Assembly (NCBI GenBank): GCA_016213405.1
Contig: JACRAM010000100.1
Coordinates: forward strand, 1 to 64,000
Source: Bacteroidota bacterium
GTDB taxonomy: Bacteria > Bacteroidota > Bacteroidia > Palsa-948
Direction: 5' to 3'
DNA: 64,000 nucleotides
Shown: positions 1 to 64,000 of the stretch, one piece after another
Position numbering within the stretch: the first letter of the stretch is position 1
How the letters are laid out: every line of letters starts with the position of its first letter
Translations under genes and position numbers: made by a program
Notes under the pieces: generated by a model
The model's input: the letters and a program-made list of their open reading frames with translations, nothing else
Databases searched by the model: none
What the model was told of the DNA's origin: nothing

Positions 1-1
1 C

Positions 2-169
2 TTCTATGATGAGTTCGGCAGCGAAATAAAATCCGTAGAACTTCCCTACAAAGGAACAAAAGCAGAATTGAATCTTTCCACTTCCAACCTCGCATCAGGA
101 ATTTATTCCTACTCACTTGTGGTTGATGGAAAAATTGCGGAGACGAAGAAAATGATTAAGAGCAAGTAA
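2..169 (+). CDS. C-terminal end of a T9SS-sorted protein (partial)
   Basis: This is the last 55 codons of a gene that begins before the window. The reading frame ends at the TAA at 167-169. The translation is beta-rich, contains the run SGIYSYSLVVDGK and ends in basic residues (TKKMIKSK). That is the form of the Bacteroidota type A C-terminal sorting domain that sends proteins through the type IX secretion system. This particular ending is common on tail-fiber-domain surface proteins of the phylum, so that is my guess for the whole protein. The passenger domain lies outside the window and cannot be judged. Confidence 0.7.
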   Translation, partial: FYDEFGSEIKSVELPYKGTKAELNLSTSNLASGIYSYSLVVDGKIAETKKMIKSK

Positions 170-177
170 AGCAAAGC

Positions 178-233
178 AGGTATAAAGGTATAGGGTATAA
201 GGGAAAAAACTTATACCTCTATACCCTATACCC
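178..233. repeat. Inverted repeat between convergent genes, possible bidirectional terminator
   Basis: Two arms built from GGTATA-type steps (178-201 and 210-233) are imperfect reverse complements around an A-rich centre. The element fills the gap between the stop codons of two convergent genes, so it could end transcription from both sides. Its low-complexity, strand-skewed arms resemble the many other inverted elements in this window. Confidence 0.5.
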
Positions 234-246
234 CACTCCCTCCCAT

Positions 247-492
247 TCAGCAATTCTCCTTCGTAAAAATCCCTGCCTTCCATGCTTGATGCACTGCGCC
301 TGTGATGGACTGAACGCCCAACTTCTGACGAATCATTCTCAAATCCCAATCCACAGTGTGGCTGCTCATGCTCACCTTAGCAGCTATCTGTTCTTTGGTG
401 AATTCCATAGCAGCATGTTTGAGCGCTGAAAATTCCCTGCTTGTTAATGGGAGTTTCGCAATTTTTGCGGGCTTCTTTTTTTTCTGTTTCAT
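247..492 (-). CDS. Stand-alone LuxR-type helix-turn-helix protein
   Basis: This 81-residue protein is a basic N-terminal tail (KQKKKKPAK) followed by a single LuxR/GerE DNA-binding domain (about residues 15-77). The LTSRE start, the EQIAAKVSMSSHTVDW recognition-helix region and the RQKLGVQS turn all fit the family consensus. There is no receiver or ligand-binding domain, so it probably depends on a partner or acts constitutively. It is convergent with the preceding gene and divergent from the hypothetical gene at 623. It might regulate that divergent gene, but no operator was identified. Confidence 0.75.
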   Translation of the reverse strand: MKQKKKKPAKIAKLPLTSREFSALKHAAMEFTKEQIAAKVSMSSHTVDWDLRMIRQKLGVQSITGAVHQAWKAGIFTKENC

Positions 493-572
493 AGCGTATA
501 TGGTTTAAAAGTTATGGAACAGAATTACGCAAACCCGTAACACCCGCGCATCTTTTACATACTTTCATAAAT

Positions 573-580
573 TACATTTG
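573..580 (+). promoter_or_regulatory. Promoter -7 element TACATTTG
   Basis: TACATTTG matches the Bacteroidota -7 consensus TAnnTTTG and lies 42 bases before the ATG at 623. I do not see a clear TTG -33 element at the usual spacing. Confidence 0.45.
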
Positions 581-622
581 TGCCTCAATAAATCAATCAT
601 TAATCATTAACCTTTTATCTTC

Positions 623-1381
623 ATGTCAAAAAAAAATCTTCCTAAAATCGTATTGGCGCTCAATACGCGCAAAATGGACACGCCCACATTAGTGAGTTCT
701 GCAAAAGGAATTATACTGACAGGCGACCCTGATGCCACCGCTCCACCCGTACCCGACACCACCCTGCACGCGCAAGCCGATTCCCTGCTGCTCATCCACA
801 CCAAGCGCCAGACCAAACCGCCCACCGCCACGGCTGACCAGGAAACGCAGCAGCGCAATATTGTTGACCGCTCGTATAAAAAAGACGGGCTGTATGTGCA
901 GGGAGTGTGCAATGATGTGGCAGTCGCCAATGGCGATGTTACGGCAGGAGAAGCAGTGGCGCAGCGCATCGGCTATACGCTCAAAAAGCAAGCAACGTTT
1001 AATCCCACTGACTTTGGAGTTACTTCTCACGAACCGGGGCTGGCGGATGTGCAGGCAAAAAAAGCAAAGAAAGGAACTGAGGCGCATCTGTGGAGATACG
1101 GCATTACCCCTGCAAAAGACACTGCGCCCACCGCGTTGAAAACCCTCGTTACGGTGGAAGCGCATATTATTATTCAGAACCTGCCAAGCGGCAGCATCCT
1201 CGGCATTCAGCATGCCAGTGTGTTGCCTGTGAGCCACACTAAAAAAACCAGCGCTGCTGAAACAAAAACCAGTAAAATCGCCACGCAAATCTCCCTGAGC
1301 AAAGCAAAGCATCCTGTGTTCAGCCACCTCAGCGCTGACCCCTACCAGTGGACTAATTTTGTTTATACCGGAATCCTGTAA
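623..1381 (+). CDS. Hypothetical protein of a Bacteroidota surface/structural-type family
   Basis: This 252-residue protein has no signal peptide and no membrane segment. The N-terminal half (about residues 10-110, starting LALNTRKMDTPTLVSSAKG) is helical and Ala/Thr-rich. The C-terminal half (about 125-252) is beta-rich and ends in an aromatic patch (YQWTNFVYTGIL). This arrangement resembles small Bacteroidota proteins whose C-terminal part is sometimes annotated as fibronectin type III-like, with a helical region before it. I recognise the layout but not a named family, and no enzymatic motif is visible. It is preceded by a TACATTTG promoter element and followed by a 21-bp tandem array. Confidence 0.55.
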   Translation: MSKKNLPKIVLALNTRKMDTPTLVSSAKGIILTGDPDATAPPVPDTTLHAQADSLLLIHTKRQTKPPTATADQETQQRNIVDRSYKKDGLYVQGVCNDVAVANGDVTAGEAVAQRIGYTLKKQATFNPTDFGVTSHEPGLADVQAKKAKKGTEAHLWRYGITPAKDTAPTALKTLVTVEAHIIIQNLPSGSILGIQHASVLPVSHTKKTSAAETKTSKIATQISLSKAKHPVFSHLSADPYQWTNFVYTGIL

Positions 1382-1420
1382 TGGTTAAGGGTTGATATTT
1401 GATATTTTTAGAGATTCCCA

Positions 1421-1672
1421 TTACCGCTCGGTAAAGCAGTGTTACCGCTCTGTTTAGCGGTGTTACCGATAGGTAAAGTGGTGTTACGGCTCGGTTAGCG
1501 ATGTTTACCGCTCTGTTTAGCAGTGTTGCCGCTCGGTAAAGCAGTGTTACGGCTCGGTTTAGCGATGTTACCTATAGGTATAGCGATGTTACCACCCTGT
1601 TTAGCGGTGTTGCCGCTCGGTAAAGTGGTGTTACGGCTCTGCTTAGCAACAATACCGATGGGAGTGGCGCTT
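1421..1672. repeat. Tandem array of twelve 21-bp palindromic units
   Basis: Twelve head-to-tail units keep a 21-bp period; units 4 and 5 are 20 and 22 bp. The first unit starts TTACCGCTCGGTAAAGCAG. Each unit centres on a short palindrome: unit 1 has TTACCG-CT-CGGTAA, unit 3 has TTACC-GATA-GGTAA and unit 8 has TACCTATAGGTA. There are no spacers, so it is not a CRISPR array. Both strands remain open in one frame because the period is a multiple of three, which makes artefactual ORFs (1523-1768 plus, 1495-1704 minus). Confidence 0.9.
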
Positions 1673-1730
1673 ACTGCGATGCAAGCAGCCGCTTCGTGGA
1701 ACAAATCCTTAACCTTGCCTGCCGGAATAA

Positions 1731-1759
1731 TTGCCTTTGGCAGAATCTTTGTATGTTTG
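1731..1759 (+). promoter_or_regulatory. Promoter TTG-N18-TATGTTTG for the DUF4197 gene
   Basis: The -33 TTG is at 1731-1733 and the -7 TATGTTTG at 1752-1759. The 18-base spacing is within the 17-23 range of the Bacteroidota sigma factor consensus. The ATG follows 19 bases after the -7 element. Confidence 0.65.
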
Positions 1760-1778
1760 ATAAATTAAAACTAAAAAC

Positions 1779-2534
1779 ATGACAAAGATTTTATTTTTCA
1801 TTGCAGCGGTTTTCTTCCTGTCTACTGTTGCTCCGGCTCAGGACATCAACAAAACACTTAATGACGCGCAAAAGAACGCGCAGAAAGAAATTGACAAATA
1901 CACTAAAAAGAAAAAGAAAAACAAAGCGCTTTCAAATGATGAAGTCATCAGGGGTTTAAAAGAAGCGCTCAATGTAGGAACCAACAATTCCACCGCTTCC
2001 ACATCAAAGATGGATGGGTTTTATAAAAATCCGCTCGTCTTCATTCCGTTTCCTCCGGAAGCGGAAAAAGTGCGGAACACGGTTGTGAATCTGGGCATGC
2101 AAAAGCAGGTGGATGAATTTGTCATGACGCTCAACCGGGCTGCCGAAGAAGCCAGCAAAGAAGCAGCGCCTGTTTTTATGGATGCCATAAAAGCAATGAC
2201 CATTCAGGACGGTTTTGGAATATTGAAAGGGGCTGACAATGCTGCCACAAAATATCTTCAGGATAAAACCACTCCTGAGCTGACTACAAAATTTTCTCCC
2301 ATCATCAAAAGAGCCATTGATAAAGTGGAAGTGACTAAATACTGGAATCCTCTGATTACTACCTACAACAAAATACCTGGTGTTGAAAAGCAGAATCCTA
2401 ATCTTGAGCAGTATGTAACATTAAGAGCAATGGAAGGGCTTTTCAAGTTAATTGCCGGAGAGGAAAAAAAGATTCGCACCGACCCTATAGCGCGAATCAA
2501 TGATATTTTGAAAAAAGTTTTCGGATACAAGTAA
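1779..2534 (+). CDS. DUF4197 domain-containing secreted protein
   Basis: This 251-residue protein has an N-terminal signal peptide (about residues 1-20, ending APAQ), a short Lys-rich linker (KKKKK near residue 45) and then a DUF4197 domain from about residue 50 to the end. Family hallmarks are visible: LSNDEVIRGLKEALNVG, DGFYKNP, IPFPPEAEKV, NRAAEEASKEAAP, GADNAATKYL and the closing LKKVFG. DUF4197 proteins are widespread periplasmic helical proteins of unknown function. The gene has its own promoter just downstream of the 21-bp array and is convergent with the universal stress gene. Confidence 0.9.
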   Translation: MTKILFFIAAVFFLSTVAPAQDINKTLNDAQKNAQKEIDKYTKKKKKNKALSNDEVIRGLKEALNVGTNNSTASTSKMDGFYKNPLVFIPFPPEAEKVRNTVVNLGMQKQVDEFVMTLNRAAEEASKEAAPVFMDAIKAMTIQDGFGILKGADNAATKYLQDKTTPELTTKFSPIIKRAIDKVEVTKYWNPLITTYNKIPGVEKQNPNLEQYVTLRAMEGLFKLIAGEEKKIRTDPIARINDILKKVFGYK

Positions 2535-2552
2535 AAAACAAGCGAACAACGG

Positions 2553-3446
2553 CTAGTTCCTTACAACCTGATGAGCCATTTTGTATTTGCGCATCTGAGG
2601 AATAATGCTAAGAACAGGAATGTCGGAATTATTCACAACTTCCTGGGCAGTTGAGCCAATGAACATGCGTGTGAAATTAGTTTCCTGCTGTGTCATGATG
2701 ATGAGGAGATCTCCCTCCACTTTGTGGGCATAATCAATGATGCACTGCGCCAGCGAATCTTCGCCTTTCACGGTTTTGATAATCTCTGCAGAGCATTCAA
2801 CCCCCTGCTTCTGAATAAAACTTTTTACCTGTTCAAGTTGCCGTGTAAGTTTGTTTACAATAAATTCATCCGTGCTCTGAAGAACTGACACAACACGAAT
2901 GGCAGCTTTAAAAGTTCCCAGATTGGCAAACTCAATTGCCTGTCGGACTTTATCGCGGGTCTCTTTTGTTAAATCAAGCGGCAGAACAATATTTTTGCAC
3001 CCTTCGCGGTGCGCCTTGCCTTTGATGGTAATTACAGGGCACGTTGCCTCGCGAACAACACGCAGTGCATTTGACCCGATGAAAAGTTTCTGAAGTTTTT
3101 TCTTGCTGTTGCATCCCATGATAATCATCAGGGCATCCGTCATATCGGCTACTTCTATTATTTTTTCATAAGTTTTTCCTTTCGCAATCATTGTATCAAC
3201 ATGAACCTTGCTTTTCTTTGCTGTTTCTTCAGCAAGTTTGTCTAATCTTTTCTGAACATCTTTTTTCATGCTGTTCAACTGTTTTGAAGTTGCAATTTTC
3301 AGAAAACCGCCATCTTCCATAACATATAAAAGAAGAATTTCAGCTTTGTATTCTCGTGCGAGATTATAGGACTGACCCAGTGCGATTAAAGATTGTTCCG
3401 AGAAATCTATCGGAACCAGTATCTCATTTTTGATTGACTTTGCCAT
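2553..3446 (-). CDS. Universal stress protein, two UspA domains
   Basis: At 297 residues this is a tandem Usp protein, with domain 1 at about residues 5-145 and domain 2 at about 150-285. Both start with the typical beta strand plus acidic site (ILVPIDFS; NIVLPLDLT). Both carry the family's nucleotide-loop region, GCNSKKKLQKLFIGS in the first and the more degenerate QQETNFTRMFIGS in the second, each followed by a cis-Pro-like strand (CPVITI; IPVLSI). Such proteins are cytoplasmic, often bind ATP and respond to stress. The gene stands alone on its strand. Confidence 0.9.
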   Translation of the reverse strand: MAKSIKNEILVPIDFSEQSLIALGQSYNLAREYKAEILLLYVMEDGGFLKIATSKQLNSMKKDVQKRLDKLAEETAKKSKVHVDTMIAKGKTYEKIIEVADMTDALMIIMGCNSKKKLQKLFIGSNALRVVREATCPVITIKGKAHREGCKNIVLPLDLTKETRDKVRQAIEFANLGTFKAAIRVVSVLQSTDEFIVNKLTRQLEQVKSFIQKQGVECSAEIIKTVKGEDSLAQCIIDYAHKVEGDLLIIMTQQETNFTRMFIGSTAQEVVNNSDIPVLSIIPQMRKYKMAHQVVRN

Positions 3447-3471
3447 AGTGATATAAATGTTTATAGTTTTG
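3440..3471 (+). promoter_or_regulatory. Promoter TTG-N21-TAGTTTTG for the nucleoside phosphorylase
   Basis: The -33 TTG is at 3440-3442 and the -7 TAGTTTTG at 3464-3471, spacing 21. The element ends 41 bases before the GTG start at 3513. The -33 element overlaps the 5' end of the divergent usp gene. Confidence 0.6.
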
Positions 3472-3512
3472 CTGAATTAGATTGAGAAGCGAAAGTAATA
3501 AAAATTTACAAA

Positions 3513-4382
3513 GTGAAAAAAATACCCTCTACCGAGCTTATATTGAACCCTGATGGGAGTATTTATCACCTCCATCTCCACCCTGAGCAGATAGCCAATG
3601 ACATAATGATTGTTGGCGATCAGGGAAGGGTGAAAATGGTGTCGGACCAGTTTGATTTTGTTGAGCATAAGGTTCAGAATCGGGAATTTGTTACGCATAC
3701 GGGAACTTATAATGGTAAAAGAATCAGCGTTATTTCAACGGGAATTGGGACTGACAACATTGATATTTTTATGAACGAAGTTGATGCGCTTGCAAACATT
3801 GATTTAAAAACAAGAACCGTTAAGAAGAAGCAATCCTCGTTCAACATTGTGCGCATTGGCACTTCAGGAGCTTTGCAAAAAGATATCGAAGTGGATTCTT
3901 TCGTAGCTTCAGAATATGGAATGGGTTTGGATGGGTTGCTTCATTATTATGATGCGAAGAAAGTGGATGAAGAAAAAATTTCTTTTTCATTTGCCAAACA
4001 TGCAAAGTGGGACAGGAAACTTTCATTTCCTTACACAGTTAAAGCATCGGAAAAACTTTTAGGAAGAATTGGTGAGGGAATGAAAAAAGGAATCACGGCA
4101 ACCGCTCCTGGTTTTTTTGCTCCTCAGGGAAGAGAACTCAGACTCATCCCTTCAGTCAAAAACCTTGAACGCAAACTTTCTTCCTTCCGATATAAAAATG
4201 ACCGCATTGTAAATTTTGAAATGGAAACATCTGCTTTGTTTGGTTTGTCAAAACTTCTCGGGCATAATGCCTGCACAGTATGCGTGATTGTGGGCAACCG
4301 CATCTCAAGAAAGTTCTCTGAAGATTACCATCCTGCCATGGAATCTCTTATTAAAACTGTTTTGCGGAGATTAACTTCTTAG
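3513..4382 (+). CDS. Nucleoside phosphorylase (uridine/purine type)
   Basis: This 289-residue cytoplasmic enzyme of the PNP/UDP phosphorylase superfamily would cleave nucleosides with phosphate into base and ribose-1-phosphate. Visible signatures are the phosphate-site region GDQGRV (about residue 35), STGIGTDN (about 76), RIGTSGALQ (about 111) and the ribose-binding FEMETSALFGL (about 235). The start is GTG at 3513, chosen because the promoter lies just upstream and the frame opens into a conserved N-terminus. Substrate choice (uridine or purine) cannot be settled by eye. Confidence 0.85.
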   Translation: MKKIPSTELILNPDGSIYHLHLHPEQIANDIMIVGDQGRVKMVSDQFDFVEHKVQNREFVTHTGTYNGKRISVISTGIGTDNIDIFMNEVDALANIDLKTRTVKKKQSSFNIVRIGTSGALQKDIEVDSFVASEYGMGLDGLLHYYDAKKVDEEKISFSFAKHAKWDRKLSFPYTVKASEKLLGRIGEGMKKGITATAPGFFAPQGRELRLIPSVKNLERKLSSFRYKNDRIVNFEMETSALFGLSKLLGHNACTVCVIVGNRISRKFSEDYHPAMESLIKTVLRRLTS

Positions 4383-4454
4383 TGTTAACATCTTTCTCTC
4401 CGAACTTCACCTGCATTTATTTTTTGAGCTGAACTTTGCATCAAACAAATTGAT

Positions 4455-5336
4455 ATGGACAAAAACGAATTGAATGCTTTGCTGAGTTTGCTGGATGACC
4501 CTGATAAAGATGTTTTTCTGCAAGTGAGGGAAAAACTTTTATCTATAGGCAACAACGCAATTCCTGCACTTGAAAATGTATGGGAGCAGTCCTTTGACAC
4601 TACCATGCAAACAAAGATTGAGGAAATCATTCACAACATTCAGTTTAACACCACTGTTCAGGCGCTGAAAGAATGGTCCACTACCCCTGACCAGAATCTT
4701 CTTACTGGAGCACTTCTTATAGCCAAATATCAATATCCGGATCTGGATGAGCAAAAAAATAGAAAAACGATTCAACAGATTCGGCAGGATGTTTGGATTG
4801 AACTTAATGACAAACTTACTGCGCTGGAACAGGTGAAAATCCTGAACCATATTTTATTTGAAGTGCATAATTTCAGCGGCAACACGCAAAACTATCACGC
4901 TCCGCAGAATTCTTATGTTAATAATGTGCTTGAGAGCAAAAAAGGTAATCCGCTTTCTCTTTCACTCGTTTATCTCATTGTTGCGCAGGATTTAAAAATT
5001 CCGATTTATGGTGTGAATCTTCCTGAACATTTTGTTCTCTGTTATAAAGATGTTCACCAGCTGATGACTGTGAAAACAAAACGAGATGCAGAAATGATTG
5101 AACAAGGAATTTTATTTTATATCAATCCATTCAGCCGTGGATCTGTGTTTGGAAAAAAACAATTAGAGATATATCTTAAAAAAATGAATCTTGAGCCTAA
5201 ATCAGAACACTATCAGCCATGTACGAATCTTGAAATGATAAAACGCCTATTGAGAAATCTTGTTTTCTCCTATAAGAAATTGGGATATGCAGAAAAGCAG
5301 GATGAGATACAGAAACTGCTGAATGCGGTCAGTTGA
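4455..5336 (+). CDS. SirB1-like transglutaminase-fold protein
   Basis: The protein has 293 residues. The N-terminal 60 residues look like a HEAT-type helical repeat (SLLDDPDKDVFLQVREKL). The core (about 95-240) matches the SirB1/transglutaminase-like family, with the signatures NPLSLSLVYLIVAQ and PIYGVNLPEHFVLCY. Members are cytoplasmic and of unknown biochemical role; several lack a full catalytic triad and I cannot confirm one here. The last 8 bases overlap the 3' end of the convergent sugar transferase gene. It follows the phosphorylase on the same strand after 72 bases. Confidence 0.8.
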   Translation: MDKNELNALLSLLDDPDKDVFLQVREKLLSIGNNAIPALENVWEQSFDTTMQTKIEEIIHNIQFNTTVQALKEWSTTPDQNLLTGALLIAKYQYPDLDEQKNRKTIQQIRQDVWIELNDKLTALEQVKILNHILFEVHNFSGNTQNYHAPQNSYVNNVLESKKGNPLSLSLVYLIVAQDLKIPIYGVNLPEHFVLCYKDVHQLMTVKTKRDAEMIEQGILFYINPFSRGSVFGKKQLEIYLKKMNLEPKSEHYQPCTNLEMIKRLLRNLVFSYKKLGYAEKQDEIQKLLNAVS

Positions 5337-5916
5337 AAATCTTGGCGATAGTTTTCAAAATTATTTTCAAATCGGCAGCAAAATTTTGTTCTGAAATATA
5401 TTTCAGATTTAGTTTTAGTTTAGCAGGCATGATTTCTTCAATATATAACTCTTCAGGATTCTCTGATCTGGCGATAATCTCATTTTCATTTGAATATTCA
5501 ATCGAAGCATAATCAGTAATTCCCGGCTTAATCGTTAAAACTTTTTTCTGTTCTTCCGTATACATCTCCACGTATTTTCTTACTTCAGGTCTTGGACCGA
5601 CTAGACTCATATCGCCCAGCAGCACATTGAATAATTGCGGTAGTTCGTCAAGTTTATAATTTCGGAGAAAGAAACCAATATTTGTAATTCGTGAATCTTT
5701 TTCACCTACCGTGAGCAACCCTTGTTTGTCGGCATCTTTTTTCATAGTACGAAATTTCATAAGTAAAAAATCAATTCCATTTTTTCCAACTCTTTTTTGA
5801 TAATAGAAAACAGGAAATCCCGAATCAGCAATAATCAGGAGGGCAAACACGAAAAAGAAAGGAAGGAGAATAATAATACCGATAAAGGAAAAGATTATGT
5901 CAAACAATCTTTTCAT
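5329..5916 (-). CDS. Initiating sugar transferase, PglC-like
   Basis: This 195-residue protein of the bacterial sugar transferase family (PF02397) has one N-terminal membrane helix (about residues 5-30). The catalytic core shows YYQKRVGKNG, KFRTMKKDAD, LDELPQLFNVLLGDM and SLVGPRPEV. The short single-helix form is that of PglC-like monotopic phosphoglycosyl transferases, which load a sugar-1-phosphate onto undecaprenyl phosphate to start glycan assembly. Its start overlaps the stop of the aminotransferase upstream by 4 bases, so the two are translationally coupled. It is the last gene of the polysaccharide locus. Confidence 0.92.
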   Translation of the reverse strand: MKRLFDIIFSFIGIIILLPFFFVFALLIIADSGFPVFYYQKRVGKNGIDFLLMKFRTMKKDADKQGLLTVGEKDSRITNIGFFLRNYKLDELPQLFNVLLGDMSLVGPRPEVRKYVEMYTEEQKKVLTIKPGITDYASIEYSNENEIIARSENPEELYIEEIMPAKLKLNLKYISEQNFAADLKIILKTIAKIFN

Positions 5917-7127
5917 CCAATAACTTTTTGGACTGAAGAAATCACAGCGTTTATTACAGTTTGCATTTTCTCATCTGTCAAATCGTAATAAACGGGAAGA
6001 GAAATTTCACGAGAGTAATTGTTATACGCCACAGGGTAATTCTTGATTTTGTAGCCGAGCTTTCTGTAAAAGCGCATCATCGGTACAGGAATGAAATGCA
6101 CGTTTACGGAAACTTCTCGTTTAAAAATTTCTTTTATTATCTCATCGCGCTGTGTTTCCTTTATTCCTTTTACGCGAAGAGGAAAGAGATGGTATGAAGA
6201 TTCCCTGCTGCTGTCTTTTAACACAGGGGTCTGCGCCCATTCATATTTTGAAAATGTCTTTGAATAGGTTTCGCATATTTTTTTTCTCTTTACTAATGTA
6301 TCTGAATCATAAGTGCTGAGTTCAACCAATCCCATCACCGCTGCCATATCGGTCATGTTGCATTTGTAGCCCGCTTCAACAATATCATAACGCCATGAGC
6401 CTTTCTGAGTTTTAGCCAGAGCGTCTTTATTTTGTCCATGGAGAGATTTTATGCATAACTCTTTATAAACTTTTTCGTTGTTAAAAGGTGATGGAAGATT
6501 CAGGCATACTGCACCGCCTTCAGCTGTAATAAGATTTTTCACAGCGTGAAATGAAAAAACAGAAACATCTGTAAGGGATCCTGTTTTTTTTCCTTTGTAA
6601 ACGGCTCCAATTGAATGTGCCGAATCGCTGAGCACAAGAACTCGTTTCAGCTGTTTTTGCTCTTTCGTATTTGTTTTGAATTTTTTTCGGATATCTTTTC
6701 TGCGCACTAATTCATTTATCGCATCATAATCACAAGGCAGTCCGCCAAAATCAACAGGCATGATAACTTTTGTTCTGGAAGTGATAGCTTTTTCAATTTT
6801 TGCTATGGAAATATTAAAGTCATCCGGATTTGTATCAACAAAAACAATTTTCGCCCCACAATGTATGACCACGTTGGCTGTAGCAGAATAAGTATATGCA
6901 GGAACAATTACTTCATCACCTTTTCCAACTCCGTACCAGCGAAGAATCATTTCAAGGCCGGCAGTAGCTGAATTCAAACACAACGTTGACTTGCATCCGC
7001 AGTATTCAGTAATCCTTTTCTCAAATTCTTTTGTTTTCGGTCCTGTTGTAATCCAGCCGGAACGCAGAACTTCTTCGACTGCTTTTACAATTTCATCAGT
7101 TATTTTTGGTGGGGAAAAGGGAATCAT
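5913..7127 (-). CDS. DegT/DnrJ/EryC1 family sugar aminotransferase
   Basis: A 404-residue PLP enzyme that would transfer an amino group to a nucleotide-bound keto sugar. It has the family N-terminus (WITTGPKTKEFE), NSATAGLEM for cofactor phosphate binding, SDSAHSIGA and the Schiff-base lysine at about K197 in FSFHAVKNLITAEGG. A Lys-rich insert at about residues 143-162 (RRKDIRKKF and KEQKQLKR) is longer than in most relatives. It overlaps both neighbours by 4 bases. With the acyltransferase and PglC-like transferase nearby it could supply an acylated amino sugar, as in bacillosamine-type pathways; that is inference. Confidence 0.9.
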   Translation of the reverse strand: MIPFSPPKITDEIVKAVEEVLRSGWITTGPKTKEFEKRITEYCGCKSTLCLNSATAGLEMILRWYGVGKGDEVIVPAYTYSATANVVIHCGAKIVFVDTNPDDFNISIAKIEKAITSRTKVIMPVDFGGLPCDYDAINELVRRKDIRKKFKTNTKEQKQLKRVLVLSDSAHSIGAVYKGKKTGSLTDVSVFSFHAVKNLITAEGGAVCLNLPSPFNNEKVYKELCIKSLHGQNKDALAKTQKGSWRYDIVEAGYKCNMTDMAAVMGLVELSTYDSDTLVKRKKICETYSKTFSKYEWAQTPVLKDSSRESSYHLFPLRVKGIKETQRDEIIKEIFKREVSVNVHFIPVPMMRFYRKLGYKIKNYPVAYNNYSREISLPVYYDLTDEKMQTVINAVISSVQKVIG

Positions 7128-8392
7128 ATCTTTTCTTTTCCCGAAGTTTCATTCGGGGCAGGTTGAGAAAACAAAAGTAAAGAATTAAAGAAAGCGTAGA
7201 AAACAACTCCTGCCTGAGTTTCAAACATGGATTCAGTAAAAAGATTTAAAATTATAATCAAAATAAATATAACATAAACATAATTTTTATTTTTCCATCC
7301 CATGAATAATGGAATTAACAAGGATGAACACAAAGAAATAAATCCGATAATTCCAAGCGCGGTAAAACTTTGTAGAAATTGGTTGTGGGCGTTTAAATCT
7401 TCTTTCAGGGCAAAAGTCATTCCTTGCTTGCTGTATTCATCCGTCAGTGCATCTTTCACATCTCCAGTTCCAGTTCCGATAAAAAAATTTTCAGCTATTA
7501 CAGTTTTGGCTGCATTCCATATTGCAATTCTTGAAGCGGTGCTTTCTTCACTTTTTCTCATGTCAATATTTTCAGAAAAAATATTAAAGATGCTTTTTAC
7601 CCGAATAGTAAATTCGGGAGCGGAAAAATAAAGGGAGACAAAGAGAAGAACCGAGATGATGATACCTACCACTGCAAATTTAATTTTCTTCTCTTTAAAT
7701 ATTAATTGCCAACTGACAAAAGCTCCAAAAAGAAGAAGCGATAATATTCCTGCTTTTGAATTAAAGAACAAAACTAATGCGGCTAAAATAGCAGGAGTAA
7801 AATATTTTTTCAAAAAAGATGCATACTGTTCTTTTTCTTTGAGCAAGTAAATTGCTGTAAGCGCCATCACAAAATACATTGATCTGTAACTGGGATGCAT
7901 CCAGAGCGAAAGGCGGTCTTTTAAAAAAAAATTAATACCGTAATCCCAGGCCCAGATGCCCTTCGATATTGTGTATTGTGTTATGAAATATTGATAGGTG
8001 GCATATCCAATACAAATTGCAGATGCTGTCAAACATCCGTAGATGAATTTTCTGAATACGGATTTCAATTGCTCTTTTTTAAATTTATCAGATGAAAAAT
8101 ATATTAGAGGAAAAACTAATAAAGAAAGTTTTATTTCTAAATCTTTTAATCCATACTCATAATTTTCAGAGTAGAATAATCCGATTACATAAAGCAGATA
8201 AAGAGAAATAAAAAGTAAAAAATAAAAACTGTTTTTATTTTTTCTAAATAGATAAACGAAGTTTCCACTTGCGAGCCAATTGATAAACAGCAATGCAATT
8301 GCAGTGGGAATAATGCCCGGATAAATTGGAAGCAAGAAAGCTAATAATGATGTGAGAAGAAAATGAAAACGTATGTTTAATTCTTTATTCAA
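7124..8392 (-). CDS. O-antigen ligase/polymerase family membrane protein
   Basis: An integral membrane protein with about ten hydrophobic segments and a large periplasmic loop (about residues 250-340) rich in charged residues, the layout of the Wzy_C/O-antigen ligase family. The conserved region near GTGTGDVKDAL and the AHNQFLQ motif are typical. I chose the TTG at 8392, which overlaps the acyltransferase stop by 8 bases as elsewhere in the locus. The first ATG (8446) would force a 62-base overlap and add residues that only reflect the other frame. It either ligates finished chains or polymerises repeats; a second Wzy-like gene lies at 18042. Confidence 0.8.
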   Translation of the reverse strand: MNKELNIRFHFLLTSLLAFLLPIYPGIIPTAIALLFINWLASGNFVYLFRKNKNSFYFLLFISLYLLYVIGLFYSENYEYGLKDLEIKLSLLVFPLIYFSSDKFKKEQLKSVFRKFIYGCLTASAICIGYATYQYFITQYTISKGIWAWDYGINFFLKDRLSLWMHPSYRSMYFVMALTAIYLLKEKEQYASFLKKYFTPAILAALVLFFNSKAGILSLLLFGAFVSWQLIFKEKKIKFAVVGIIISVLLFVSLYFSAPEFTIRVKSIFNIFSENIDMRKSEESTASRIAIWNAAKTVIAENFFIGTGTGDVKDALTDEYSKQGMTFALKEDLNAHNQFLQSFTALGIIGFISLCSSLLIPLFMGWKNKNYVYVIFILIIILNLFTESMFETQAGVVFYAFFNSLLLFSQPAPNETSGKEKI

Positions 8393-9041
8393 TATTTCTC
8401 CCCAGAGGGTTATTTTGTAAATACTGATGAATAGTTTCTTTGTCAAAATAATTTTGCTGGACTAATTTTTCATTAAAATATTTTTTATCCAATTCTTTTG
8501 TACTTCCTTTTATCATACCAGGATTACCGACCACTATAGAAAAATCAGGTACTGATTTATTAACTAATGTTCCGGCTGCAATTAAGCAGCCTTTTCCTAT
8601 TTTAATGTTGGGTAGAATGGTGGATTTTGCACCGATAAAAGTATATTCTCCAATAATAACCTCACCTGAAATATAGCCCATACGTTCGTCTTGCGGTGCT
8701 TTGATGTAACTTTCTCCTCCATATAATCTTATTGCAATATGGCTGCTATGAGTGAAAATACCCACCCATGCACCTATTTGACAACCTTCTCCAATCATAA
8801 CTTTATTAGTCGCATCAATGATAGAATAATGCCAAATCCAAACATTATTCCCAATTTGCAAATTATTTTTGTTCATGATAATAACAGATGAAGATATTCT
8901 TGTGTGCTTTTTGAATTTAGAGTCAAAGCAGCTGTAATAGCCGTATACCATAAAAGGTCTGGAAAAAAAACTGAACCAATTCTGAATGATTGAAATAACT
9001 CTGCCGAAAGGGGAAAAGTATATTTGTTTTTTTAGTTCCAT
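8385..9041 (-). CDS. Left-handed beta-helix acyltransferase
   Basis: A 218-residue protein whose centre (about residues 50-175) is made of hexapeptide turns: VIIMNKNNLQIGNNVWI, VMIGEGCQIGAWVGI, VIIGEYTFIGAKSTI and KIGKGCLIAAGTLV, ending in the typical VVGNPGMIKG. This is the trimeric LbH fold of O-acetyl/N-acyl transferases that use acetyl-CoA. The putative catalytic histidine lies in FTHSSHIA. In a polysaccharide locus it most likely acylates a sugar of the repeat unit. The 114 bases between it and the next gene hold nothing convincing. Confidence 0.85.
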   Translation of the reverse strand: MELKKQIYFSPFGRVISIIQNWFSFFSRPFMVYGYYSCFDSKFKKHTRISSSVIIMNKNNLQIGNNVWIWHYSIIDATNKVMIGEGCQIGAWVGIFTHSSHIAIRLYGGESYIKAPQDERMGYISGEVIIGEYTFIGAKSTILPNIKIGKGCLIAAGTLVNKSVPDFSIVVGNPGMIKGSTKELDKKYFNEKLVQQNYFDKETIHQYLQNNPLGRNIE

Positions 9042-9155
9042 CTTGATTTTTTCTAGATAGTTATGATTTTTGCATTAACCATTTTTTTAGAAGCGGATTA
9101 TTATATTGAATCATGAGAAAAGCAATTAGAATGCTCATTTAGTTCTATTTAATAA

Positions 9156-10349
9156 TCAGGATTTCATTATCAAAAAAATTATTTTTTCAAGATTCAAGTC
9201 TTTAGACATATTCTTGCAAGCATAAGTAAATCCGTTTTCACCCATTTTTATTAATTTCTCTGCCGGCAGATTCCTTATTTCAGTCATGCATTTTGATAAT
9301 TGTTTAATATTTTCAGGTTCTAAAACATAGCCGCAATTTGCCTCTTTAATACAAGAAGCAGAATCACTGCCATCATCAACGCATGCAATAATAGGTTTTT
9401 TAGAAAACATATAAGCAGGAAGTTTAGATGGAATAGAGAAACTGGCAGCGCCTTTTATTAAAGGAAGCAATAATACATCAGCCAAACTTTGTATTTCAGG
9501 CACTTTTCCATCTGGGACTGACCAAAATTCTATTGTGCCCTCTTTTATGCCATTTACTTTTTTTTCCAATATTTTTCTCATTGAGCCAGAACCTGCTATA
9601 ACCAAACGGCTATTAGATAGTTTAGCATCTAAAAAAGAATTTATTAGTAATTGCACTCCTGCAGTGGCGCCAATATTTCCTAAATACATAAAAGTAAACG
9701 GGGCATGATTAGATTTTTTTAGTTTGTCTTCTTGTTCGTACTTGACAAATGTTTTTTCGTCCTGCCAGTTTAGAACAACGTTTATTTTATCATAAGATAT
9801 TTTTCTGGTTTCAGTAAGATATAATTTCATTTTCTCTGAAATCGTAATGATTTTGTCTGCGTTTTTTAGTACGTATTTATCTATACGGAATAAAATAAAA
9901 TAAAGCAATTTGCCAATCAGATATTTTTTCTTGGTTAATGATTCCGGGTAAATATCCTGTACATGAATAATGATGGGAACATTAAATTTATTTGCAGCAG
10001 CTACAGCGAGGCACTGCGCTATCAACGGCCATGTGTTAGCGTATATTACTTTTATATTTTTATGATTTTTCGAAATGTATTTATAACAATATTTCCCAAA
10101 GCTATAGCTTTCAATAAACCTTCCTAATATATTTGGTTGAGGACTGACGAAAGAATTTGACTGAATATGGTTAAAATTATATTCCGAATTCATTGTATTG
10201 AACTTGAACCCAAGGGGACGGGAAGGTTTTGGAGAAATAACTGTTACGATCTCTTTTGCTGAAATAGCATTTGCAATATCAAATGATAATTTTGCAGACA
10301 CTACAGGCTCAGGTGGAAAAACAGCTGAAATAATTAAATTGGTTTTCAT
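9156..10349 (-). CDS. Glycosyltransferase family 4 (GT-B fold)
   Basis: This 397-residue cytoplasmic glycosyltransferase has an N-terminal acceptor domain starting MKTNLIISAVFPPEP and a C-terminal donor domain of the GT1/GT4 type from about residue 205 (FTFMYLGNIGATAGVQ). It also has VIAGSGSMRK, the PLIKGAASFSIPSKLPAYM region and the late EANCGYVLEPEN that sits in the nucleotide-sugar site of WbuB-like enzymes. It should add one sugar of the repeat unit on the inner membrane face. Confidence 0.88.
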   Translation of the reverse strand: MKTNLIISAVFPPEPVVSAKLSFDIANAISAKEIVTVISPKPSRPLGFKFNTMNSEYNFNHIQSNSFVSPQPNILGRFIESYSFGKYCYKYISKNHKNIKVIYANTWPLIAQCLAVAAANKFNVPIIIHVQDIYPESLTKKKYLIGKLLYFILFRIDKYVLKNADKIITISEKMKLYLTETRKISYDKINVVLNWQDEKTFVKYEQEDKLKKSNHAPFTFMYLGNIGATAGVQLLINSFLDAKLSNSRLVIAGSGSMRKILEKKVNGIKEGTIEFWSVPDGKVPEIQSLADVLLLPLIKGAASFSIPSKLPAYMFSKKPIIACVDDGSDSASCIKEANCGYVLEPENIKQLSKCMTEIRNLPAEKLIKMGENGFTYACKNMSKDLNLEKIIFLIMKS

Positions 10350-10380
10350 ATTAAATCAAGATGCACAATCCCAAACAAAT

Positions 10381-11388
10381 TCATTTTGCCTTATATTTTG
10401 AAATCAGTTTTCTTTTATTATAAACGCTGTATCGAAAAATCATTTTTATCAAATATTTAATTATTCCTTTAATCCCGGAATTATTAATTACTGAAAAGGG
10501 CTCCAACGGGATATCAAAGTTCCTGTCAACTTGCCTTATTATGTTTTCTGTTTCATCCAGTTCAATAAAATAGGGCACGTATAAATTATCAACTATTGTG
10601 CGTGATTGTTCTCTCCAGCCTAAATCAACGATATCATTTTTAAAAAACCTTACATGATGAAAATGATAAAATATTGCTTCAAATTTTGATTTTGAGGTTT
10701 TGTCAAAAAAAAGTATTCGATTATTTTTTCTTTCAATGAACTCGTATTGCTCTACATTCCATGCAGCAATTCCCCCTCCAAGATGCTGTAATACATGCAC
10801 ACCTTTGAAACGCGTTGTCCAGTCGTCTAAATATTTTTGATCGCCAAATTTGTCGTCTTCATACCGATTGAAACACCAGTCAATGCAGGCATCTCGCCAC
10901 CAGCGTAACGCTTTCGTTCCATTTTCGTCATTCACAAAAGTGATGAATTGCACGCAATAAACTCCTGAGGAAGAAACGCGGTTGAATTTCAATGGGTAGC
11001 GATGTTCTGTCAGGAGTATAGATTTACTGCTCATTTCATCGAACAACACATTTGGATTTTGATAAAAAAACAAATCGGCATCAATGTAAGTGCAGTTGGG
11101 AACATTATACTTTTCAATTATATATAATATGGATGATGATGTACAAGTCCAGCAATATTCAGCTTTGGTTCTTGTGGGTTTAACAGCTAATAACTTATCA
11201 TCTTCAAATTCCGAAAGTGATATAATGGTTGCTTTTTGAAGTTTTAGTTTATTTAGAATATTATAGCTTCTATCATCAAATGCAAAAATATAGAGATGAA
11301 AATTATCACATGATTTTTCCAGGGACCTGTACATGGTTAGACCTTTAATCAGATAAAAGGAATCAAATAATGTACAGTAGTAGAACAT
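10381..11388 (-). CDS. GT-A type glycosyltransferase
   Basis: A 335-residue protein with the layout of GT8-like nucleotide-diphospho-sugar transferases: an N-terminal Rossmann strand (MFYYCTLFDSFYLIKGL), a helical stretch, then the metal-binding DxD at about D103-D105 in TYIDADLFFYQNP. The later GVHVLQHLGGGIAAW region fits the acceptor side. Its own promoter-like element lies at 11473-11503, giving a leader of about 85 bases. It probably heads the second half of the polysaccharide operon (10381 down to 5329). Confidence 0.78.
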   Translation of the reverse strand: MFYYCTLFDSFYLIKGLTMYRSLEKSCDNFHLYIFAFDDRSYNILNKLKLQKATIISLSEFEDDKLLAVKPTRTKAEYCWTCTSSSILYIIEKYNVPNCTYIDADLFFYQNPNVLFDEMSSKSILLTEHRYPLKFNRVSSSGVYCVQFITFVNDENGTKALRWWRDACIDWCFNRYEDDKFGDQKYLDDWTTRFKGVHVLQHLGGGIAAWNVEQYEFIERKNNRILFFDKTSKSKFEAIFYHFHHVRFFKNDIVDLGWREQSRTIVDNLYVPYFIELDETENIIRQVDRNFDIPLEPFSVINNSGIKGIIKYLIKMIFRYSVYNKRKLISKYKAK

Positions 11389-11472
11389 TGAAGTAAAAAA
11401 AATATTAATTATAATTTATTCAATGTTTCTAACATTATGTAAATGGGTCATTCAGTGTGGAAAAGATATGTG

Positions 11473-11503
11473 CAAACTTAATTTTTTACTATTGATTTCT
11501 CAA
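11473..11503 (-). promoter_or_regulatory. Minus-strand promoter TTG-N20-TAAGTTTG
   Basis: Read on the minus strand, TTG (11503-11501) is followed after 20 bases by TAAGTTTG (11480-11473), a full match to the Bacteroidota consensus. It points at the glycosyltransferase starting at 11388 and sits in the 369-base AT-rich gap between divergent genes. Confidence 0.6.
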
Positions 11504-11685
11504 CTTAATATTGAACTCAAGTGTTATTAATATGAATTTATTTTTTCAAAATATTAAAGTAAGTAGTTATCTTTTTTAAAATAATAGCAAAATTAGTCAA
11601 TTTTATTTTTAACATGTCACGTAACATGAAAATGAATCCTTATTTTCCCTCACAAGTGTATTTTAAGCAGTTAGAAAATATATTC

Positions 11686-11714
11686 TTGCATAGATGGCTA
11701 AAAGAATAAATTTG
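11686..11714 (+). promoter_or_regulatory. Promoter TTG-N18-TAAATTTG for the GT-C-like gene
   Basis: TTG at 11686-11688 and TAAATTTG at 11707-11714, spacing 18. The ATG at 11758 follows 43 bases later. Together with the minus-strand promoter at 11473-11503 this shows that the 369-base gap is a divergent promoter region. Confidence 0.6.
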
Positions 11715-11757
11715 AAAAGGATACCAATAAACTAATATTGAATTAAAATCATTCTGT

Positions 11758-13593
11758 ATGCAACGAAATTTAATTTATCTATTGTTTACTGTATTTCTTT
11801 GGTTTGTTTTTGGTACCACTCTCTGCATAATTATTTGGGGAATGAATAAAGGGTTTGATTTTACTGATGAAGGTTTTAATATTCTTTCGTTTTCTAAAGG
11901 TCAGGAAAATGTCTTGAACTTCATTCCGATATATCTATTAATAAGTAAGTTGTCTGGTACATTTGAGTTTGGAATTTTGTTTTTTAGAATTTTAAGATTG
12001 ACTCTTTTATTGTTATCATCTTTTGTTTTTTCATTCGGTTTTGTTAAATGGTTTCGTTTAACGATGAAATCCAATCTCCCGACTTTCAATTTGTTTTACC
12101 CAATCATTTTTCTTTCAACCCTTATGAGTTATGCGTTTGGCTATCAAATTTTATCATATAATTCACTTACGCTTTGTGTAGTTCAAATAGTAATAGGGTT
12201 ATTTTTTTTGTATGTATGGTTTATCCAACAGGAAGAGAAAAATGTAATAAGAATAAGAGCCATTCTTGTGTCTATTGGTTTTTTGGTAGCGCTATTATTT
12301 TTAATCAAGTATCCAACGGCAATTATTTTAATGATTGTTTTAGGAATAATTTTTCTTATTACTGAGTTGAAATTAAATGACAAGAAAATAAAAGATGTTC
12401 TTTTTAACGCTCTATCAGTTTTTGTCGGTATTATATTGTTGGGACTATTGTTATCTGCTTGTTTTCATTCGCCCATGTACATAATCAATGGTATCCTAAA
12501 AGGGAAAGAATATTTGCCTGCTCATAATGCCGATTTTCTTTTTCATCTGTATGCTGAAGATTATTTTGATAATTTTCTGAAAATAATTATTTATCATAAA
12601 ATAATGCTTATAAGTCCGATTATAATGTGGCTGTTCTTCAGATTCTCTTATAGAAAAATATTTTTTATTTCAGCCGTTATTTGTTTTTTATTAATAGCAA
12701 ATGATGTTTTAGTCAATGAATATTACAAAGCAGGAATGACTCATATCTATGTTGCTTCTGCATTTTACAGACTGATAGCCCTGTTTTCTATTATATTCCT
12801 TGTTCTAAACATTATTGATAAACGAGCGAGGAATTTATGGCTGCCGTTTATTTCAAATCGCTTAATTTTTTTCTGTGGACTGTTTTTATTATTCATGACT
12901 CCTATAATCTGTTCTTTTGGTACAGCCAATGTGCCATCTGTTCATATAACTCAATTTGTTTTTTCGTGGGTGTTGGTTTTTGTTTTTATCCTGTCTGCTT
13001 TATTTTCAAAATTTCTTTACACTGAATATTTATTTCTAATAGTTGTTTTTTTAATAATGATAAACATGTCATCACAAATTATTTATGGAAATGTGTATTC
13101 TCCCTATCGGATGAATGCGCCTCTGACAGAGCAGAAATTTACTGTTCCAGAACTCCCGGCAGGTAATAATATTCAGTTTGACTATGAAACAAGTGTTTTT
13201 TTGAAAAGCATTACTGAAAAACTGAAAAGCCATCATGCTCTTACCAAAGGCCAGCCGATAATTTCAATCTATAATTATCCGGGATTGATTTATTTGCTCG
13301 GAGGCCGCTCCCCGGGAAATGCTTTGTATTTCGACACTGGGTTTGCAAACTATTACAATAGCGGTTATTTGTTTGATTATGATAAAAGTAATTGCTTCTT
13401 TATTCGTAATTCGACTATGGAAAATTTAAACAAGACGGTTATATTGATAGAGCAGGAATTTAATGTGTCGCAACAATTATATGAATGTTTAAATAAAAAA
13501 GGAATTTGTTTCCCTGAAAAATATTTTAAAGCAGATTCCGTTCGCATTCCAGCAAAAAAAGATTATTTGTTTTTATTTCTACCAAAGAATTAA
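11758..13593 (+). CDS. GT-C-like multi-pass membrane protein
   Basis: A 611-residue protein with about ten to twelve membrane helices in the first 440 residues and a soluble C-terminal domain (about 455-611). An acidic motif in the first external loop (FDFTDEGFN, about residues 35-43) resembles the catalytic Asp/Glu loop of GT-C enzymes such as GT39/ArnT. These move a sugar from polyprenyl phosphate outside the cytoplasm. It is the only plus-strand gene in the locus and has its own promoter, so it may be controlled separately or have been inserted. I infer a GT-C role; no exact family is recognised. Confidence 0.55.
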   Translation: MQRNLIYLLFTVFLWFVFGTTLCIIIWGMNKGFDFTDEGFNILSFSKGQENVLNFIPIYLLISKLSGTFEFGILFFRILRLTLLLLSSFVFSFGFVKWFRLTMKSNLPTFNLFYPIIFLSTLMSYAFGYQILSYNSLTLCVVQIVIGLFFLYVWFIQQEEKNVIRIRAILVSIGFLVALLFLIKYPTAIILMIVLGIIFLITELKLNDKKIKDVLFNALSVFVGIILLGLLLSACFHSPMYIINGILKGKEYLPAHNADFLFHLYAEDYFDNFLKIIIYHKIMLISPIIMWLFFRFSYRKIFFISAVICFLLIANDVLVNEYYKAGMTHIYVASAFYRLIALFSIIFLVLNIIDKRARNLWLPFISNRLIFFCGLFLLFMTPIICSFGTANVPSVHITQFVFSWVLVFVFILSALFSKFLYTEYLFLIVVFLIMINMSSQIIYGNVYSPYRMNAPLTEQKFTVPELPAGNNIQFDYETSVFLKSITEKLKSHHALTKGQPIISIYNYPGLIYLLGGRSPGNALYFDTGFANYYNSGYLFDYDKSNCFFIRNSTMENLNKTVILIEQEFNVSQQLYECLNKKGICFPEKYFKADSVRIPAKKDYLFLFLPKN

Positions 13594-13600
13594 TCTAATA

Positions 13601-13645
13601 ATTCTTTTTTGAGGTATATAATATTAATATATCCTGAAAAAGAAT
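13601..13645. terminator. Bidirectional terminator-like palindrome
   Basis: A 45-base imperfect palindrome starting ATTCTTTTTTGAGG and ending CCTGAAAAAGAAT, with an AT-rich inner stem. It lies between the convergent GT-C-like and FdtB genes and carries T-runs on both strands, so it could serve both. Confidence 0.6.
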
Positions 13646-13681
13646 CAAATTTATTTTTAAGGAAGTATTGAAAAATACTAC

Positions 13682-14767
13682 TTAAAATTTATTCATTGTT
13701 TCTGCTACGTTGTAAATATCTTCTTCGGTGTGACAGAAGGATATCGGAAGACTTAAAGTAGTATTGTGAATTTCTTCGCTTATCGGATATTTCTCATCCT
13801 TGAACATTTCTTTCAGAGCAGTTTGACTATTGGGCGAAACGGGATAATGTATTTCTGTTTTAATATTGTTCTTCTGAAGATAATTTTTCAGATCATCACG
13901 TTTTGGATGGCGTATGCAGAAAATGTGAAATACATCGTAGTAATCCGGATGAACGGTGGGTTTAATGAAATCGGATTTTAATATTTTAAAATAGATGGAA
14001 GCAAGTTTTCTTTTGTGATCATTGATTTCATCGAGACGTTTAAGTTTAACCGAAAGAAAAGCAGCATGTACTTCATCCAGCCGCGAATTATATCCGACAA
14101 GTTCGTTGTAATATTTTTTCTCAGAACCGTAATTTCTCAATTTAAGGATGACTGATGCCAACGCATCGTCATTACAGACAACAGCGCCTGCATCTCCAAG
14201 CGCACCTAAGTTTTTTGTGGGATAAAAACTGAATGCACCAAAATCTCCAAAAGTGCCTGTGTTTTTGTTTTTGTACTTTGCGCCATGTGATTGAGCGCAG
14301 TCTTCAATTAACTTAAGATTGTATTTTTTGCACAGAGCCATGATTGGATCCATGTTGCAGGATTTACCGTACAGATGAACTGCGACAATCGCTTTTGTTT
14401 TTTTTGTGATACTCGCTTCAATCTTTGCAGAATCAATATTATAAGTTTCCAAGGATGGTTCTACCAAAACAGGTTTCATGTTGTTTTGAAGCACGCTCAA
14501 TATAGTTGCCACATATGTATTTGAAGGGACAATAATTTCGCTTCCTTTTTCAAAATTGAAAGCAGCAATGGATAATGTGATTGCATCCAATCCGGATGCA
14601 ACACCGATGCAGTGTTTTACAGTGTTATAGCGTGCAAATTCTTCTTCGAATATTTTTACATGACCTCCTAAAATATACCATCCCGATTTTAATACCTTAT
14701 CGAAACTCTTTGTGAATTCAGCAAAGAAGCTAGCATTAGCCAATGCAAGATTTTCGTATTCAATCAT
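13682..14767 (-). CDS. fdtB: dTDP-sugar aminotransferase, FdtB/QdtB-like
   Basis: A 361-residue DegT-family PLP enzyme. The Schiff-base lysine is about K185 in [18 protein letters not shown], preceded by [12 protein letters not shown] chose the internal ATG at 14767 because it overlaps the fdtA stop by 8 bases (ATGATTGA) and gives the conserved N-terminus [14 protein letters not shown]; the longer frame from 14815 adds an unconserved stretch. Next to an FdtA-type isomerase it should aminate C3 of a dTDP-3-keto-6-deoxyhexose, giving Fuc3N or Qui3N. The exact sugar is not decidable from sequence. Confidence 0.85.
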
Positions 14768-15128
14768 TGTATTTTTCAAATATATAATCTTTTTGATCAA
14801 AAAAATCAGAAGCAAGTACCATTAATATTGCGTCTTTTGAAAAACGATGCATCTGGTGCCAGTCATTCGGTTCAAGAATTAAACATTTGTCAGGAGAGTC
14901 AAGAACAAAAACTTCTTTTTTAATATTATCATTATTGAAAATTGTGCAGCTTCCTTGTAGGCAGATTGCAGCCTGTATAGTTTTTTTATGGCGGTGCCCC
15001 CCGCGGGTTGACTCATCAACTCCATAAATGTAAAAAATTCGTTTTATGTCAAAAGGAATAACCTTTTCTATGACCGTAAGATTTCCGCGTTTGTCTGTAA
15101 AAGTTTTCAAGTTTAATAGGTGCGCCAT
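14760..15128 (-). CDS. fdtA: dTDP-4-keto-6-deoxyglucose ketoisomerase, FdtA/QdtA-like
   Basis: A 122-residue single-domain cupin of the FdtA/WxcM-like family that would convert dTDP-4-keto-6-deoxyglucose to the 3-keto isomer. Visible motifs are [10 protein letters not shown], the strand RIFYIYGVD, the catalytic His-rich RGGHRHKK (about residues 42-49) and LEPNDWHQM. It is translationally coupled to the aminotransferase downstream. The RmlA/RmlB enzymes that supply its substrate are not in the window and must be elsewhere. Confidence 0.88.
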
Positions 15129-15164
15129 AAATTCCCTTGTGAAAGTTTTTCGAAGATAGTTGTT

Positions 15165-15950
15165 TTATTTTCTTCGTTTAAAGAAATAACTTTTTAATGC
15201 AGTATTGCGAAGATTTATTCTTTCGCGAGATTCAAAATCAAAAATCAATTCGTAATGTTTGGATAAATAGTTCAACAGTTTTTCTTCATTTAGGATCCTG
15301 CATGGATATTTAGCATCGTAAATATTTTTTGGCACTTTTTGGACAGTAATCCTGTCTTCGCCCTTACTTAGTAAAGGAGTTCTGTCAATAATCAGGTATT
15401 CGAAATTACTGAGCATGATTTCATCCAGGAATTTATATGGACTTTCCAGATATTGAAGCACGGAAGCCAAAAGCAAAACATCAATTTTATATTTTGCCGT
15501 GCAGCTTTGCACATCATAAAAAAAATGTAAATTATTGTCGAAAAATGTTTTTTGTCCTTCTTTCACAAAATGCGGCTGTTCCACAATGCACCAATTGAAC
15601 TCATTGATATTTTTAAGCAAATTTTTATTCTGGTAGTAACTGCTTCCCAAAGAGCCTCCGAAATCCAGAACATTTAGTTTCCCATTGTTCTTCAGAGCAA
15701 TTAATGCTAAAGCAGATAGGAGAGGAAAAGAGTAATGAATTTTATTGAAAAGGACAGAATCTCTTTCAAAAACAGCTTCTCCGTTTTTTACTTTTAATAA
15801 AGCATCTTTTACTTTTGAAAAAATTATACCACTGTCATAACCTGAACATTTTTTTTTTGCTTCTGCCCAGGATGAGTAATTTCCATTCCACCCGTAAAAA
15901 AAGCCGGTCATGTAATTCAAAAATGCAGGTGGTATAAATTCTTTTATCAT
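15165..15950 (-). CDS. Methyltransferase, TIGR04325 family
   Basis: A 261-residue protein. It opens with the family's aromatic-rich segment (GFFYGWNGNYSSWAEA), then a SAM-binding region from about residue 90 (LNVLDFGGSLGSSYYQN, motif I) and a later DVLLLASVLQYLESP that fits motif post-I/IV. TIGR04325 proteins occur in polysaccharide loci and are predicted SAM methyltransferases; substrates are unknown. A short gap separates it from fdtA, so it is probably in the same transcript. Confidence 0.8.
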   Translation of the reverse strand: MIKEFIPPAFLNYMTGFFYGWNGNYSSWAEAKKKCSGYDSGIIFSKVKDALLKVKNGEAVFERDSVLFNKIHYSFPLLSALALIALKNNGKLNVLDFGGSLGSSYYQNKNLLKNINEFNWCIVEQPHFVKEGQKTFFDNNLHFFYDVQSCTAKYKIDVLLLASVLQYLESPYKFLDEIMLSNFEYLIIDRTPLLSKGEDRITVQKVPKNIYDAKYPCRILNEEKLLNYLSKHYELIFDFESRERINLRNTALKSYFFKRRK

Positions 15951-15975
15951 GAATGTTTTTTTCTCATGAATAAAA

Positions 15976-16704
15976 CTATTTTTTTTTATTCTTTAATACA
16001 TAGATATTGCCAAAATACAGATCAATATTTCTAGGAAAAAAATATGAAAGCAATCCTAACAAATTATTTAAAATGCTGAACGGAATTATAAAGATCCATG
16101 CAGTTAATCCTGGTATGTATTTTTTAATAGTTGTATATAAATAACTATTTATTAATAAAAAAATCAATCTGAAATCAGTTAAGTATTTTTTGTGTCGGAC
16201 GATTTCAAACCCATGTGCATCAAATAAATGTTTTAATCCAAATGAGGAATAGCGGGCGAAATCATAGGGCTGCTCGTGTTCTCCCCAGATAAAAGGAATT
16301 GTAATCAAGCAATGCCCGCCTGGTTTTACAACTTTTTTTATCTGCATAAAAAATTTGTCCGGATTAAAAACGTGTTCCAGCACTTCAAAAAACACTAATG
16401 AATCAAAAGAATTTTCTTCAAAAGGGAAATGCTCTCCATCATAAAATACTTCAATGTGTTCATTTTGGTGGGTATGCCCGGATTGTTCTATATCCATACC
16501 TGTATAGGAAGTGACTTTTGAAAAAAGATGGACATACGGTTTGCTTCCACAGCCAACATCCAATGTTTTTCCCGAAACAAATCCGGAGAATTTTTTAATA
16601 TTAATATACATGGCACTTTTTCCCAGGAAGAACGGATTAATTAAAAATGCTGTCAGTCCCGGGTGAAATAATTGCTGCAATATATAAGATTTAATTTTTT
16701 GCAT
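15976..16704 (-). CDS. Class I SAM-dependent methyltransferase
   Basis: A 242-residue protein of the Methyltransf_11/23 type. Motif I is KTLDVGCGSKPY (about residues 45-56), the acidic end of strand 2 is TGMDIEQSG, and DSLVFFEVLEHVFNP plus KPGGHCLITIPF give motifs IV and VI. The C-terminal third has two hydrophobic stretches (about 175-225) that could touch the membrane. It probably methylates a glycan or lipid-linked intermediate of this locus. Confidence 0.85.
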   Translation of the reverse strand: MQKIKSYILQQLFHPGLTAFLINPFFLGKSAMYINIKKFSGFVSGKTLDVGCGSKPYVHLFSKVTSYTGMDIEQSGHTHQNEHIEVFYDGEHFPFEENSFDSLVFFEVLEHVFNPDKFFMQIKKVVKPGGHCLITIPFIWGEHEQPYDFARYSSFGLKHLFDAHGFEIVRHKKYLTDFRLIFLLINSYLYTTIKKYIPGLTAWIFIIPFSILNNLLGLLSYFFPRNIDLYFGNIYVLKNKKK

Positions 16705-16810
16705 TTTTAATTCTATTCATATTATATCTGTGGGATGAATATTATTGTCATCAAAATATTTTTTCTTGTCTTTCATTTATTAAATAATTTAAATTTATTA
16801 TAAAACCCGT

Positions 16811-18031
16811 CTATAAACTATTTCTTAAAATCTTATCAATAACTGCTGCTCGGTTTTCTACTGTGTGATATTTTAATGTCCTTTCTTGTCCGGCTTTAGC
16901 AATCTTTTCACGTTCATCAGGGTTATTTAATAACCATTTTACTTTATCCATACATTCTTCCGCAGATTTATAAGTCACAATTTCTTTTTCAACATCAAAT
17001 AAATCAGTTAAATTTTCTCTCCAATCCGTGACCAGACATGTGCCCGTTCCTGTTGCTTCAAATAATCTGATGTTGCCCGCACATTTTTTAGCTATTTCTC
17101 CATGTATATTAAAACAAATTTTTGATGAAGCTAAAAGTTTAAACATTTCCAAGCCAAATACAGGTGGTTTTACAGAATTAATTAATTTGTTTGAGTAATA
17201 ATTAATCTTTTCATCTCCATAATTTATATTCTTTTTTAAGAGAGATATCTCATTAATTATGAAATTGCATTTAATATTTTTCAGAAAATTAATCGCATAA
17301 TACATGCCTTTTTTTGAAAGCACTCTGGATCTGGTTTCTAAATTTCCAAATATGCTTATGTTAATATCTTCTTCAAGCATCTTTTCAATATACTCTATTC
17401 TTGATTTATGCAATCCATATCCTGTAAACAAAGAACCTGTAAAAATAAAATCTATTCTGGGATAATTCTTTGTTTCTGTTTTTAATGATTCCAGAATTGA
17501 AGGGTCAAAAGAATGATAAATTAATTCAGCAGTTGATCCCATGTCAGTAAGTTCTTTTTGCTGGCATGGGGCACAAGTAAACATAATATCAAAAGAAGAA
17601 AATGAATCGGCTATTTCTGAATTATAGGGTGCGCAAATATGGCCCACAATTAACTTAAGTGAACGAACCTCATTTCTTAAATTCTGAATCCATTTCTTAT
17701 TTAATAATTTAGTAGGATCGACCCAAACAACATCAGGTTTATAATATTTAATTTGTTCGGATATTAATTTCTGAAAAGTTAAATATTCATTGAGGTTATG
17801 TTCTTTAGCCCAGGCTCGCTGCAAAGGTTCCGCATTTGCAATAATTTCCATGGCATCAACTCCCATGTTTCTTAAATATTTACCGAAAGAACTTGTCAGT
17901 TCAACCGAGTCATTCTTTAAATGATTATGTTGTTCTTCGTAAGATAAATGAGACTTGCCAGGAAACCTTTCATAATAACTTTTTAGGTATCCATCGTAGT
18001 AATCCGTAATCCTGATAAATCTATAGCTCAC
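16811..18031 (-). CDS. CgeB-like glycosyltransferase
   Basis: A 406-residue GT-B fold protein. The C-terminal domain (about 280-400) has the features of the glyco_trans_1_2/CgeB family: KICFNIHGEIAKK, IRLFEATGTGTCLVTDW and the closing helix YHTVENRAAVI. The N-terminal half (KSYYERFPGKSHLSYEEQ) looks like the usual acceptor domain of surface-glycan enzymes. A 106-base gap separates it from the methyltransferase downstream; only 10 bases separate it from the membrane protein upstream. Confidence 0.8.
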   Translation of the reverse strand: MSYRFIRITDYYDGYLKSYYERFPGKSHLSYEEQHNHLKNDSVELTSSFGKYLRNMGVDAMEIIANAEPLQRAWAKEHNLNEYLTFQKLISEQIKYYKPDVVWVDPTKLLNKKWIQNLRNEVRSLKLIVGHICAPYNSEIADSFSSFDIMFTCAPCQQKELTDMGSTAELIYHSFDPSILESLKTETKNYPRIDFIFTGSLFTGYGLHKSRIEYIEKMLEEDINISIFGNLETRSRVLSKKGMYYAINFLKNIKCNFIINEISLLKKNINYGDEKINYYSNKLINSVKPPVFGLEMFKLLASSKICFNIHGEIAKKCAGNIRLFEATGTGTCLVTDWRENLTDLFDVEKEIVTYKSAEECMDKVKWLLNNPDEREKIAKAGQERTLKYHTVENRAAVIDKILRNSL

Positions 18032-18041
18032 AAGATTTTAT

Positions 18042-19328
18042 TTAAGTTGATATTGAAATTGATTTTCTGTTATTTAAAATGAGAATAGAAAGTAATATAA
18101 ATAGAAAAATTCCGCCAGTGATCAAACAAGTCAGCAGGGGTGCACTCAAGATGATATAAATGTAACAGAAAAATATTCCATAATAACCTTTGTGAAGTCT
18201 GAATGAATTAAATAAGCTAAAAAGAAAAATAAATATTGCAGAGAATAGAATAACTCCAATATACCCAAGGTTCATGAACCCGTCTGACACTATTCCGTTA
18301 TTTGCAAAAGCGGTGGAATCACCCCAATAAACTTTTGTGATTAGAAATCCTATTGGCATGTCATACGGGCTGTGCACAAAGTGATTAAAGAAATGGCTCT
18401 CGGCAAAGTAAAAAGGGTTGCCGTCAAAAAAATCAAAATAGAACTGTGTAGTCAGTGCGGGAATGAAAAGGAATCTGTTTATAAAAGTTCCTCCAAGTAA
18501 ATTTATTTTAAAAATAAAATTATCAATAATGGGAACCAGTGCGAAAAAAATCAGTACAATCAGAAAAAAATTACTCAGTTTTGAAACATGACTTCTTCCG
18601 ATGTAAAAGAAAAAAACAACAATGATGGAGGTGAAATAGACCAGCTTGTTTCCTGAAATCACAAAAAGATACAGCAGCAGCAAGAGAAGCAGTCCAATAA
18701 AAAAATATCTTCTGCTAATCATGAAAAACACCAACGAAACAGGAATGATTGTTTTTGCTTCAAGGTTATAGAAGTAGGCGAGAATTCCATGCAGATTTTT
18801 AGAAAAAGTTTCCCGCGTTTCATATATTTCAGAAAGAAGCAGTGTTCTTAAATTAATATTCAATTTAAAGGTGAGCAGAATAGGTATAAGTAAAAGTAAA
18901 GCAATGCTGATTAGCGTCAATCCCTTGTATTTGACCGGAATGGATAGGTCAGGAATAGGAAATTTTATGTAAGGCGTAATCAGGAAAAAAGAAACAAAGA
19001 AGGCATTTGAGACAAAGGGTCCCGTGGGAAAATTGCTGAATGAGAATAAAATTGCATTAGGAATGTAAAAAAAGAAAATCAGCAAAAGATAAATTGAATA
19101 CAAAAATTTGCTTTGATTATACAAGTTAAATGACCCTATGAGCAATAGAAGAAAAACAACTTTTGTAATGGCATACTTCAATAAATTCAGATCGGGAATA
19201 AATCCCATATAATCATACTGTTCAGAAATGAAATAAGAATAATACATTTCCATGGCAATGTAAATAATTGTCAACAGCGTTTTCAGCAGGAGAAATTCTT
19301 TTTTAACTATTATTTTAAATGAAGACAT
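18042..19328 (-). CDS. Wzy-like oligosaccharide repeat polymerase
   Basis: A 428-residue membrane protein with about eleven hydrophobic segments and a periplasmic loop around residues 290-345 rich in aromatic and acidic residues (GGTFINRFLFIPALTT, YFAESHFFNHFVHSP). Such loops carry the catalytic residues in Wzy proteins. Sequence conservation in Wzy is low, so the call rests on topology and on its place directly behind wzx and wzz. It starts exactly where the Wzx stop codon ends. Confidence 0.65.
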   Translation of the reverse strand: MSSFKIIVKKEFLLLKTLLTIIYIAMEMYYSYFISEQYDYMGFIPDLNLLKYAITKVVFLLLLIGSFNLYNQSKFLYSIYLLLIFFFYIPNAILFSFSNFPTGPFVSNAFFVSFFLITPYIKFPIPDLSIPVKYKGLTLISIALLLLIPILLTFKLNINLRTLLLSEIYETRETFSKNLHGILAYFYNLEAKTIIPVSLVFFMISRRYFFIGLLLLLLLYLFVISGNKLVYFTSIIVVFFFYIGRSHVSKLSNFFLIVLIFFALVPIIDNFIFKINLLGGTFINRFLFIPALTTQFYFDFFDGNPFYFAESHFFNHFVHSPYDMPIGFLITKVYWGDSTAFANNGIVSDGFMNLGYIGVILFSAIFIFLFSLFNSFRLHKGYYGIFFCYIYIILSAPLLTCLITGGIFLFILLSILILNNRKSISIST

Positions 19329-20612
19329 CTACAGGTGAATGTGTTTCTTTATTTTGTTTTCATAATTGCTTACTATGAAATAAATTATTATGCAGTAAAC
19401 CGAAAGCATGCCTATTTCAATAAGTACGTAAATTTTCAGGAAACCATAAATGCCAAGCCCCTTAAAAAAAAGCAAGGAGCATATTGCTAAAAAATAGAGT
19501 ATCTGCCAGATGCTGTTCAGGCGGATTTTTTCAAATGTTATAAAAATTGAAGAAAAGGCAGAGCCGATAAAATTCAGAGCAAAACTGAAGACTAGTATCT
19601 GGGAAAAGAAACCCGATACTTCGTATTTTCTGCCAAATACAAACCCGAATAATGCAGGACCAAACAGAAGGATGAGCAGGGCTTCAACAAAAATTACTGC
19701 TAAAAGCATGTACAAAATATTCATGATGTCTTTTTTAATGCTTAAGGAACTGTTTTTTTTTTCAGTTGTCTGCTGGAAAAAGACATGGGAGATGGAAGAA
19801 GAAATAAATATGAGCGGAATAGATAAAACAAGCCTCGACAGATCAAGGTAACCCACAGTTTCGGTAGAATAGAGTTTATTTATAAATAAAAAAGGCAGAA
19901 CTGTTGCTGCGCTGCTGAGCAGTGTCGGCAGTACATTAAACTTTGGAAAGTCACTGTATCTTTTCAAAACACATTTGATTTTTTTCAACGATATAAATTT
20001 TAATGCGAAATCATTTTTAAATAACTGACGGATGCCTGAAAAAACATTTGCGATGTTTCCGGCTAAGTCTCCAAAAAATAATCCTCCGGGAATTTTTAAA
20101 ATTCCTGAAGCAGTCTGAACAGCTCCTTCAATTCCTCTTCTTACTATTTTATTAGTTGCTGAAGCCTTGAAAGCTTTCTGCCGAATCAGCCAATAATTCA
20201 TGTTTTGAAAAATGCTGAAAGCAGAGCAGGCAAAGGGCAGGAAATACAAATAATTGGAATATTTATTAGGGAAATTAATTAATTGCACTATCTCATTCTT
20301 AAAGAAAAACAATGCAGCAAACAGAATAATGGAGAATGAAATAGTTATTAGGCAGGCAAGCGAAAGAATATTCGCCGCGGCAATATTATTTTTAGGCAAC
20401 ACAATGGCCGCTTCATATCTGAGCGAAGAGGCAATGGTGATCATTCCGAAAATAGTCAGGTATACAGCCATAGCTCCGAAATCTTCAGGAGAATAGATCC
20501 TTCTCAGAAACGGCTGTAATAGTATGGGAATGCTTTGCGCAACGACAGTGCCGATAATTAATACGAAAGTGTTTTTAGTAAACTCAGACTTTAATGAGAG
20601 CGTTTTTAACAT
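19329..20612 (-). CDS. Wzx-type oligosaccharide flippase
   Basis: A 427-residue protein with twelve to fourteen predicted membrane helices. The N-terminus TKNTFVLIIGTVVAQSIPIL and RIYSPEDFGAMAVYL are typical of the polysaccharide transporter branch of the MOP superfamily. It would move undecaprenyl-linked repeat units across the inner membrane. Immediate neighbours are Wzz upstream (30-base gap) and the Wzy-like gene downstream. Confidence 0.88.
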   Translation of the reverse strand: MLKTLSLKSEFTKNTFVLIIGTVVAQSIPILLQPFLRRIYSPEDFGAMAVYLTIFGMITIASSLRYEAAIVLPKNNIAAANILSLACLITISFSIILFAALFFFKNEIVQLINFPNKYSNYLYFLPFACSAFSIFQNMNYWLIRQKAFKASATNKIVRRGIEGAVQTASGILKIPGGLFFGDLAGNIANVFSGIRQLFKNDFALKFISLKKIKCVLKRYSDFPKFNVLPTLLSSAATVLPFLFINKLYSTETVGYLDLSRLVLSIPLIFISSSISHVFFQQTTEKKNSSLSIKKDIMNILYMLLAVIFVEALLILLFGPALFGFVFGRKYEVSGFFSQILVFSFALNFIGSAFSSIFITFEKIRLNSIWQILYFLAICSLLFFKGLGIYGFLKIYVLIEIGMLSVYCIIIYFIVSNYENKIKKHIHL

Positions 20613-20642
20613 GAAAGCAGAATCTTCTGAAACTATTTAGTA

Positions 20643-21380
20643 TTATTTTCGTTGTACTAAATTCATAGCAAATGCAATAATAAATCCGATAACAATTCCA
20701 AGAAAGCTGTAACCCAAAACATTCAAAACGCCCGCCCTCCTATTGCTGATGAAAATGCAGTCGGGATTTATTGGTATAAAATTTACAATCTTATTCAGCA
20801 ATAATTCTTTTTCTAAGTTTTGTTTTTTCTCAAATACTTCAACAGAGTTCAGAGAATTTGCATTCTTGCCGGCAGTATCCGATAAAGCAATTTGTTTTTT
20901 TAATACGGAAAGCAATTGCCGCTGTTGTTGTTGCTGAAACTTAAATTTTTCATTTAGGGCCTCAATCGAATTAATGTAAACAGTTAACAGATTCAGCACA
21001 CTGTCAATGTCAGCAGAGCTAAAAACTTCTATGGTGACTCTAAGACGCGTTTCTTTATTGTTGTTCGCTGCTAATTTTCCTTGAATATTTCTTGAATTCG
21101 GAAATAAAACTCCGTTTGTGTTGGTGCTTTTTTCTTTCGGGTTTAATGGAATGTTATTTATTATATCGCAAAGAATTTCGTTTGAAATGACAGAAGACTG
21201 AGCAATAAATTCTTTCCTAAAGAAGGCTTTGAAGTCTAAAGGATGCATTAATAAATTGCTGAAACCAAAAAGTATTCCCAGCAAGAAGAACGAAAGTATT
21301 ACTGTCTTTCTTTTTTTTAACAGATTAAACCCATTACCTATCAGCTCCCATAAATCAATTTCTGAATTAATGTCTTCCAT
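20643..21380 (-). CDS. Wzz-type chain length determinant
   Basis: A 245-residue protein with one membrane helix near each end (about 30-50 and 222-240) and a periplasmic helical region between them containing the Gln-rich run KFQQQQQRQL. This hairpin arrangement is that of Wzz/polysaccharide co-polymerases, which set the modal length of O-antigen or capsule chains. It lacks the C-terminal tyrosine kinase found in Wzc. It is the first gene of the locus, 12 bases downstream of the rny stop. Confidence 0.8.
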   Translation of the reverse strand: MEDINSEIDLWELIGNGFNLLKKRKTVILSFFLLGILFGFSNLLMHPLDFKAFFRKEFIAQSSVISNEILCDIINNIPLNPKEKSTNTNGVLFPNSRNIQGKLAANNNKETRLRVTIEVFSSADIDSVLNLLTVYINSIEALNEKFKFQQQQQRQLLSVLKKQIALSDTAGKNANSLNSVEVFEKKQNLEKELLLNKIVNFIPINPDCIFISNRRAGVLNVLGYSFLGIVIGFIIAFAMNLVQRK

Positions 21381-21392
21381 GATTGTTTGATA

Positions 21393-22949
21393 TTACTTCG
21401 CAATATTAACCGCTCTTGTTTCCCTGATGACAGTCACTTTCACTTGTCCGGGATACGTCATTTCGGTTTGGATTTTATTGGCAATGTTGAATGAAAGTTC
21501 TTCTGCAGCTTTATCAGAAATTTTTTCCGCTGCAACGATTACTCTGAGTTCGCGACCTGCCTGAATGGCATATGCTTTTTCAACTCCGTTATTTGCCATC
21601 GCCAGATTTTCCAGGTCTTTCAAGCGTTGAATATATTGCTGGTGCACTTCGCGCCTTGCACCGGGGCGTGCTCCTGAAATCGCATCGCATATCTGAACGA
21701 TAGGGGAGTAGAGCGAGGTCATTTCAACTTCATCATGGTGAGCTCCGATAGCATTGCATATCTCAGGATTCTCTTTTAGTTTTTCAGCGAGTTTCATTCC
21801 TGCAATGGCGTGAGGTAATTCCAGTTCCTGTTCAAATACTTTGCCGATATCGTGAAGCAATCCGGCTCGCTTGGCAACTTTCGGATTCAATCCAAACTCA
21901 GCAGCCATTACGGAGCAAAGATTGGCCACTTCGCGGGAGTGCTGCAATAAATTTTGTCCGTATGACGAACGGTATTTCATTCTACCTATGAGGCGAATAA
22001 GTTCTGCGGGAAGACCGTGGATTCCTAAATCAATTGTAGTTCGCTTTCCTGTTTCGGCAATTTCATCTTCTATTTGTCTTTTCACCTTCTCAACTATCTC
22101 TTCAATGCGTGCCGGATGAATGCGTCCGTCACCAACGAGCTGGTGCAACGCAAGACGTGCGATTTCTCTTCTCACAGGATCAAAGCAGGAAAGAATGATA
22201 GCATCAGGCGTATCGTCTACAATGATTTCAACACCAGTCAAAGATTCAAGTGTGCGTATGTTTCTTCCTTCTCGTCCGATGATTCTTCCTTTGGTGTCAT
22301 CGCCTTCAATATGGAATACGGTAACTGAATTTTCCACCGCATGTTCGGTAGGAATCCGCTGAATGGTTTGTATCACAATTTTCTTTGCTTCCTTGCTTGC
22401 AGTTAGCTTGGCTTCTTCCATTGACTGGTTGATGAACGCCATTGCTTCCGTTTTCGCTTTGTCTTTGAGCGATTCAATGAGTTGTGCTTTGGCATCTTCA
22501 CCCGAAATTCCGGCAACTGCTTCCAGCATGGCAATCTGTTTTTGCAAGCCCTTATCCAGTTCTGATTTTTTCTTCTCGATAATTTCCAATTGACCGGTCA
22601 GGTTGTTTTTCAGCGTATCCAATTCGCGTTCTTTGCGCTGAACCTGCTCGAGCTTTTGCGATGCCTGCTGTTCTTTTTGCTTTGTTCGTTGCTCAGAAGC
22701 AAGCATGTTCCTGTTTTTTTCATTGATGACATGCTCGTGGTCTGATTTCATCTGCAGGAATTTTTCTTTCGCCTGAAGAAGTTTTTCGTTCTTTATCTTC
22801 TCCGCTTCAATCTCTGCCTCTTTAATTTTTATTTGTCCTTTTCCTGCAAGCGACTTGCGGAGCAGGGATGAGGCAATCAGAATTCCGATTCCAAGTCCTG
22901 CTATGGCTGCAATGACTATGAATATGATGGAGGTTGTATCTAAGTTCAT
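21393..22949 (-). CDS. rny: Ribonuclease Y
   Basis: A 518-residue membrane-anchored endoribonuclease that starts mRNA decay. There is an N-terminal membrane helix (about 7-30), a long charged coiled coil (about 35-145), a KH domain with the GxxG-type loop in [15 protein letters not shown] (about 221-235) and an HD domain with LLHDIGK (His-Asp about 366-367) and HHDEVEM further on. Length and domain order are normal for the family. It is followed by the polysaccharide locus with almost no gap, so some read-through is possible. Confidence 0.97.
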
Positions 22950-22964
22950 AGAATATAATTATTA

Positions 22965-23022
22965 GAAGCCCATCCTACCTGCCCGTCCGGCAGGCGGGAA
23001 TCCTTCCCGAAGGAAAGGACTT
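22965..23022. repeat. Dispersed 58-bp repeat, copy 1
   Basis: The segment starts GAAGCCCATCCTACCTGCCC and ends AAGGAAAGGACTT, and contains two nested palindromes (CCTGCC...GGCAGG and CCTTCCCGAAGGAAAGG). A nearly identical copy in the opposite orientation is at 41940-41996. It lies in the untranslated gap between zapA and rny. Confidence 0.85.
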
Positions 23023-23058
23023 TCAGGGCGTGTTGGTTTGTGTTTATATAAATAAAAA

Positions 23059-23094
23059 TTCCCATTTAGTTCAATCTATGAACTGATATGGGAA
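23059..23094 (-). terminator. Rho-independent terminator-like hairpin after zapA
   Basis: The minus strand reads TTCCCAT, then an inner AGTTCA/TGAACT stem, closes with ATGGGAA and continues directly into TTTTTATTTATA. The outer stem is 7 bp and the inner 6 bp. It lies 39 bases after the zapA stop codon. Confidence 0.6.
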
Positions 23095-23100
23095 ACAATT

Positions 23101-23129
23101 TTCCTCCCGTTAGGGGGAGGGGCAAGGTG
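23101..23129. repeat. GC-rich hairpin element (class A)
   Basis: TTCCTCCCGTTAGGGGGAGG folds into a short stem with pyrimidine and purine arms. It is the intergenic form of the same element type found inside several coding sequences of this window. Confidence 0.6.
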
Positions 23130-23132
23130 CAA

Positions 23133-23426
23133 TTAATCTTTTAACTCAGCAGAAACAGCTTTTTCTATTTTCTCTAATCGCTCCAGTATTCCTTTTTCTT
23201 CTTTGCTGGTATTGTGATTGATTTCTGTGGCCTGTGAAGCGAAATGAAGCGAACTCATTGCGAGCAAATCCTGTCGGTCTTTGATGTTGAAGTTTTTTTC
23301 GTAATCAGTTACTTTTTCGTTGATGACCTTAACCGCTTTTCTTACGTTTTCTTCTTCACTTCGTTCAATAGTCACAGGATAAATTCTGCCCGCAATAGAA
23401 ACTTTTATGGATAGTTGGTCTTTCAT
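23133..23426 (-). CDS. zapA: Cell division protein ZapA
   Basis: A 97-residue ZapA homologue: an N-terminal beta part (LSIKVSIAGRIYPVTIER) and a long C-terminal helix that forms the dimeric coiled coil. The conserved VRKAVKVINEKV and the stretch DLLAMSSLHFASQ are present. ZapA cross-links FtsZ filaments at the division ring. Upstream is a small coiled-coil gene, downstream RNase Y, an order common in Bacteroidota. Confidence 0.9.
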   Translation of the reverse strand: MKDQLSIKVSIAGRIYPVTIERSEEENVRKAVKVINEKVTDYEKNFNIKDRQDLLAMSSLHFASQATEINHNTSKEEKGILERLEKIEKAVSAELKD

Positions 23427-23445
23427 TTACTTGCTTTCTGCGTGT

Positions 23446-23736
23446 TTACTTATTCAAAAGAGCCATGCACTTGTCTACTTCCCGTATCAGTTCGTTTATT
23501 TTTAGTTTTAGTTCAGTTGTGTTTTCGTTGGTGGTTGATAGTGATTTTGATAGTTTGAGAACTTTAGATTTATCCTCAAGTTCTTTTATGGTTTGTTTTT
23601 GTTGTGATGCAGTTTGAGTTAAGTTGTTGTGTTGGGTTTGAAGAGCGGATAATTCCTTCTTCGTCCGATGATGCAAATCTACTAATTTTTCGATTTTGCT
23701 TTCAAGTGACGAGGCAACTGATTTTAAATCGCTCAT
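23446..23736 (-). CDS. Small coiled-coil protein upstream of zapA
   Basis: A 96-residue protein, almost entirely one coiled coil (heptads of LESKIEKLVDLHHRTKKEL and later LKLKINELIREVDKCM), with no other domain. Its place directly before zapA, 19 bases away, suggests a division-related, ZapB-like partner; that is inference from position and shape. A matching promoter is at 23759-23788. Confidence 0.7.
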   Translation of the reverse strand: MSDLKSVASSLESKIEKLVDLHHRTKKELSALQTQHNNLTQTASQQKQTIKELEDKSKVLKLSKSLSTTNENTTELKLKINELIREVDKCMALLNK

Positions 23737-23758
23737 CTTATCAATAAATATTTGTTCA

Positions 23759-23788
23759 CAAAAATAGTATTCATTGCTGATTTGGCAA
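23759..23788 (-). promoter_or_regulatory. Minus-strand promoter TTG-N19-TATTTTTG
   Basis: Minus-strand TTG (23788-23786) and TATTTTTG (23766-23759), spacing 19, about 22 bases before the ATG of the coiled-coil gene. It should drive that gene and zapA. Confidence 0.6.
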
Positions 23789-23814
23789 GGTTATTTCCTG
23801 TTTTTTTGAGCAGG

Positions 23815-25848
23815 ATGAAAAAAATATTTTCCCACCGCCCTAAACCCCGTAGGATTAGAATTATCCAACGGGGTAAAGGGTGCTATAGATTTTTTGTATT
23901 TCTTCCGCCAGTTGGCGGATTGGTTCTACTTCTCTTTCCATTTAACTTAGGAAGCGCAATCATTCGGCAGGATGCAGCTCAAACCAAATCATCACCCAAA
24001 AAATTTCCGCAGGGATATTTTGTTGAGCCCACCGATTCTTCGCTGAGCATTGCCGGAAACTTCGGGGAGATACGTCCCAATCATTTTCATGCAGGCATAG
24101 ATATTAAAACGGGTGGGAGAGAAGGCGCTTTCATTTATGCCGCAGCCGATGGGTATGTGTCGCGCATAAAAATTTCTCCATGGGGATATGGCAAGTGTAT
24201 TTACATCACGCATCCGAATGGATATGTTACTGTTTACGGACATCTTCAGCGATTGTACGGAAAGATTGCCAAGTACCTGGAACTGGAACAGTACCGGTTG
24301 GAGCAATATGAGGTGGAACTTTTTCCTGATTCAAATTTACTGAGAGTGAAACAATGCGACACGGTTGCCATTTCAGGAAACACAGGTGGCTCGCAATCTC
24401 CGCATCTGCATTTTGAAATCCGCGATGCGGTAACAGAGAACGCGTATAACCCGTTTCTTTTTGGATTCAGGATACATGATACCGTTCCCCCAAAACTAAT
24501 GACGCTTGCCATTTACCCCGTTGAACATCCGTCCTACGGGGTTTATCCTGCGAATGATTCAAGTTCGGTGAATGGAAAAAATGTTCCGAAGAAAATAAAA
24601 GTTTACCCCGTTGGACAAGGTCAAAAGTCCTACGGGGTTTATGGAAGTAAGGGCAAATACAAACTTTCTTCGGCTGAAAAAATAACTGTGAGCGGTGATA
24701 TCGGCTTTGGAATTGAAACGTATGATTATGCCAACATTAAAGAAGCGGGAAAACTGGGAGCATACTCAGTTGATTTATACATTGACGGACATCGGATTTA
24801 TTATCACGAGCTGAACGAAATTTCTTTTGACGAATCCCGCTATGTAAATTCCCTCATTGATTATGCCGAAGAAGCAAAGAGCAATAAGGAAATTCAGAAA
24901 TGTTTTCGTGAAGAGAACAATATGCTTTCTATTTATCAGTGCATGGTGAATGAAGGGTTGTTTCGGTTTGATGACTCGCTTTCTCATCCGGTGAAGTTTG
25001 TGGTAAAAGATTTTTTCGGGAACACTTCAAGTTTGGAGTTCAAAGTTCGGAGTTCGGAGAAGAAAATTAAAACACTCCCAACTCCCAACTCCCAACTCCC
25101 AACTAAAATGAAATGCTCTGACCTTAACAAATACGAAACCGAAAACATAAAAATCGAAATTTCTCCCTGTGCATTGTATTCAGATATTGATTTTGATTAT
25201 TCCATGAGCAAGGATACGCTGCCCGGAACTTTTTCTCCGGTTCACACCATTCACAAAGAAGTGGTGCCCTTGCAAGTCAACTATTCTCTTTCTATAAAAA
25301 CAAAATATCTTTCTAAAAACCTTCAGTCAAAAGCTACCATTGTTTTGCTGGATGGGAAGAATAATATGACGGATCAGAAGGGCAGCCCATCCCTAACCCT
25401 TCCCGAAGGGAAGGGAACTGCACGCCCAAGTTCTCCCCCTTCGGGGGAGTTAGTGGGGGCATTGTGGCTCACCACCCAAACCCGCTACTTCGGGCGTTTT
25501 ACGGTTGCGCTTGATACGGTTGCTCCCACCATCAAGCCATACAATATTTATAATGGCAAGAACATGGCAAAGGCAAAAACAATTTCCATTATCATTTCAG
25601 ATAACCTCACAGGAATTAAATCATATCGCGCCACCATTGACGGCAAATGGGTGCTGATGGAATACGAACCGAAGAAGGCGTTGTTGTTTTATGAATTTCA
25701 GACCCCCACTCTTATCTCCCCCAAAGGGGGAGAGGCTCCTTCCTCCCGACAAGTCGGGACGGGGGAAGGGGTGGCACACACCTTCGTTCTCACTGTTACT
25801 GACGGAAAAAATAATGTCAGCACTTACAAGGTAGAGTTTGTGAGGTGA
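23815..25848 (+). CDS. M23 family metallopeptidase with inserted repeat elements
   Basis: A large LytM-type peptidase (677 residues from the ATG at 23815; an upstream in-frame start at 23752 would overlap the divergent promoter). The catalytic domain (about residues 85-235) has the zinc motifs HFHAGIDIK and HLHFEIRD. Such enzymes cut peptidoglycan cross-links outside the inner membrane. The rest is beta-rich linker. Repeat elements interrupt it in frame at 23844-23874, 24514-24545, 24604-24641, 25029-25105, 25381-25466 and 25701-25777, giving peptides such as TLPTPNSQLPT and SPSLTLPEGKG. The hydrophobic N-terminal anchor itself contains a CCGCCAGTTGGCGG palindrome. Confidence 0.88.
   Translation: MKKIFSHRPKPRRIRIIQRGKGCYRFFVFLPPVGGLVLLLFPFNLGSAIIRQDAAQTKSSPKKFPQGYFVEPTDSSLSIAGNFGEIRPNHFHAGIDIKTGGREGAFIYAAADGYVSRIKISPWGYGKCIYITHPNGYVTVYGHLQRLYGKIAKYLELEQYRLEQYEVELFPDSNLLRVKQCDTVAISGNTGGSQSPHLHFEIRDAVTENAYNPFLFGFRIHDTVPPKLMTLAIYPVEHPSYGVYPANDSSSVNGKNVPKKIKVYPVGQGQKSYGVYGSKGKYKLSSAEKITVSGDIGFGIETYDYANIKEAGKLGAYSVDLYIDGHRIYYHELNEISFDESRYVNSLIDYAEEAKSNKEIQKCFREENNMLSIYQCMVNEGLFRFDDSLSHPVKFVVKDFFGNTSSLEFKVRSSEKKIKTLPTPNSQLPTKMKCSDLNKYETENIKIEISPCALYSDIDFDYSMSKDTLPGTFSPVHTIHKEVVPLQVNYSLSIKTKYLSKNLQSKATIVLLDGKNNMTDQKGSPSLTLPEGKGTARPSSPPSGELVGALWLTTQTRYFGRFTVALDTVAPTIKPYNIYNGKNMAKAKTISIIISDNLTGIKSYRATIDGKWVLMEYEPKKALLFYEFQTPTLISPKGGEAPSSRQVGTGEGVAHTFVLTVTDGKNNVSTYKVEFVR
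23844..23874. repeat. Class B element inside the M23 N-terminus
   Basis: ACCCCGTAGGATTAG and TTATCCAACGGGGT form inverted arms. The same CCCCGTTGGA/TCCAACGGGG or CCCCGTAGGA/TCCTACGGGG pattern recurs at 24514, 24604, 26963, 27045 and 38452. Confidence 0.75.
24514..24641. repeat. Two class B elements in frame in the M23 gene
   Basis: Two copies (24514-24545 and 24604-24641) each start TACCCCGTTG and end CCTACGGGGTTTAT. Each therefore encodes the same ends, YPV at one side and SYGVY at the other, with different loops. Confidence 0.8.
25029..25105. repeat. Low-complexity inverted element in the M23 gene
   Basis: The left arm iterates GTTCGGAG-type steps and the right arm iterates CCCAACT steps. 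They are roughly complementary and separated by an A-rich centre. A related element sits in truA at 43105-43192. Confidence 0.7.
25381..25466. repeat. Class A compound element in the M23 gene
   Basis: Two successive hairpins (CCCTTCCCGAAGGGAAGGG and CTCCCCCTTCGGGGGAG) with flanking pyrimidine-rich and G-rich ends. Read in frame as SPSLTLPEGKG and PSSPPSGELVG. Confidence 0.8.
25701..25777. repeat. Class A compound element in the M23 gene, second copy
   Basis: Hairpin CTCCCCCAAAGGGGGAG followed by a TCCCGACAAGTCGGGA palindrome and a GGGGGAAGGGGTGG tail; read in frame as LISPKGGEAPSSRQVGTGEG. Confidence 0.8.
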
Positions 25849-25870
25849 GAATTTATTACAGAGAATCTCT

Positions 25871-26052
25871 AAATACAGGAAGATTGGAAGAAAGCTCCGA
25901 AGGAGTCCCTTCAGGAGAAGATTGGAAGGTTGGGAAAACATCCATTCTTCCACCATTCCATCCTTTAACTGGTTGCAAGACAAAATGGAAGAATGGAAGG
26001 TTGGAAGATCGGGCTGTTTCTCATTCTTTCATTCTTCCACCATTCCATCCTT
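25871..26052. repeat. Inverted and direct ATTCTTCCACC repeats
   Basis: The 23-mer CATTCTTCCACCATTCCATC (plus CTT) occurs at 25941 and 26030. Reverse-complement relatives (AATGGAAGAATGGAAGG) lie between the copies and at the left edge. No credible gene overlaps this part of the 25849-26551 gap. Confidence 0.75.
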
Positions 26053-26080
26053 CCGGTTTTTAGAGTAAGGAAAAAACATC

Positions 26081-26158
26081 TGCCACTAAATCACTAAAAC
26101 ACGAAAGAAACACTAAAAATTCTTTTGTGAAATTTTGTGTCTTTGTGTTTTTGTGGCA
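26081..26158. repeat. Inverted element with GCCACTAAA / TTTGTGGCA ends
   Basis: Arms TGCCACTAAATCACTAAAAC and TGTGTTTTTGTGGCA are imperfect reverse complements around an AT-rich centre. From general experience, similar CACAAAG-iterated elements turn up in other Bacteroidota intergenic regions. Confidence 0.65.
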
Positions 26159-26184
26159 TAAAATGAATTATGAAAGAAATCTAA

Positions 26185-26199
26185 TGTCCAAAATGGACA
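26185..26199. promoter_or_regulatory. Operator-like palindrome TGTCCA-AAA-TGGACA
   Basis: Two exact 6-bp arms separated by AAA, 38 bases before a short ATG frame at 26237. It could be a protein-binding site, or just the remains of an element; no regulator can be assigned. Confidence 0.3.
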
Positions 26200-26236
26200 A
26201 TGCTTTTGTGAATTCTATGTTTTATATTCGCCTCAA

Positions 26237-26450
26237 ATGGCGCAGATAAAGGAGTTTAAATCGTATAGTGAAATCAAAAACAAGTTTCTTCAAAATTTTT
26301 TCAATCAGAGCAGCAAATCTCTTTTCATCATGCACCTGGGGCATTACCAATGTGGGAAAAAGATTTTATGGCTATTTCCGCTGGTATGACCCCATTCATC
26401 CCGATAAGAGCGGACCCTGGACGCAGCCGCACACGGCAGTGCTTTCATAG
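26237..26450 (+). pseudogene. Possible frameshifted small gene
   Basis: A 50-codon frame from the ATG at 26237 begins MAQIKEFKSYSEIKNKF, which reads like a real protein start, and stops at 26389. A second frame continues the same stretch with GYFRWYDPIHPDKSGPW up to a TAG at 26448-26450. Together they could be one small gene broken by an indel near 26350. I do not recognise the product. The evidence is weak. Confidence 0.25.
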
Positions 26451-26466
26451 GGAACAGCCGAAGAAA

Positions 26467-26548
26467 GTTCCAAATTCCAAATTCCAAGTCCAAAGTCCCA
26501 AGAAATACAACATCGGCTGTTTCTTGGTACTTGGTACTTGGTGCTTGT
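26467..26548. repeat. Low-complexity inverted element TTCCAA / CTTGG
   Basis: The left arm iterates CCAAATT/CCAAGTC steps and the right arm iterates TACTTGG. They are complementary enough to fold. It ends just before the stop codon of the convergent gene at 26552. Confidence 0.65.
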
Positions 26549-26551
26549 GAC

Positions 26552-26941
26552 TCAAATGATGTCTTTTAAACTCTCAAAATATTTTGTGAAAGCATCATTC
26601 AGTGTGCATAATGTATCGCTTACATCTGAAAATTTTTCAGGTAGTTTTTTAAATTCCTTTAGCGTGTTTTCATCTTTTTCAGCTTGCGCCTGAAAAGCGG
26701 AATAAGAAATTAACAGATCAATATATGCTTCGTTAAACTTTACCGAATGGGTTGATATTTTTGCAAAGTATTTTATATTTTCTTCAAATGAAAGTTTGTT
26801 TTCATTTTCATCAGCCATCGGGGAGTTTTTCAGCAGTTCATAACCTGTGCGGTACAGTTCGCGCGTAGCATCATGATCATTGCAAAAATCGTTTGCCCAT
26901 TTATTTGTTAAATCAAGTTTGAAAAAATTGTTTTCTGCCAT
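26552..26941 (-). CDS. Hypothetical helical protein
   Basis: A 129-residue protein with no signal peptide, predicted mostly alpha-helical and acidic, with a few aromatic residues (MAENNFFKLDLTNKWAND at the start, DAFTKYFESL near the end). No known domain is recognised. It is flanked on both sides by inverted repeat elements and has no obvious operon partner. Confidence 0.55.
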   Translation of the reverse strand: MAENNFFKLDLTNKWANDFCNDHDATRELYRTGYELLKNSPMADENENKLSFEENIKYFAKISTHSVKFNEAYIDLLISYSAFQAQAEKDENTLKEFKKLPEKFSDVSDTLCTLNDAFTKYFESLKDII

Positions 26942-26962
26942 TAGACATTATTCAGATTAAGG

Positions 26963-27145
26963 GTTCACCCCGTTGGATACTTATCCAACAGGGTGAACAA
27001 TAGAATAATTGAACATTTGAATTACGAAATCAGAAGTAAAATGCATTCACCCCGTAGGATATTGTTTTAATTTTTGATTCCCCATTGAACCATGTAATTA
27101 TCCAACGGGGTGAACTTCGAATGTTCGCTATTCAAATGTTCAAAT
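26963..27145. repeat. Two nested class B inverted elements
   Basis: Element 1 (26963-26998): GTTCACCCCGTTGGATA against TATCCAACAGGGTGAAC, an almost perfect hairpin. Element 2 (27045-27115): ATTCACCCCGTAGGATA against TATCCAACGGGGTGAAC. Around the second, GAACATTTGAA and TTCAAATGTTC-type steps add another inverted pair. The whole intergenic gap (26942-27183) is made of such repeats. Confidence 0.8.
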
Positions 27146-27183
27146 GTTCTTCATTCAAAATAGATTTTAGAGATGCCCAAAAT

Positions 27184-28284
27184 TTACTTCCGCCCTTCAA
27201 TATACCTGTTCAAATCATCAATGCTTGATTCAAAGGTGAAGGCATCATTGAGTTTGTAATAATTGCCCGGGTCAAAGGTTTTTCCCCAAGCCAGTTTGGC
27301 AAGGTCAAGGCGGGTATCTTCAAAGCTGAACACCAGCATTATTTCTTTCACTTGTGACGAAAGCAGGCAGTTGCTTCCGAGTATTTGTTTCGCCATGGTG
27401 AGTTTGCTGTCTTCAAATGATTTTGCTTTGATGCTCGCCTTGGCGCTTTCAAAATCTGGGGGGCTCATGGGCCAGGGGCAGTTGTTGGGTCCGCTGTAGC
27501 CGGGCAATACATACACAGTGCCTCCGCTTCCGCTGGTGGTGGTTGACGAAGTAGTGGTAGAGGTCATGGTGGATGTGGAAGAAGAGTTGGAAGAACCGTC
27601 ATTCACATTCACATTCATATTGAAGTTCACACCGGGCGCGTTCATTCCCACATTCACATGATCGCCTGTTGGCGCAGTGCCGGTGGTGGTGGTGGTCACT
27701 GAAGTGGTGGTGGATTGGTTTACAGGCGGAGGAACGGTGGAATAAACAATCACCGTTTGCCCTTGTGTGGGTGGCGCTTGCGCGATAACCGCTTCGCTTC
27801 GGTAAGCGAGTTTGTATCCCTTGTCAACTTTTTTCAGATTGCCGGCAACGCCAATCAAACCGCCTTCTGTCATGGCGCTGTCTGAACCTTTTGCCGTGGT
27901 GCCTTTTTTCATTTTGAGCGCATACACAAATTCATATCCCTGCACTTCATTGCCGCCCGACATTAAATAAACTTTCTGGTCAAGGTCAGGAGTTTTGCCA
28001 TCTGCGAAAATGATTTTTGTTGAAACCATCGGCTGCATAAGACCGGTTACTTTCACATTGGTTTCGGGTTTGGCATTTTGTTTAATGCCGTTCAGCACCA
28101 CATAAAACTGTTCGCCCTGTTCGCTGAAAATGACGAGGTTGTTCTGGGCAAAGCCCGATGTGCTGATTAGCAAATTAGCTGATATGCAGATAAACAGCGC
28201 AACTCCGAACGCGAGGATGTGTGGTTTCATTTTCACATTTTCACATCTGCACATTTGCAAATTTGTTTTGTTTTGTTTTTTCAT
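27184..28284 (-). CDS. DUF4476 domain-containing secreted protein
   Basis: About 366 residues from the ATG at 28284. The C-terminal 95 residues match DUF4476, with paired repeats FEDSKLTMAKQILGSNCLL and FEDTRLDLAKLAW, then DPGNYYKLNDAFTF. The middle (about 175-265) is a Thr/Ser/Asn-rich linker with long TTT and SST runs. The signal peptide core is HILAFGVALFICISANLL. The ATG at 28230 would start right at that core; the 18 residues before it (including MCRCENVKM) come from a CACATTTGCA-iterated repeat. The longer frame to 28488 overlaps the divergent gene and is rejected. Confidence 0.82.
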   Translation of the reverse strand: MKKQNKTNLQMCRCENVKMKPHILAFGVALFICISANLLISTSGFAQNNLVIFSEQGEQFYVVLNGIKQNAKPETNVKVTGLMQPMVSTKIIFADGKTPDLDQKVYLMSGGNEVQGYEFVYALKMKKGTTAKGSDSAMTEGGLIGVAGNLKKVDKGYKLAYRSEAVIAQAPPTQGQTVIVYSTVPPPVNQSTTTSVTTTTTGTAPTGDHVNVGMNAPGVNFNMNVNVNDGSSNSSSTSTMTSTTTSSTTTSGSGGTVYVLPGYSGPNNCPWPMSPPDFESAKASIKAKSFEDSKLTMAKQILGSNCLLSSQVKEIMLVFSFEDTRLDLAKLAWGKTFDPGNYYKLNDAFTFESSIDDLNRYIEGRK

Positions 28285-28388
28285 TGGATTGGTTTTTATG
28301 GTTTGGATGGATGCGTTTACAAATGTTATGCCAAAATCTTCCGCGAATGTAAATATTTTAACTTCGCCTTGTGAAGTGGAAGGAAAAA

Positions 28389-28420
28389 AAAGGGAATAAG
28401 GAAATACAGGGAATAAGGGA
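28389..28420. repeat. Left flank repeat of the four-helix gene
   Basis: GGGAATAAGGAAATACAGGG followed by AATAAGGGA, a purine-rich iterated arm. Its inverted counterpart lies at 28895-28942 on the other side of the gene. Confidence 0.7.
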
Positions 28421-28425
28421 ACAAC

Positions 28426-28830
28426 ATGAACAAAACAAAAAAATATACGGAACCAGAAATTAATAGCTCCTATGTGGAAGAGCCGCATGTTGGTTATAAT
28501 GAAGCAAAAGATTTTACTTCATTAATATGCTGGCAGAAAGCACGTAGTATTAAATTATTTTTTTATGCTAAAATAATTCCTTTAATGCCAAAAGCCGAAG
28601 AATTCAACTTGGCTTTTCAAATGAGGAAATCCTGCGTTAGTATAACAGAAAATATTGCAGAAGGATACGAAAGATTTCATTACCAGGAGTTGTTGCAGTT
28701 TTGCAGAATTGCAAGAGGATCGATGTTTGAATTGAAGGATGATTTAATTACATGCATTGACTTAAAATTTATTTCTGAGGATTTATATAATGAGGGAATA
28801 AAGTTAATTGAGGGGGCAAAGTTACATTGA
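28426..28830 (+). CDS. Four helix bundle protein (23S rRNA-intervening-sequence type)
   Basis: A 134-residue protein. The core (about 32-134) shows the family pattern: FTSLICWQKARSIKL, FNLAFQMRKSCVSITENIAEG and the fourth helix ending EGIKLIEGAK. The family was first seen inside 23S rRNA intervening sequences, but most copies stand alone; function is unknown. The usual C-terminal end (LNGYMKYVKNEK) is present at 28827-28880 in the +1-shifted frame, ending TGA 28881-28883, so one base has probably been lost near 28827. The gene is bracketed by inverted purine-rich repeats. Confidence 0.8.
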   Translation: MNKTKKYTEPEINSSYVEEPHVGYNEAKDFTSLICWQKARSIKLFFYAKIIPLMPKAEEFNLAFQMRKSCVSITENIAEGYERFHYQELLQFCRIARGSMFELKDDLITCIDLKFISEDLYNEGIKLIEGAKLH

Positions 28831-28894
28831 ACGGTTATATGAAATATGTTAAGAATGAGAAATCTAAATTTACAGATAAATGAAACTTGAATTT

Positions 28895-28942
28895 AACCCT
28901 ATTGCCTGTATTTCCTGTATATCCCCTATGTCCCTTATATCC
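28895..28942. repeat. Right flank repeat of the four-helix gene
   Basis: CCTGTATTTCCTGTATATCC and CCTATGTCCCTTATATCC, the reverse-complement type of the element at 28389-28420. The pair encloses about 475 bases containing one gene. Confidence 0.7.
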
Positions 28943-28950
28943 TTTCAACG

Positions 28951-30369
28951 ATGAAAAATATTCTTCTCATAGGTGCCGGGCGTTCTGCCTCTACATTAAT
29001 AAAGTACCTGCTTGATAATTCTCAAAAAGAGAACTGGAAGATCACCGTTGCTGATATTTCTCTTGAACTCGCTGAGCAGAAAACAAATCATCATTCAAAT
29101 GCGCATGCCATTGCTTTGGATATTAATAATGAAGAGCAACGAGCTGCAGAAATCAGTAAGGTTGACTTGGTTATTTCCATGCTTCCCGCCACCATGCATC
29201 TGCCTGTGGCGAAAGAATGTTTGAAGCAGAAAAAACATCTGGTCACTGCAAGCTATGTTTCCAAGCAGATGAAAGAATTGGATGCGGATGCAAAAAAAGC
29301 GGGCGTAATTTTTCTGAATGAGATTGGATTGGACCCGGGCATAGACCATCTTTCCGCCATGAAGGTGATTGATGAAGTGAAAGCCAAAGGCGGAACGATG
29401 ATAACTTTCAAATCCTATTGCGGTGGATTAGTAGCTCCCGAATCAAACGATAATCCATGGGGATATAAATTCACCTGGAACCCGCGTGCTGTGGTGATGG
29501 CAGGGCAGTCTGGTGATTCCACCGGAGCAACTGCTCAGTTTCTAGAGGATGGAAAAACAAAATATGTTCCTTACACAAGATTGTTTTCGAATGTTGAAAC
29601 AATTTCTGTGGACGGTTGGGGAAAGTTTGAAGCATACGCCAACCGCGATTCTCTTTCTTATATGGAATTGTACGGATTACACGATGTAAAAAATATGCTT
29701 CGCGGCACTTTGCGTATGCCCGGCTTCTGCAAAGCGTGGAATGCCTTCATTCAACTCGGGCTTACGGATGATAACTGCAAAGTCTCTAACTCTTCAACTA
29801 TTTCTTACGCTGAACTGATTGATTCCTTTTTGCCCTCACCCCATCCCTCACCCCGAGGGAGAGGGAGAAAGGGAGAGGGCTCTGTAAAAAAGAAACTGGC
29901 AAAGTTTCTCCGCGAAAAAGATAACTCCCCTGTAATGAAAAAGCTGGATTGGCTTGGCCTATTTAAGAATCAGAAAATAGGTTTACAAAATTCATCTCCC
30001 GCAGAAATTCTTCTTGACTTATTAATGAAGAAATGGAGTTTGAAAGAACACGATAAAGACATGGTGGTGATGCAGCATCTTTTTGAATACAAAGAACCAA
30101 GTCTCAAGTCTCAAGTCTCAAGTCTCAAGAGAACAGCCAAAGGCAAAATTCAGAAACTAACTTCATCGATGGTTGTGATAGGTGATGACCAGATTAATAC
30201 TGCCATGTCAAAAACAGTTGGGCTTCCACTCGCAATTTCTACCAAACTTATTCTGAACGGAAAAATAAATCTTACTGGTGTGTGGATTCCTACTGTAAAA
30301 GAAATTTACAATCCTGTTCTGGCGGAACTGGAAAAATTTGGAATTACATTTATAGAAAAACATAACTGA
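28951..30369 (+). CDS. Saccharopine dehydrogenase family protein
   Basis: A 472-residue NAD(P)-dependent enzyme of the saccharopine dehydrogenase/LYS9 group, acting in lysine metabolism in the cytoplasm. The N-terminal Rossmann motif is ILLIGAGRSAS (about 4-14). Further marks are VISMLPATMHLPVAKEC, NEIGLDPGIDHLSA (about 124-137) and SYCGGLVAPESNDNPWGYKF. Two repeat elements are read through in frame: PSPHPSPRGRGRKGEGS (29832-29882) and SLKSQVSSLK (30098-30129). Both lie between conserved blocks, so the fold is likely intact. Confidence 0.9.
   Translation: MKNILLIGAGRSASTLIKYLLDNSQKENWKITVADISLELAEQKTNHHSNAHAIALDINNEEQRAAEISKVDLVISMLPATMHLPVAKECLKQKKHLVTASYVSKQMKELDADAKKAGVIFLNEIGLDPGIDHLSAMKVIDEVKAKGGTMITFKSYCGGLVAPESNDNPWGYKFTWNPRAVVMAGQSGDSTGATAQFLEDGKTKYVPYTRLFSNVETISVDGWGKFEAYANRDSLSYMELYGLHDVKNMLRGTLRMPGFCKAWNAFIQLGLTDDNCKVSNSSTISYAELIDSFLPSPHPSPRGRGRKGEGSVKKKLAKFLREKDNSPVMKKLDWLGLFKNQKIGLQNSSPAEILLDLLMKKWSLKEHDKDMVVMQHLFEYKEPSLKSQVSSLKRTAKGKIQKLTSSMVVIGDDQINTAMSKTVGLPLAISTKLILNGKINLTGVWIPTVKEIYNPVLAELEKFGITFIEKHN
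29832..29882. repeat. Class A element inside the saccharopine dehydrogenase gene
   Basis: CCCTCACCCCATCCCTCACC followed by CCGAGGGAGAGGGAGAAAGG: one pyrimidine arm and one purine arm. In frame, no stop. Confidence 0.85.
30098..30129 (+). repeat. CAAGTCT tandem iteration inside the same gene
   Basis: Four copies of CAAGTCT (period 7) encode SLKSQVSSLK. There is no obvious inverted partner nearby. Confidence 0.75.
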
Positions 30370-30374
30370 TATGT

Positions 30375-30467
30375 CAGGGCTGAAGCCCTTTTTGATTTTT
30401 GGAATTTTATTTCCACGACCTTAAGGTCGTGGCTATTAGAAGCAAAATTAATAACGGGCTTTAGCCT
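30375..30467. repeat. Compound hairpin element between two genes
   Basis: CAGGGCTGAAGCCCT hairpin (30375-30389), perfect 20-bp palindrome CCACGACCTTAAGGTCGTGG (30413-30432) and a closing CGGGCTTTAGCC that is complementary to the first unit. It fills the whole gap between the saccharopine dehydrogenase and MFS genes. Confidence 0.8.
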
Positions 30468-30475
30468 AAACCGAA

Positions 30476-31765
30476 ATGCAAAAAAAATCCAACCTTGTTC
30501 CGATTTTCATACTGGGAGCATTGTTTTTTATTTTCGGTTTTGTTACCTGGCTCAACGGAACCCTCATTCAGTATTTGAAAATCGCCTGTGAGTTAAACAC
30601 GTTTCAATCTCTTTTAGTAGCGTTTGCATTTTACATTTCCTATTTCGTAATGGCGCTTCCTTCTTCATGGGTGCTGCAAAAAACTGGTTTCAAAAAAGGA
30701 ATGATGCTCGGATTATTCGTGATGGCTGGCGGTGCTTTACTTTTTATTCCTGCCGCTCATTCGCGTACTTACGAATTATTTCTTCTCGGACTTTTTGTAA
30801 TCGGAACAGGTTTGTCCATTCTTCAAACTGCCTCTAATCCTTATATAACCATAGTAGGTCCGATTGAAAGCGCAGCGGCAAGAATCAGCGTGATGGGTAT
30901 TTGCAATAAAGCGGCTGGCGTGCTGGCGCCAATTATTCTTGGTGCCATTGTTTTGTCAGATGCCGATGCGTTGGTAAAAGAATTACAGCAATTGGATGAA
31001 GCGCAAAAAATCATTAAGCTGGATGAACTTGCTTTACGTGTGGTTCTTCCTTATTCTTTAATGGCGGCTGTTCTGATACTCCTTGGATTGATGATTTATT
31101 TTTCTCCGCTTCCTGAAATAGAAGATGCTGCCCCCTCCAACTCCCCCGATGGGGGAGGGTTGCGTGGTCGATCTCCCTCCCTTCGGGATGGTCGGGGTGG
31201 GCTTGGTATTTTCCAGTTTCCGAATTTAGTTCTTGGCGTTATAGCGCTTTTTCTTTATGTTGGTGTTGAAGTAATGGCAGGTGATACCATCGGCAATTAC
31301 GGTCAATCACAGGGAATTTTATTATCCGAAACAAAAAATTTTACTGCTTATACTTTAATTGCAATGGTGATAGGATATATTGTTGGAATTCTTACAATAC
31401 CTAAACTAATTTCACAGGCATTTGCTCTTTCTATTTCTGCAATAATTGGCATTATATTTACCATTATAGCAGTAACCACTCGGGGATACACTTCTGTTCT
31501 CTGCATTGCATTGCTCGGACTTGCAAACGCGTTGATGTGGCCTGCTATCTGGCCTCTTGCCATTCACGGCTTGGGAAAATTCACCAAGACAGGTTCTGCA
31601 TTGCTCATCATGGCGATTGCCGGAGGCGCAACACTTCCTCTTCTCTACGGAAAACTTGCCGACATTTCTTCCATCGGACATCAGTATGCCTATCTGATAA
31701 TGATTCCCTGTTATCTTTTCATTTTATATTACAGCATTAAAGGATATAAAATTTCTAAATGGTGA
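30476..31765 (+). CDS. FucP-like sugar MFS transporter
   Basis: A 429-residue carrier with twelve membrane helices, of the fucose/glucose/galactose:H+ symporter branch. The first helix has FILGALFFIFGFVTWLNGTL, typical of FucP-like proteins; further on are NPYITIVGP and LANALMWPAIWPLAIHGLGKFT. A class A repeat element (31128-31203) is read in frame in the large cytoplasmic loop between helices 6 and 7 as SNSPDGGGLRGRSPSLRDGR. That loop is not conserved in the family, so transport should be unaffected. Confidence 0.9.
   Translation: MQKKSNLVPIFILGALFFIFGFVTWLNGTLIQYLKIACELNTFQSLLVAFAFYISYFVMALPSSWVLQKTGFKKGMMLGLFVMAGGALLFIPAAHSRTYELFLLGLFVIGTGLSILQTASNPYITIVGPIESAAARISVMGICNKAAGVLAPIILGAIVLSDADALVKELQQLDEAQKIIKLDELALRVVLPYSLMAAVLILLGLMIYFSPLPEIEDAAPSNSPDGGGLRGRSPSLRDGRGGLGIFQFPNLVLGVIALFLYVGVEVMAGDTIGNYGQSQGILLSETKNFTAYTLIAMVIGYIVGILTIPKLISQAFALSISAIIGIIFTIIAVTTRGYTSVLCIALLGLANALMWPAIWPLAIHGLGKFTKTGSALLIMAIAGGATLPLLYGKLADISSIGHQYAYLIMIPCYLFILYYSIKGYKISKW
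31128..31203. repeat. Class A element in the MFS central loop
   Basis: Two successive hairpins, AACTCCCCCGATGGGGGAGG and CTCCCTCCCTTCGGGATGG, with a GGTCGGGGTGGGC tail; stop-free in the reading frame. Confidence 0.85.
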
Positions 31766-31772
31766 AAATTCA

Positions 31773-31868
31773 CTGGTAACGAAATAACAAATCTGATAAC
31801 GAATTTTACGAATCATGGCTGGTATTCATTCGTTATATTCGTAAAATAATTCGTTACTCCGTTACCAG
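31773..31868. repeat. Long inverted element CTGGTAACG ... CGTTACCAG
   Basis: A 96-base inverted repeat of CGTTATTCGTAAAAT-type steps with clean 9-bp ends. It lies between the MFS and RRM genes and could act as a terminator, but it has the same design as the other low-complexity elements here. Confidence 0.7.
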
Positions 31869-31878
31869 AAATTTTAAA

Positions 31879-32145
31879 ATGAAACTATTTGTAAAAAACA
31901 TTCATCCTGAGGTAAATGAACTTGAACTGGAAAGCATCTTTGCCGTTCACGGAGAAATCCTTTCCACCAAAATTATTTATGACCGTGCCGACTGGTCATC
32001 CAAAGGATTTGGGTTTGTAGAATTTGAAAAGAAAGCCGATGCGCTCAAAGCCATAGAAGCATTGAACGGAAAAGAGCATCGGGGAAAAATGTTGGAAGTG
32101 AAAGAAGCAGTGGAGAAGAAAAATAGGTTTGACAAGATTAATTAA
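31879..32145 (+). CDS. RNA recognition motif (RRM) protein
   Basis: An 88-residue single RRM. RNP2 is LFVKNI (about 3-8) and RNP1 is KGFGFVEF (about 48-55); the short C-terminal tail is Lys/Glu-rich. Such small RRM proteins occur across Bacteroidota and cyanobacteria, bind single-stranded RNA and may act in post-transcriptional control or cold adaptation. It is a stand-alone gene directly behind the inverted element. Confidence 0.93.
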   Translation: MKLFVKNIHPEVNELELESIFAVHGEILSTKIIYDRADWSSKGFGFVEFEKKADALKAIEALNGKEHRGKMLEVKEAVEKKNRFDKIN

Positions 32146-32230
32146 GTTCTAGTTTTCATAGCGGATACTCGCCCGGAAAGTTATCCACCATTATTAATTT
32201 TTCTTGTATGTTGAAATTGTAAAAAAATGT

Positions 32231-32238
32231 TACTTTTG
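32231..32238 (+). promoter_or_regulatory. Promoter -7 element TACTTTTG
   Basis: Full match to TAnnTTTG, 41 bases before the ATG at 32280; TTG-containing sequence lies upstream at a plausible distance. Confidence 0.5.
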
Positions 32239-32279
32239 GCAACTATTCATCGTACTAAAATCATTTCAATAAATACTCA

Positions 32280-33194
32280 ATGAAAATGAAACAAACCACC
32301 CTCTTTAGTTTTTTGAAAAGTGGTATCTGTCTTGTCATTCCTGCTGCCATTTTCTTTTCTGCATGCGGAGGAAATGAAGATGCTGAAAAAGTAGATAAGC
32401 AGGTTCAGAACATGATTGATTCGAACAATGTGGCGCTGGGCGTTAGCGGAAAGATGTTCATCATTCCTTCCCCTATTCAAACAGCTATGCTTATTCAGAA
32501 AAGCGGTGCCCAGTATGACAAATCAATGCTTAATCAAACCGACAAGTCAAATTCATATTCCACAAAATTTCAGAAGTGTCTGAATCTGGGAATCTATGGA
32601 GCTGACCTTGGCTACACCACTCTTTATGACCAGACGCAGGATGCGCTCGGATATTTTAACGTGACGAATAAAATTGCCACTGACCTCGGATTGTCAACTG
32701 CATTTGATAAAAATCTTATTCAGCGTTTTCAAAAAAATCTTGGTCAGAAAGATTCCATGCTGGTGCTGGTTTCCGCTGCTTACCGGGCTAGCAATGATTT
32801 TCTGAAGGATAACGAGCGCAACGAAGAAGCCGCTCTCATCATCGCTGGCGGATGGATTGAAACACTTCAGTTTGCTCTTAATGTTCAGAAAACAAAAGGC
32901 AACGATGATGTGAAGCGCAGAATTGCAGAACAGAAAAATACATTAAACAATTTAATTGCGCTTCTCTCTGCCTATCAGGGCAATGAGGAATACGCTGAAC
33001 TTTTGCAAAAACTCAACGACCTCAAATCTGAATATGACAAAGTTCAATACGTGTATAAATACGAGCGCCCTGTTACAGATGAAGTAACTAAAACAACCAC
33101 CATCACCAGCAAATCAGATATTATAATCACTCCTCAGAGTATAGAAACCATTACTGAAAAGGTTGCCGCCATCCGCGGATTAATCACAGCATAA
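32280..33194 (+). CDS. Hypothetical lipoprotein
   Basis: A 304-residue protein with a lipoprotein signal peptide (lipobox FFSAC, lipidated Cys at about residue 29), then an acidic, mainly helical body. Readable segments include SYSTKFQKCLNLGIYGADLGYTT when scanned in parts and a coiled-coil-like region at about 215-255. No named domain is recognised, though similar lipoproteins appear to be common in the phylum. It has its own promoter element and is followed by another exported small protein. Confidence 0.65.
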   Translation: MKMKQTTLFSFLKSGICLVIPAAIFFSACGGNEDAEKVDKQVQNMIDSNNVALGVSGKMFIIPSPIQTAMLIQKSGAQYDKSMLNQTDKSNSYSTKFQKCLNLGIYGADLGYTTLYDQTQDALGYFNVTNKIATDLGLSTAFDKNLIQRFQKNLGQKDSMLVLVSAAYRASNDFLKDNERNEEAALIIAGGWIETLQFALNVQKTKGNDDVKRRIAEQKNTLNNLIALLSAYQGNEEYAELLQKLNDLKSEYDKVQYVYKYERPVTDEVTKTTTITSKSDIIITPQSIETITEKVAAIRGLITA

Positions 33195-33262
33195 ATGAAG
33201 CCCCTCTCCATCTCTTCCCATAGGGAAGAAGGAAGGAAAAGAAACAAAGACATAATACAACC

Positions 33263-33700
33263 ATGAAGATGAAAAAAATAGTTCTCAGCTTAGCTTTCAC
33301 ATTAATTATTCTCCCTTCCCTTTGGGAAGGGTCGGGGATGGGTTTACACGCGCAGTGCGATACCATCGCTTCCATTTGTGCGAAGCATATCATGTCGCCC
33401 TACATTTCTGACGGACAACAATACCGCGCGCTTCTGCTTTCTGATCAGAATGCGGAATTTCATACCACATTTTATGGCGGAGGAACGTATCGCATCGCTG
33501 CCTGCACTGGCTTGAAAGATGGCAATCTTATTTTTTCAGTGTTTGATGAAGAGCGCAATCTTCTTTTTACAAATAAGGAATATAGAAATGCTTCTTACTG
33601 GGATTTTAAAGTGACTTCAACACTGGATGTAATTCTTGAAGCGACTCTCGGAGGCGCCCAGTCAGGATGTGCGGTAGTATTAATCGGCTTTAAACAATAA
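33263..33700 (+). CDS. Small secreted protein with a repeat-derived signal peptide
   Basis: A 145-residue protein. The signal peptide is unusual: MKMKKIVLSLAFTLII is followed by LPSLWEGSGMG, encoded by a class A hairpin at 33311-33342, before the cleavage-like LHAQC. The mature part (about 32-145) is beta-rich with a Gly-rich FYGGGTYRIAACTG and the end SGCAVVLIGFKQ. I do not recognise the family. It is probably co-transcribed with the lipoprotein upstream; the gap between them (33197-33245) holds a further class A-like hairpin. Confidence 0.65.
   Translation: MKMKKIVLSLAFTLIILPSLWEGSGMGLHAQCDTIASICAKHIMSPYISDGQQYRALLLSDQNAEFHTTFYGGGTYRIAACTGLKDGNLIFSVFDEERNLLFTNKEYRNASYWDFKVTSTLDVILEATLGGAQSGCAVVLIGFKQ
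33311..33342. repeat. Class A element inside a signal peptide
   Basis: CTCCCTTCCCTTTGGGAAGG plus GTCGGGGATGGG. The hairpin is read as LPSLWEGSGMG in the signal peptide of the 145-residue protein. Confidence 0.8.
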
Positions 33701-33767
33701 TTAGTTAGTAGTCAGTGATCAGTTGCCCGTTGTTTTAAATACAACTGACGACTATCAACTAACAACG
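33701..33767. repeat. Inverted element TTAGTTAGTAGTC ... CAACTAACAAC
   Basis: Arms of iterated AGT/ACT steps (TTAGTTAGTAGTCAGTGATC and CAACTGACGACTATCAACTA) enclose TTTTAAATA. It starts at the stop codon of the 145-residue protein and ends 11 bases before the ABC transporter start. Confidence 0.7.
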
Positions 33768-33777
33768 GACAAAATTT

Positions 33778-36700
33778 ATGAGTGAACGTATATTAAAAGC
33801 CCTGATGCAGATGTTCGCCATCATTGCGAAAGTGGATGGCGTTTCCAATTCAGGAAGATTAATTGTACAGTCATTTCTGAAACAGCAGCTGAACCAGGAA
33901 ATGGTGGAACAATACCTGAAACTTTTTGACCAGTTTCTCGAAGATTACCATAAAGTTTCTCAGCGCAAGGAAGGTGCGGCAAAAAGAACTTCGCTCGGCT
34001 CGGTAAAGGTGTTGAAAATATGTTCTCAGATAAACACCGAACTGGAACAAAAACAAAAAGTGGTTGTGTTTGTGCGCCTTCTGGAATTTATTTATTCCAG
34101 CAATGATATTTCACAGCAGGAATTGGAATTTGTGCAAACCGTTGCTGAAACGTTTAACATCAGCGATGACGAGTTCAAGCGAATGATTGAGTTTGTTCGC
34201 AGTCAGGCGGATGCTGTTCCTGATTCAACGTATCTGCTGGTAGTTGATAACAAAGACGCTAAGCCGAATTTTAAAGTAAAGCATATTCAGTCCGTTCATC
34301 TCACAGGGCAAATCCGCGTTTTGCAGATTCAGAGCGTGAGCATGTACATCATGAAACATTTCGGAACGGATGCGCTTTACCTGAACGGACAGGTTATCGG
34401 TCAGGATAAATTATACATCCTTACAGAAGGATCCTCCATTCGCAGCCCCCGCGTTCACCCGATTTATTACAGCGATATCATCGGGCGATTCCTTGCCGAC
34501 ACGTCAAAAGCAAAAACTTCTTTCGTTGCCGAAATTGAAGAATATAAATTCCCTACAGGAAAAATTGGGTTGCGTAACGTAAATATTTATGAAGAGTCAG
34601 GGAAACTTATCGGCATCATGGGTGGAAGCGGTGCCGGAAAATCAACGCTCCTCAATGTACTGAACGGAAACGAAATTCCCAGCAAAGGGCATGTCCTCAT
34701 CAATGGAATAAATATTCACACGGAAAGAGACAAAGCAGAAGGAATCATAGGAATGATTCCGCAGGATGATTTGCTGATTGAAGAACTTTCAGTTTTTCAG
34801 AATTTGTTTTATAATGCCAAACTTTGTTTTGATAATCTCACCGATTACGAAATTACCGAGCGAGTAAATTCCGTTCTGCAGGATCTGGGATTGTTTGAAG
34901 CGCGGAATCTGAAAGTAGGTTCGCCTCTGGAAAAAACAATTTCTGGCGGACAGCGCAAGCGTTTGAACATTGCTCTTGAATTGATTCGCGAGCCATCCGT
35001 TCTTTTTGTGGATGAGCCCACTTCCGGCCTTTCATCGCGCGATTCGGAAAACATCATGGACCTGATGAAAGAACTTGCGCGCAAAGGAAAACTTTTGTTC
35101 GTGGTGATTCACCAGCCATCGTCAGACATTTATAAAATGTTTGACAAGATGATTATTCTTGATGTGGGCGGCTACCCGATTTATTATGGAAACCCGGTTG
35201 ACGCCATCATTTATTTCAAGCGCCTCATCAATCATGTGAAGAGCGATGAAAGCGAATGTGTAGAGTGCGGCAACGTAAATCCCGAACAGATTTTTAATAT
35301 CATTGAATCAAAAGTATTGGATGAATACGGAAACCTCACGCGCAACCGTAAAATTTCACCGCCTGAATGGAATGTGCATTATGTTGAGCAGATAGAAAAA
35401 GAACTGGTCAAGCCGACAGAAGTTAATGAATCGGTTCCAAGCACGCTGAGCATTCCCAATAAGCTAAAGCAGTTCAAGGTTTTTGTAACGCGCGATGTTC
35501 TTTCAAAACTCGCCAACAGGCAATACATGTCTATCAATTTTCTGGAAGCGCCACTGCTCGGTTTTATTCTTGCTTTCATGGTAAGGTTTTACAATACGGA
35601 TATTTCTAACAAGACAGGATATATTTTCCGTGAGAATGAAAATCTTATTTCTTACCTTTTTATGTCAGTGGTGGTAGCTCTCTTTATTGGCATGATGGTG
35701 AGCGCAGAAGAAATCATTAAGGACAGGAAAATTCTGAAACGGGAAAAATTTCTGAATCTCAGCAAAGGAAGCTACCTTTTTTCAAAACTGACGATATTAT
35801 TTACACTTTCAGCTATACAGATGATTATGTTTATTGCTGTCGGGAATTCTATTCTCAACATAAAAGGAATGTATTTCGACTATTGGTTTGTTTTGTTCAC
35901 TACTGCCTGTTGCGCCAACGTTCTTGGTTTGAATATTTCATCCGCATTCAATTCAGCCATCACGGTTTATATTATCATTCCGATTCTTCTTATCCCTCAG
36001 CTGCTTCTTAGCGGAGTCATAGTTAAATTTGACAAATTGAATCCGATTCTCACCACTCAGAAAAATGTTCCCTTTGCTGGCGAAATGATGACCTCGCGCT
36101 GGGCATTTGAAGCGCTTGCCGTAAATCAATTTAAAGAAAATAAATTTGAAAAGCAGTTCTATTATTATGACAAGAAAAAATCAGTAGTAGATTTTGTTAA
36201 AAATTATTGGGTATCAAAAATCAGGTCTAAAGTAGATGTCTCCCTTACTAATTTGAACGACCCCAAATTAAAGGATCAGGTTGTAAGCGATTTAGAATTT
36301 ATTAAAAATGAAATTTCAAAAGAGACCAAACGCGATAAAAATATTAAATGCTCAGTCATTGATAAATTAGAATACGGAAAATTCAATGAAGAAGTGGCGG
36401 GGCAAACCAATGCTTATTTGGATCAGCTTCAAGGTTATCTTAATAAAGTGTACAACAAAACAGATAAGGCGAGAGAAGATATTCTTGCGAAGAAAAACTC
36501 TACCGAACAAGGTCGCAAAGAGTTCATTCAAATGCAAAATGAATACACGAACGAAAGTTTAAATGATTTTGTTCTCAATAAAAATGATTTAAATAAGATC
36601 ATTGAGGCAGATGGAGAACTCATTCAGCGTGCCGACCCTGTTTTTCTCGACCCTCCTTCAAATAAATTTTTACGCGCTCATTTTTATGCTCCAAGAAAAT

Positions 36701-36864
36701 CACTCTTCGGAAAATTCTTTGACACCTATTGGGTGAACATGTTGGTCATCTGGTCCATGACACTTACGCTTGTGATTACGCTTTACTTTGATGCGCTCAA
36801 GAAATTAATTGACGGAGCAGAGAATCTTTTCTCCAAAATCGGAGGCGGTAAAAAACAAGATTGA
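33778..36864 (+). CDS. TerB-like / ABC ATPase / ABC-2 permease fusion
   Basis: A 1028-residue ABCG-like half transporter. Residues about 1-145 form a helical TerB-like domain (FAIIAKVDGVSNSGR, SNDISQQELEFVQTVAE). The ATPase domain (about 255-480) has Walker A GGSGAGKST (about 281), signature ISGGQRKR (about 391), Walker B VLFVDEPTSG (about 410) and the switch His in VVIHQPSSD. The permease part has about six helices (first block 590-760, last helix near 990) with a long soluble insert (about 790-970) between helices 5 and 6. Substrate unknown. This architecture recurs in Bacteroidota. Confidence 0.88.
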   Translation: MSERILKALMQMFAIIAKVDGVSNSGRLIVQSFLKQQLNQEMVEQYLKLFDQFLEDYHKVSQRKEGAAKRTSLGSVKVLKICSQINTELEQKQKVVVFVRLLEFIYSSNDISQQELEFVQTVAETFNISDDEFKRMIEFVRSQADAVPDSTYLLVVDNKDAKPNFKVKHIQSVHLTGQIRVLQIQSVSMYIMKHFGTDALYLNGQVIGQDKLYILTEGSSIRSPRVHPIYYSDIIGRFLADTSKAKTSFVAEIEEYKFPTGKIGLRNVNIYEESGKLIGIMGGSGAGKSTLLNVLNGNEIPSKGHVLINGINIHTERDKAEGIIGMIPQDDLLIEELSVFQNLFYNAKLCFDNLTDYEITERVNSVLQDLGLFEARNLKVGSPLEKTISGGQRKRLNIALELIREPSVLFVDEPTSGLSSRDSENIMDLMKELARKGKLLFVVIHQPSSDIYKMFDKMIILDVGGYPIYYGNPVDAIIYFKRLINHVKSDESECVECGNVNPEQIFNIIESKVLDEYGNLTRNRKISPPEWNVHYVEQIEKELVKPTEVNESVPSTLSIPNKLKQFKVFVTRDVLSKLANRQYMSINFLEAPLLGFILAFMVRFYNTDISNKTGYIFRENENLISYLFMSVVVALFIGMMVSAEEIIKDRKILKREKFLNLSKGSYLFSKLTILFTLSAIQMIMFIAVGNSILNIKGMYFDYWFVLFTTACCANVLGLNISSAFNSAITVYIIIPILLIPQLLLSGVIVKFDKLNPILTTQKNVPFAGEMMTSRWAFEALAVNQFKENKFEKQFYYYDKKKSVVDFVKNYWVSKIRSKVDVSLTNLNDPKLKDQVVSDLEFIKNEISKETKRDKNIKCSVIDKLEYGKFNEEVAGQTNAYLDQLQGYLNKVYNKTDKAREDILAKKNSTEQGRKEFIQMQNEYTNESLNDFVLNKNDLNKIIEADGELIQRADPVFLDPPSNKFLRAHFYAPRKSLFGKFFDTYWVNMLVIWSMTLTLVITLYFDALKKLIDGAENLFSKIGGGKKQD

Positions 36865-36875
36865 CAAGTTTGGAA

Positions 36876-38234
36876 TTAAAGCGCGTTAAATTCTTGTTTC
36901 CCCTTTTCAAATTCATTCACAATATTCTGCCGCATGGTGATGAGCTGCGAAATAAGCGTGGCTCGCTTCATGAAAAGATTAAACACTAACCATTTGCCCC
37001 TGAGGTTGCTGAAGTTTCTGTAATACTTATATGCGAAGAATCCGCTTATCGGGAGGAAGGCGAAGTAGGAGAGAGTGATCCATGCGTTATGAAAAAAGTG
37101 TTGAACAAAATAAAGTTGAAGCGAATAAAAAATAATGAACGTAAAAACTCCAGAAGCGACAAACATGGCTCCGTGCCAGTCCTTTTTTTTTGTAAAAGCA
37201 ATTGTGATGTAATACGGAATCTTGTAGGGCAGATAATTATTGATGACTCCAAATAACCAGAACGGAAACCCAAGAATGAGATACACCAATGTGAACAGAG
37301 TACGAAAAAATACTGAACCCGATTTGGAGAAATTGTTCAGCAAATGATCTTTCAGATGCAAGCGGTCGAGCGATATAAAATAATCATCCGCCATTGCAGA
37401 TATGCGCTGCACACGTAGTGGCTGTTTTTCTTTGAAATAATTCACGACATCAATAATCCGTTTTGTCATTTCAAAATCTTTTTCTTTTTCCGGGCGGGAT
37501 TTTAAGTCGAGGTCAGCTATTTCCTGAAGGAGTTTTGCTTTATAAATAGTTTCAATTCTCTTTACCAGTTTATCGGTATTGGCATCGTCAATGGAAATGA
37601 TATGTTGCTCCAACCGCTGGCGAATCAAATCGGTGAGTTCATGTGTGGCTTTGAATAAATCCTGTTTGTATTTCTCCGCGAAATCTGAAACATTAATGGG
37701 CGTATCCATGCTAATGAAAAGATGACTTTGAAATCTATGTGGATTGGAATAATTCAAACCTACTGTGAGAATTTTAACTCCGAGTAGGTAGTGGTTTGCT
37801 GCTTCTGCGCCAAGCGCAATGCGTGCGGCTCCTGTTTTTATTTTTTCCAGTTTACGCTGAGTCAGACTCACCCCCTCCGGGAAAATCATGATAGTTCCTT
37901 TCTTAGCCAAGTGTTCGTAGCATTTGTCAAACGTTTCTTCGTTCTTGTGCATTAAATTCGCATCATCCTGCTTGCGGTAAACAGGTATCATATTGAACTT
38001 TGGCAGCAGCCATTTCGCGAATCCTGATTTAAAAACTTCTGCCTTGGCGAGAAAACAAAGTTTTTGTTTCATCTGCAATCCAATCACAATCGGGTCAAGA
38101 AAAGTGCTCGGATGATTGGCAACAATAATCATCGGACCTTCACCAGGAATGTCAGAAGTTTTTTTTACGGTGATGCTTTTGAAATACACACGCACCGCTA
38201 TGCCAAGAATAAAGTTAAGGAAGTTATACAGCAA
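36876..38234 (-). CDS. PlsC-like 1-acylglycerol-3-phosphate acyltransferase
   Basis: A 452-residue membrane enzyme. The acyltransferase domain (about 15-200) has the NHPSTFLDP motif (His and Asp of HX4D, about 37-45) and FPEGVS (about 119-124). It would acylate lysophosphatidic acid in phospholipid synthesis. The C-terminal half adds a helical region and three or four membrane segments (about 315-420), longer than classical PlsC, as in many Bacteroidota homologues. It converges with the ABC transporter gene with 11 bases between stops. Confidence 0.87.
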   Translation of the reverse strand: MLYNFLNFILGIAVRVYFKSITVKKTSDIPGEGPMIIVANHPSTFLDPIVIGLQMKQKLCFLAKAEVFKSGFAKWLLPKFNMIPVYRKQDDANLMHKNEETFDKCYEHLAKKGTIMIFPEGVSLTQRKLEKIKTGAARIALGAEAANHYLLGVKILTVGLNYSNPHRFQSHLFISMDTPINVSDFAEKYKQDLFKATHELTDLIRQRLEQHIISIDDANTDKLVKRIETIYKAKLLQEIADLDLKSRPEKEKDFEMTKRIIDVVNYFKEKQPLRVQRISAMADDYFISLDRLHLKDHLLNNFSKSGSVFFRTLFTLVYLILGFPFWLFGVINNYLPYKIPYYITIAFTKKKDWHGAMFVASGVFTFIIFYSLQLYFVQHFFHNAWITLSYFAFLPISGFFAYKYYRNFSNLRGKWLVFNLFMKRATLISQLITMRQNIVNEFEKGKQEFNAL

Positions 38235-38340
38235 GAAAAAACTATTAATATAGTTTCAAAATATTTCGTTTGAACATCTGAACCTGAGAAAAGAAAAGGA
38301 AAGCAACTCGCCTCCCTTTCTTCATAGTAGATTACTAAAT

Positions 38341-41268
38341 TTATTTTACCACAGAAACCTTCTTCGTAACAGTTCCCTCATCAGTTTTTATATTCAGTTG
38401 ATAGATGCCAGAGGGTGCATCAAGGTTAATGGTTAATGGTTCATGGTTTACCCCGTTGGAATTGTTTCCTACGGGGCTAATGGTTGATGTAAATACTTTT
38501 TCTCCAAGCACGTTGTAGATTTCAATGGTTGATCCATTAGCCATTAAACATTGCACATTAAACATTCCGTTAGATGGGTTCGGATAAACTGTAAACTGAT
38601 TACCGATAACTGATGACTGATTTATCCCGGTTGTTGACAAGGGTCCGTCCCACACCTGAAATTCATCCAGCGCGGCTTCTGATACACTTTGTCCGTTGCT
38701 CGGAAGAGATGCAATGGTGCTGTCTGAAGCGGTGAAGCGCACTTTCATTTGAGCGGTGAAAGTGGTATAGTCAAGCACCTTGAAAGCAAATCTTCTCCAG
38801 TTCACATCTGAATAATAGGTGTCTTCCATTTTTGTCCAGGTAGTTCCGTTGTCGTTCGAAATTTCTGCCACCCATGGATCGTTGCCCGGATTTGAACCGC
38901 CAACATCTGAGTAAGAACGATAATAAGTAATTGCCGGATTTGTGAAACTTGCCAAACTGAAAGAAGGAGATTCAATTCGTGTAGTGCCTCCGTCAATGTC
39001 GGCTGTTCCGATAGGATCGCTTGCGGAACCTGCATTGCCGGTTACAGCGCAATTTGTTCCGCTCTGTGCTGTGCCGGGCTGAACATTGCCTGAAGCAACG
39101 GGTGCGGCAATAATCCATGTTCCGGTGCTGTTGCCTAAACTAACAGGAGTCCACGTTCCGAAATCCTGCCCATCGCCCATATCGCTGTACAAACTTGCGT
39201 TGGGTGTGAACCCGACCATTATATAATAAGGAATGTTTCCGGGACTGAAATCAGTTCCTGTTGGAGTAATAATTCCTCCTACTTCAAAATAATACTGAAC
39301 AATGGTTCCTGCCGATTGCCCGGGAATTGTTCCGCTCAGCGTTGGAGAACTGTAAGTCATGGGCGATGAATTCCACGGCAGAGAATTGCTTGTTCTCCAG
39401 AATAAAGTTCCTCCGGAAAGGGTGCATATGCTACTTGATGCAGTGGCATTTGCTGTAATGTTGATGGTTGTATTTGGGGTTGCAGTTAAAACAGGTGTAT
39501 GCGTAACGGTTATGTTGGTGTACAATGTAATGCCGTGTGCTGAAAATGCCGGAAGAATAGCTCCGCTGTTTGGCGTCCCGTTGCAGATGTTGCCGTCATT
39601 GTCATCTGCCTGAAGCGCGGCAATGAGCACATCCATGTAAACCTGTCCTTCAGCACCATCGGGACCATTCGGACCGGCAGGAAAAGTTTTTATAAATAAA
39701 TCAGACATGAAGGCAAGATTGTTTCCCATATTCAGATTAACTTCCCACCAGGCACCGGCAATAATTTCTCCATCGGCATGAACTTCGCCCACAATATCCT
39801 GTGGATACACTTTCCTGTTGGGCGGATCATATCTGCGGATTCCGCTTTGGTTCGCTGTGTAAAATCCTTCACCGATAATAGGGCTGTTGGTGATAGACAT
39901 TCCCCAAACGTCAGAATAACCTTCACCCATTGCTCCGTTTGAAAAAGATTGACTGTAAAAACTATAGATGTCATAATTTAATCCGTGACCGTATTCGTGA
40001 TACACCACATCATTAATAATAGAAGTTGCGTTGCAGCCACCGCCAGCAGCATAAAAATTCACAGCGCCATTATAGAACGCATTGCAGCTTCCGGAAACAT
40101 CCACGTAGGTATTAATGGGGATATCTTCTGTTGTAAAGGTTGTTAATTGCGGAAGCGATTTCATGAAATCATGAACGATGTTGACGTGATAGTATGCAGA
40201 GCGTTCGCGGTCATTTGAATTGCTATCGAATGAAACAGTAGGATTGCCTGTGATGTTTGAGGTCATGGATGGAGTAGTGGTTCCTGTCATCGTGTTGGAG
40301 TACAATCCTTCCAGCGTGAGTGTTGCGTTTCCGGTATTCACATTGGTTGCAACGCCCATCGCATCAGTATAAGTAGTTCCGCCCGAAACAATTTTCAGGT
40401 GAGGCAATCCAACAACTCCTGTCATCGGGTTTCCATAAGGATTGGTCAGGTAAATGGTTCCGTTCACAGTTACTGTTGCCTGCGTACTCGGAGCGAAATG
40501 GTCAACTTTATTTTTCCGGTAAAGAATTTTTCCATCATTGGCATCTACGAGCGTATAATATTTAGTGGGAACTTTGTTGATGTCATCATACGTTTCAACA
40601 TAAACTTCATACACTAAATGATATTCATATTTGCGATATTGAGGAACAGGAAGGATTTTTAATCCTTGTTCTGCATAAGAGTTAGTGATTGTTTCTGTAA
40701 AACCATTTTTCGCGAAGTTGAGGGCGGCATCTTCAGTAATAGAAGCAGAGGTGCTGATATTGATTCCGGAAAACACATCTGTCTTGAAATAGACAACTTC
40801 TCCCGCCTTTGTCATTTTAATCATCACGCGGCTGTCTAACACTTTCAGCCCTTGATACGTTTGAAAAAAATTTGCGTAATCAAACTTCTCGGCATTTGTT
40901 GTAACACTTTTTAATGAAAGGTCAGCCAGCGGAAGTTTAAAGCTGAGCAGTTGTGTATTGATAAAGTTCAACGCTTTGTCCTGCACGGTTGCGCCCGAAA
41001 CAGGAATCGGCTCACCATACGCCATGACGGGCTTTTGATTTTCTTCGTTGAACAGAACGCTCCATGAAGGATTGTTGTCATAGAATGATTTCCAGGCAGA
41101 ACTCTTCCGCAGAAGAGTTTGGTAGCTGTCGTCCGGCACACGTTTGTTATCGGTAATGTAGCGCACTTCGTAGCGGGTATCATTCGCCACAAAGTTGCTC
41201 GAAGCAAAAGCAGCGCTGCTGATTCCAATAGAAAAAAGCAGAATGGAAGAGTAAAATTTTGACTTCAT
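38341..41268 (-). CDS. M36-like secreted metallopeptidase with T9SS sorting domain
   Basis: About 975 residues from the internal ATG at 41268, chosen because it opens a normal signal peptide (KSKFYSSILLFSIGISSAAF). The N-terminal propeptide resembles FTP. The catalytic part has the zinc site HEYGH (near residue 423) and the downstream GEGYSDVW, as in M36 fungalysins. A jelly-roll-like region follows, then a type A sorting domain with YPNPSNGMFNVQ and GIYQLNIKTDEG. Repeat-derived linkers lie before and inside the sorting domain (38424-38487 and about 38585-38625). Confidence 0.88.
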   Translation of the reverse strand: MKSKFYSSILLFSIGISSAAFASSNFVANDTRYEVRYITDNKRVPDDSYQTLLRKSSAWKSFYDNNPSWSVLFNEENQKPVMAYGEPIPVSGATVQDKALNFINTQLLSFKLPLADLSLKSVTTNAEKFDYANFFQTYQGLKVLDSRVMIKMTKAGEVVYFKTDVFSGINISTSASITEDAALNFAKNGFTETITNSYAEQGLKILPVPQYRKYEYHLVYEVYVETYDDINKVPTKYYTLVDANDGKILYRKNKVDHFAPSTQATVTVNGTIYLTNPYGNPMTGVVGLPHLKIVSGGTTYTDAMGVATNVNTGNATLTLEGLYSNTMTGTTTPSMTSNITGNPTVSFDSNSNDRERSAYYHVNIVHDFMKSLPQLTTFTTEDIPINTYVDVSGSCNAFYNGAVNFYAAGGGCNATSIINDVVYHEYGHGLNYDIYSFYSQSFSNGAMGEGYSDVWGMSITNSPIIGEGFYTANQSGIRRYDPPNRKVYPQDIVGEVHADGEIIAGAWWEVNLNMGNNLAFMSDLFIKTFPAGPNGPDGAEGQVYMDVLIAALQADDNDGNICNGTPNSGAILPAFSAHGITLYTNITVTHTPVLTATPNTTINITANATASSSICTLSGGTLFWRTSNSLPWNSSPMTYSSPTLSGTIPGQSAGTIVQYYFEVGGIITPTGTDFSPGNIPYYIMVGFTPNASLYSDMGDGQDFGTWTPVSLGNSTGTWIIAAPVASGNVQPGTAQSGTNCAVTGNAGSASDPIGTADIDGGTTRIESPSFSLASFTNPAITYYRSYSDVGGSNPGNDPWVAEISNDNGTTWTKMEDTYYSDVNWRRFAFKVLDYTTFTAQMKVRFTASDSTIASLPSNGQSVSEAALDEFQVWDGPLSTTGINQSSVIGNQFTVYPNPSNGMFNVQCLMANGSTIEIYNVLGEKVFTSTISPVGNNSNGVNHEPLTINLDAPSGIYQLNIKTDEGTVTKKVSVVK
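38424..38487. repeat. Class B element inside the sorting domain of the peptidase
   Basis: TTTACCCCGTTGGAATTG and TTTCCTACGGGG form the core hairpin, flanked by iterated TAATGGTT steps. It is read in frame (SPVGNNSNGVNHEPLTIN) between two beta strands of the T9SS domain. Confidence 0.75.
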
Positions 41269-41360
41269 AAAAGATTGGTTTAAGAAATGCGAGTGTAAAG
41301 GAAAGCAATACGAAAGAGAAAAGCAAGTAAAAGGAGAGAAATCTTTCAACTCTATTCCAT

Positions 41361-41448
41361 CGAAGTACGAATTTGTACGAACCTACGAACTACGAAAGAA
41401 TGTATTATTCGTACTTCGTAAGTTCGTGAATTTTAGTTCGTAGTTCGG
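41361..41448. repeat. Inverted element of iterated TACGAA / TTCGTA steps
   Basis: The left arm ACGAATTTGTACGAACCTAC and the right arm TTCGTACTTCGTAAGTTCGT are mutually complementary. It fills the gap between ndk and the peptidase gene. A relative is at 60424-60520. Confidence 0.7.
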
Positions 41449-41451
41449 TGA

Positions 41452-41892
41452 TTAAACCCTTTCCATCATCGAAAAGAAAAAATCTGCTTCAATCTTTGCG
41501 TTCTCATCGCTGTCGGAACCGTGAACGGCATTGGCGTCAATTGATTTTGCGAACAGGGCGCGGATAGTTCCGGCTTCTGCTTTCTTCGGGTCGGTGTTGC
41601 CTATGAGTTTTCGGAAATCTTCCACCGCATTGCCTGCCCCTGTTTTTTCATCGGGATCTTTTTCAAGAATGGCGGCAACAATGGGTCCTGAACTCATATA
41701 TTTTACCAACTCATTATAAAATGGTCTTGACTTATGCACTTCATAAAACGCTCCGGCTTTTTCAGCAGTGAGATGAACAAGTTTCATGGCAATAAGTTTG
41801 AATCCTGCTTTGATGATTCTGTCGAGAATGGCGCCCGTATGCCCGTTTGCAAACGCATCGGGCTTTATCATGGTGAAGGTTCTATTGCTCAT
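41452..41892 (-). CDS. ndk: Nucleoside diphosphate kinase
   Basis: A 146-residue enzyme that balances nucleoside triphosphate pools. The N-terminal [16 protein letters not shown], the [16 protein letters not shown] segment and the phosphorylated histidine in NAVHGSDS are all present. Length is normal. In Flavobacteria the gene sits near the nrnA-like gene and gldI; here those are about 2-3 kb away. Confidence 0.97.
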
Positions 41893-41939
41893 ACATAATT
41901 TTTGGTCAGCGAAAATACTAAAATTCGTTATGGTGTATT

Positions 41940-41996
41940 AAGTCCTTTCCTTGGTGAAGGATTCCGCCTGCCGGACGGGCAGGTAGGATGGGCTTC
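41940..41996. repeat. Dispersed 58-bp repeat, copy 2 (inverted)
   Basis: Reverse complement of the element at 22965-23022 with only a few differences: it starts AAGTCCTTTCCTTGGTGAAG and ends GTAGGATGGGCTTC. The stop codon of the gene at 41995-42564 lies at its right edge. Confidence 0.85.
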
Positions 41997-42564
41997 ATCT
42001 TTTAAATACTACGAGCGTAGAAATTATATCCAGAAAAGCAGAGAACTCTTCTTTGGTGGCAATGCGTTTGGGAATGTTCATTGAAACCGAAAACGCATTG
42101 TGAAACTGAATGCCAGGATTTATGTAAGCGATGTATTGATAAAAAGTATTTTCCACGTAAACAAGTTTTGCAAAACAAGAAAACCTTTTATTGCTTGCAT
42201 CTATGTTCTGCTGTTTGAGGTCGTGATTTTTTTCTTTGATGGTGTTGATGTCCAGTTCCATATCCTTGTTTACTTCTTCGTCCGTTTTTTTGTAGGTGAG
42301 CACTTGAATGATGGTTCCGCCCTTTTTCAAGTCTTCTTTATTTTTATAAAAGATAATATTCGCATTGTAATTCTTTGCGTTGTCCACATTGCCATTCCAG
42401 CCCATGGGCTCGTGAATGCTGAAAAGAAAACTGTCTCCGTAAATGATAATATTGTCAGCCGTATCCTTTTGAACTAAAGAAGTGCTTGCTGACTGTCCTG
42501 AAAGGAAATATGAAACGAAAAGAAAGAAGGCAGAGAGGATTATTTTTGGAAAACGTTTCATCAT
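41995..42564 (-). CDS. Hypothetical secreted protein
   Basis: About 189 residues from the ATG at 42564. A signal peptide (KRFPKIILSAFFLFVSYFLS, then GQS) is followed by a body with alternating beta and helix (NIIIYGDSFLFSIHEPMGW, FYKNKEDLKKGGTIIQVLTY). No named family is recognised. A promoter-like TACCTTTG at 42574-42567 lies directly at the start. The longer frame to 42603 would overlap truA. Confidence 0.6.
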   Translation of the reverse strand: MMKRFPKIILSAFFLFVSYFLSGQSASTSLVQKDTADNIIIYGDSFLFSIHEPMGWNGNVDNAKNYNANIIFYKNKEDLKKGGTIIQVLTYKKTDEEVNKDMELDINTIKEKNHDLKQQNIDASNKRFSCFAKLVYVENTFYQYIAYINPGIQFHNAFSVSMNIPKRIATKEEFSAFLDIISTLVVFKR

Positions 42565-42566
42565 TG

Positions 42567-42574
42567 CAAAGGTA
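42567..42574 (-). promoter_or_regulatory. Minus-strand -7 element TACCTTTG
   Basis: Full TAnnTTTG match, but only 2-5 bases from the proposed ATGs at 42564/42561. If used, the mRNA would be nearly leaderless, so the assignment is uncertain. Confidence 0.3.
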
Positions 42575-42587
42575 AACCAAAACCGTG

Positions 42588-43469
42588 CTAAACTAACTGC
42601 CACTCTTTCTCCGCAGTATTTTGAAAGATGGCAGAAAATTCAGTTCGTGCAGGAATATCTAAGAAAGGATAAACAACTTTAGAAAGATAAAGCCCTTGCG
42701 GATAGGCGAATTCAAGATTGGATTGTGATTCTTTTTTGATTAAATAGTTTTCAAACTCATCAACAGAAATTTCATTCGTTCCGACTTTCAGAAGTTTGGC
42801 TACAATCGCCCGAATCATTCCGTGCAAAAACCGGTCGGAAGAAATTTGAAAGCGAAGTTTATCCCCTTTGCTATCACAAAATAATTTTGCGGAAGAAATA
42901 GTGCAATGCGTGTGCTTGTATTGGTCGGGAGATTTGCAGAGCGCGCGGTAGTCTGTATGTTTTTTGAGAAGTGAAACTGCTTCTTTCATTTTATCTAAGT
43001 TCAAGTTCTTTTCTAAATAAAATGAACTAACGTTGCTGAGGAAAGGGTCTTTATATGTGTGAATGAAGTAATCGTAGGTTCTTTGTTTGGCGTCATACTG
43101 CGCGTGTGGAAGTGCGGAGTTCGGAGTGTGGAGTTTGGAGTTGGGAGTTTGGAGTTGGAGGTTTTCTCCGACCTCCGTACTCCCAGCTCTCATCTCAATT
43201 ATATCAAAAATGGCAATATCGGCAGGCAGCATTTTGTTTAAGCGAAACAGTAAATCGAAATCCCATTTCTCTTTTATATCTGCATGAAAAAAATATTGGC
43301 TGGCGTGCACTTGTGCGTCTGTTCGCCCACAACCTAAAATGGTGGTTGGCTCTTTTAATATTTTGCTGAGGTTTTCTTCCAGCACTTGCTGAATGCTCAT
43401 AAACTCCGATTGCCTTTGCCAGCCATGGTAATGGAAGCCGTTATAACCGATATGGAAGAAATATCTCAA
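42588..43469 (-). CDS. truA: tRNA pseudouridine synthase A
   Basis: A 293-residue enzyme that makes pseudouridine at tRNA positions 38-40. The catalytic Asp is D51 in CGRTDAQVHA; RTYDYFIHTY and ISSDRFLHGMIRAIV are typical. A low-complexity insert (about residues 95-121, containing LQTPNSKLHTPNSAL) comes from the inverted repeat element at 43105-43192. It sits in the loop before HAQYDAKQRTYDY, so the active site should survive. Promoter TAACTTTG at 43498-43491. Confidence 0.93.
   Translation of the reverse strand: MRYFFHIGYNGFHYHGWQRQSEFMSIQQVLEENLSKILKEPTTILGCGRTDAQVHASQYFFHADIKEKWDFDLLFRLNKMLPADIAIFDIIEMRAGSTEVGENLQLQTPNSKLHTPNSALPHAQYDAKQRTYDYFIHTYKDPFLSNVSSFYLEKNLNLDKMKEAVSLLKKHTDYRALCKSPDQYKHTHCTISSAKLFCDSKGDKLRFQISSDRFLHGMIRAIVAKLLKVGTNEISVDEFENYLIKKESQSNLEFAYPQGLYLSKVVYPFLDIPARTEFSAIFQNTAEKEWQLV
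43105..43192. repeat. Low-complexity inverted element inside truA
   Basis: The left arm iterates GGAGTTCGGAGTGTGGAG-like steps and the right arm contains CTCCGACCTCCGTACTCCC. The arms pair imperfectly. Related to the element at 25029-25105. Confidence 0.75.
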
Positions 43470-43490
43470 TTTAATGCCTGCATTTCATAG

Positions 43491-43526
43491 CAAAGTTACC
43501 CCATTTCCCCTTTTCACATATCTTTG
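43491..43526. promoter_or_regulatory. Divergent promoter pair for truA and nrnA
   Basis: TAACTTTG on the minus strand (43498-43491, 22 bases before the truA ATG) and TATCTTTG on the plus strand (43519-43526, 15 bases before the nrnA ATG at 43542). Both are exact TAnnTTTG matches. Confidence 0.6.
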
Positions 43527-43541
43527 CCACTCTTTATAATT

Positions 43542-44555
43542 ATGACTCATCAGGATATCATAGAAATCAAAGAGCTTCTTTCTACCCGGAAAAGCATTGT
43601 GATTGTTACGCACAAAAATCCTGATGGGGATGCGATGGGTTCTTCGCTGGGTTTGTATAATTATTTATTGAGAAAGAAGCATCGCGTAAAAGTTGTTACG
43701 CCAAATGGTTACCCAACTTTTCTGCAATGGCTTCCGGGAGATGATAAGGTAATTGAACATTCTGAAAATCCGGAGAGGGCAGAGGCGGTAATTAAAAAAG
43801 CCGATATTATTTTTGCTCTTGATTTTAACGCGCTGAGGCGCATTGGTGATGTTGGAAAACTGGTGAAGAAAGCAAAGGCGAAAAAAATTCTGATTGACCA
43901 CCATCTTCAGCCCGAAAAATTTGCGCATTACATGATGTGCGATAAAAAATCCTGCTCCACTTCACAACTTGTTTTTGATTTCATTGCACTTCTTGGAGAT
44001 AAAAAATTTGTTAATAGAAAAGTGGCGAATTGTTTGTACACGGGCATTATGACGGATACGCTCAACTTTAAGATTGCCACCACTTCTGCGCACACTCACC
44101 ATATTGTTGCCGAACTTATTGGAGCAGGCGCGCAAAATATGCTGGCATACTCCAACGTTTTCGACACGTACTCAGAAGACCGTTTGCGTTTGCTCGGTCA
44201 TTGCCTGGGGAAAGAAATGAAAGTGCTTCATGAATATAATGCAGCGTTTATCGCGCTTTCAAAAAGCGATCTTAAGAAATTTAATTTTCAGAAAGGCGAT
44301 ACGGAAGGATTTGTGAATTACCCGCTCTCCATAGAAGGGATAAAGTTTTCTGCTTTGTTTACTGAAATGCCTGACGAAATAAAAATTTCTTTTCGTTCGA
44401 AAGGCAACTTTGACGTGAATAAATTCGCGCGCAAGCATTTCAACGGAGGCGGCCATGCCAATGCAGCAGGCGGTGAAGCACACAGCTCTCTGGATGAAGC
44501 GGTGACGAAGTTTGTGAGCATACTTGCTGAATACAAAGAACAACTTCTAAAGTAA
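43542..44555 (+). CDS. nrnA: DHH family phosphoesterase, NrnA-like
   Basis: A 337-residue enzyme of the DHH/DHHA1 group that degrades short oligoribonucleotides and may cleave pAp or cyclic dinucleotide products. Motifs: VTHKNPDGDAMGSS, FALDFNALRRIG, LIDHHLQPEKF and the DHHA1 signature FNGGGHANAAGG. I chose the ATG at 43542 because the upstream in-frame TTG (43524) overlaps the promoter -7 element. The next gene starts on the base after its stop codon. Confidence 0.93.
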   Translation: MTHQDIIEIKELLSTRKSIVIVTHKNPDGDAMGSSLGLYNYLLRKKHRVKVVTPNGYPTFLQWLPGDDKVIEHSENPERAEAVIKKADIIFALDFNALRRIGDVGKLVKKAKAKKILIDHHLQPEKFAHYMMCDKKSCSTSQLVFDFIALLGDKKFVNRKVANCLYTGIMTDTLNFKIATTSAHTHHIVAELIGAGAQNMLAYSNVFDTYSEDRLRLLGHCLGKEMKVLHEYNAAFIALSKSDLKKFNFQKGDTEGFVNYPLSIEGIKFSALFTEMPDEIKISFRSKGNFDVNKFARKHFNGGGHANAAGGEAHSSLDEAVTKFVSILAEYKEQLLK

Positions 44556-45146
44556 ATGACAAAGCCCCTCCTGAATCCTCCCCGTTGGGGAGGACTTTTA
44601 ATTAGTGTATTGCATTCTCCCTCCCCAATGGGGTGGGCAGGGGTGGGGCTTCTTTTTCTTTTTCTTTTTTCCTGCGGAACCGAAAACGTTAAACCAAAAC
44701 AAAAAGCTAATCCATCCCAATTCAAAGAACAGTTAGTGAAAGTGAACAAATACGAAATGGAAAAAGAATCAGATGAGATAAATCAATACATAGCGCGCCA
44801 CAACTGGACTATGGAAAAAACAGGAACGGGATTGCGTTATCTTTTTCTGAAACAGGGAACAGGCGATTCTGCCCGCTCTGGCGATAATGTGAAAGTGAAT
44901 TATAAAATCTCTTTGTTTGACGGAACAGAATGCTATTCCTCCGACAAAGACGGAGCATACGAATTCAAAGTGGAAGGCGATGCGATTGAGAGCGGTCTGC
45001 ACGAAGCGATTCAATTGATGTGTGTTGGAGATAAAGCAAAATTCATTCTGCCTTCTTACATGGCGCATGGCTTGCACGGGGATGATGCAAGCATTCCGCC
45101 TCTTTCAACGATAGTAGTAGATTTAGAACTTTTAGAGATAAGATAA
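44556..45146 (+). CDS. FKBP-type peptidyl-prolyl isomerase lipoprotein, GldI-like
   Basis: A 196-residue lipoprotein. The FKBP domain (about 90-196) has RYLFLKQGTGDSARSGD, a shortened VKVNYKISLFDGTECYS, AIQLMCVGDKAKFILPSYMAHG and a closing VVDLELLEI. It lies immediately behind the NrnA-like gene, the usual neighbourhood of gldI, whose product is needed for gliding motility in Flavobacterium. The signal peptide is abnormal: its start codon and first 32 residues (TKPLLNPPRWGG onward) are encoded by a class A repeat, and only then comes VGLLFLFLFSC with the lipobox Cys. Confidence 0.85.
   Translation: MTKPLLNPPRWGGLLISVLHSPSPMGWAGVGLLFLFLFSCGTENVKPKQKANPSQFKEQLVKVNKYEMEKESDEINQYIARHNWTMEKTGTGLRYLFLKQGTGDSARSGDNVKVNYKISLFDGTECYSSDKDGAYEFKVEGDAIESGLHEAIQLMCVGDKAKFILPSYMAHGLHGDDASIPPLSTIVVDLELLEIR
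44558..44653. repeat. Class A element forming a signal peptide, copy 1
   Basis: A 96-base element with AATCCTCCCCGTTGGGGAGG as the left hairpin and a CTCCCTCCCCAATGGGGTGG right hairpin. It is matched over its full length by 45151-45246 with about ten differences. Confidence 0.9.
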
Positions 45147-45148
45147 AA

Positions 45149-46096
45149 ATGACAAAGCCCCTCCTAAATCCTCCCCGTTGGGGAGGACTTTTAATTAATG
45201 TATTGCATTCTCCCTCCCTAACGGGGAGGGTTGGGGTGGGGCTTCTCTTCTTTTTATTTTTCTCCTGCAGCGATTCTCCCTTTCCTGATTTCACAAAAAC
45301 AAAAAACGGGCTTTACTACAAACTCATAGATATTGGCGAGAGCGATAAAAGAGCGAAGCCGGGGGATTATGTAACCGTTCAGATGATTATTAAATCAGAA
45401 AAGGATTCTATTCTTTATGATACAAGAAGAATCGGGTTGGACGGATCAGTGACATTCCTGCTTACTACTCCCCAGCAGGAAAAAGATTACCGTGAAGGAT
45501 TTCAATATCTCTCCGAAGGAGACAGCGCGGCTTTCATCACGGATGCCTATGCTTTCTACATGAAGAAAAATAATAAGCCCGTTCCGATGGGAATGAAAAT
45601 GGAAAGCATTATTAAAGTGCAAGCGCGTGTTTTGAAAATCCGCACGCCAGAGGAACACGCAAAAGACATGCTCATTGAAAAAGGAAAACTCGAACAGGCG
45701 GAATTCGAAGAAAAAAAAATCCTTGATAAATACATGGCGGACAGTTCCATTCCGGCTCAGCTGATTGGAAACGGAATGTATTACATAAAGCTTCAGGAAG
45801 GAAAAGGATTAACCCCCGATTCCGGTAGTGTTGCTCTTCTGAATTATCGGGGAAGTTTTCTGAACGGAAGATGTTTTGATTTCTTTTTTGAAAGCCAGCC
45901 CTTCGAATATATGGTAGGGCAGGAAGATCAATTAATCAAAGGTTTAGAGATAGGAGTTCGCAGGATGCACGAGGGTGAAAAAGCCAAATTTATTATACCT
46001 TCGCACCTCGCTTTTGGAAGCAGCGGTTCATCCACAGAAATTGTTCCGCCATTCACAACAGTGATCTATGAAGTTGAATTATTAAAAGTGCAATAA
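45149..46096 (+). CDS. FKBP-type peptidyl-prolyl isomerase lipoprotein, second of four
   Basis: A 315-residue lipoprotein with two FKBP-like halves. Residues about 50-150 form a degenerate domain (YYKLIDIGESDKRAKPGDYV); residues about 205-315 form the second (YYIKLQEGKGLTPDSGSV, RRMHEGEKAKFIIPSHLAFG, VIYEVELLKV). Several active-site aromatics are missing in the first. As in the gene before, the start and the first 30 residues come from a 96-base repeat element; the lipobox is FFLFFSC. Two bases separate it from the upstream gene. Confidence 0.83.
   Translation: MTKPLLNPPRWGGLLINVLHSPSLTGRVGVGLLFFLFFSCSDSPFPDFTKTKNGLYYKLIDIGESDKRAKPGDYVTVQMIIKSEKDSILYDTRRIGLDGSVTFLLTTPQQEKDYREGFQYLSEGDSAAFITDAYAFYMKKNNKPVPMGMKMESIIKVQARVLKIRTPEEHAKDMLIEKGKLEQAEFEEKKILDKYMADSSIPAQLIGNGMYYIKLQEGKGLTPDSGSVALLNYRGSFLNGRCFDFFFESQPFEYMVGQEDQLIKGLEIGVRRMHEGEKAKFIIPSHLAFGSSGSSTEIVPPFTTVIYEVELLKVQ
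45151..45246. repeat. Class A element forming a signal peptide, copy 2
   Basis: Same element as 44558-44653 with equal length and the same relation to the start codon. The sequences after the two copies diverge at once, so the match is confined to the element and the hydrophobic region. Confidence 0.9.
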
Positions 46097-46106
46097 AACA
46101 AAATGT

Positions 46107-47039
46107 ATGAAAAAATATTTCGGACTTAAGTTGCTTGCCTTCTGCCTTCTGCTTTCTGCCTTTTGCTTTCTTTTTTCCTGTTCGCACTCTGAGTTTTCCG
46201 ATTATGAAAAAACAGAATCGGGATTGATGTATAAATTCCACAAACACGGAACCGATACGCTGCATGCCCAATATGAAAATGTAGTGCGGGTAAAAATGAA
46301 CAAGCGCTTTAACGATTCTCTCCTTGAATCTACCAACAGCATGATCCCTGAAGGAATTGAGCAGTATCTCCGAAAACCAGCTTTCCCCGGAGCGATTGAA
46401 GAAGGAATTCATATGATGGTGATTGGCGACAGCGCAACTTTTCTCATTAGCACCGATTCTATCAACAAATACTACCCTCCAAAAGATTCAACAAAAATTT
46501 TCGAACCAAATAAATATCTCGCGTTTGATATTAAATTAGAAAACATAAAAACGATGGAAGAAGTCAGAGCAGAAGAAGAACAAAGAAGAAAAGAGTTTGT
46601 TGCAGAGCGAAAAGAGAAAGGACCTAAAGAGCTTAGTCAATATATTGCAGATAATCACATTGAGGCGAAACCAACTGCCAGCGGATTGTATTTGATAGCA
46701 AAAGAAAAAGGAAAAGGCGCGATGCCAAAAGATGAGGATACGGTGGTTGTTCATTACACCGGAACTTTTTTAGATGGAACCATTTTTGATTCTTCCGTGA
46801 AACGAAACCAGCCGTTTTCTTTTGTAGTGAACGATAAAGGTAGTATGGGAGTAATCCCCGGCTGGAACGAAGCCATCAAGATGATGAATAAAGGAACCAT
46901 CGCAACTGTTATTCTTCCACATTCGCTTGCATATGATTCAGTGGGCGTTCAAAACCCACAGTCCGGCAAATATTTTATTCCACCTTACTCTCCTCTTAAA
47001 TTCGATATTCAATTAATAGACATTAAATCAAAAAAATAA
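46107..47039 (+). CDS. FKBP-type peptidyl-prolyl isomerase lipoprotein, third of four
   Basis: A 310-residue lipoprotein (lipobox FLFSC near residue 25). An N-terminal FKBP-like half lacks most catalytic residues. A central charged helix (about 148-182, [20 protein letters not shown]) links it to a canonical C-terminal FKBP domain (about 193-310) with [29 protein letters not shown] and a final FDIQLIDI. The signal peptide core ([17 protein letters not shown]) is encoded by an iterated TGCCTTCTGCTTTC repeat. It probably acts on periplasmic or outer membrane proteins. Confidence 0.88.
46131..46180 (+). repeat. Iterated CTTCTGC repeat encoding a signal peptide core
   Basis: TTGCCTTCTGCCTTCTGC-type steps of about 7 bases, C/T-rich, translate to hydrophobic Leu/Cys/Phe residues. 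It has no inverted partner nearby. Confidence 0.6.
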
Positions 47040-47047
47040 ATCAATCT

Positions 47048-47887
47048 ATGAAAAAATCAATTTCAATTTTCATTATCGCATCTTTAATGATGTCAGTTTC
47101 TTCTTTCGCTCAAAAGAAAAAACCTGCTGAAGAGAAAAAAGCCACCATTGAACTCAACAAAGAGTACACTACTGCTTCGGGATTAAAATATAAAATCACG
47201 AAGAAGGGAGCAGGTGTTCAGCCCGTAAATGGCGATCAGGTTTCTGTTCATTATGTAGGAACCTTGCCCGACAGCGCAAAAACTAAATTCGACAGTTCGC
47301 GCGACCGCGGACAGCCGTTTTCATTTGCGCTTGGTTCCGGACAAGTTATAAAAGGATGGGATGAAGGTATTGCACTTCTTCATGTAGGCGACATGGCGGT
47401 TTTCACTATTCCTTCTAATCTTGGATATGGCGAAAGGGCAATGGGAAAAATTCCTGCCAATGCAACGTTAGTGTTTGAAGTGGAACTGATGGATGTAAAA
47501 GCTGCCCCCAAGCCATGGAATGTGAAGGGGTTGAAAGTAGATTCAACTACTGACGGATTAAAATATATTGTAGTGAAAAAGAATCAGGAAAAAACAATAA
47601 AAGCAGAAAACGGAAAAACAGTTTCTGTTCATTATTCGGGTTTTCTCGGTGACGGAACCTGGAAATTATTCGACTCTTCCGTTCAGCGCGGACAGCCAAT
47701 CGAATTTGGACTTGGCACTGGTCAGGTTATTAAAGGATGGGATGAAGGGATTGCGCTGATGCATGTAGGAGATAAAATGCGCCTCATCATTCCGTATCAG
47801 CTAGCTTATGGTGAAGCCGGGCGCCCTCCGATAATTCCTGCAAAGGCAACTTTAATCTTTGATGTGGAGTTAATGGATGTGAAATAA
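47048..47887 (+). CDS. Double-domain FKBP-type peptidyl-prolyl isomerase, fourth of four
   Basis: A 279-residue periplasmic protein with an ordinary signal peptide ([20 protein letters not shown], cleaved after A-Q-type site). Two complete FKBP domains follow: about 38-153 ([33 protein letters not shown]) and about 160-279 ([25 protein letters not shown]). Both keep the aromatic active-site residues. This is the best candidate for an active isomerase in the cluster and the only one whose signal peptide shows no repeat. Confidence 0.93.
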
Positions 47888-47957
47888 ATGCTATAACACA
47901 ACCGTCATTACAAGGAATAAATTTATATGTTTCTTTTGAGATTTAGAACGTAACAGA

Positions 47958-48767
47958 ATGAAAAAAGAAAATAAAAAAGTTACCACACACACACTTCTGC
48001 AGATGAAGCAGAAAGGAGAAAAAATCTCCATGCTCACTGCGTATGATTTTACTACGGCAAAAATACTGGATGATGCCGGAGTTGATGTGTTGCTTGTTGG
48101 TGATTCTGCTTCTAATGTAATGGCTGGCCACGAAACAACTCTTCCTATCACGCTTGACCAGATGATTTATCATGCTTCTTCGGTTGTCAGAGCAGTGAAC
48201 CGTGCGCTCATCGTTGTTGATTTGCCTTTCGGTTCTTACCAGGGAAATTCAAAAGAAGCGTTGAACTCTGCCATACGCATCATGAAAGAATCTGGCGCAC
48301 ACGCTGTGAAATTAGAAGGAGGCAAAGAAGTAAAAGAATCCGTTGAGCGAATTTTGTCTGCCGGAATTCCTGTAATGGGGCATCTCGGATTAACTCCTCA
48401 GTCAATTTATAAATTCGGAACGTATGAAGTACGCGCGCGGGAGAAGCAAGAAGCAGAAAGAATTTTAACTGATTCTGAATTGTTGGAAAAAACCGGGTGC
48501 TTTGCCATAGTGCTTGAAAAAATTCCTGCCAAACTTGCTTCACAAGTGGCAAAGAACGTAAGTATTCCGATAATAGGAATTGGAGCCGGAAGAAATGTTG
48601 ACGGACAAGTTCTGGTTCTTCACGATATGCTTGGACTCAATAAAGAATTTAGCCCGCGGTTTCTTCGCAGATACCTCAATCTTTATGACGATATCAAAGG
48701 CGCAGTTGGAAAGTATATCAAAGATGTGAAGAGCAAAGATTTTCCAAATGAAAAGGAGCAGTACTAA
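47958..48767 (+). CDS. panB: 3-methyl-2-oxobutanoate hydroxymethyltransferase
   Basis: A 269-residue enzyme that makes ketopantoate from 2-oxoisovalerate and methylene-tetrahydrofolate, the first step of pantothenate and CoA synthesis. Motifs: [53 protein letters not shown] and IPIIGIGAG. Length and start are standard. A class A hairpin begins right behind the stop codon (48769). Confidence 0.96.
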
Positions 48768-48768
48768 T

Positions 48769-48802
48769 GACCCCTCCCTATCCCTCCCCAAAGGAGAGGG
48801 AA
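48769..48802. repeat. Class A element left of the DUF559 domain
   Basis: CCCCTCCCTATCCCTCCCC against AAAGGAGAGGG; starts immediately after the panB stop codon. Together with 49173-49208 it brackets about 370 bases that encode the DUF559 domain. Confidence 0.8.
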
Positions 48803-48834
48803 CAAAACCCAGATTTCATACTACAGACGGGCCA

Positions 48835-49887
48835 ATGTGGAACCTGCTTCATGACAAAGCTATTCACATGCGACAAAACCCTACTCAGGCAGAGATGGCG
48901 TTATGGCAATCGGTTAGAGTAAATGCATCCGGATACCATTTTAGAAGACAGCATATTATTGGAAAATTTATAGTAGATTTTTTATGCCTCTCAAAAAAAT
49001 TAGTTGTGGAAGTTGATGGAGATATTCATGATTACCAAAAAAAAGAAGATGAAGAGAGAACAAATTTCCTTAATGAAAATGGATTTAAAGTAATTCGCTT
49101 TAAAAACGAGGAAGTCTTAGGAAATGTGGATTGTGTTGTAGAAAAAATTAAAAAATATCTCGAATTGTCTGAGCCCTCTCCCCTTCGGGGAGAGTTGGAG
49201 AGGGGTGGTATTCATATTTTGTTTGAAGACAACCATCTCATCGCGATAAATAAAAAACCTTCCGAGATTGTTCAGGGCGATAAAACAGGGGATGAACCAC
49301 TCAGTGAAAAAGTAAAAGAGTATTTACGAAAAACATATAACAAACCGGGAGAAGCATATCTCGGTGTGGCGCACCGCATTGATAGACCAGTAAGCGGAGT
49401 TGTCATCTTTGCAAAGACGAGTAAAGCCCTTTCACGTTTGAATGAAATGTTTCGCGATAAAGAAATAAAGAAAACCTATTGGGCAGTTGTTAAAAACAAA
49501 CCTGCTTCAGAAAGCGGACATCTGATTCATTATCTGAAAAAGAATGAGCAGAAAAATATGTCACGCGCTTATGATAAAGAAACCCCGGGTGCATTAAGAT
49601 CAGAAATGGATTATAAAATACTTTTCAGCTCTGATAATTATCACCTGATGGAGTTAAAGCCTCAGACAGGAAGGCATCATCAGATTCGGGTGCAGTTATC
49701 CGCTATCGGCTGTCCGATAAAAGGCGATATCAAATATGGTTTCAGAAGGACGAACGAAGATGCATCCATTCACCTTCATGCTAGGAAGGCAGAGTTCATG
49801 CATCCTGTTAAGAAAGAACCCATAATCATTATCGCAAACCCTCCCAATGAAGTGCTGTGGAATTTCTTTTCTGAAAAAGTGAAATAG
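48835..49887 (+). CDS. DUF559 endonuclease-like domain fused to an RluA-family pseudouridine synthase
   Basis: About 350 residues from the ATG at 48835. Residues about 8-112 form a DUF559 (Vsr-like restriction fold) domain with MRQNPTQAEMALWQSV, FRRQHIIGKFIVDFLC, VVEVDGDIHDYQ and FKVIRFKNEEVL. A linker encoded by a class A repeat (SEPSPLRGELERGG) leads straight into an RluA-type synthase (about 126-350) with the catalytic Asp in AHRIDRPVSGVV and TGRHHQIRVQL. The synthase has no start codon of its own except an in-element TTG at 49195-49197. An upstream ATG (48748) would overlap panB. Confidence 0.85.
   Translation: MWNLLHDKAIHMRQNPTQAEMALWQSVRVNASGYHFRRQHIIGKFIVDFLCLSKKLVVEVDGDIHDYQKKEDEERTNFLNENGFKVIRFKNEEVLGNVDCVVEKIKKYLELSEPSPLRGELERGGIHILFEDNHLIAINKKPSEIVQGDKTGDEPLSEKVKEYLRKTYNKPGEAYLGVAHRIDRPVSGVVIFAKTSKALSRLNEMFRDKEIKKTYWAVVKNKPASESGHLIHYLKKNEQKNMSRAYDKETPGALRSEMDYKILFSSDNYHLMELKPQTGRHHQIRVQLSAIGCPIKGDIKYGFRRTNEDASIHLHARKAEFMHPVKKEPIIIIANPPNEVLWNFFSEKVK
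49173..49208. repeat. Class A element at the DUF559-RluA junction
   Basis: CCCTCTCCCCTTCGGGGAGA followed by GTTGGAGAGGGGTGG. It is read in frame as PSPLRGELERGG and joins the two domains. Confidence 0.85.
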
Positions 49888-49894
49888 ATTTTTG

Positions 49895-50944
49895 TTAAAG
49901 ATTGCGCATGTAACTCAGAAAGGTGAGCGGTCCAATGGAAATCGGATTGCCGGCAATTTTCCTGGTTACTGAAATACGTGCAATTCCGAAATCAAAAGTA
50001 TTTTTTTCTCCCATGATACGAAATCCTCCTGTGAAAGCGCTTATTCCTTCGGTAGGAGTAAACCAGTTTTCTGTCACCACAGCATATTTGGGGGCAATGC
50101 GTTTCATCCCGCTGACGGAAATAAATCCGAGTTCTATCTTTTCAATCTTATTGTAGTAATAATATTTCTGAATGCCGTCAACAAATCCATAAGCTCCGCC
50201 AACGCTCAGGTGCCCGTTTCTGTTTCCGAATGTGCATTGTGCATATCCTGCTGCACCATAAGGTTTGTAGGTAATGTCTGCAAGAATAAACCCACATTCT
50301 ACATAAACTCCTTTTGTGATTTTAGCACTTAGTCGCGGAGAAATAAACATAGCTGTTGGAATAATCACACCTCCTATGCACGAGAAATTCTTTGTGATTC
50401 CCACATCAAATGAATTGTAAAGTCCCATCGTGTTCTGATAGTAGGCTTCTCCCGGACTCAGAGGAATTGCAGAAGGCGTTACAACATAATGTGCATCAAC
50501 ATGGGTTTTAAACCAGTATTTCCCGTCTTTCATGTTGCCGGGATTTATGCTTTTGATGGTTTTTATTTTACTTAAATCAACCGCCACATCTCCGATGCTT
50601 GCAGTTTCCACCACAATTTCTTTTTCTTTTCTGTTCACTATTTTTCCCTGCAAAGTTGTTCCGTTCATCAGGGTGATGAGGTAATAATCCTGCGGTTCTA
50701 CTTTTTCCATGCTGACAACTTCTTTTGCGCGAAAAGTAATGCTGCCCAGCATTTCATCCTGAAACTGAATCGTGCGCTTTCCCTGGTTTAGAATTTTTCC
50801 TTTCAGTACGGTACCGTCTTTTAATGTGACAATATGGTACGATGGCATCGTGTCGGTGGGAGAGAACAAAGTTTCCTGCGAAAAACAATTCAAAGAAAAG
50901 AAGATGAAAAGAAAAGCGGATAAATATTTATTCGGCAAGATCAT
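49895..50944 (-). CDS. Hypothetical outer-membrane-type protein with two SH3-like repeats
   Basis: A 349-residue protein. The signal peptide is followed by two tandem repeats of about 50 residues: YHIVTLKDGTVLKGKI with ITFRAKEVVSMEKV, and YYLITLMNGTTLQGKI with VAVDLSKIKTI. Residues about 140-349 form a beta-rich part with alternating hydrophobics, compatible with a small barrel in the outer membrane. No named family is recognised. It converges with the RluA fusion gene (7 bases apart). Confidence 0.65.
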   Translation of the reverse strand: MILPNKYLSAFLFIFFSLNCFSQETLFSPTDTMPSYHIVTLKDGTVLKGKILNQGKRTIQFQDEMLGSITFRAKEVVSMEKVEPQDYYLITLMNGTTLQGKIVNRKEKEIVVETASIGDVAVDLSKIKTIKSINPGNMKDGKYWFKTHVDAHYVVTPSAIPLSPGEAYYQNTMGLYNSFDVGITKNFSCIGGVIIPTAMFISPRLSAKITKGVYVECGFILADITYKPYGAAGYAQCTFGNRNGHLSVGGAYGFVDGIQKYYYYNKIEKIELGFISVSGMKRIAPKYAVVTENWFTPTEGISAFTGGFRIMGEKNTFDFGIARISVTRKIAGNPISIGPLTFLSYMRNL

Positions 50945-50979
50945 TTCTGATACAAAAGTAATTTTTAAATGCTAAAGAC

Positions 50980-51369
50980 TCAAAACCAATTCCGGCTTCT
51001 TCCTTTTTTCAGATCAGAATGTTTCTTTTTTCTGCTGAGGCGCTTTTCTTTTGAACCCTTTGTGGCTTTGGTATGAATTCTTTTTTTCTTTTTCTCAAAA
51101 CAAGAAGCAATCAGTTTCCTGAATTTCTTCAGCGTTATTTCTTTGTTTGCTAACTGCGAACGGCTTTCCTGTGAAGTTATTTTCAGAATGCCTTCTTTAT
51201 TGATGAAGTTGAAAAGTTTTTCAGAAATTCTTCGTTTCTGTTCATCCGTTAATAATCTGGAATTGCTCACATCAAAATTCAATTCTACCTTTGTAGAAAC
51301 TTTATTCACGTTTTGCCCACCGCTTCCACTGGAACGGGATGCTTTAAAATATATTTCACTCTCAAACAT
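50980..51369 (-). CDS. arfB: Peptidyl-tRNA hydrolase ArfB
   Basis: A 129-residue ribosome-rescue factor. The GGQ motif (residues 17-19 in SGSGGQNVNKVST) hydrolyses peptidyl-tRNA, and the Lys/Arg-rich tail (KEKRLSRKKKHSDLKKGRS) enters the empty mRNA channel. I use the ATG at 51369, since the longer frame to 51396 runs through the divergent amidase start region. The lack of a release-factor codon-recognition domain separates it from PrfA/PrfB. Confidence 0.93.
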   Translation of the reverse strand: MFESEIYFKASRSSGSGGQNVNKVSTKVELNFDVSNSRLLTDEQKRRISEKLFNFINKEGILKITSQESRSQLANKEITLKKFRKLIASCFEKKKKRIHTKATKGSKEKRLSRKKKHSDLKKGRSRNWF

Positions 51370-51378
51370 GATGCAAAG

Positions 51379-52767
51379 ATGAGAAGAAGAATTCAAATAA
51401 CACTGTTTACAGTTTACTGTCTGCTGTTTACGGTTACTTGCGCTCAGGTTAATTCTGACAGTTTGATTTCTGTTTATACGAAGAAAGTGCAGAAGTATCT
51501 GGATAAAGAAAATAAAGCATCAGAGGTTTTTTCTTTTACGAAAGACGGAATTGAGGTTTATGCACCAGCAACGGATACTTCGCAGAAAAAATTGGAATTT
51601 ATCGTGTACTGGGATATTTACTGGAATGATACGGTCAATTTTCCGGTGTCTGGTCCCGGTGATATAATTGAAAATTATTTTACACATCCTTATGCCCCCT
51701 TTGATTGGAAAAATTTTGCAAGGAGGTGTAAAATTGAATATGAAGCCAGAAACAGTGGAGGAAGATTGATTGCACCGTTCTATTCTCTTGTATATGCAGG
51801 ACCCAAAATAATGCATGGGAATGGGAAGTGGATGGATGGTTACAAAATCGCCCTCGACCCCGGACACATAGGCGGAGATATTGAAACCGCCAAAATGGAA
51901 AAGAAGTGGGTGGAGATGAAAGTGAATCCGGCTAAGGGCATAAAGGAGCCGATTCAACTCATCGAAGGAGATTTGACTTTAGCCACTGCAAAAATTCTGA
52001 AGCAGAAATTAGAAAGCGAGGGCGCTGATGTAATGCTCACAAGGAAGGAACCGGGCAAATCCGCATTTGGAATTACGTACGAAAAATGGAAGGACAGTTT
52101 GTTTCTTCGCTCGGTTGATTCAGCATTTGCGAGAAGGGATGTTTCATTTGAAGAAAAAAACTTCCTGCTCACCAAAGCAAATGACATAGAAATCTTCCGC
52201 AGGTTTTTCCTTCAGGAAGAAATGCGCGAGCGGGCGAAAAAGATAAATGAGTTTCATCCTGACATAACACTTATCATTCATTTCAATGCAGATGAAACCA
52301 ACCAGAACTGGAACAAACCGACAAAAAAAGATTTCAATATGGCATTTGTCGGAGGAAGTTTTGGCGCGGATGAATTAGATAAACCGGAAGCGAGAATTGA
52401 TTTTCTGCGTTTGCTCCTCACGGATGATATTGAAAGGTCAATTGATTTTTCAAAATATATGGTTGAAAGTTTAGCACAGAAAACAAATGTCCCCGCTGCA
52501 TTAGATTCGAATGCAGTTTATCTGAAAGATAATTGCATTTCCACGGGTACTAACGGAGTCTTCTGCCGTAACCTCGCGTTGACAAGAATGGTAAAAGGAA
52601 CTTTGTGCTATGGTGAATCGCTTTACCAGGATAACATCAATGAATGTAAAGCGCTCAGCAAAAAAGAAATTAAGATTGACGGAATAGAAACTTCAAAGAG
52701 AGTAGAAGAGGTGGCTGAGGCATATTTCCAAGGCATTATCAATTTTGTTAAAAATAAAAACAAATAA
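51379..52767 (+). CDS. N-acetylmuramoyl-L-alanine amidase
   Basis: About 462 residues from the ATG at 51379. The Amidase_3 domain (about 155-450) contains KIALDPGHIGGD (zinc His), ATAKILKQKLESEGADVMLTR, FHPDITLIIHFNADE and a late Glu-containing YGESLY. It cuts the amide between MurNAc and the stem peptide. The signal peptide (about 5-20, TLFTVYCLLFTVTCAQ) is encoded by iterated TGTTTAC/GTTTACTG steps at 51402-51438, another repeat-made export signal. About 70 residues separate the pair of conserved catalytic blocks, longer than in small amidases. Confidence 0.88.
   Translation: MRRRIQITLFTVYCLLFTVTCAQVNSDSLISVYTKKVQKYLDKENKASEVFSFTKDGIEVYAPATDTSQKKLEFIVYWDIYWNDTVNFPVSGPGDIIENYFTHPYAPFDWKNFARRCKIEYEARNSGGRLIAPFYSLVYAGPKIMHGNGKWMDGYKIALDPGHIGGDIETAKMEKKWVEMKVNPAKGIKEPIQLIEGDLTLATAKILKQKLESEGADVMLTRKEPGKSAFGITYEKWKDSLFLRSVDSAFARRDVSFEEKNFLLTKANDIEIFRRFFLQEEMRERAKKINEFHPDITLIIHFNADETNQNWNKPTKKDFNMAFVGGSFGADELDKPEARIDFLRLLLTDDIERSIDFSKYMVESLAQKTNVPAALDSNAVYLKDNCISTGTNGVFCRNLALTRMVKGTLCYGESLYQDNINECKALSKKEIKIDGIETSKRVEEVAEAYFQGIINFVKNKNK
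51402..51438 (+). repeat. Iterated GTTTACTGT repeat encoding a signal peptide core
   Basis: CTGTTTACAGTTTACTGTCT and GCTGTTTACGGTTAC are near-copies of one short unit; translation gives hydrophobic FTVYCLLFTVT. Confidence 0.6.
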
Positions 52768-52778
52768 ATATTAGGAAA

Positions 52779-54368
52779 ATGAAAAACATTTTACTGCCAT
52801 TACTATTTACAACCATAGGTGGATTAGTAAATGGTCAAACCATTCAATGGACTTTTAATTCAGGTCCCGATGGATGGGTATTAACAAATTCCCTCAGCGG
52901 CACAGTGGGCAGCGGTGTGTATGACATCACCATAACAGGTGCCGATCCGTTTATGCATTCACCTAATAATGTAAACATTAACGCTTCTGCGATGGGGCAG
53001 GTAAAGATTCGTCTTCAGAATATCACTCCCGATACTCAGTATCAGTTGTTCTGGATAACCAATGCCGATAACACCTGGAATCAGAGTAAATCAGTTTTGT
53101 TTCCTGTAAATGCAAACGACATCACGCAAACAGATTATATTGTCACTTTGCTTGGCAACACACAATGGTCAGGCACTATCAAACAGTTGCGCTTAGACCT
53201 TGGCAACGCCAACACCAGCGGAAATGTGAAGATAGATGAGATAGATGTTCTGCCCCTTGAGTTCGGGTTGGACAATGGCATTTTGCACCTGCGGCTCGAC
53301 CTCTCGCGCGGAGGATCCATTTCTTATATTTCAAAATCATCTGACTCACGCAGCATTGTAAACATTGCTGACGAAGGCCGTTATGTACAGCAATCATATT
53401 ATGCCGGCATACCGCTAAACCGCCAGGCAGAAGGGCAAAATCCTGCCTGGTCGCCATGGACATGGAATCCCATTCAGGTGGGCGATTCCTATTTGAACAG
53501 GGCGCAGATACTCAACTATCAGCAGAACACAGATACACTTTATGTGAAATGCACTCCCATGCTTTGGGATATGAATAACATGCCTGCCGAAGCGGAAATG
53601 GAGCAGTGGACGATACTCGACAGCAACGCTGTTAAAGTAAAAAACAGGTTGACCTGCCATCGCACCGATACTATTTATGGCGAAGGCATCTTCAATAATC
53701 AGGAACTGCCCGCAGTGTATCCCATTTCGGCATTAAAGAATTTGTATTCTTATTTCGGCACAGCGCCTTTCACCAATGCCCCTTTGGATAATCCACCTGT
53801 TGTAAATCTTTCAAGTGGTTTCTGGGGAGTGTATATGAACGACACCGTAACAGAAAACTGGATGGCTTTTGTGAATGATACTTTATGGGGAATGGGAGTT
53901 TACAAACCCCTTAATCCAAATTTCCTGGCGGGAATGGCAGGCAGTCCCGGATACGAAGCAACCGATGGCTCCACTTCTTACATTGCACCGGTTAAATTAG
54001 AAGCGCTGATGAAAAATTCTGTGTATGAATATACCTATTACCTTGTGATAGGAACATTGGGTGAAATACGCACAAAGATTTACGCTATCAATGCCGATTC
54101 AGTTTCTACCGATGCAGCGCAACCGGCAATGGATAAAGAAACCATATCTGTCAATCCCAACCCAACAAGAGGAGTGTTTAATGTGCAGATGAGTAAATTT
54201 GAAAATGTGCAGATGAAAATCTATAATGTGTATGGTGAATGTGTTCATCAGCATATCTGCACATCCGCACATCAGCAGATTGATTTAAGCGAAGCGCCCA
54301 AGGGAATCTATTTTATCCGAATCAATGACAGCGAAAACGTTATAACCAAAAAGTTGATAATTGAATGA
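52779..54368 (+). CDS. Secreted protein with T9SS sorting domain
   Basis: A 529-residue protein with signal peptide (KNILLPLLFTTIGGLVNG), then a jelly-roll/carbohydrate-binding-like start (IQWTFNSGPDGWVL) up to about residue 155. A middle region of unknown type follows (RLDLSRGGSISYIS, NRQAEGQNPAWSPWTWNP), then a type A sorting domain at about 450-529 (VNPNPTRGVFNVQ, GIYFIRINDSEN). The sorting domain contains a stretch coded by iterated GTGCAGATGA steps and their inverted partner (about 54181-54280). It is exported across the outer membrane; the function of the central part is unknown. Confidence 0.82.
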   Translation: MKNILLPLLFTTIGGLVNGQTIQWTFNSGPDGWVLTNSLSGTVGSGVYDITITGADPFMHSPNNVNINASAMGQVKIRLQNITPDTQYQLFWITNADNTWNQSKSVLFPVNANDITQTDYIVTLLGNTQWSGTIKQLRLDLGNANTSGNVKIDEIDVLPLEFGLDNGILHLRLDLSRGGSISYISKSSDSRSIVNIADEGRYVQQSYYAGIPLNRQAEGQNPAWSPWTWNPIQVGDSYLNRAQILNYQQNTDTLYVKCTPMLWDMNNMPAEAEMEQWTILDSNAVKVKNRLTCHRTDTIYGEGIFNNQELPAVYPISALKNLYSYFGTAPFTNAPLDNPPVVNLSSGFWGVYMNDTVTENWMAFVNDTLWGMGVYKPLNPNFLAGMAGSPGYEATDGSTSYIAPVKLEALMKNSVYEYTYYLVIGTLGEIRTKIYAINADSVSTDAAQPAMDKETISVNPNPTRGVFNVQMSKFENVQMKIYNVYGECVHQHICTSAHQQIDLSEAPKGIYFIRINDSENVITKKLIIE

Positions 54369-54425
54369 GTAAGTTTTACCCCGCCTGCCAAAGGCAGAGG
54401 TACGGAGTTCCTAAATTAATCTTAT

Positions 54426-54433
54426 TACATTTG
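54426..54433 (+). promoter_or_regulatory. Promoter -7 element TACATTTG
   Basis: Exact TAnnTTTG match 22 bases before the ATG at 54455. It decides the start: the upstream ATG of the same frame (54365) lies before this element. Confidence 0.5.
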
Positions 54434-54454
54434 CTTAATCAATACTACTTACAA

Positions 54455-54994
54455 ATGAAAAAAATTATTTTACTCCCGTTCATCGCGGTTATTCTTTTTT
54501 CCTGCGGACCCAGCAAAGAAGAAACAGCGAATGCAAAAAAGAACTTCCTTCAATCTCTTGACAGCATGAATGCTAAACTGGAAGAACAAGTGAACGATTA
54601 CTGTAAATGCCTGGAAACAGGAACTACGGATGAGTGCAACGACAAATATCAGGTATTAGGTGCTACATGGCTGACTGTCAGTAAACAGACGGACGATTCC
54701 TATAAATACAAGGTTACACCGGAAGAAAGCAAGATGGTGCGGGATAAAACCAATGAACTATTTGATAAAAAAGCTACATGCGTCAAAGAGGCAATGGCAA
54801 ATACGATAACGGACGCAGATGGAAAAACGCACCGTGTTGCATCAACTGCCGACAGTTCAGCAAGCACTGATAAAACCACTTCAACTGAAAGTACCGGCAA
54901 TACAAACGCCACTAAAAAAAGTGCAGAAAAAACTAAATCAACGAAGAAAGAAGGGGAACATCATTCAGAAAAAAAATCTGATAATGATATGTAA
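54455..54994 (+). CDS. Small lipoprotein of unknown function
   Basis: 179 residues from the ATG at 54455. The signal peptide is IILLPFIAVILFSCG with the lipidated Cys near residue 17. The body is helical with two Cys in DYCKCLETGTTDEC (about 48-61) and a third later (KATCVKEA). The last 50 residues are a Ser/Thr/Lys-rich, probably disordered tail ending in KKSDNDM. No family is recognised. No operon partner lies downstream; the next gene is more than 500 bases away. Confidence 0.7.
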   Translation: MKKIILLPFIAVILFSCGPSKEETANAKKNFLQSLDSMNAKLEEQVNDYCKCLETGTTDECNDKYQVLGATWLTVSKQTDDSYKYKVTPEESKMVRDKTNELFDKKATCVKEAMANTITDADGKTHRVASTADSSASTDKTTSTESTGNTNATKKSAEKTKSTKKEGEHHSEKKSDNDM

Positions 54995-55004
54995 ACTCTC
55001 TACT

Positions 55005-55160
55005 GGTCAGGATGCCTGACCTGAGCTCAGTAGCCGCTAAGCTTTGCTTAGTGGCTTTGCATTTCTGTAAGCTCAGCTTACACATAACTTAGGCACGAAG
55101 CACAACTTCGCGCCTACTCAAATACAGCCCTGCCGGCAGGCAGCTTAGCGCGGACTGGGA
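55005..55160. repeat. Cluster of five successive hairpins
   Basis: In order: GGTCAGG-ATG-CCTGACC (about 55005-55021), AGCCGCTAAGC-TTT-GCTTAGTGGCT (55032-55056), TGTAAGC-TCA-GCTTACA (55066-55082), AGGCACGAAG-CACAA-CTTCGCGCCT (55091-55115) and CCTGCCGGCAGG (55129-55140). After the last comes GCTTAGCGCGGACTGGG, a relative of the direct repeat at 55498 and 56228. No gene is present in 54995-55523. Confidence 0.85.
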
Positions 55161-55239
55161 CAAATCCAAAGCAACGGGAGAATGATTACTTTATAACTCG
55201 TTGAATAATTCTTCCGCAGAACGACCTTTCAGTTTAATC

Positions 55240-55449
55240 AGAGTAGTATTTCACTGCATCAGAGTAGTATTTCACTGCATCAGAGTAGTATTTCACTGCA
55301 TCAGAGTAGTATTTTACTACTCCAGAGTAGTGTTTTACTGCTACAAAGTAATGTTTTACTACTACAGAATAGTATTTCACTGCAGCAGAGTAGTATTTTA
55401 CTACTCCAGAGTAGTATTTCACTGCATCAGAGTAGTATTTTACTACTCC
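55240..55449. repeat. Tandem array of ten 21-bp palindromic units
   Basis: Ten units with no spacers, each AGAGTAGTATTTCACTGCAT plus C or the variant AGAGTAGTATTTTACTACTC plus C. The second variant contains the perfect palindrome GTAGTA-TTT-TACTAC. The two variants alternate irregularly. It has the same 21-bp period as the array at 1421-1672, but another sequence. Confidence 0.92.
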
Positions 55450-55497
55450 AGAAACCATAAACAACACCAAATACAAGGGCGGTAGTTAAATCTGCTT

Positions 55498-55540
55498 ATT
55501 TCTCTCCCGCACTAAGCAGGAGCTTAGCGCGTACTGGGGA
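55498..55540. repeat. Direct repeat left of the toxin-antitoxin cassette
   Basis: TTATTTCTCTCCCGCACTAA followed by GCAGGAG, then GCTTAGCGCGTACTGGGG. CGCACTAAGC-AGGA-GCTTAGCGCG is a 10-bp hairpin. The same 27-base left part and TTAGCGCGTACTGGG right part recur at 56228-56289. Confidence 0.85.
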
Positions 55541-55655
55541 TTTTTTTCTTTCCGGCAGTTCTTTCGCCTTTCCAAAATTGCCTGCGCCAGAATTTACGAA
55601 GATGTTTTGCCCATTCGCCCGTAACCGTTAGTTGTCCTTTGCGTTTATGAGCCAT
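55524..55655 (-). CDS. Small basic protein, 43 residues
   Basis: Reading from the ATG at 55655 the protein is MAHKRKGQLTVTGEWAKHL, then RKFWRRQFWKGERTAGKKK and IPSTR. It is highly basic and aromatic. I have the impression of similar short proteins with a KRKGQL...WAKHLRK pattern in other Bacteroidota, so it is probably a real gene. Its stop codon and last residues (IPSTR) lie inside the direct repeat at 55498-55540, so the natural C-terminus may have been replaced. It is two bases downstream of the toxin gene on the same strand. Confidence 0.55.
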   Translation of the reverse strand: MAHKRKGQLTVTGEWAKHLRKFWRRQFWKGERTAGKKKIPSTR

Positions 55656-55657
55656 AA

Positions 55658-55951
55658 TTATAAATTTTTGTATTTCTTTTTGTAATCTTGCTTGCATGCA
55701 AACACGCGCAAAATAAAAATTACATTTTCCTCCATGCTGAAAATAATTACATACGGGAATTTCTGAACATACATTTCCCGCGTGAACCTGTATTTATTCG
55801 GATAGGCAAGCGGATGGCGTTTTATATTATCAATAGAATCGAAAATCACATTGGCAAATCTGCCGCCAAGATTTTCCTGTTGTTTATTATACCATTCTTT
55901 TGCATGAACAATATCGCTGACGGCTTTGTCAGTAATTATTAAACGGTACAT
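55658..55951 (-). CDS. RelE/ParE family toxin
   Basis: A 97-residue toxin. The pattern MYRLIITDKAVSDIVHAKEWYN, then GRFANVIFDSIDNIKRHPLAYP and FPYVIIFSMEENVIFILRVFA, is that of the ParE/RelE superfamily (a ParE-like branch that hits gyrase, or a ribosome-dependent RNase; not decidable here). Its ATG (55951) shares a base with the antitoxin stop codon (TGATG), so the two are coupled. Confidence 0.88.
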   Translation of the reverse strand: MYRLIITDKAVSDIVHAKEWYNKQQENLGGRFANVIFDSIDNIKRHPLAYPNKYRFTREMYVQKFPYVIIFSMEENVIFILRVFACKQDYKKKYKNL

Positions 55952-56184
55952 CACTTCTTTGCTTTGCCGTAAACTGCTGACTGTGCTTGTTCGAGAGAGT
56001 AATATTTCAGTTTTCCGGCTTTGTGCTCTGCCAATGTTTTATCTAATTCTTGTTTTTGCGCATCGGATAAAATGCTTTCTTCTCCCGAATGAAGTTTCAG
56101 CACTTTATACACCACTTCCAAAACATTCTCTTCTGCTTCATCAATGTATTGATGTACTTTTTTACGGATGGCTGTTGTTGTCAT
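55951..56184 (-). CDS. Antitoxin of the ParE/RelE pair
   Basis: A 77-residue protein. The helical N-terminal part (TAIRKKVHQYIDEAEENVLEVVYKVL) resembles Bacteroidota addiction-module antitoxins, and the acidic C-terminal half (ILSDAQKQELDKTLAEHKAG) would wrap the toxin. It is the first gene of the operon, which is normal for this type; it likely also represses its own promoter. Confidence 0.82.
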   Translation of the reverse strand: MTTTAIRKKVHQYIDEAEENVLEVVYKVLKLHSGEESILSDAQKQELDKTLAEHKAGKLKYYSLEQAQSAVYGKAKK

Positions 56185-56227
56185 TGTAGTTTTATTTTAA
56201 TACAAAGGTAAGAAATTATACTTGAAA

Positions 56228-56289
56228 ATTATTTCTCTCCCGCACTAAGCAGGAGCCCTGCCTGCAGGCAGGCAGATTAGCGCGTACTG
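56228..56289. repeat. Direct repeat right of the toxin-antitoxin cassette
   Basis: Same ends as the repeat at 55498-55540, but the hairpin loop is enlarged by CCTGCCTGCAGGCAGG, a perfect palindrome. It ends 4 bases before the stop codon of the gene at 56294. Confidence 0.85.
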
Positions 56290-56293
56290 GGTC

Positions 56294-57397
56294 TTATGAA
56301 TTCTGCTTTGCTGCTTGACGCAACAGTTCGTCAAGAACTGAAGTTGATTTATAATCTTCTATCTCCTTTCTAATAGATTTTTGACCAGAATTATATTTAA
56401 CAATATCTCTAAGGATTGTCCACGAAACAACTCCCTTTTTTTTATATACAATACCAAGTAATAATCTATAAAATGCCTTATTGTTAATAAAGTATCTCTC
56501 TTCTTCTGCTTGAGAAATACTTATATTTTTCAGTAATTCATATTCATCTATAACAACATTATTAATAGAAGACGCATTATTTATATTTCTTAATGAAGCA
56601 AGAAGCTTAACATATTTCGCAATATCCATATCTTTAAATATGGTATTAAATATTTTTGTTTTAAATAGTTTTTTATAAATCCAAACTACTGTAGGATTAT
56701 TAAAAAACTCCACAAATTCATCTCCAGAAACATCATGCTTAAACTTAAATGCTAAATTAATTTGCTTAACAATAAATTCAGGAACTTGACTTTGCTTAGG
56801 ATGAGTAAGTTCTTTTATATGGATATCAATTACATTGTCGATTCTTTTTCTTTCATTCCTTGGAAGATATTTTGCTAGAGATTTTATTTCAGATTGCATT
56901 TCCATGACCGTTTCATCAATCAACGGAATAAGAATATTATTCTTTTGCTTGGAAGACAACTCTCTGTCCTTAAAAATAGGAATTAGGACCTCCTCTATGG
57001 TTTTATTAAATGGAGTAAATGAATCGGATAAATTATAATACAAAACAGAATCTACCTCTTTAATATTTCGCAATGATTCATCATATGATTCCCTTAGCAT
57101 AGTAATTTTTTTTTCATCTATTTTTAAAAATCTTTTTCTAAGAACAGGCACACTCATCATAAGTTCATCAGATGGCTCATGGCTTCTAAAAAGTTTTTGA
57201 AGATGAGCTAGCTCCTTCCATATGTGCAATATATTAGCCGAGGCTATCCGGACTCTTTTATATAGCTCTTGCTTTCTATCATATTTTTTTCCTCGTATTG
57301 CCCATATAAAAGCAATGCACACCGCTATTATTGCACCTATATTAAATGCCCCAATAGTTTTTAGTATTGTTTCTGTTGTTGAAACTGAAGGTTCCAT
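56294..57397 (-). CDS. Unknown membrane-anchored helical protein (gene B of a two-gene unit)
   Basis: About 367 residues from the ATG at 57397, which follows the upstream gene by 19 bases; the longer frame overlaps it. One membrane helix near the N-terminus (about 15-35, GAFNIGAIIAVCIAFIWAI) with the bulk inside the cell, to judge from the basic RGKKYDRK that follows. The rest is charged and helical, with no recognised domain. It is AT-rich compared with dnaK next to it, a possible sign of acquisition. Confidence 0.6.
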   Translation of the reverse strand: MEPSVSTTETILKTIGAFNIGAIIAVCIAFIWAIRGKKYDRKQELYKRVRIASANILHIWKELAHLQKLFRSHEPSDELMMSVPVLRKRFLKIDEKKITMLRESYDESLRNIKEVDSVLYYNLSDSFTPFNKTIEEVLIPIFKDRELSSKQKNNILIPLIDETVMEMQSEIKSLAKYLPRNERKRIDNVIDIHIKELTHPKQSQVPEFIVKQINLAFKFKHDVSGDEFVEFFNNPTVVWIYKKLFKTKIFNTIFKDMDIAKYVKLLASLRNINNASSINNVVIDEYELLKNISISQAEEERYFINNKAFYRLLLGIVYKKKGVVSWTILRDIVKYNSGQKSIRKEIEDYKSTSVLDELLRQAAKQNS

Positions 57398-57416
57398 TAT
57401 ATTATTTAAAAAAGAA

Positions 57417-58379
57417 TTACTGAGGATTTTCTGTTTTCCCGGCTTCAAGTAACAACTCCTTACTTCTTTCAAGAAGTAATTGTCGATTTGAAATCTCTTT
57501 GCCTTCAATAACAATTTGTTTTGTTAATGTATTTTTTGCAATAATATCCTCAACATTTTCAAGGATTCCTTTTTTAAGAATAGCTGACATTTCGGGCTCA
57601 ATGAGTTTTTTATCCTCTGCTTCCTTTATCTTTCCTAAAACTGTTATCGTTTTCTCAACATCCTTTAGTGTCTGTCTATACTTGTAAGATTTATGAGCAG
57701 ACACATATTCCCAAAATTGTTTTATTACTTGTGAAATAAGATTCGCAGCCTTAGATGGGAGTTTAATTACAATATTGACATCACTTCCACTATCTATCAT
57801 TGCGACCTGAGGATATATATCAAATTTTTCATTTTCAATCTTATCATATAATAAATAAATAGTCTTTGTAAGTTTTTCTATGCTTGAAATTATTTCATTC
57901 AACTTAGACAATGACACAAGCCCATCGTCAATAACTTCTAAAATTAGATTGCCATTATTTTCTGCTAAATGAATGTCAAAGTTTTTGTTCGAATCAAAAA
58001 TATCTTTTTCTCCAATCAATAGATTATCAACTAAACGAAAAGTTGACAAAAGAGACTTATGAAATGAATAGAAATCATTTAAACCAGTATGAGATAAGAA
58101 TTGAGAACGATGATTTTGATTGGCTGGAATTGTAGAGATAAATGAAATAAGAGTAGAAAAATAATGTGTTTCATATATTTTCTCCGTTTCAAATTCCTTA
58201 AATACTTTCGCCTTGTCGACATCTGATATAGCTTTATCATACCCTCCCTTACTATCAACAATCATCATAAGCAGATTATTGCTAAGGATTTTATCTGTAG
58301 TAAGTAAATTAACTATTTGTCGACTTAATAAATTATTGATAATATCATTAAGATTATTCCTGAGCTCAAGTTTTTGCAT
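57417..58379 (-). CDS. Unknown soluble protein (gene A of a two-gene unit)
   Basis: A 320-residue protein without signal peptide or membrane segment. It is mostly helical, with a central beta-like strand group (NLILEVIDDGLVSLS, IYPQVAMIDSGSDVNIVIKL). The IDSGSDVNIVIKLP segment followed by a long helical pair (about 225-290) is the most distinctive part. No family is recognised. It is transcribed with the membrane protein downstream and separated from dnaK by a terminator-like hairpin. Confidence 0.6.
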   Translation of the reverse strand: MQKLELRNNLNDIINNLLSRQIVNLLTTDKILSNNLLMMIVDSKGGYDKAISDVDKAKVFKEFETEKIYETHYFSTLISFISTIPANQNHRSQFLSHTGLNDFYSFHKSLLSTFRLVDNLLIGEKDIFDSNKNFDIHLAENNGNLILEVIDDGLVSLSKLNEIISSIEKLTKTIYLLYDKIENEKFDIYPQVAMIDSGSDVNIVIKLPSKAANLISQVIKQFWEYVSAHKSYKYRQTLKDVEKTITVLGKIKEAEDKKLIEPEMSAILKKGILENVEDIIAKNTLTKQIVIEGKEISNRQLLLERSKELLLEAGKTENPQ

Positions 58380-58390
58380 TATAAGATTGT

Positions 58391-58429
58391 ATTAAAAAAT
58401 TAAACCCCGAACATTTCTATTCGGGCTTT
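58391..58429 (-). terminator. Rho-independent terminator of dnaK
   Basis: On the minus strand AAGCCCGAA-TAGAAATG-TTCGGGGTTT is followed by AATTTTTTAATAC. It starts 14 bases after the dnaK stop codon and precedes the unknown two-gene unit. Confidence 0.7.
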
Positions 58430-58442
58430 CTGTTGTTAGAGT

Positions 58443-60386
58443 TTATTTCTTCTTATCATCTTTCACTTCTTCAAAGTCCACATCCGTCACAGCTTCATCT
58501 TTTTTTGCTTCGCCATTAGTTTGTCCGTTTGCATTCGGCTGTTCAGTGCCGCTGCCACTGCCACTTGTATTTTGCTGCTGCGCTTGCTGTGCTTTGTAAA
58601 TTTCTTCACTCGCAGCATGCCATACTGTATTGAGTGCGGCAAGTGTGGTGTCAATCTTGGCAATGTCTTTTTCTTTGTGCGCGTCTTTGAGTTCGCTCAG
58701 GGCTTTTTGTATGGCTTCTTTTTTATCAGCGGGTATTTTATCTCCAAACTCTTTCAATTGTTTTTCTGTTTGAAAGATCATGGCATCGGCTGAGTTTATC
58801 TTGTCGGCTTCTTCTTTTGCTTTTTTGTCGCTCTCCGCGTTGGCTTCGGCTTCCTGTTTCATCTTTTTAATTTCGGCATCGCTCAGTCCGCTCTTTGCTT
58901 CGATGCGTATGTTCTGAGATTTTCCGGTGGCTTTGTCTTTTGCCGTTACGTGCAGCATTCCGTTTGCGTCAATGTCAAACGTTACTTCTATCTGCGGCAC
59001 TCCGCGGGGTGCGGGCGGTATTCCATCGAGGATGAACCTGCCGAGTGTGCGGTTGTCTTTCGCCATGGGTCGTTCGCCCTGCAGAATATGAATCTCCACC
59101 GAGGGCTGGTTATCTGCCGCGGTAGAAAATGTTTCTGACTTCTTGCTGGGGATGGTTGTGTTTGCCTCGATCAGTTTTGTGCAAACATTTCCCATGGTCT
59201 CAATTCCGAGAGAGAGAGGAGTAACGTCTAACAGGAGCACATCCTTTACATCTCCTGTTAATACTCCGCCTTGAATCGCTGCGCCCACCGCTACCACTTC
59301 GTCCGGGTTCACGCCTTTGTGCGGTTCCCTTCCGAAGAAATCTTTCACTATCTGCTGAACTTTCGGCATACGGGTCATTCCGCCTACCAGAATCACTTCG
59401 TTAATATCTGTGACTGAAAGTCCGGCATCTTTAATTGCTTTTTTGCATGGCTCGAGTGCGCGCTTCAAAAGGTCATCGCACATCTGCTCGAACTTTGCCT
59501 GTGTGAGTTTTTTTACCAGGTGTTTTGGAACACCATCAACAGGCATGATGTATGGCAGATTAATTTCTGTTTCGCTGGAAGAAGAAAGCTCGATCTTGGC
59601 TTTCTCTGCCGCTTCTTTCAAACGCTGAAGCGCCATCGGGTCTTTGCGCAGATCAATGCCTTCGTCTTTTTTGAATTCATCAGCAAGGAAGTCAATTATT
59701 TTCTGGTCGAAGTCATCTCCGCCAAGGTGCGTATCTCCGTTAGTGGATTTCACTTCAAACACTCCGTCTCCTAATTCAAGCACGGAAATATCAAATGTTC
59801 CGCCTCCCAGATCGAACACGGCAATTTTGCTGTCTTTATTTTTTTTATCGAGACCGTATGCAAGCGCTGCCGCGGTTGGCTCGTTGATGATTCGCATTAC
59901 TTTCAAGCCCGCAATCTCTCCGGCTTCTTTCGTTGCCTGTCTTTGCGAATCGTTGAAGTAAGCCGGAACGGTGATAACCGCTTCGGTAACTTCTCTTCCC
60001 AGATAATCTTCAGCGGTCTTCTTCATCTTCTGAAGAATGAGCGCTGAAATTTCCTGCGGAGAAAATTTGCGGTCGTCAATGACCACGCGCGGAACGCCAC
60101 CGTCTCCTTTCACCACCGTGTAAGGCACATATTTCATTTCATTGGCAACCTCATCAAAGGTATGTCCCATGAAACGCTTGATGGAACCCACAGTGTGTTT
60201 TGGATTTGTCACAGCTTGCCGCTTCGCAGGGTCGCCCACTTTGCGCTCACCGTCTTTTACAAATGCTACAATCGAAGGAGTGGTTCTCTTTCCTTCGCTG
60301 TTCGGTATCACAACAGGGTCGCTTCCTTCCATCACGGATACGCAGGAGTTTGTTGTGCCGAGGTCAATTCCGATAATCTTTGCCAT
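58443..60386 (-). CDS. dnaK: Molecular chaperone DnaK
   Basis: A 647-residue Hsp70. The ATPase domain (1-380) has [52 protein letters not shown] and [13 protein letters not shown]. The substrate-binding domain follows with [13 protein letters not shown], and the lid ends in a Gln/Ser/Gly-rich tail and the conserved acidic EEVKDDKKK-type end. It folds proteins with DnaJ and GrpE. No heat-shock operator of the CIRCE type was seen upstream. Confidence 0.98.
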
Positions 60387-60423
60387 AACTTTTATTTTTT
60401 AATTGTTTGTGTTTCTGTTTTTG

Positions 60424-60707
60424 AATCTACGAAAAACGAAAGGTTACGAAAAATACGAAACGGAGTTTGGTGTTTGGTTTTCATCTTTCGTATTTTTCGT
60501 ATTGATTCGCGTTTCGTTGATTGGGGAAGTCAACTATTCTGCCACTGCCCCAAAAAGAAACTTTTCAGGATATTATGGCATGATTAGCTTTAGAAATATG
60601 ACAGGCGGGAGGGGATATTAATAAGGTATGACAGAATGGCTATGTAAGATGTAAGAGGGCAAAGGGCAGATGTGTTTCCCCTCTGCCGTCTGCCATTATA
60701 CATCTTC
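60424..60707. repeat. Gene-free stretch with two inverted elements
   Basis: Element 1 (about 60424-60520): iterated ACGAAA steps on the left (CTACGAAAAACGAAAGG) and TTTCGTATTTTTCGTATTG on the right. Element 2 (about 60635-60707): AGGGCAAAGGGCAGATG against CTCTGCCGTCTGCC, with TGTAAGATGTAAG and TACATCTTCC as outer arms. The outer right arm overlaps the end of the arsC gene. No gene is seen in 60387-60695. Confidence 0.65.
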
Positions 60708-61139
60708 CATTAATTTCTTCACCTTTTCCTCAATCATATCCCTCACCTTCCTGAACTCCTCTTTATTCATGTCTTTCGGTTGAGGAATCTGCCAGTCGAG
60801 GCGGTGTTTGGCTGGAATGAACGGACAGGCATCTCCGCAGCCCATGGTGACAATGTAATCCAATGCCTCACCCCTTCCCTCTCCCAAGGAGAGGGAGTTC
60901 ATTACTTCATCAATAGATTTTGATTGGTGAGTTGTCAGATCGTATCCAACTTCTTTCATTGCATCAATTGCCTTAGGATTAATTTTGCCGGAAGGTTTTG
61001 ATCCTGCACTGAAAACTTGTATTTCATTTTCTCCCTTCCCTTGGGGAAGGGATGGGGATGGGCAGTGTATTCGTGCAAACGCTTCCGCCATCTGGCTTCG
61101 GTTGGAGTTTTCGATGCAGACAAATAATATTTTTTTCAT
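60696..61139 (-). CDS. arsC: Arsenate reductase, low-molecular-weight phosphatase type
   Basis: A 147-residue thioredoxin-coupled ArsC. The P-loop is VCIENSNRSQMAEA (Cys8 and Arg14 of CX5R), and the resolving cysteines are in TMGCGDACPF (about C101 and C105). It reduces arsenate to arsenite. Two class A repeats are read in frame in loops: CPSPSLPQGKGENE (61031-61062) and NSLSLGEGRGEAL (60867-60898). The conserved VFSAGSKPSG and DWQIPQPKD remain intact, so activity is plausible. 17 bases behind arsM. Confidence 0.9.
   Translation of the reverse strand: MKKILFVCIENSNRSQMAEAFARIHCPSPSLPQGKGENEIQVFSAGSKPSGKINPKAIDAMKEVGYDLTTHQSKSIDEVMNSLSLGEGRGEALDYIVTMGCGDACPFIPAKHRLDWQIPQPKDMNKEEFRKVRDMIEEKVKKLMEDV
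60867..60898. repeat. Class A element in arsC, second insertion
   Basis: CCTCACCCCTTCCCTCTCCC and AAGGAGAGGGAG; read in frame on the minus strand as SLSLGEGRGEA, just before the resolving-cysteine strand. Confidence 0.85.
61031..61062. repeat. Class A element in arsC, first insertion
   Basis: CTCCCTTCCCTTGGGGAAGG and GATGGGGATGGGC; read in frame on the minus strand as PSPSLPQGKGE, between the first helix and second strand of the fold. Confidence 0.85.
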
Positions 61140-61156
61140 ACTTCGTGTTTGAATTC

Positions 61157-61993
61157 TTAGTTACAGCAATCGGGTCCGCAGCAATCTTTTGGTTTCTCAC
61201 CATAAACGGTTATGCTAAAAATTCCGGCACCGCTATTTTTATAGGCTGTTATCTCCTGTTCCGACAAATATCCGGAAAGAATATCATTCGGAATAATAAT
61301 CGGTTTTACCTTCTGAACTTTAACGTTTTTGAAACCTGCTGTATCAATGATCTTCAGATATTCTTCTTTTTGAATGGCTCCTGCCACGCATCCTGCATAC
61401 ATCTCTCCTGCTTTTTGAAGATTTTCAGGAAGCTCACCTTTCAATACAACATCTGAAACGCTGAAATGACCACCGGGTTTTATTATCCTGAATATTTCTC
61501 TAAAAGCCAGTTGCTTGTCGGGTACAAGATTCAGGACACAGTTGCTCACGACAACATCAACTCTATTTGCCGAAAGAGGTATCTTTTCAATATCTCCATA
61601 ACGAAATTCCACATTGTTGAAACCAAGCTTATCTGCATTCGCTCTCGCTTTTTCTATCATAGGTTCTGTAAAATCTATACCAATCACTTTTCCCTTTTCG
61701 CCAGTAATTGATCTTGCAACAAAACAATCGTTGCCTGCTCCTGAGCCAAGGTCAACAACTACATCACCTTTTTTAATTAAAGCGAATTCAGTAGGAAGCC
61801 CGCAGCCAAGTCCGAGATCTGCATCGCTGTTATATCCTTCCATCTTGGTATAATCATCACTCATAATATTATATATCTCATCGGAACATCCGCCTGATCC
61901 GCAGCAGGAAGATTGGTTTTGTTCTTTGCTCTGCAAAGCAATTTCGCTGTACTTTTCTTTTACCAGCTGTTTCAATTTTTCTGAAGTTTCCAT
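61157..61993 (-). CDS. arsM: Arsenite methyltransferase
   Basis: A 278-residue SAM enzyme that methylates arsenite to volatile or less toxic forms. The SAM motif is VVDLGSGAGNDCFVA (about 79-93). Conserved cysteines occur in SSCCGSGGC (about 28-36), SNCVLNLVPDK and YAGCVAGA, and an extra Cys-rich tail CCGPDCCN ends the protein. It sits between arsR and arsC; a second ArsR-like operator lies in the 53-base gap before it, suggesting its own arsenite-controlled promoter. Confidence 0.94.
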   Translation of the reverse strand: METSEKLKQLVKEKYSEIALQSKEQNQSSCCGSGGCSDEIYNIMSDDYTKMEGYNSDADLGLGCGLPTEFALIKKGDVVVDLGSGAGNDCFVARSITGEKGKVIGIDFTEPMIEKARANADKLGFNNVEFRYGDIEKIPLSANRVDVVVSNCVLNLVPDKQLAFREIFRIIKPGGHFSVSDVVLKGELPENLQKAGEMYAGCVAGAIQKEEYLKIIDTAGFKNVKVQKVKPIIIPNDILSGYLSEQEITAYKNSGAGIFSITVYGEKPKDCCGPDCCN

Positions 61994-62015
61994 GTTGATT
62001 TGTTTTAGTGAATAG

Positions 62016-62033
62016 TATCGTTATTTTACGATG
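62016..62033. promoter_or_regulatory. ArsR operator-like site before arsM
   Basis: ATCGT-TATTTT-ACGAT (arms 62017-62021 and 62028-62032). The half-sites share TATCG/CGATA-type sequence with the site before arsR. Confidence 0.5.
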
Positions 62034-62046
62034 GCTGAATATTTTT

Positions 62047-62373
62047 TTAGCAGCACTTATTTTCTTTGAATGATTTGAAAAACTCTGTGAGATACGATTT
62101 AGCAGCCGCCCATTCTTCTTCGTTGATGCAGTAGCAGACCTTTGCTCCGTCAATAGTTCCTTTTATTAATCCTGCATCTTTTAATTCTTTCAGGTGCTGC
62201 GACACAGTGGATTGTGATAATGGAAGCTCTTCCACAATATCTCCGCAAATACAAGAATCGCTTTCAATAAGTATTTGCAAAATGGCAACACGGGCAGGAT
62301 GCGCTAACGCTTTTGCATAACCGGCAATCTTGTTGTCTTTTATTGTGAAGTCTTCTGTCTTTGCAGTTCCCAT
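62047..62373 (-). CDS. arsR: ArsR family arsenic-responsive repressor
   Basis: A 108-residue winged helix repressor. Helix 2 has KALAHPARVAILQIL; a Cys pair (C41 and C43 in SDSCICGDIVEE) and a terminal CC (107-108) can bind arsenite; the recognition region is LSQSTVSQHLKELKDAGLI. It should leave DNA when arsenite binds. It is the first gene of the arsR-arsM-arsC operon and has an operator overlapping its promoter. Confidence 0.94.
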   Translation of the reverse strand: MGTAKTEDFTIKDNKIAGYAKALAHPARVAILQILIESDSCICGDIVEELPLSQSTVSQHLKELKDAGLIKGTIDGAKVCYCINEEEWAAAKSYLTEFFKSFKENKCC

Positions 62374-62378
62374 AATTT

Positions 62379-62403
62379 CAAATTTATCGCAATATTACGA
62401 TAA
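62379..62403 (-). promoter_or_regulatory. arsR promoter -7 element with overlapping operator
   Basis: The -7 element TAAATTTG lies at 62386-62379 on the minus strand. A palindrome TTATCG-CAATATTA-CGATAA covers 62384-62403, so a bound repressor would block polymerase. The half-site recurs before arsM. Confidence 0.65.
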
Positions 62404-62443
62404 GTATTTAAAACACCAAACATTTTTTTTTAAATAATTACGT

Positions 62444-63433
62444 TTAGGTGATAGAGGAGGCAATATAATATATTAATGCAGCAAGCGCACCGGTAACCGG
62501 AATAGTGAGTAACCAAGCCCAGAGAAGTTCTCGTGTAACTCCCCATTTCACGGCTGATAATCTTTTGATGGCACCCACTCCGATGATGGAACCTGTGATA
62601 ACGTGTGTGGTGCTGACCGGTATTCCTAGTGCGCCTGTTCCGAAAAGCGTGATGGCTCCCGCAGTGTTGGCAGAAAATCCTTCGAACTGCCTCATCTTGG
62701 TAATTTTTTGTCCCATTGTTTTGATGATGCGCCATCCGCCAAAAAGAGTTCCGACAGAAATAGCAGTGTAGCATCCAAGCGGAACCCAATCGGGAAGGTG
62801 AGCGATGTCCGGAATTAATTTTTGTGAGATGAGCGCTGCTGCAATAACTCCCATCACTTTTTGTGCATCGTTGCCTCCGTGCCCCAAACTGTAAGCAGCG
62901 GCTGACAATAATTGAAGCCGCTTGAAAACCTTATCCACTTTTGAAGGGCTGAATCTTTTGCAGATGTGCATTGTAATGACTGAGATGAGCGCAGAAATTA
63001 CCATTCCGATAACTGGCGCAAGAACAATGAATGCAATCGGAGGAAGAACTTTATCAAGATTGATAGAATGAAATCCGCCAAAAGCGATTCCTGCTCCGGC
63101 AAAACCGCCAATGAGCGTGTGTGATGAACTGGAAGGAATTCCTTTCCACCAGGTGAATAAATTCCAGACGATAGCGGCAGAAAGGCCTGAAGCAATGACA
63201 AGAAGATTTACTGACTCGGGCTTCACAATTTTAGAAACAGAATCCGCCACATGTAATTTAAAAATCCAGAATGCTGCAAAATTAAAAACCGCTGCCCAGA
63301 TTACTGCCTGCAGGGGAGAAAGAACTTTTGTGGATACCACCGTGGCAATGGAATTTGCCGCATCATGAAATCCGTTAATGAAATCAAAGATGAGAGCGAT
63401 GGCTATAACTATATATAGGAATTCAATATGCAT
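62444..63433 (-). CDS. pit: Inorganic phosphate transporter PiT
   Basis: A 329-residue PiT-family permease with about ten membrane helices. Both inverted repeats show the signature: DFINGFHDAANSIATVVST near the start and GHGGNDAQKVMG (about 190) in the second half. It would import phosphate, possibly metal-complexed, driven by protons or cations. It is preceded by the DUF47 gene with a 5-base gap. Arsenate may also enter by such carriers, and the arsenic operon is the next neighbour; the link may be coincidence. Confidence 0.95.
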   Translation of the reverse strand: MHIEFLYIVIAIALIFDFINGFHDAANSIATVVSTKVLSPLQAVIWAAVFNFAAFWIFKLHVADSVSKIVKPESVNLLVIASGLSAAIVWNLFTWWKGIPSSSSHTLIGGFAGAGIAFGGFHSINLDKVLPPIAFIVLAPVIGMVISALISVITMHICKRFSPSKVDKVFKRLQLLSAAAYSLGHGGNDAQKVMGVIAAALISQKLIPDIAHLPDWVPLGCYTAISVGTLFGGWRIIKTMGQKITKMRQFEGFSANTAGAITLFGTGALGIPVSTTHVITGSIIGVGAIKRLSAVKWGVTRELLWAWLLTIPVTGALAALIYYIASSIT

Positions 63434-63438
63434 AAGGG

Positions 63439-64000
63439 TTAATTATTTTTTACCACAATTTGTTCGAGCACATTGGCGGCATCTTCGCATTTATCGGTGG
63501 CGGCTTCCAGCGCGTGAAGAACTTCTTTCAGCTTGATGAGCTTAATGGCGTCTTTTTCTTCTTCGAACAACCGCGCGATGGTGATGTCGAAAATATCGTC
63601 AGCATGATTTTCGATGCTGTTTATTTTCACACAGGCTTCTTTGATTTTGTTTACTCCTTTCATATTTCTCAAAACATGCATGGCAACATTCAACTCCTGC
63701 ACTGCCTGCATAATAAGTTCAGACAGTTTCACCATCGGAGTGGTAATTTCCTCCACACTGTACAGGTCAATCCGTTTGGAAGCACCGTGAATAAAATCGG
63801 CAATGTCATCCAGTGCGGAAGCAAGCGCATGAATATCTTCTCTGTCAAAAGGAGTAATGAAGGTAGAGTTCAGGTCATTATAGATATCGTGCGTAAGGTT
63901 GTCGCCCACGTGCTCAAACCGTTCCACTTCCTTGAAATGCTCTTTTCTTTTTTCAGGATCAGATTGCGTCAGCGCCTTATTGAGCGCTATGGAAATATGC
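63439..64000 (-). CDS. DUF47 PhoU-like phosphate transport regulator (partial)
   Basis: The frame is open from the TAA at 63439 to the window edge (187 codons seen), so the gene is cut at its 5' end; the GTG at 63927 is internal. The protein is a helical bundle of the DUF47/PhoU group: PEKRKEHFKEVERFEHVGD, FDREDIHALASALDDIADF and KEVLHALEAATDKCEDAANVLE. The genes are normally paired with pit, as here, and the protein is thought to control the carrier. Confidence 0.92.
   Translation of the reverse strand, partial: HISIALNKALTQSDPEKRKEHFKEVERFEHVGDNLTHDIYNDLNSTFITPFDREDIHALASALDDIADFIHGASKRIDLYSVEEITTPMVKLSELIMQAVQELNVAMHVLRNMKGVNKIKEACVKINSIENHADDIFDITIARLFEEEKDAIKLIKLKEVLHALEAATDKCEDAANVLEQIVVKNN

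Follow-up and report, generated by a model that had tools for sequence, protein, structure and literature searches.

Two reading frames of low G+C content lie side by side directly behind dnaK in this genome, and the question they raise is whether they form a defence system or are two unrelated genes that share a place on the chromosome. An earlier note on this DNA had described a two-gene operon in an accessory island and remarked that such pairs often prove to be defence or stress systems. We refer to the whole 64,000-nt stretch that was analysed as the window. Both ORFs were found at the coordinates given in that note, on the minus strand of the window, a strand the note had left unstated. 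Genes A and B and their immediate surroundings are laid out as follows.

58443-60386: dnaK, adjoining gene A
58406-58425, minus strand: intrinsic terminator of dnaK, CCCGAA...TTCGGG, then U-rich
57417-58379, minus strand: gene A, 320 aa, soluble; N-terminal half predicted helical, C-terminal half predicted alpha/beta, with a DSGSD motif
57398-57416, minus strand: A-B gap of 19 nt, sequence TTCTTTTTTAAATAATATA
56294-57397, minus strand: gene B, 367 aa, ATG start, one predicted N-terminal membrane helix
56229-56291, strand not given: copy of a hairpin-forming repeat, 2 nt from the B stop codon
55951-56184, minus strand: PF09720 antitoxin of the neighbouring toxin-antitoxin pair
55658-55954, minus strand: PF05016 ParE-type toxin of the same pair
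55496-55538, strand not given: second copy of the hairpin-forming repeat, beyond the toxin-antitoxin pair as seen from B

A and B are not chance ORFs, since their GC by codon position is of the coding type (0.41/0.24/0.22 for A and 0.40/0.27/0.21 for B), the longest stop-free run among 2000 shuffles of the A-B region was 162 codons, and A has full-length relatives elsewhere. Their description as AT-rich was correct, with 29% G+C against 38.6% across the window, and the spacing of 19 bases was exact. No terminator was predicted inside the 19-nt gap, which is consistent with a single operon. The repeat at 56229-56291 is a possible terminator of that operon.

A Kyte-Doolittle scan found one strong hydrophobic segment in B (residues 16–34, score 2.27) and none in A, bearing out the proposal of a soluble protein followed by a membrane-anchored one. 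Beyond its N-terminal helix, B is predicted to be helical and is probably cytoplasmic. The protein of gene A contains the segment IDSGSDVNIVIKLP and had been called helical. That description fits the N-terminal half; a purely helical protein is not what we see, because two beta-hairpins, near residues 135–150 and 191–206, are suggested both by a low-confidence model and by the alignment. The C-terminal half would adopt an alpha/beta fold with the conserved DSGSD sequence (residues 196–200) at a turn.

Neither protein matched any family at a meaningful level in Pfam, PADLOC, PHROGs or NCBIfam, with none reaching its cut-off, and PADLOC-DB returned nothing for A or B up to E 1. A PADLOC scan of the A relatives in G398, G331 and G750 gave no defence-model match to the A relative either. 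Searches against PDB sequences found nothing, PDB profile searches gave only chance matches, and no relatives of A or B were found among plasmids, phages and viral contigs. The absence of a recognised domain, as first reported, therefore stands for Pfam, PADLOC, PHROGs, NCBIfam and PDB sequences.

The two genes do sit between dnaK and a toxin-antitoxin cassette (PF09720/PF05016, 55658-56184), as had been noted, and A starts about 27 nt past the stem of the dnaK terminator. Neither gene occurs in any of the other six genomes of the genus. We located dnaK in five of those six (G001, G003, G004, G005 and G006) and compared the downstream DNA with the window, G003 having just ~250 bases of sequence behind dnaK. 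The DNA behind dnaK was different in each of the five comparable congeners. Aligned with G006 and G001, the window is homologous across the dnaK terminator and the homology ends just past it. Behind dnaK, G006 encodes a 376-aa protein that has two membrane helices, followed by a toxin-antitoxin pair homologous to that of the window. G004 carries a MazF-like toxin and a 369-aa protein with a weak nucleoside-deoxyribosyltransferase/TIR-effector match, the PADLOC 'TIR effector' match to this cargo being at E 5e-8, and G001 and G005 have small unrelated ORFs. Because the DNA differs each time and homology ends just past the terminator, we regard this site as a variable cargo slot of the genus, and it is a promising place to look for unknown cargo genes. 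The slot begins at 58380-58445 in the window, and the loci compared with it are L041, L042, L043 and L044. Three of the slots, those of the window, G006 and G001, have their new gene starting within ~30 nt of the terminator stem, which may permit read-through expression from dnaK.

The variable slot, the absence of the two genes from congeners and their base composition lead us to infer that A-B was acquired laterally into the slot behind the dnaK terminator. The earlier note's reading of an undescribed accessory operon is supported, and the operon lies in a variable slot. The wider surroundings, read by eye, are not a defence island: on the dnaK side lie genes for arsenic and phosphate functions, and the opposite side encodes a secreted protein and an amidase. 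Site-specific integration into the 3' end of dnaK was considered and rejected, as no duplicate of the dnaK end is found at the far side in the window. In G004 (L044 2145-2290), part of the dnaK 3' end, AAGGATGATAAGAAGAAATAA, recurs shortly behind dnaK, and integration might leave such a copy.

A has relatives in other Bacteroidota. A full-length one, 34–35% identical, is present in G398 (contig JAHJUE010000035.1, a Bacteroidetes MAG), and protein and profile searches added others in G331, G779, G776, G777, G750 (27% identical), G393, G426 and G382. G015 has a half-length version that consists of the C-terminal half alone (174 aa, L006 9824-10348), with no N-terminal remnant upstream of it; this stand-alone half suggests that A is built from two separable domains. 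The relatives have in common the DSGSD motif or near variants. In the tree, A of the window groups with G398 and G015 (94/96) and then with G750 (82/83); G331, G779, G776 and G777 form a separate clade. Full support is limited to three branches of this tree, in which G382 forms a long branch. Judged by sequence comparison, A belongs to a divergent Bacteroidota family that is undescribed in the libraries searched. Three weak matches were dropped, those in G125 and G385 because they overlap a GTPase gene and a UvrD-like helicase frame, respectively, and that in G148 (E 6e-4) because it has two internal stops.

The company kept by these relatives is mixed. In G750, 180 nt separate the A relative from a downstream ThsA gene (PADLOC E 1.2e-195), which is accompanied by two ThsB genes, all on the same strand; past the Thoeris genes comes a HepT-like and nucleotidyltransferase pair. 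In G398, the genes after the A relative encode a PF20712 TRADD-N-associated membrane protein and an AAA_15 ATPase, next comes a weak PIN match, and the island continues with a NACHT NTPase, an Mrr-type nuclease (Mrr_cat) and a type II-A retron. Defence loci thus adjoin two of the three nearest relatives, at gaps of ~180–230 nt and with no shared tight operon. The third, the half-length version in G015, precedes a gene for a protein of 134 aa that has a single hydrophobic segment, and a resolvase-like gene also follows. Housekeeping neighbours surround the members of the second clade and the distant G393, G426 and G382. Two genomes of the clade to which A belongs link it to defence, and the other genomes do not, so the expectation that homologues would lie near defence genes holds for the Thoeris locus of G750 and the island of G398 and fails for the second clade and the three distant genomes. 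The G750 relative stands upstream of a complete set of ThsA and two ThsB; however, there is no ThsA or ThsB in the neighbourhood of A in the window, and A is not among the described components of Thoeris. Beside Thoeris in G750 (L059 3886-7599), a second small unclassified gene of 234 aa lies upstream of the A relative, and the corresponding position in G398 is taken by an unclassified gene of 160 aa.

B presents a different picture. Searches of four overlapping sets of Bacteroidota genomes (198, 395, 228 and 6 genomes) found no relatives of it, and its single weak match, in G316 (E 0.0045), covers 56 residues within an 883-aa frame. As far as sequence similarity reaches, B is an orphan specific to this lineage. 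The earlier note had asked whether the homologues always occur as a pair. Since no genome searched contains a B relative, the A-B pair is not conserved, and every A relative in those genomes occurs without B.

We favour, at a probability of roughly 40%, the reading that A-B is an acquired accessory operon whose A protein serves as sensor or adaptor and whose B protein acts at the membrane, probably for defence. The cytosolic A would sense or relay a phage or stress cue through its C-terminal half. B, held by its one-helix anchor, would be its partner and take effect at the membrane, much as in abortive infection, and the pair would protect against phage or stress. Because B is specific to this lineage, A would be expected to work with different partners in different genomes. 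The original defence interpretation survives as an undescribed accessory operon with two A relatives in defence loci, without the conserved pair. Two-gene abortive-infection operons share the layout of a soluble and then a membrane-anchored protein in an acquired locus, but A and B have no detectable similarity to any PADLOC family. This arrangement of a cytosolic and a membrane protein in an acquired operon is of an already known kind; the family of A is new to the libraries searched. If A is a defence adaptor, it would represent an uncatalogued family in Bacteroidota immunity, missing from PADLOC and Pfam despite adjoining Thoeris and retron loci.

The main alternative is that there is no defence role at all, A being an ordinary cytosolic Bacteroidota helper that is sometimes borne on islands and B an unrelated, lineage-specific membrane protein. 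The housekeeping neighbours of the second clade and of G393, G426 and G382 are in keeping with this explanation, B without relatives fits it as well, and unrelated genes do gather in defence islands. It accounts less readily for the multi-gene defence loci beside two of the three nearest A relatives and for the operon-like spacing of A and B. We consider it a serious contender, albeit at less than even odds.

The neighbouring toxin-antitoxin pair raises another possibility, that A-B is itself an addiction pair, with B as a membrane toxin and A as its upstream antitoxin. A small two-gene operon adjoining such a pair and the membrane helix in B would suit this explanation, but at 320 aa A is large, its relatives occur without B and it carries no known antitoxin domain, and B, at 367 aa, is unlike small membrane toxins. 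We regard the addiction explanation as unlikely. The ParDE-type pair next door is likewise a two-gene accessory cassette in the same slot, but it has no sequence relation to A or B and is flanked by its own repeat copies. It is more improbable still that B is a decaying or non-functional ORF and that A alone matters: B lacks any relatives, but it is an intact frame with coding-type GC by codon position, and its 367 codons far exceed the longest run in the shuffles.

The earlier note had proposed structure prediction and a fold search for both proteins. AlphaFold2 gave a pLDDT of 40 both for A (2 sequences) and for B (1 sequence), and models of such low confidence are unusable for fold searching. 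In the C-terminal half of A, the predicted elements run strand, helix, strand, G/S turn, strand, helix (model pLDDT 40). The TRADD-N domain has a conserved 'uS' turn between strands 2 and 3 (PMC8195603), and the predicted element order of A, at that pLDDT of 40, together with its conserved G/S turn recalls this feature. At the level of sequence, one A consensus matched PF13820 at E 0.12, but six other sequences, of which five were profile consensuses and one a family member, did not reproduce the match. Among the controls, idealised consensus sequences produced a spurious match to Sigma70_ner with E as low as 2e-4, and reversed sequences matched at E values down to 0.004. PF20694 did not exceed its cut-off in any of the A-bearing genomes tested. 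A TRADD-N domain in A was therefore not accepted on sequence criteria, the PF13820 match being no better than the controls and unrepeated and PF20694 giving nothing above its cut-off. Among the TRADD-N conflict systems (PF20694, PF20712), a further point of contact is the PF20712 membrane protein that adjoins the A relative of G398, but A matched no solved TRADD-N structure. We treat TRADD-N similarity only as a lead. Were it to hold, A could be the founder of an undescribed family of defence adaptors with an RRM-like (TRADD-N-like) C-terminal domain and interchangeable partners, namely B here, the TRADD-N-associated membrane protein in G398 and Thoeris in G750, and the slot would allow read-through from the heat-shock operon. 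We offer this extension as a long shot.

The DNA around the toxin-antitoxin pair has features of its own. A hairpin-forming repeat with the core TTAGCGCGTACTGGG flanks the pair both in the window and in G006. In G006 the copies are at L041 4067-4109 and 5071-5108, and another location of the repeat is L042 3717-3731. The core has five exact copies in the seven genomes of the genus, four of which lie within a few kb downstream of dnaK. The slot also contains tandem arrays with a 21-bp period in the window (55237-55452) and in G006 (L041 3346-3890), and G001 has 42-bp repeats at a similar place.
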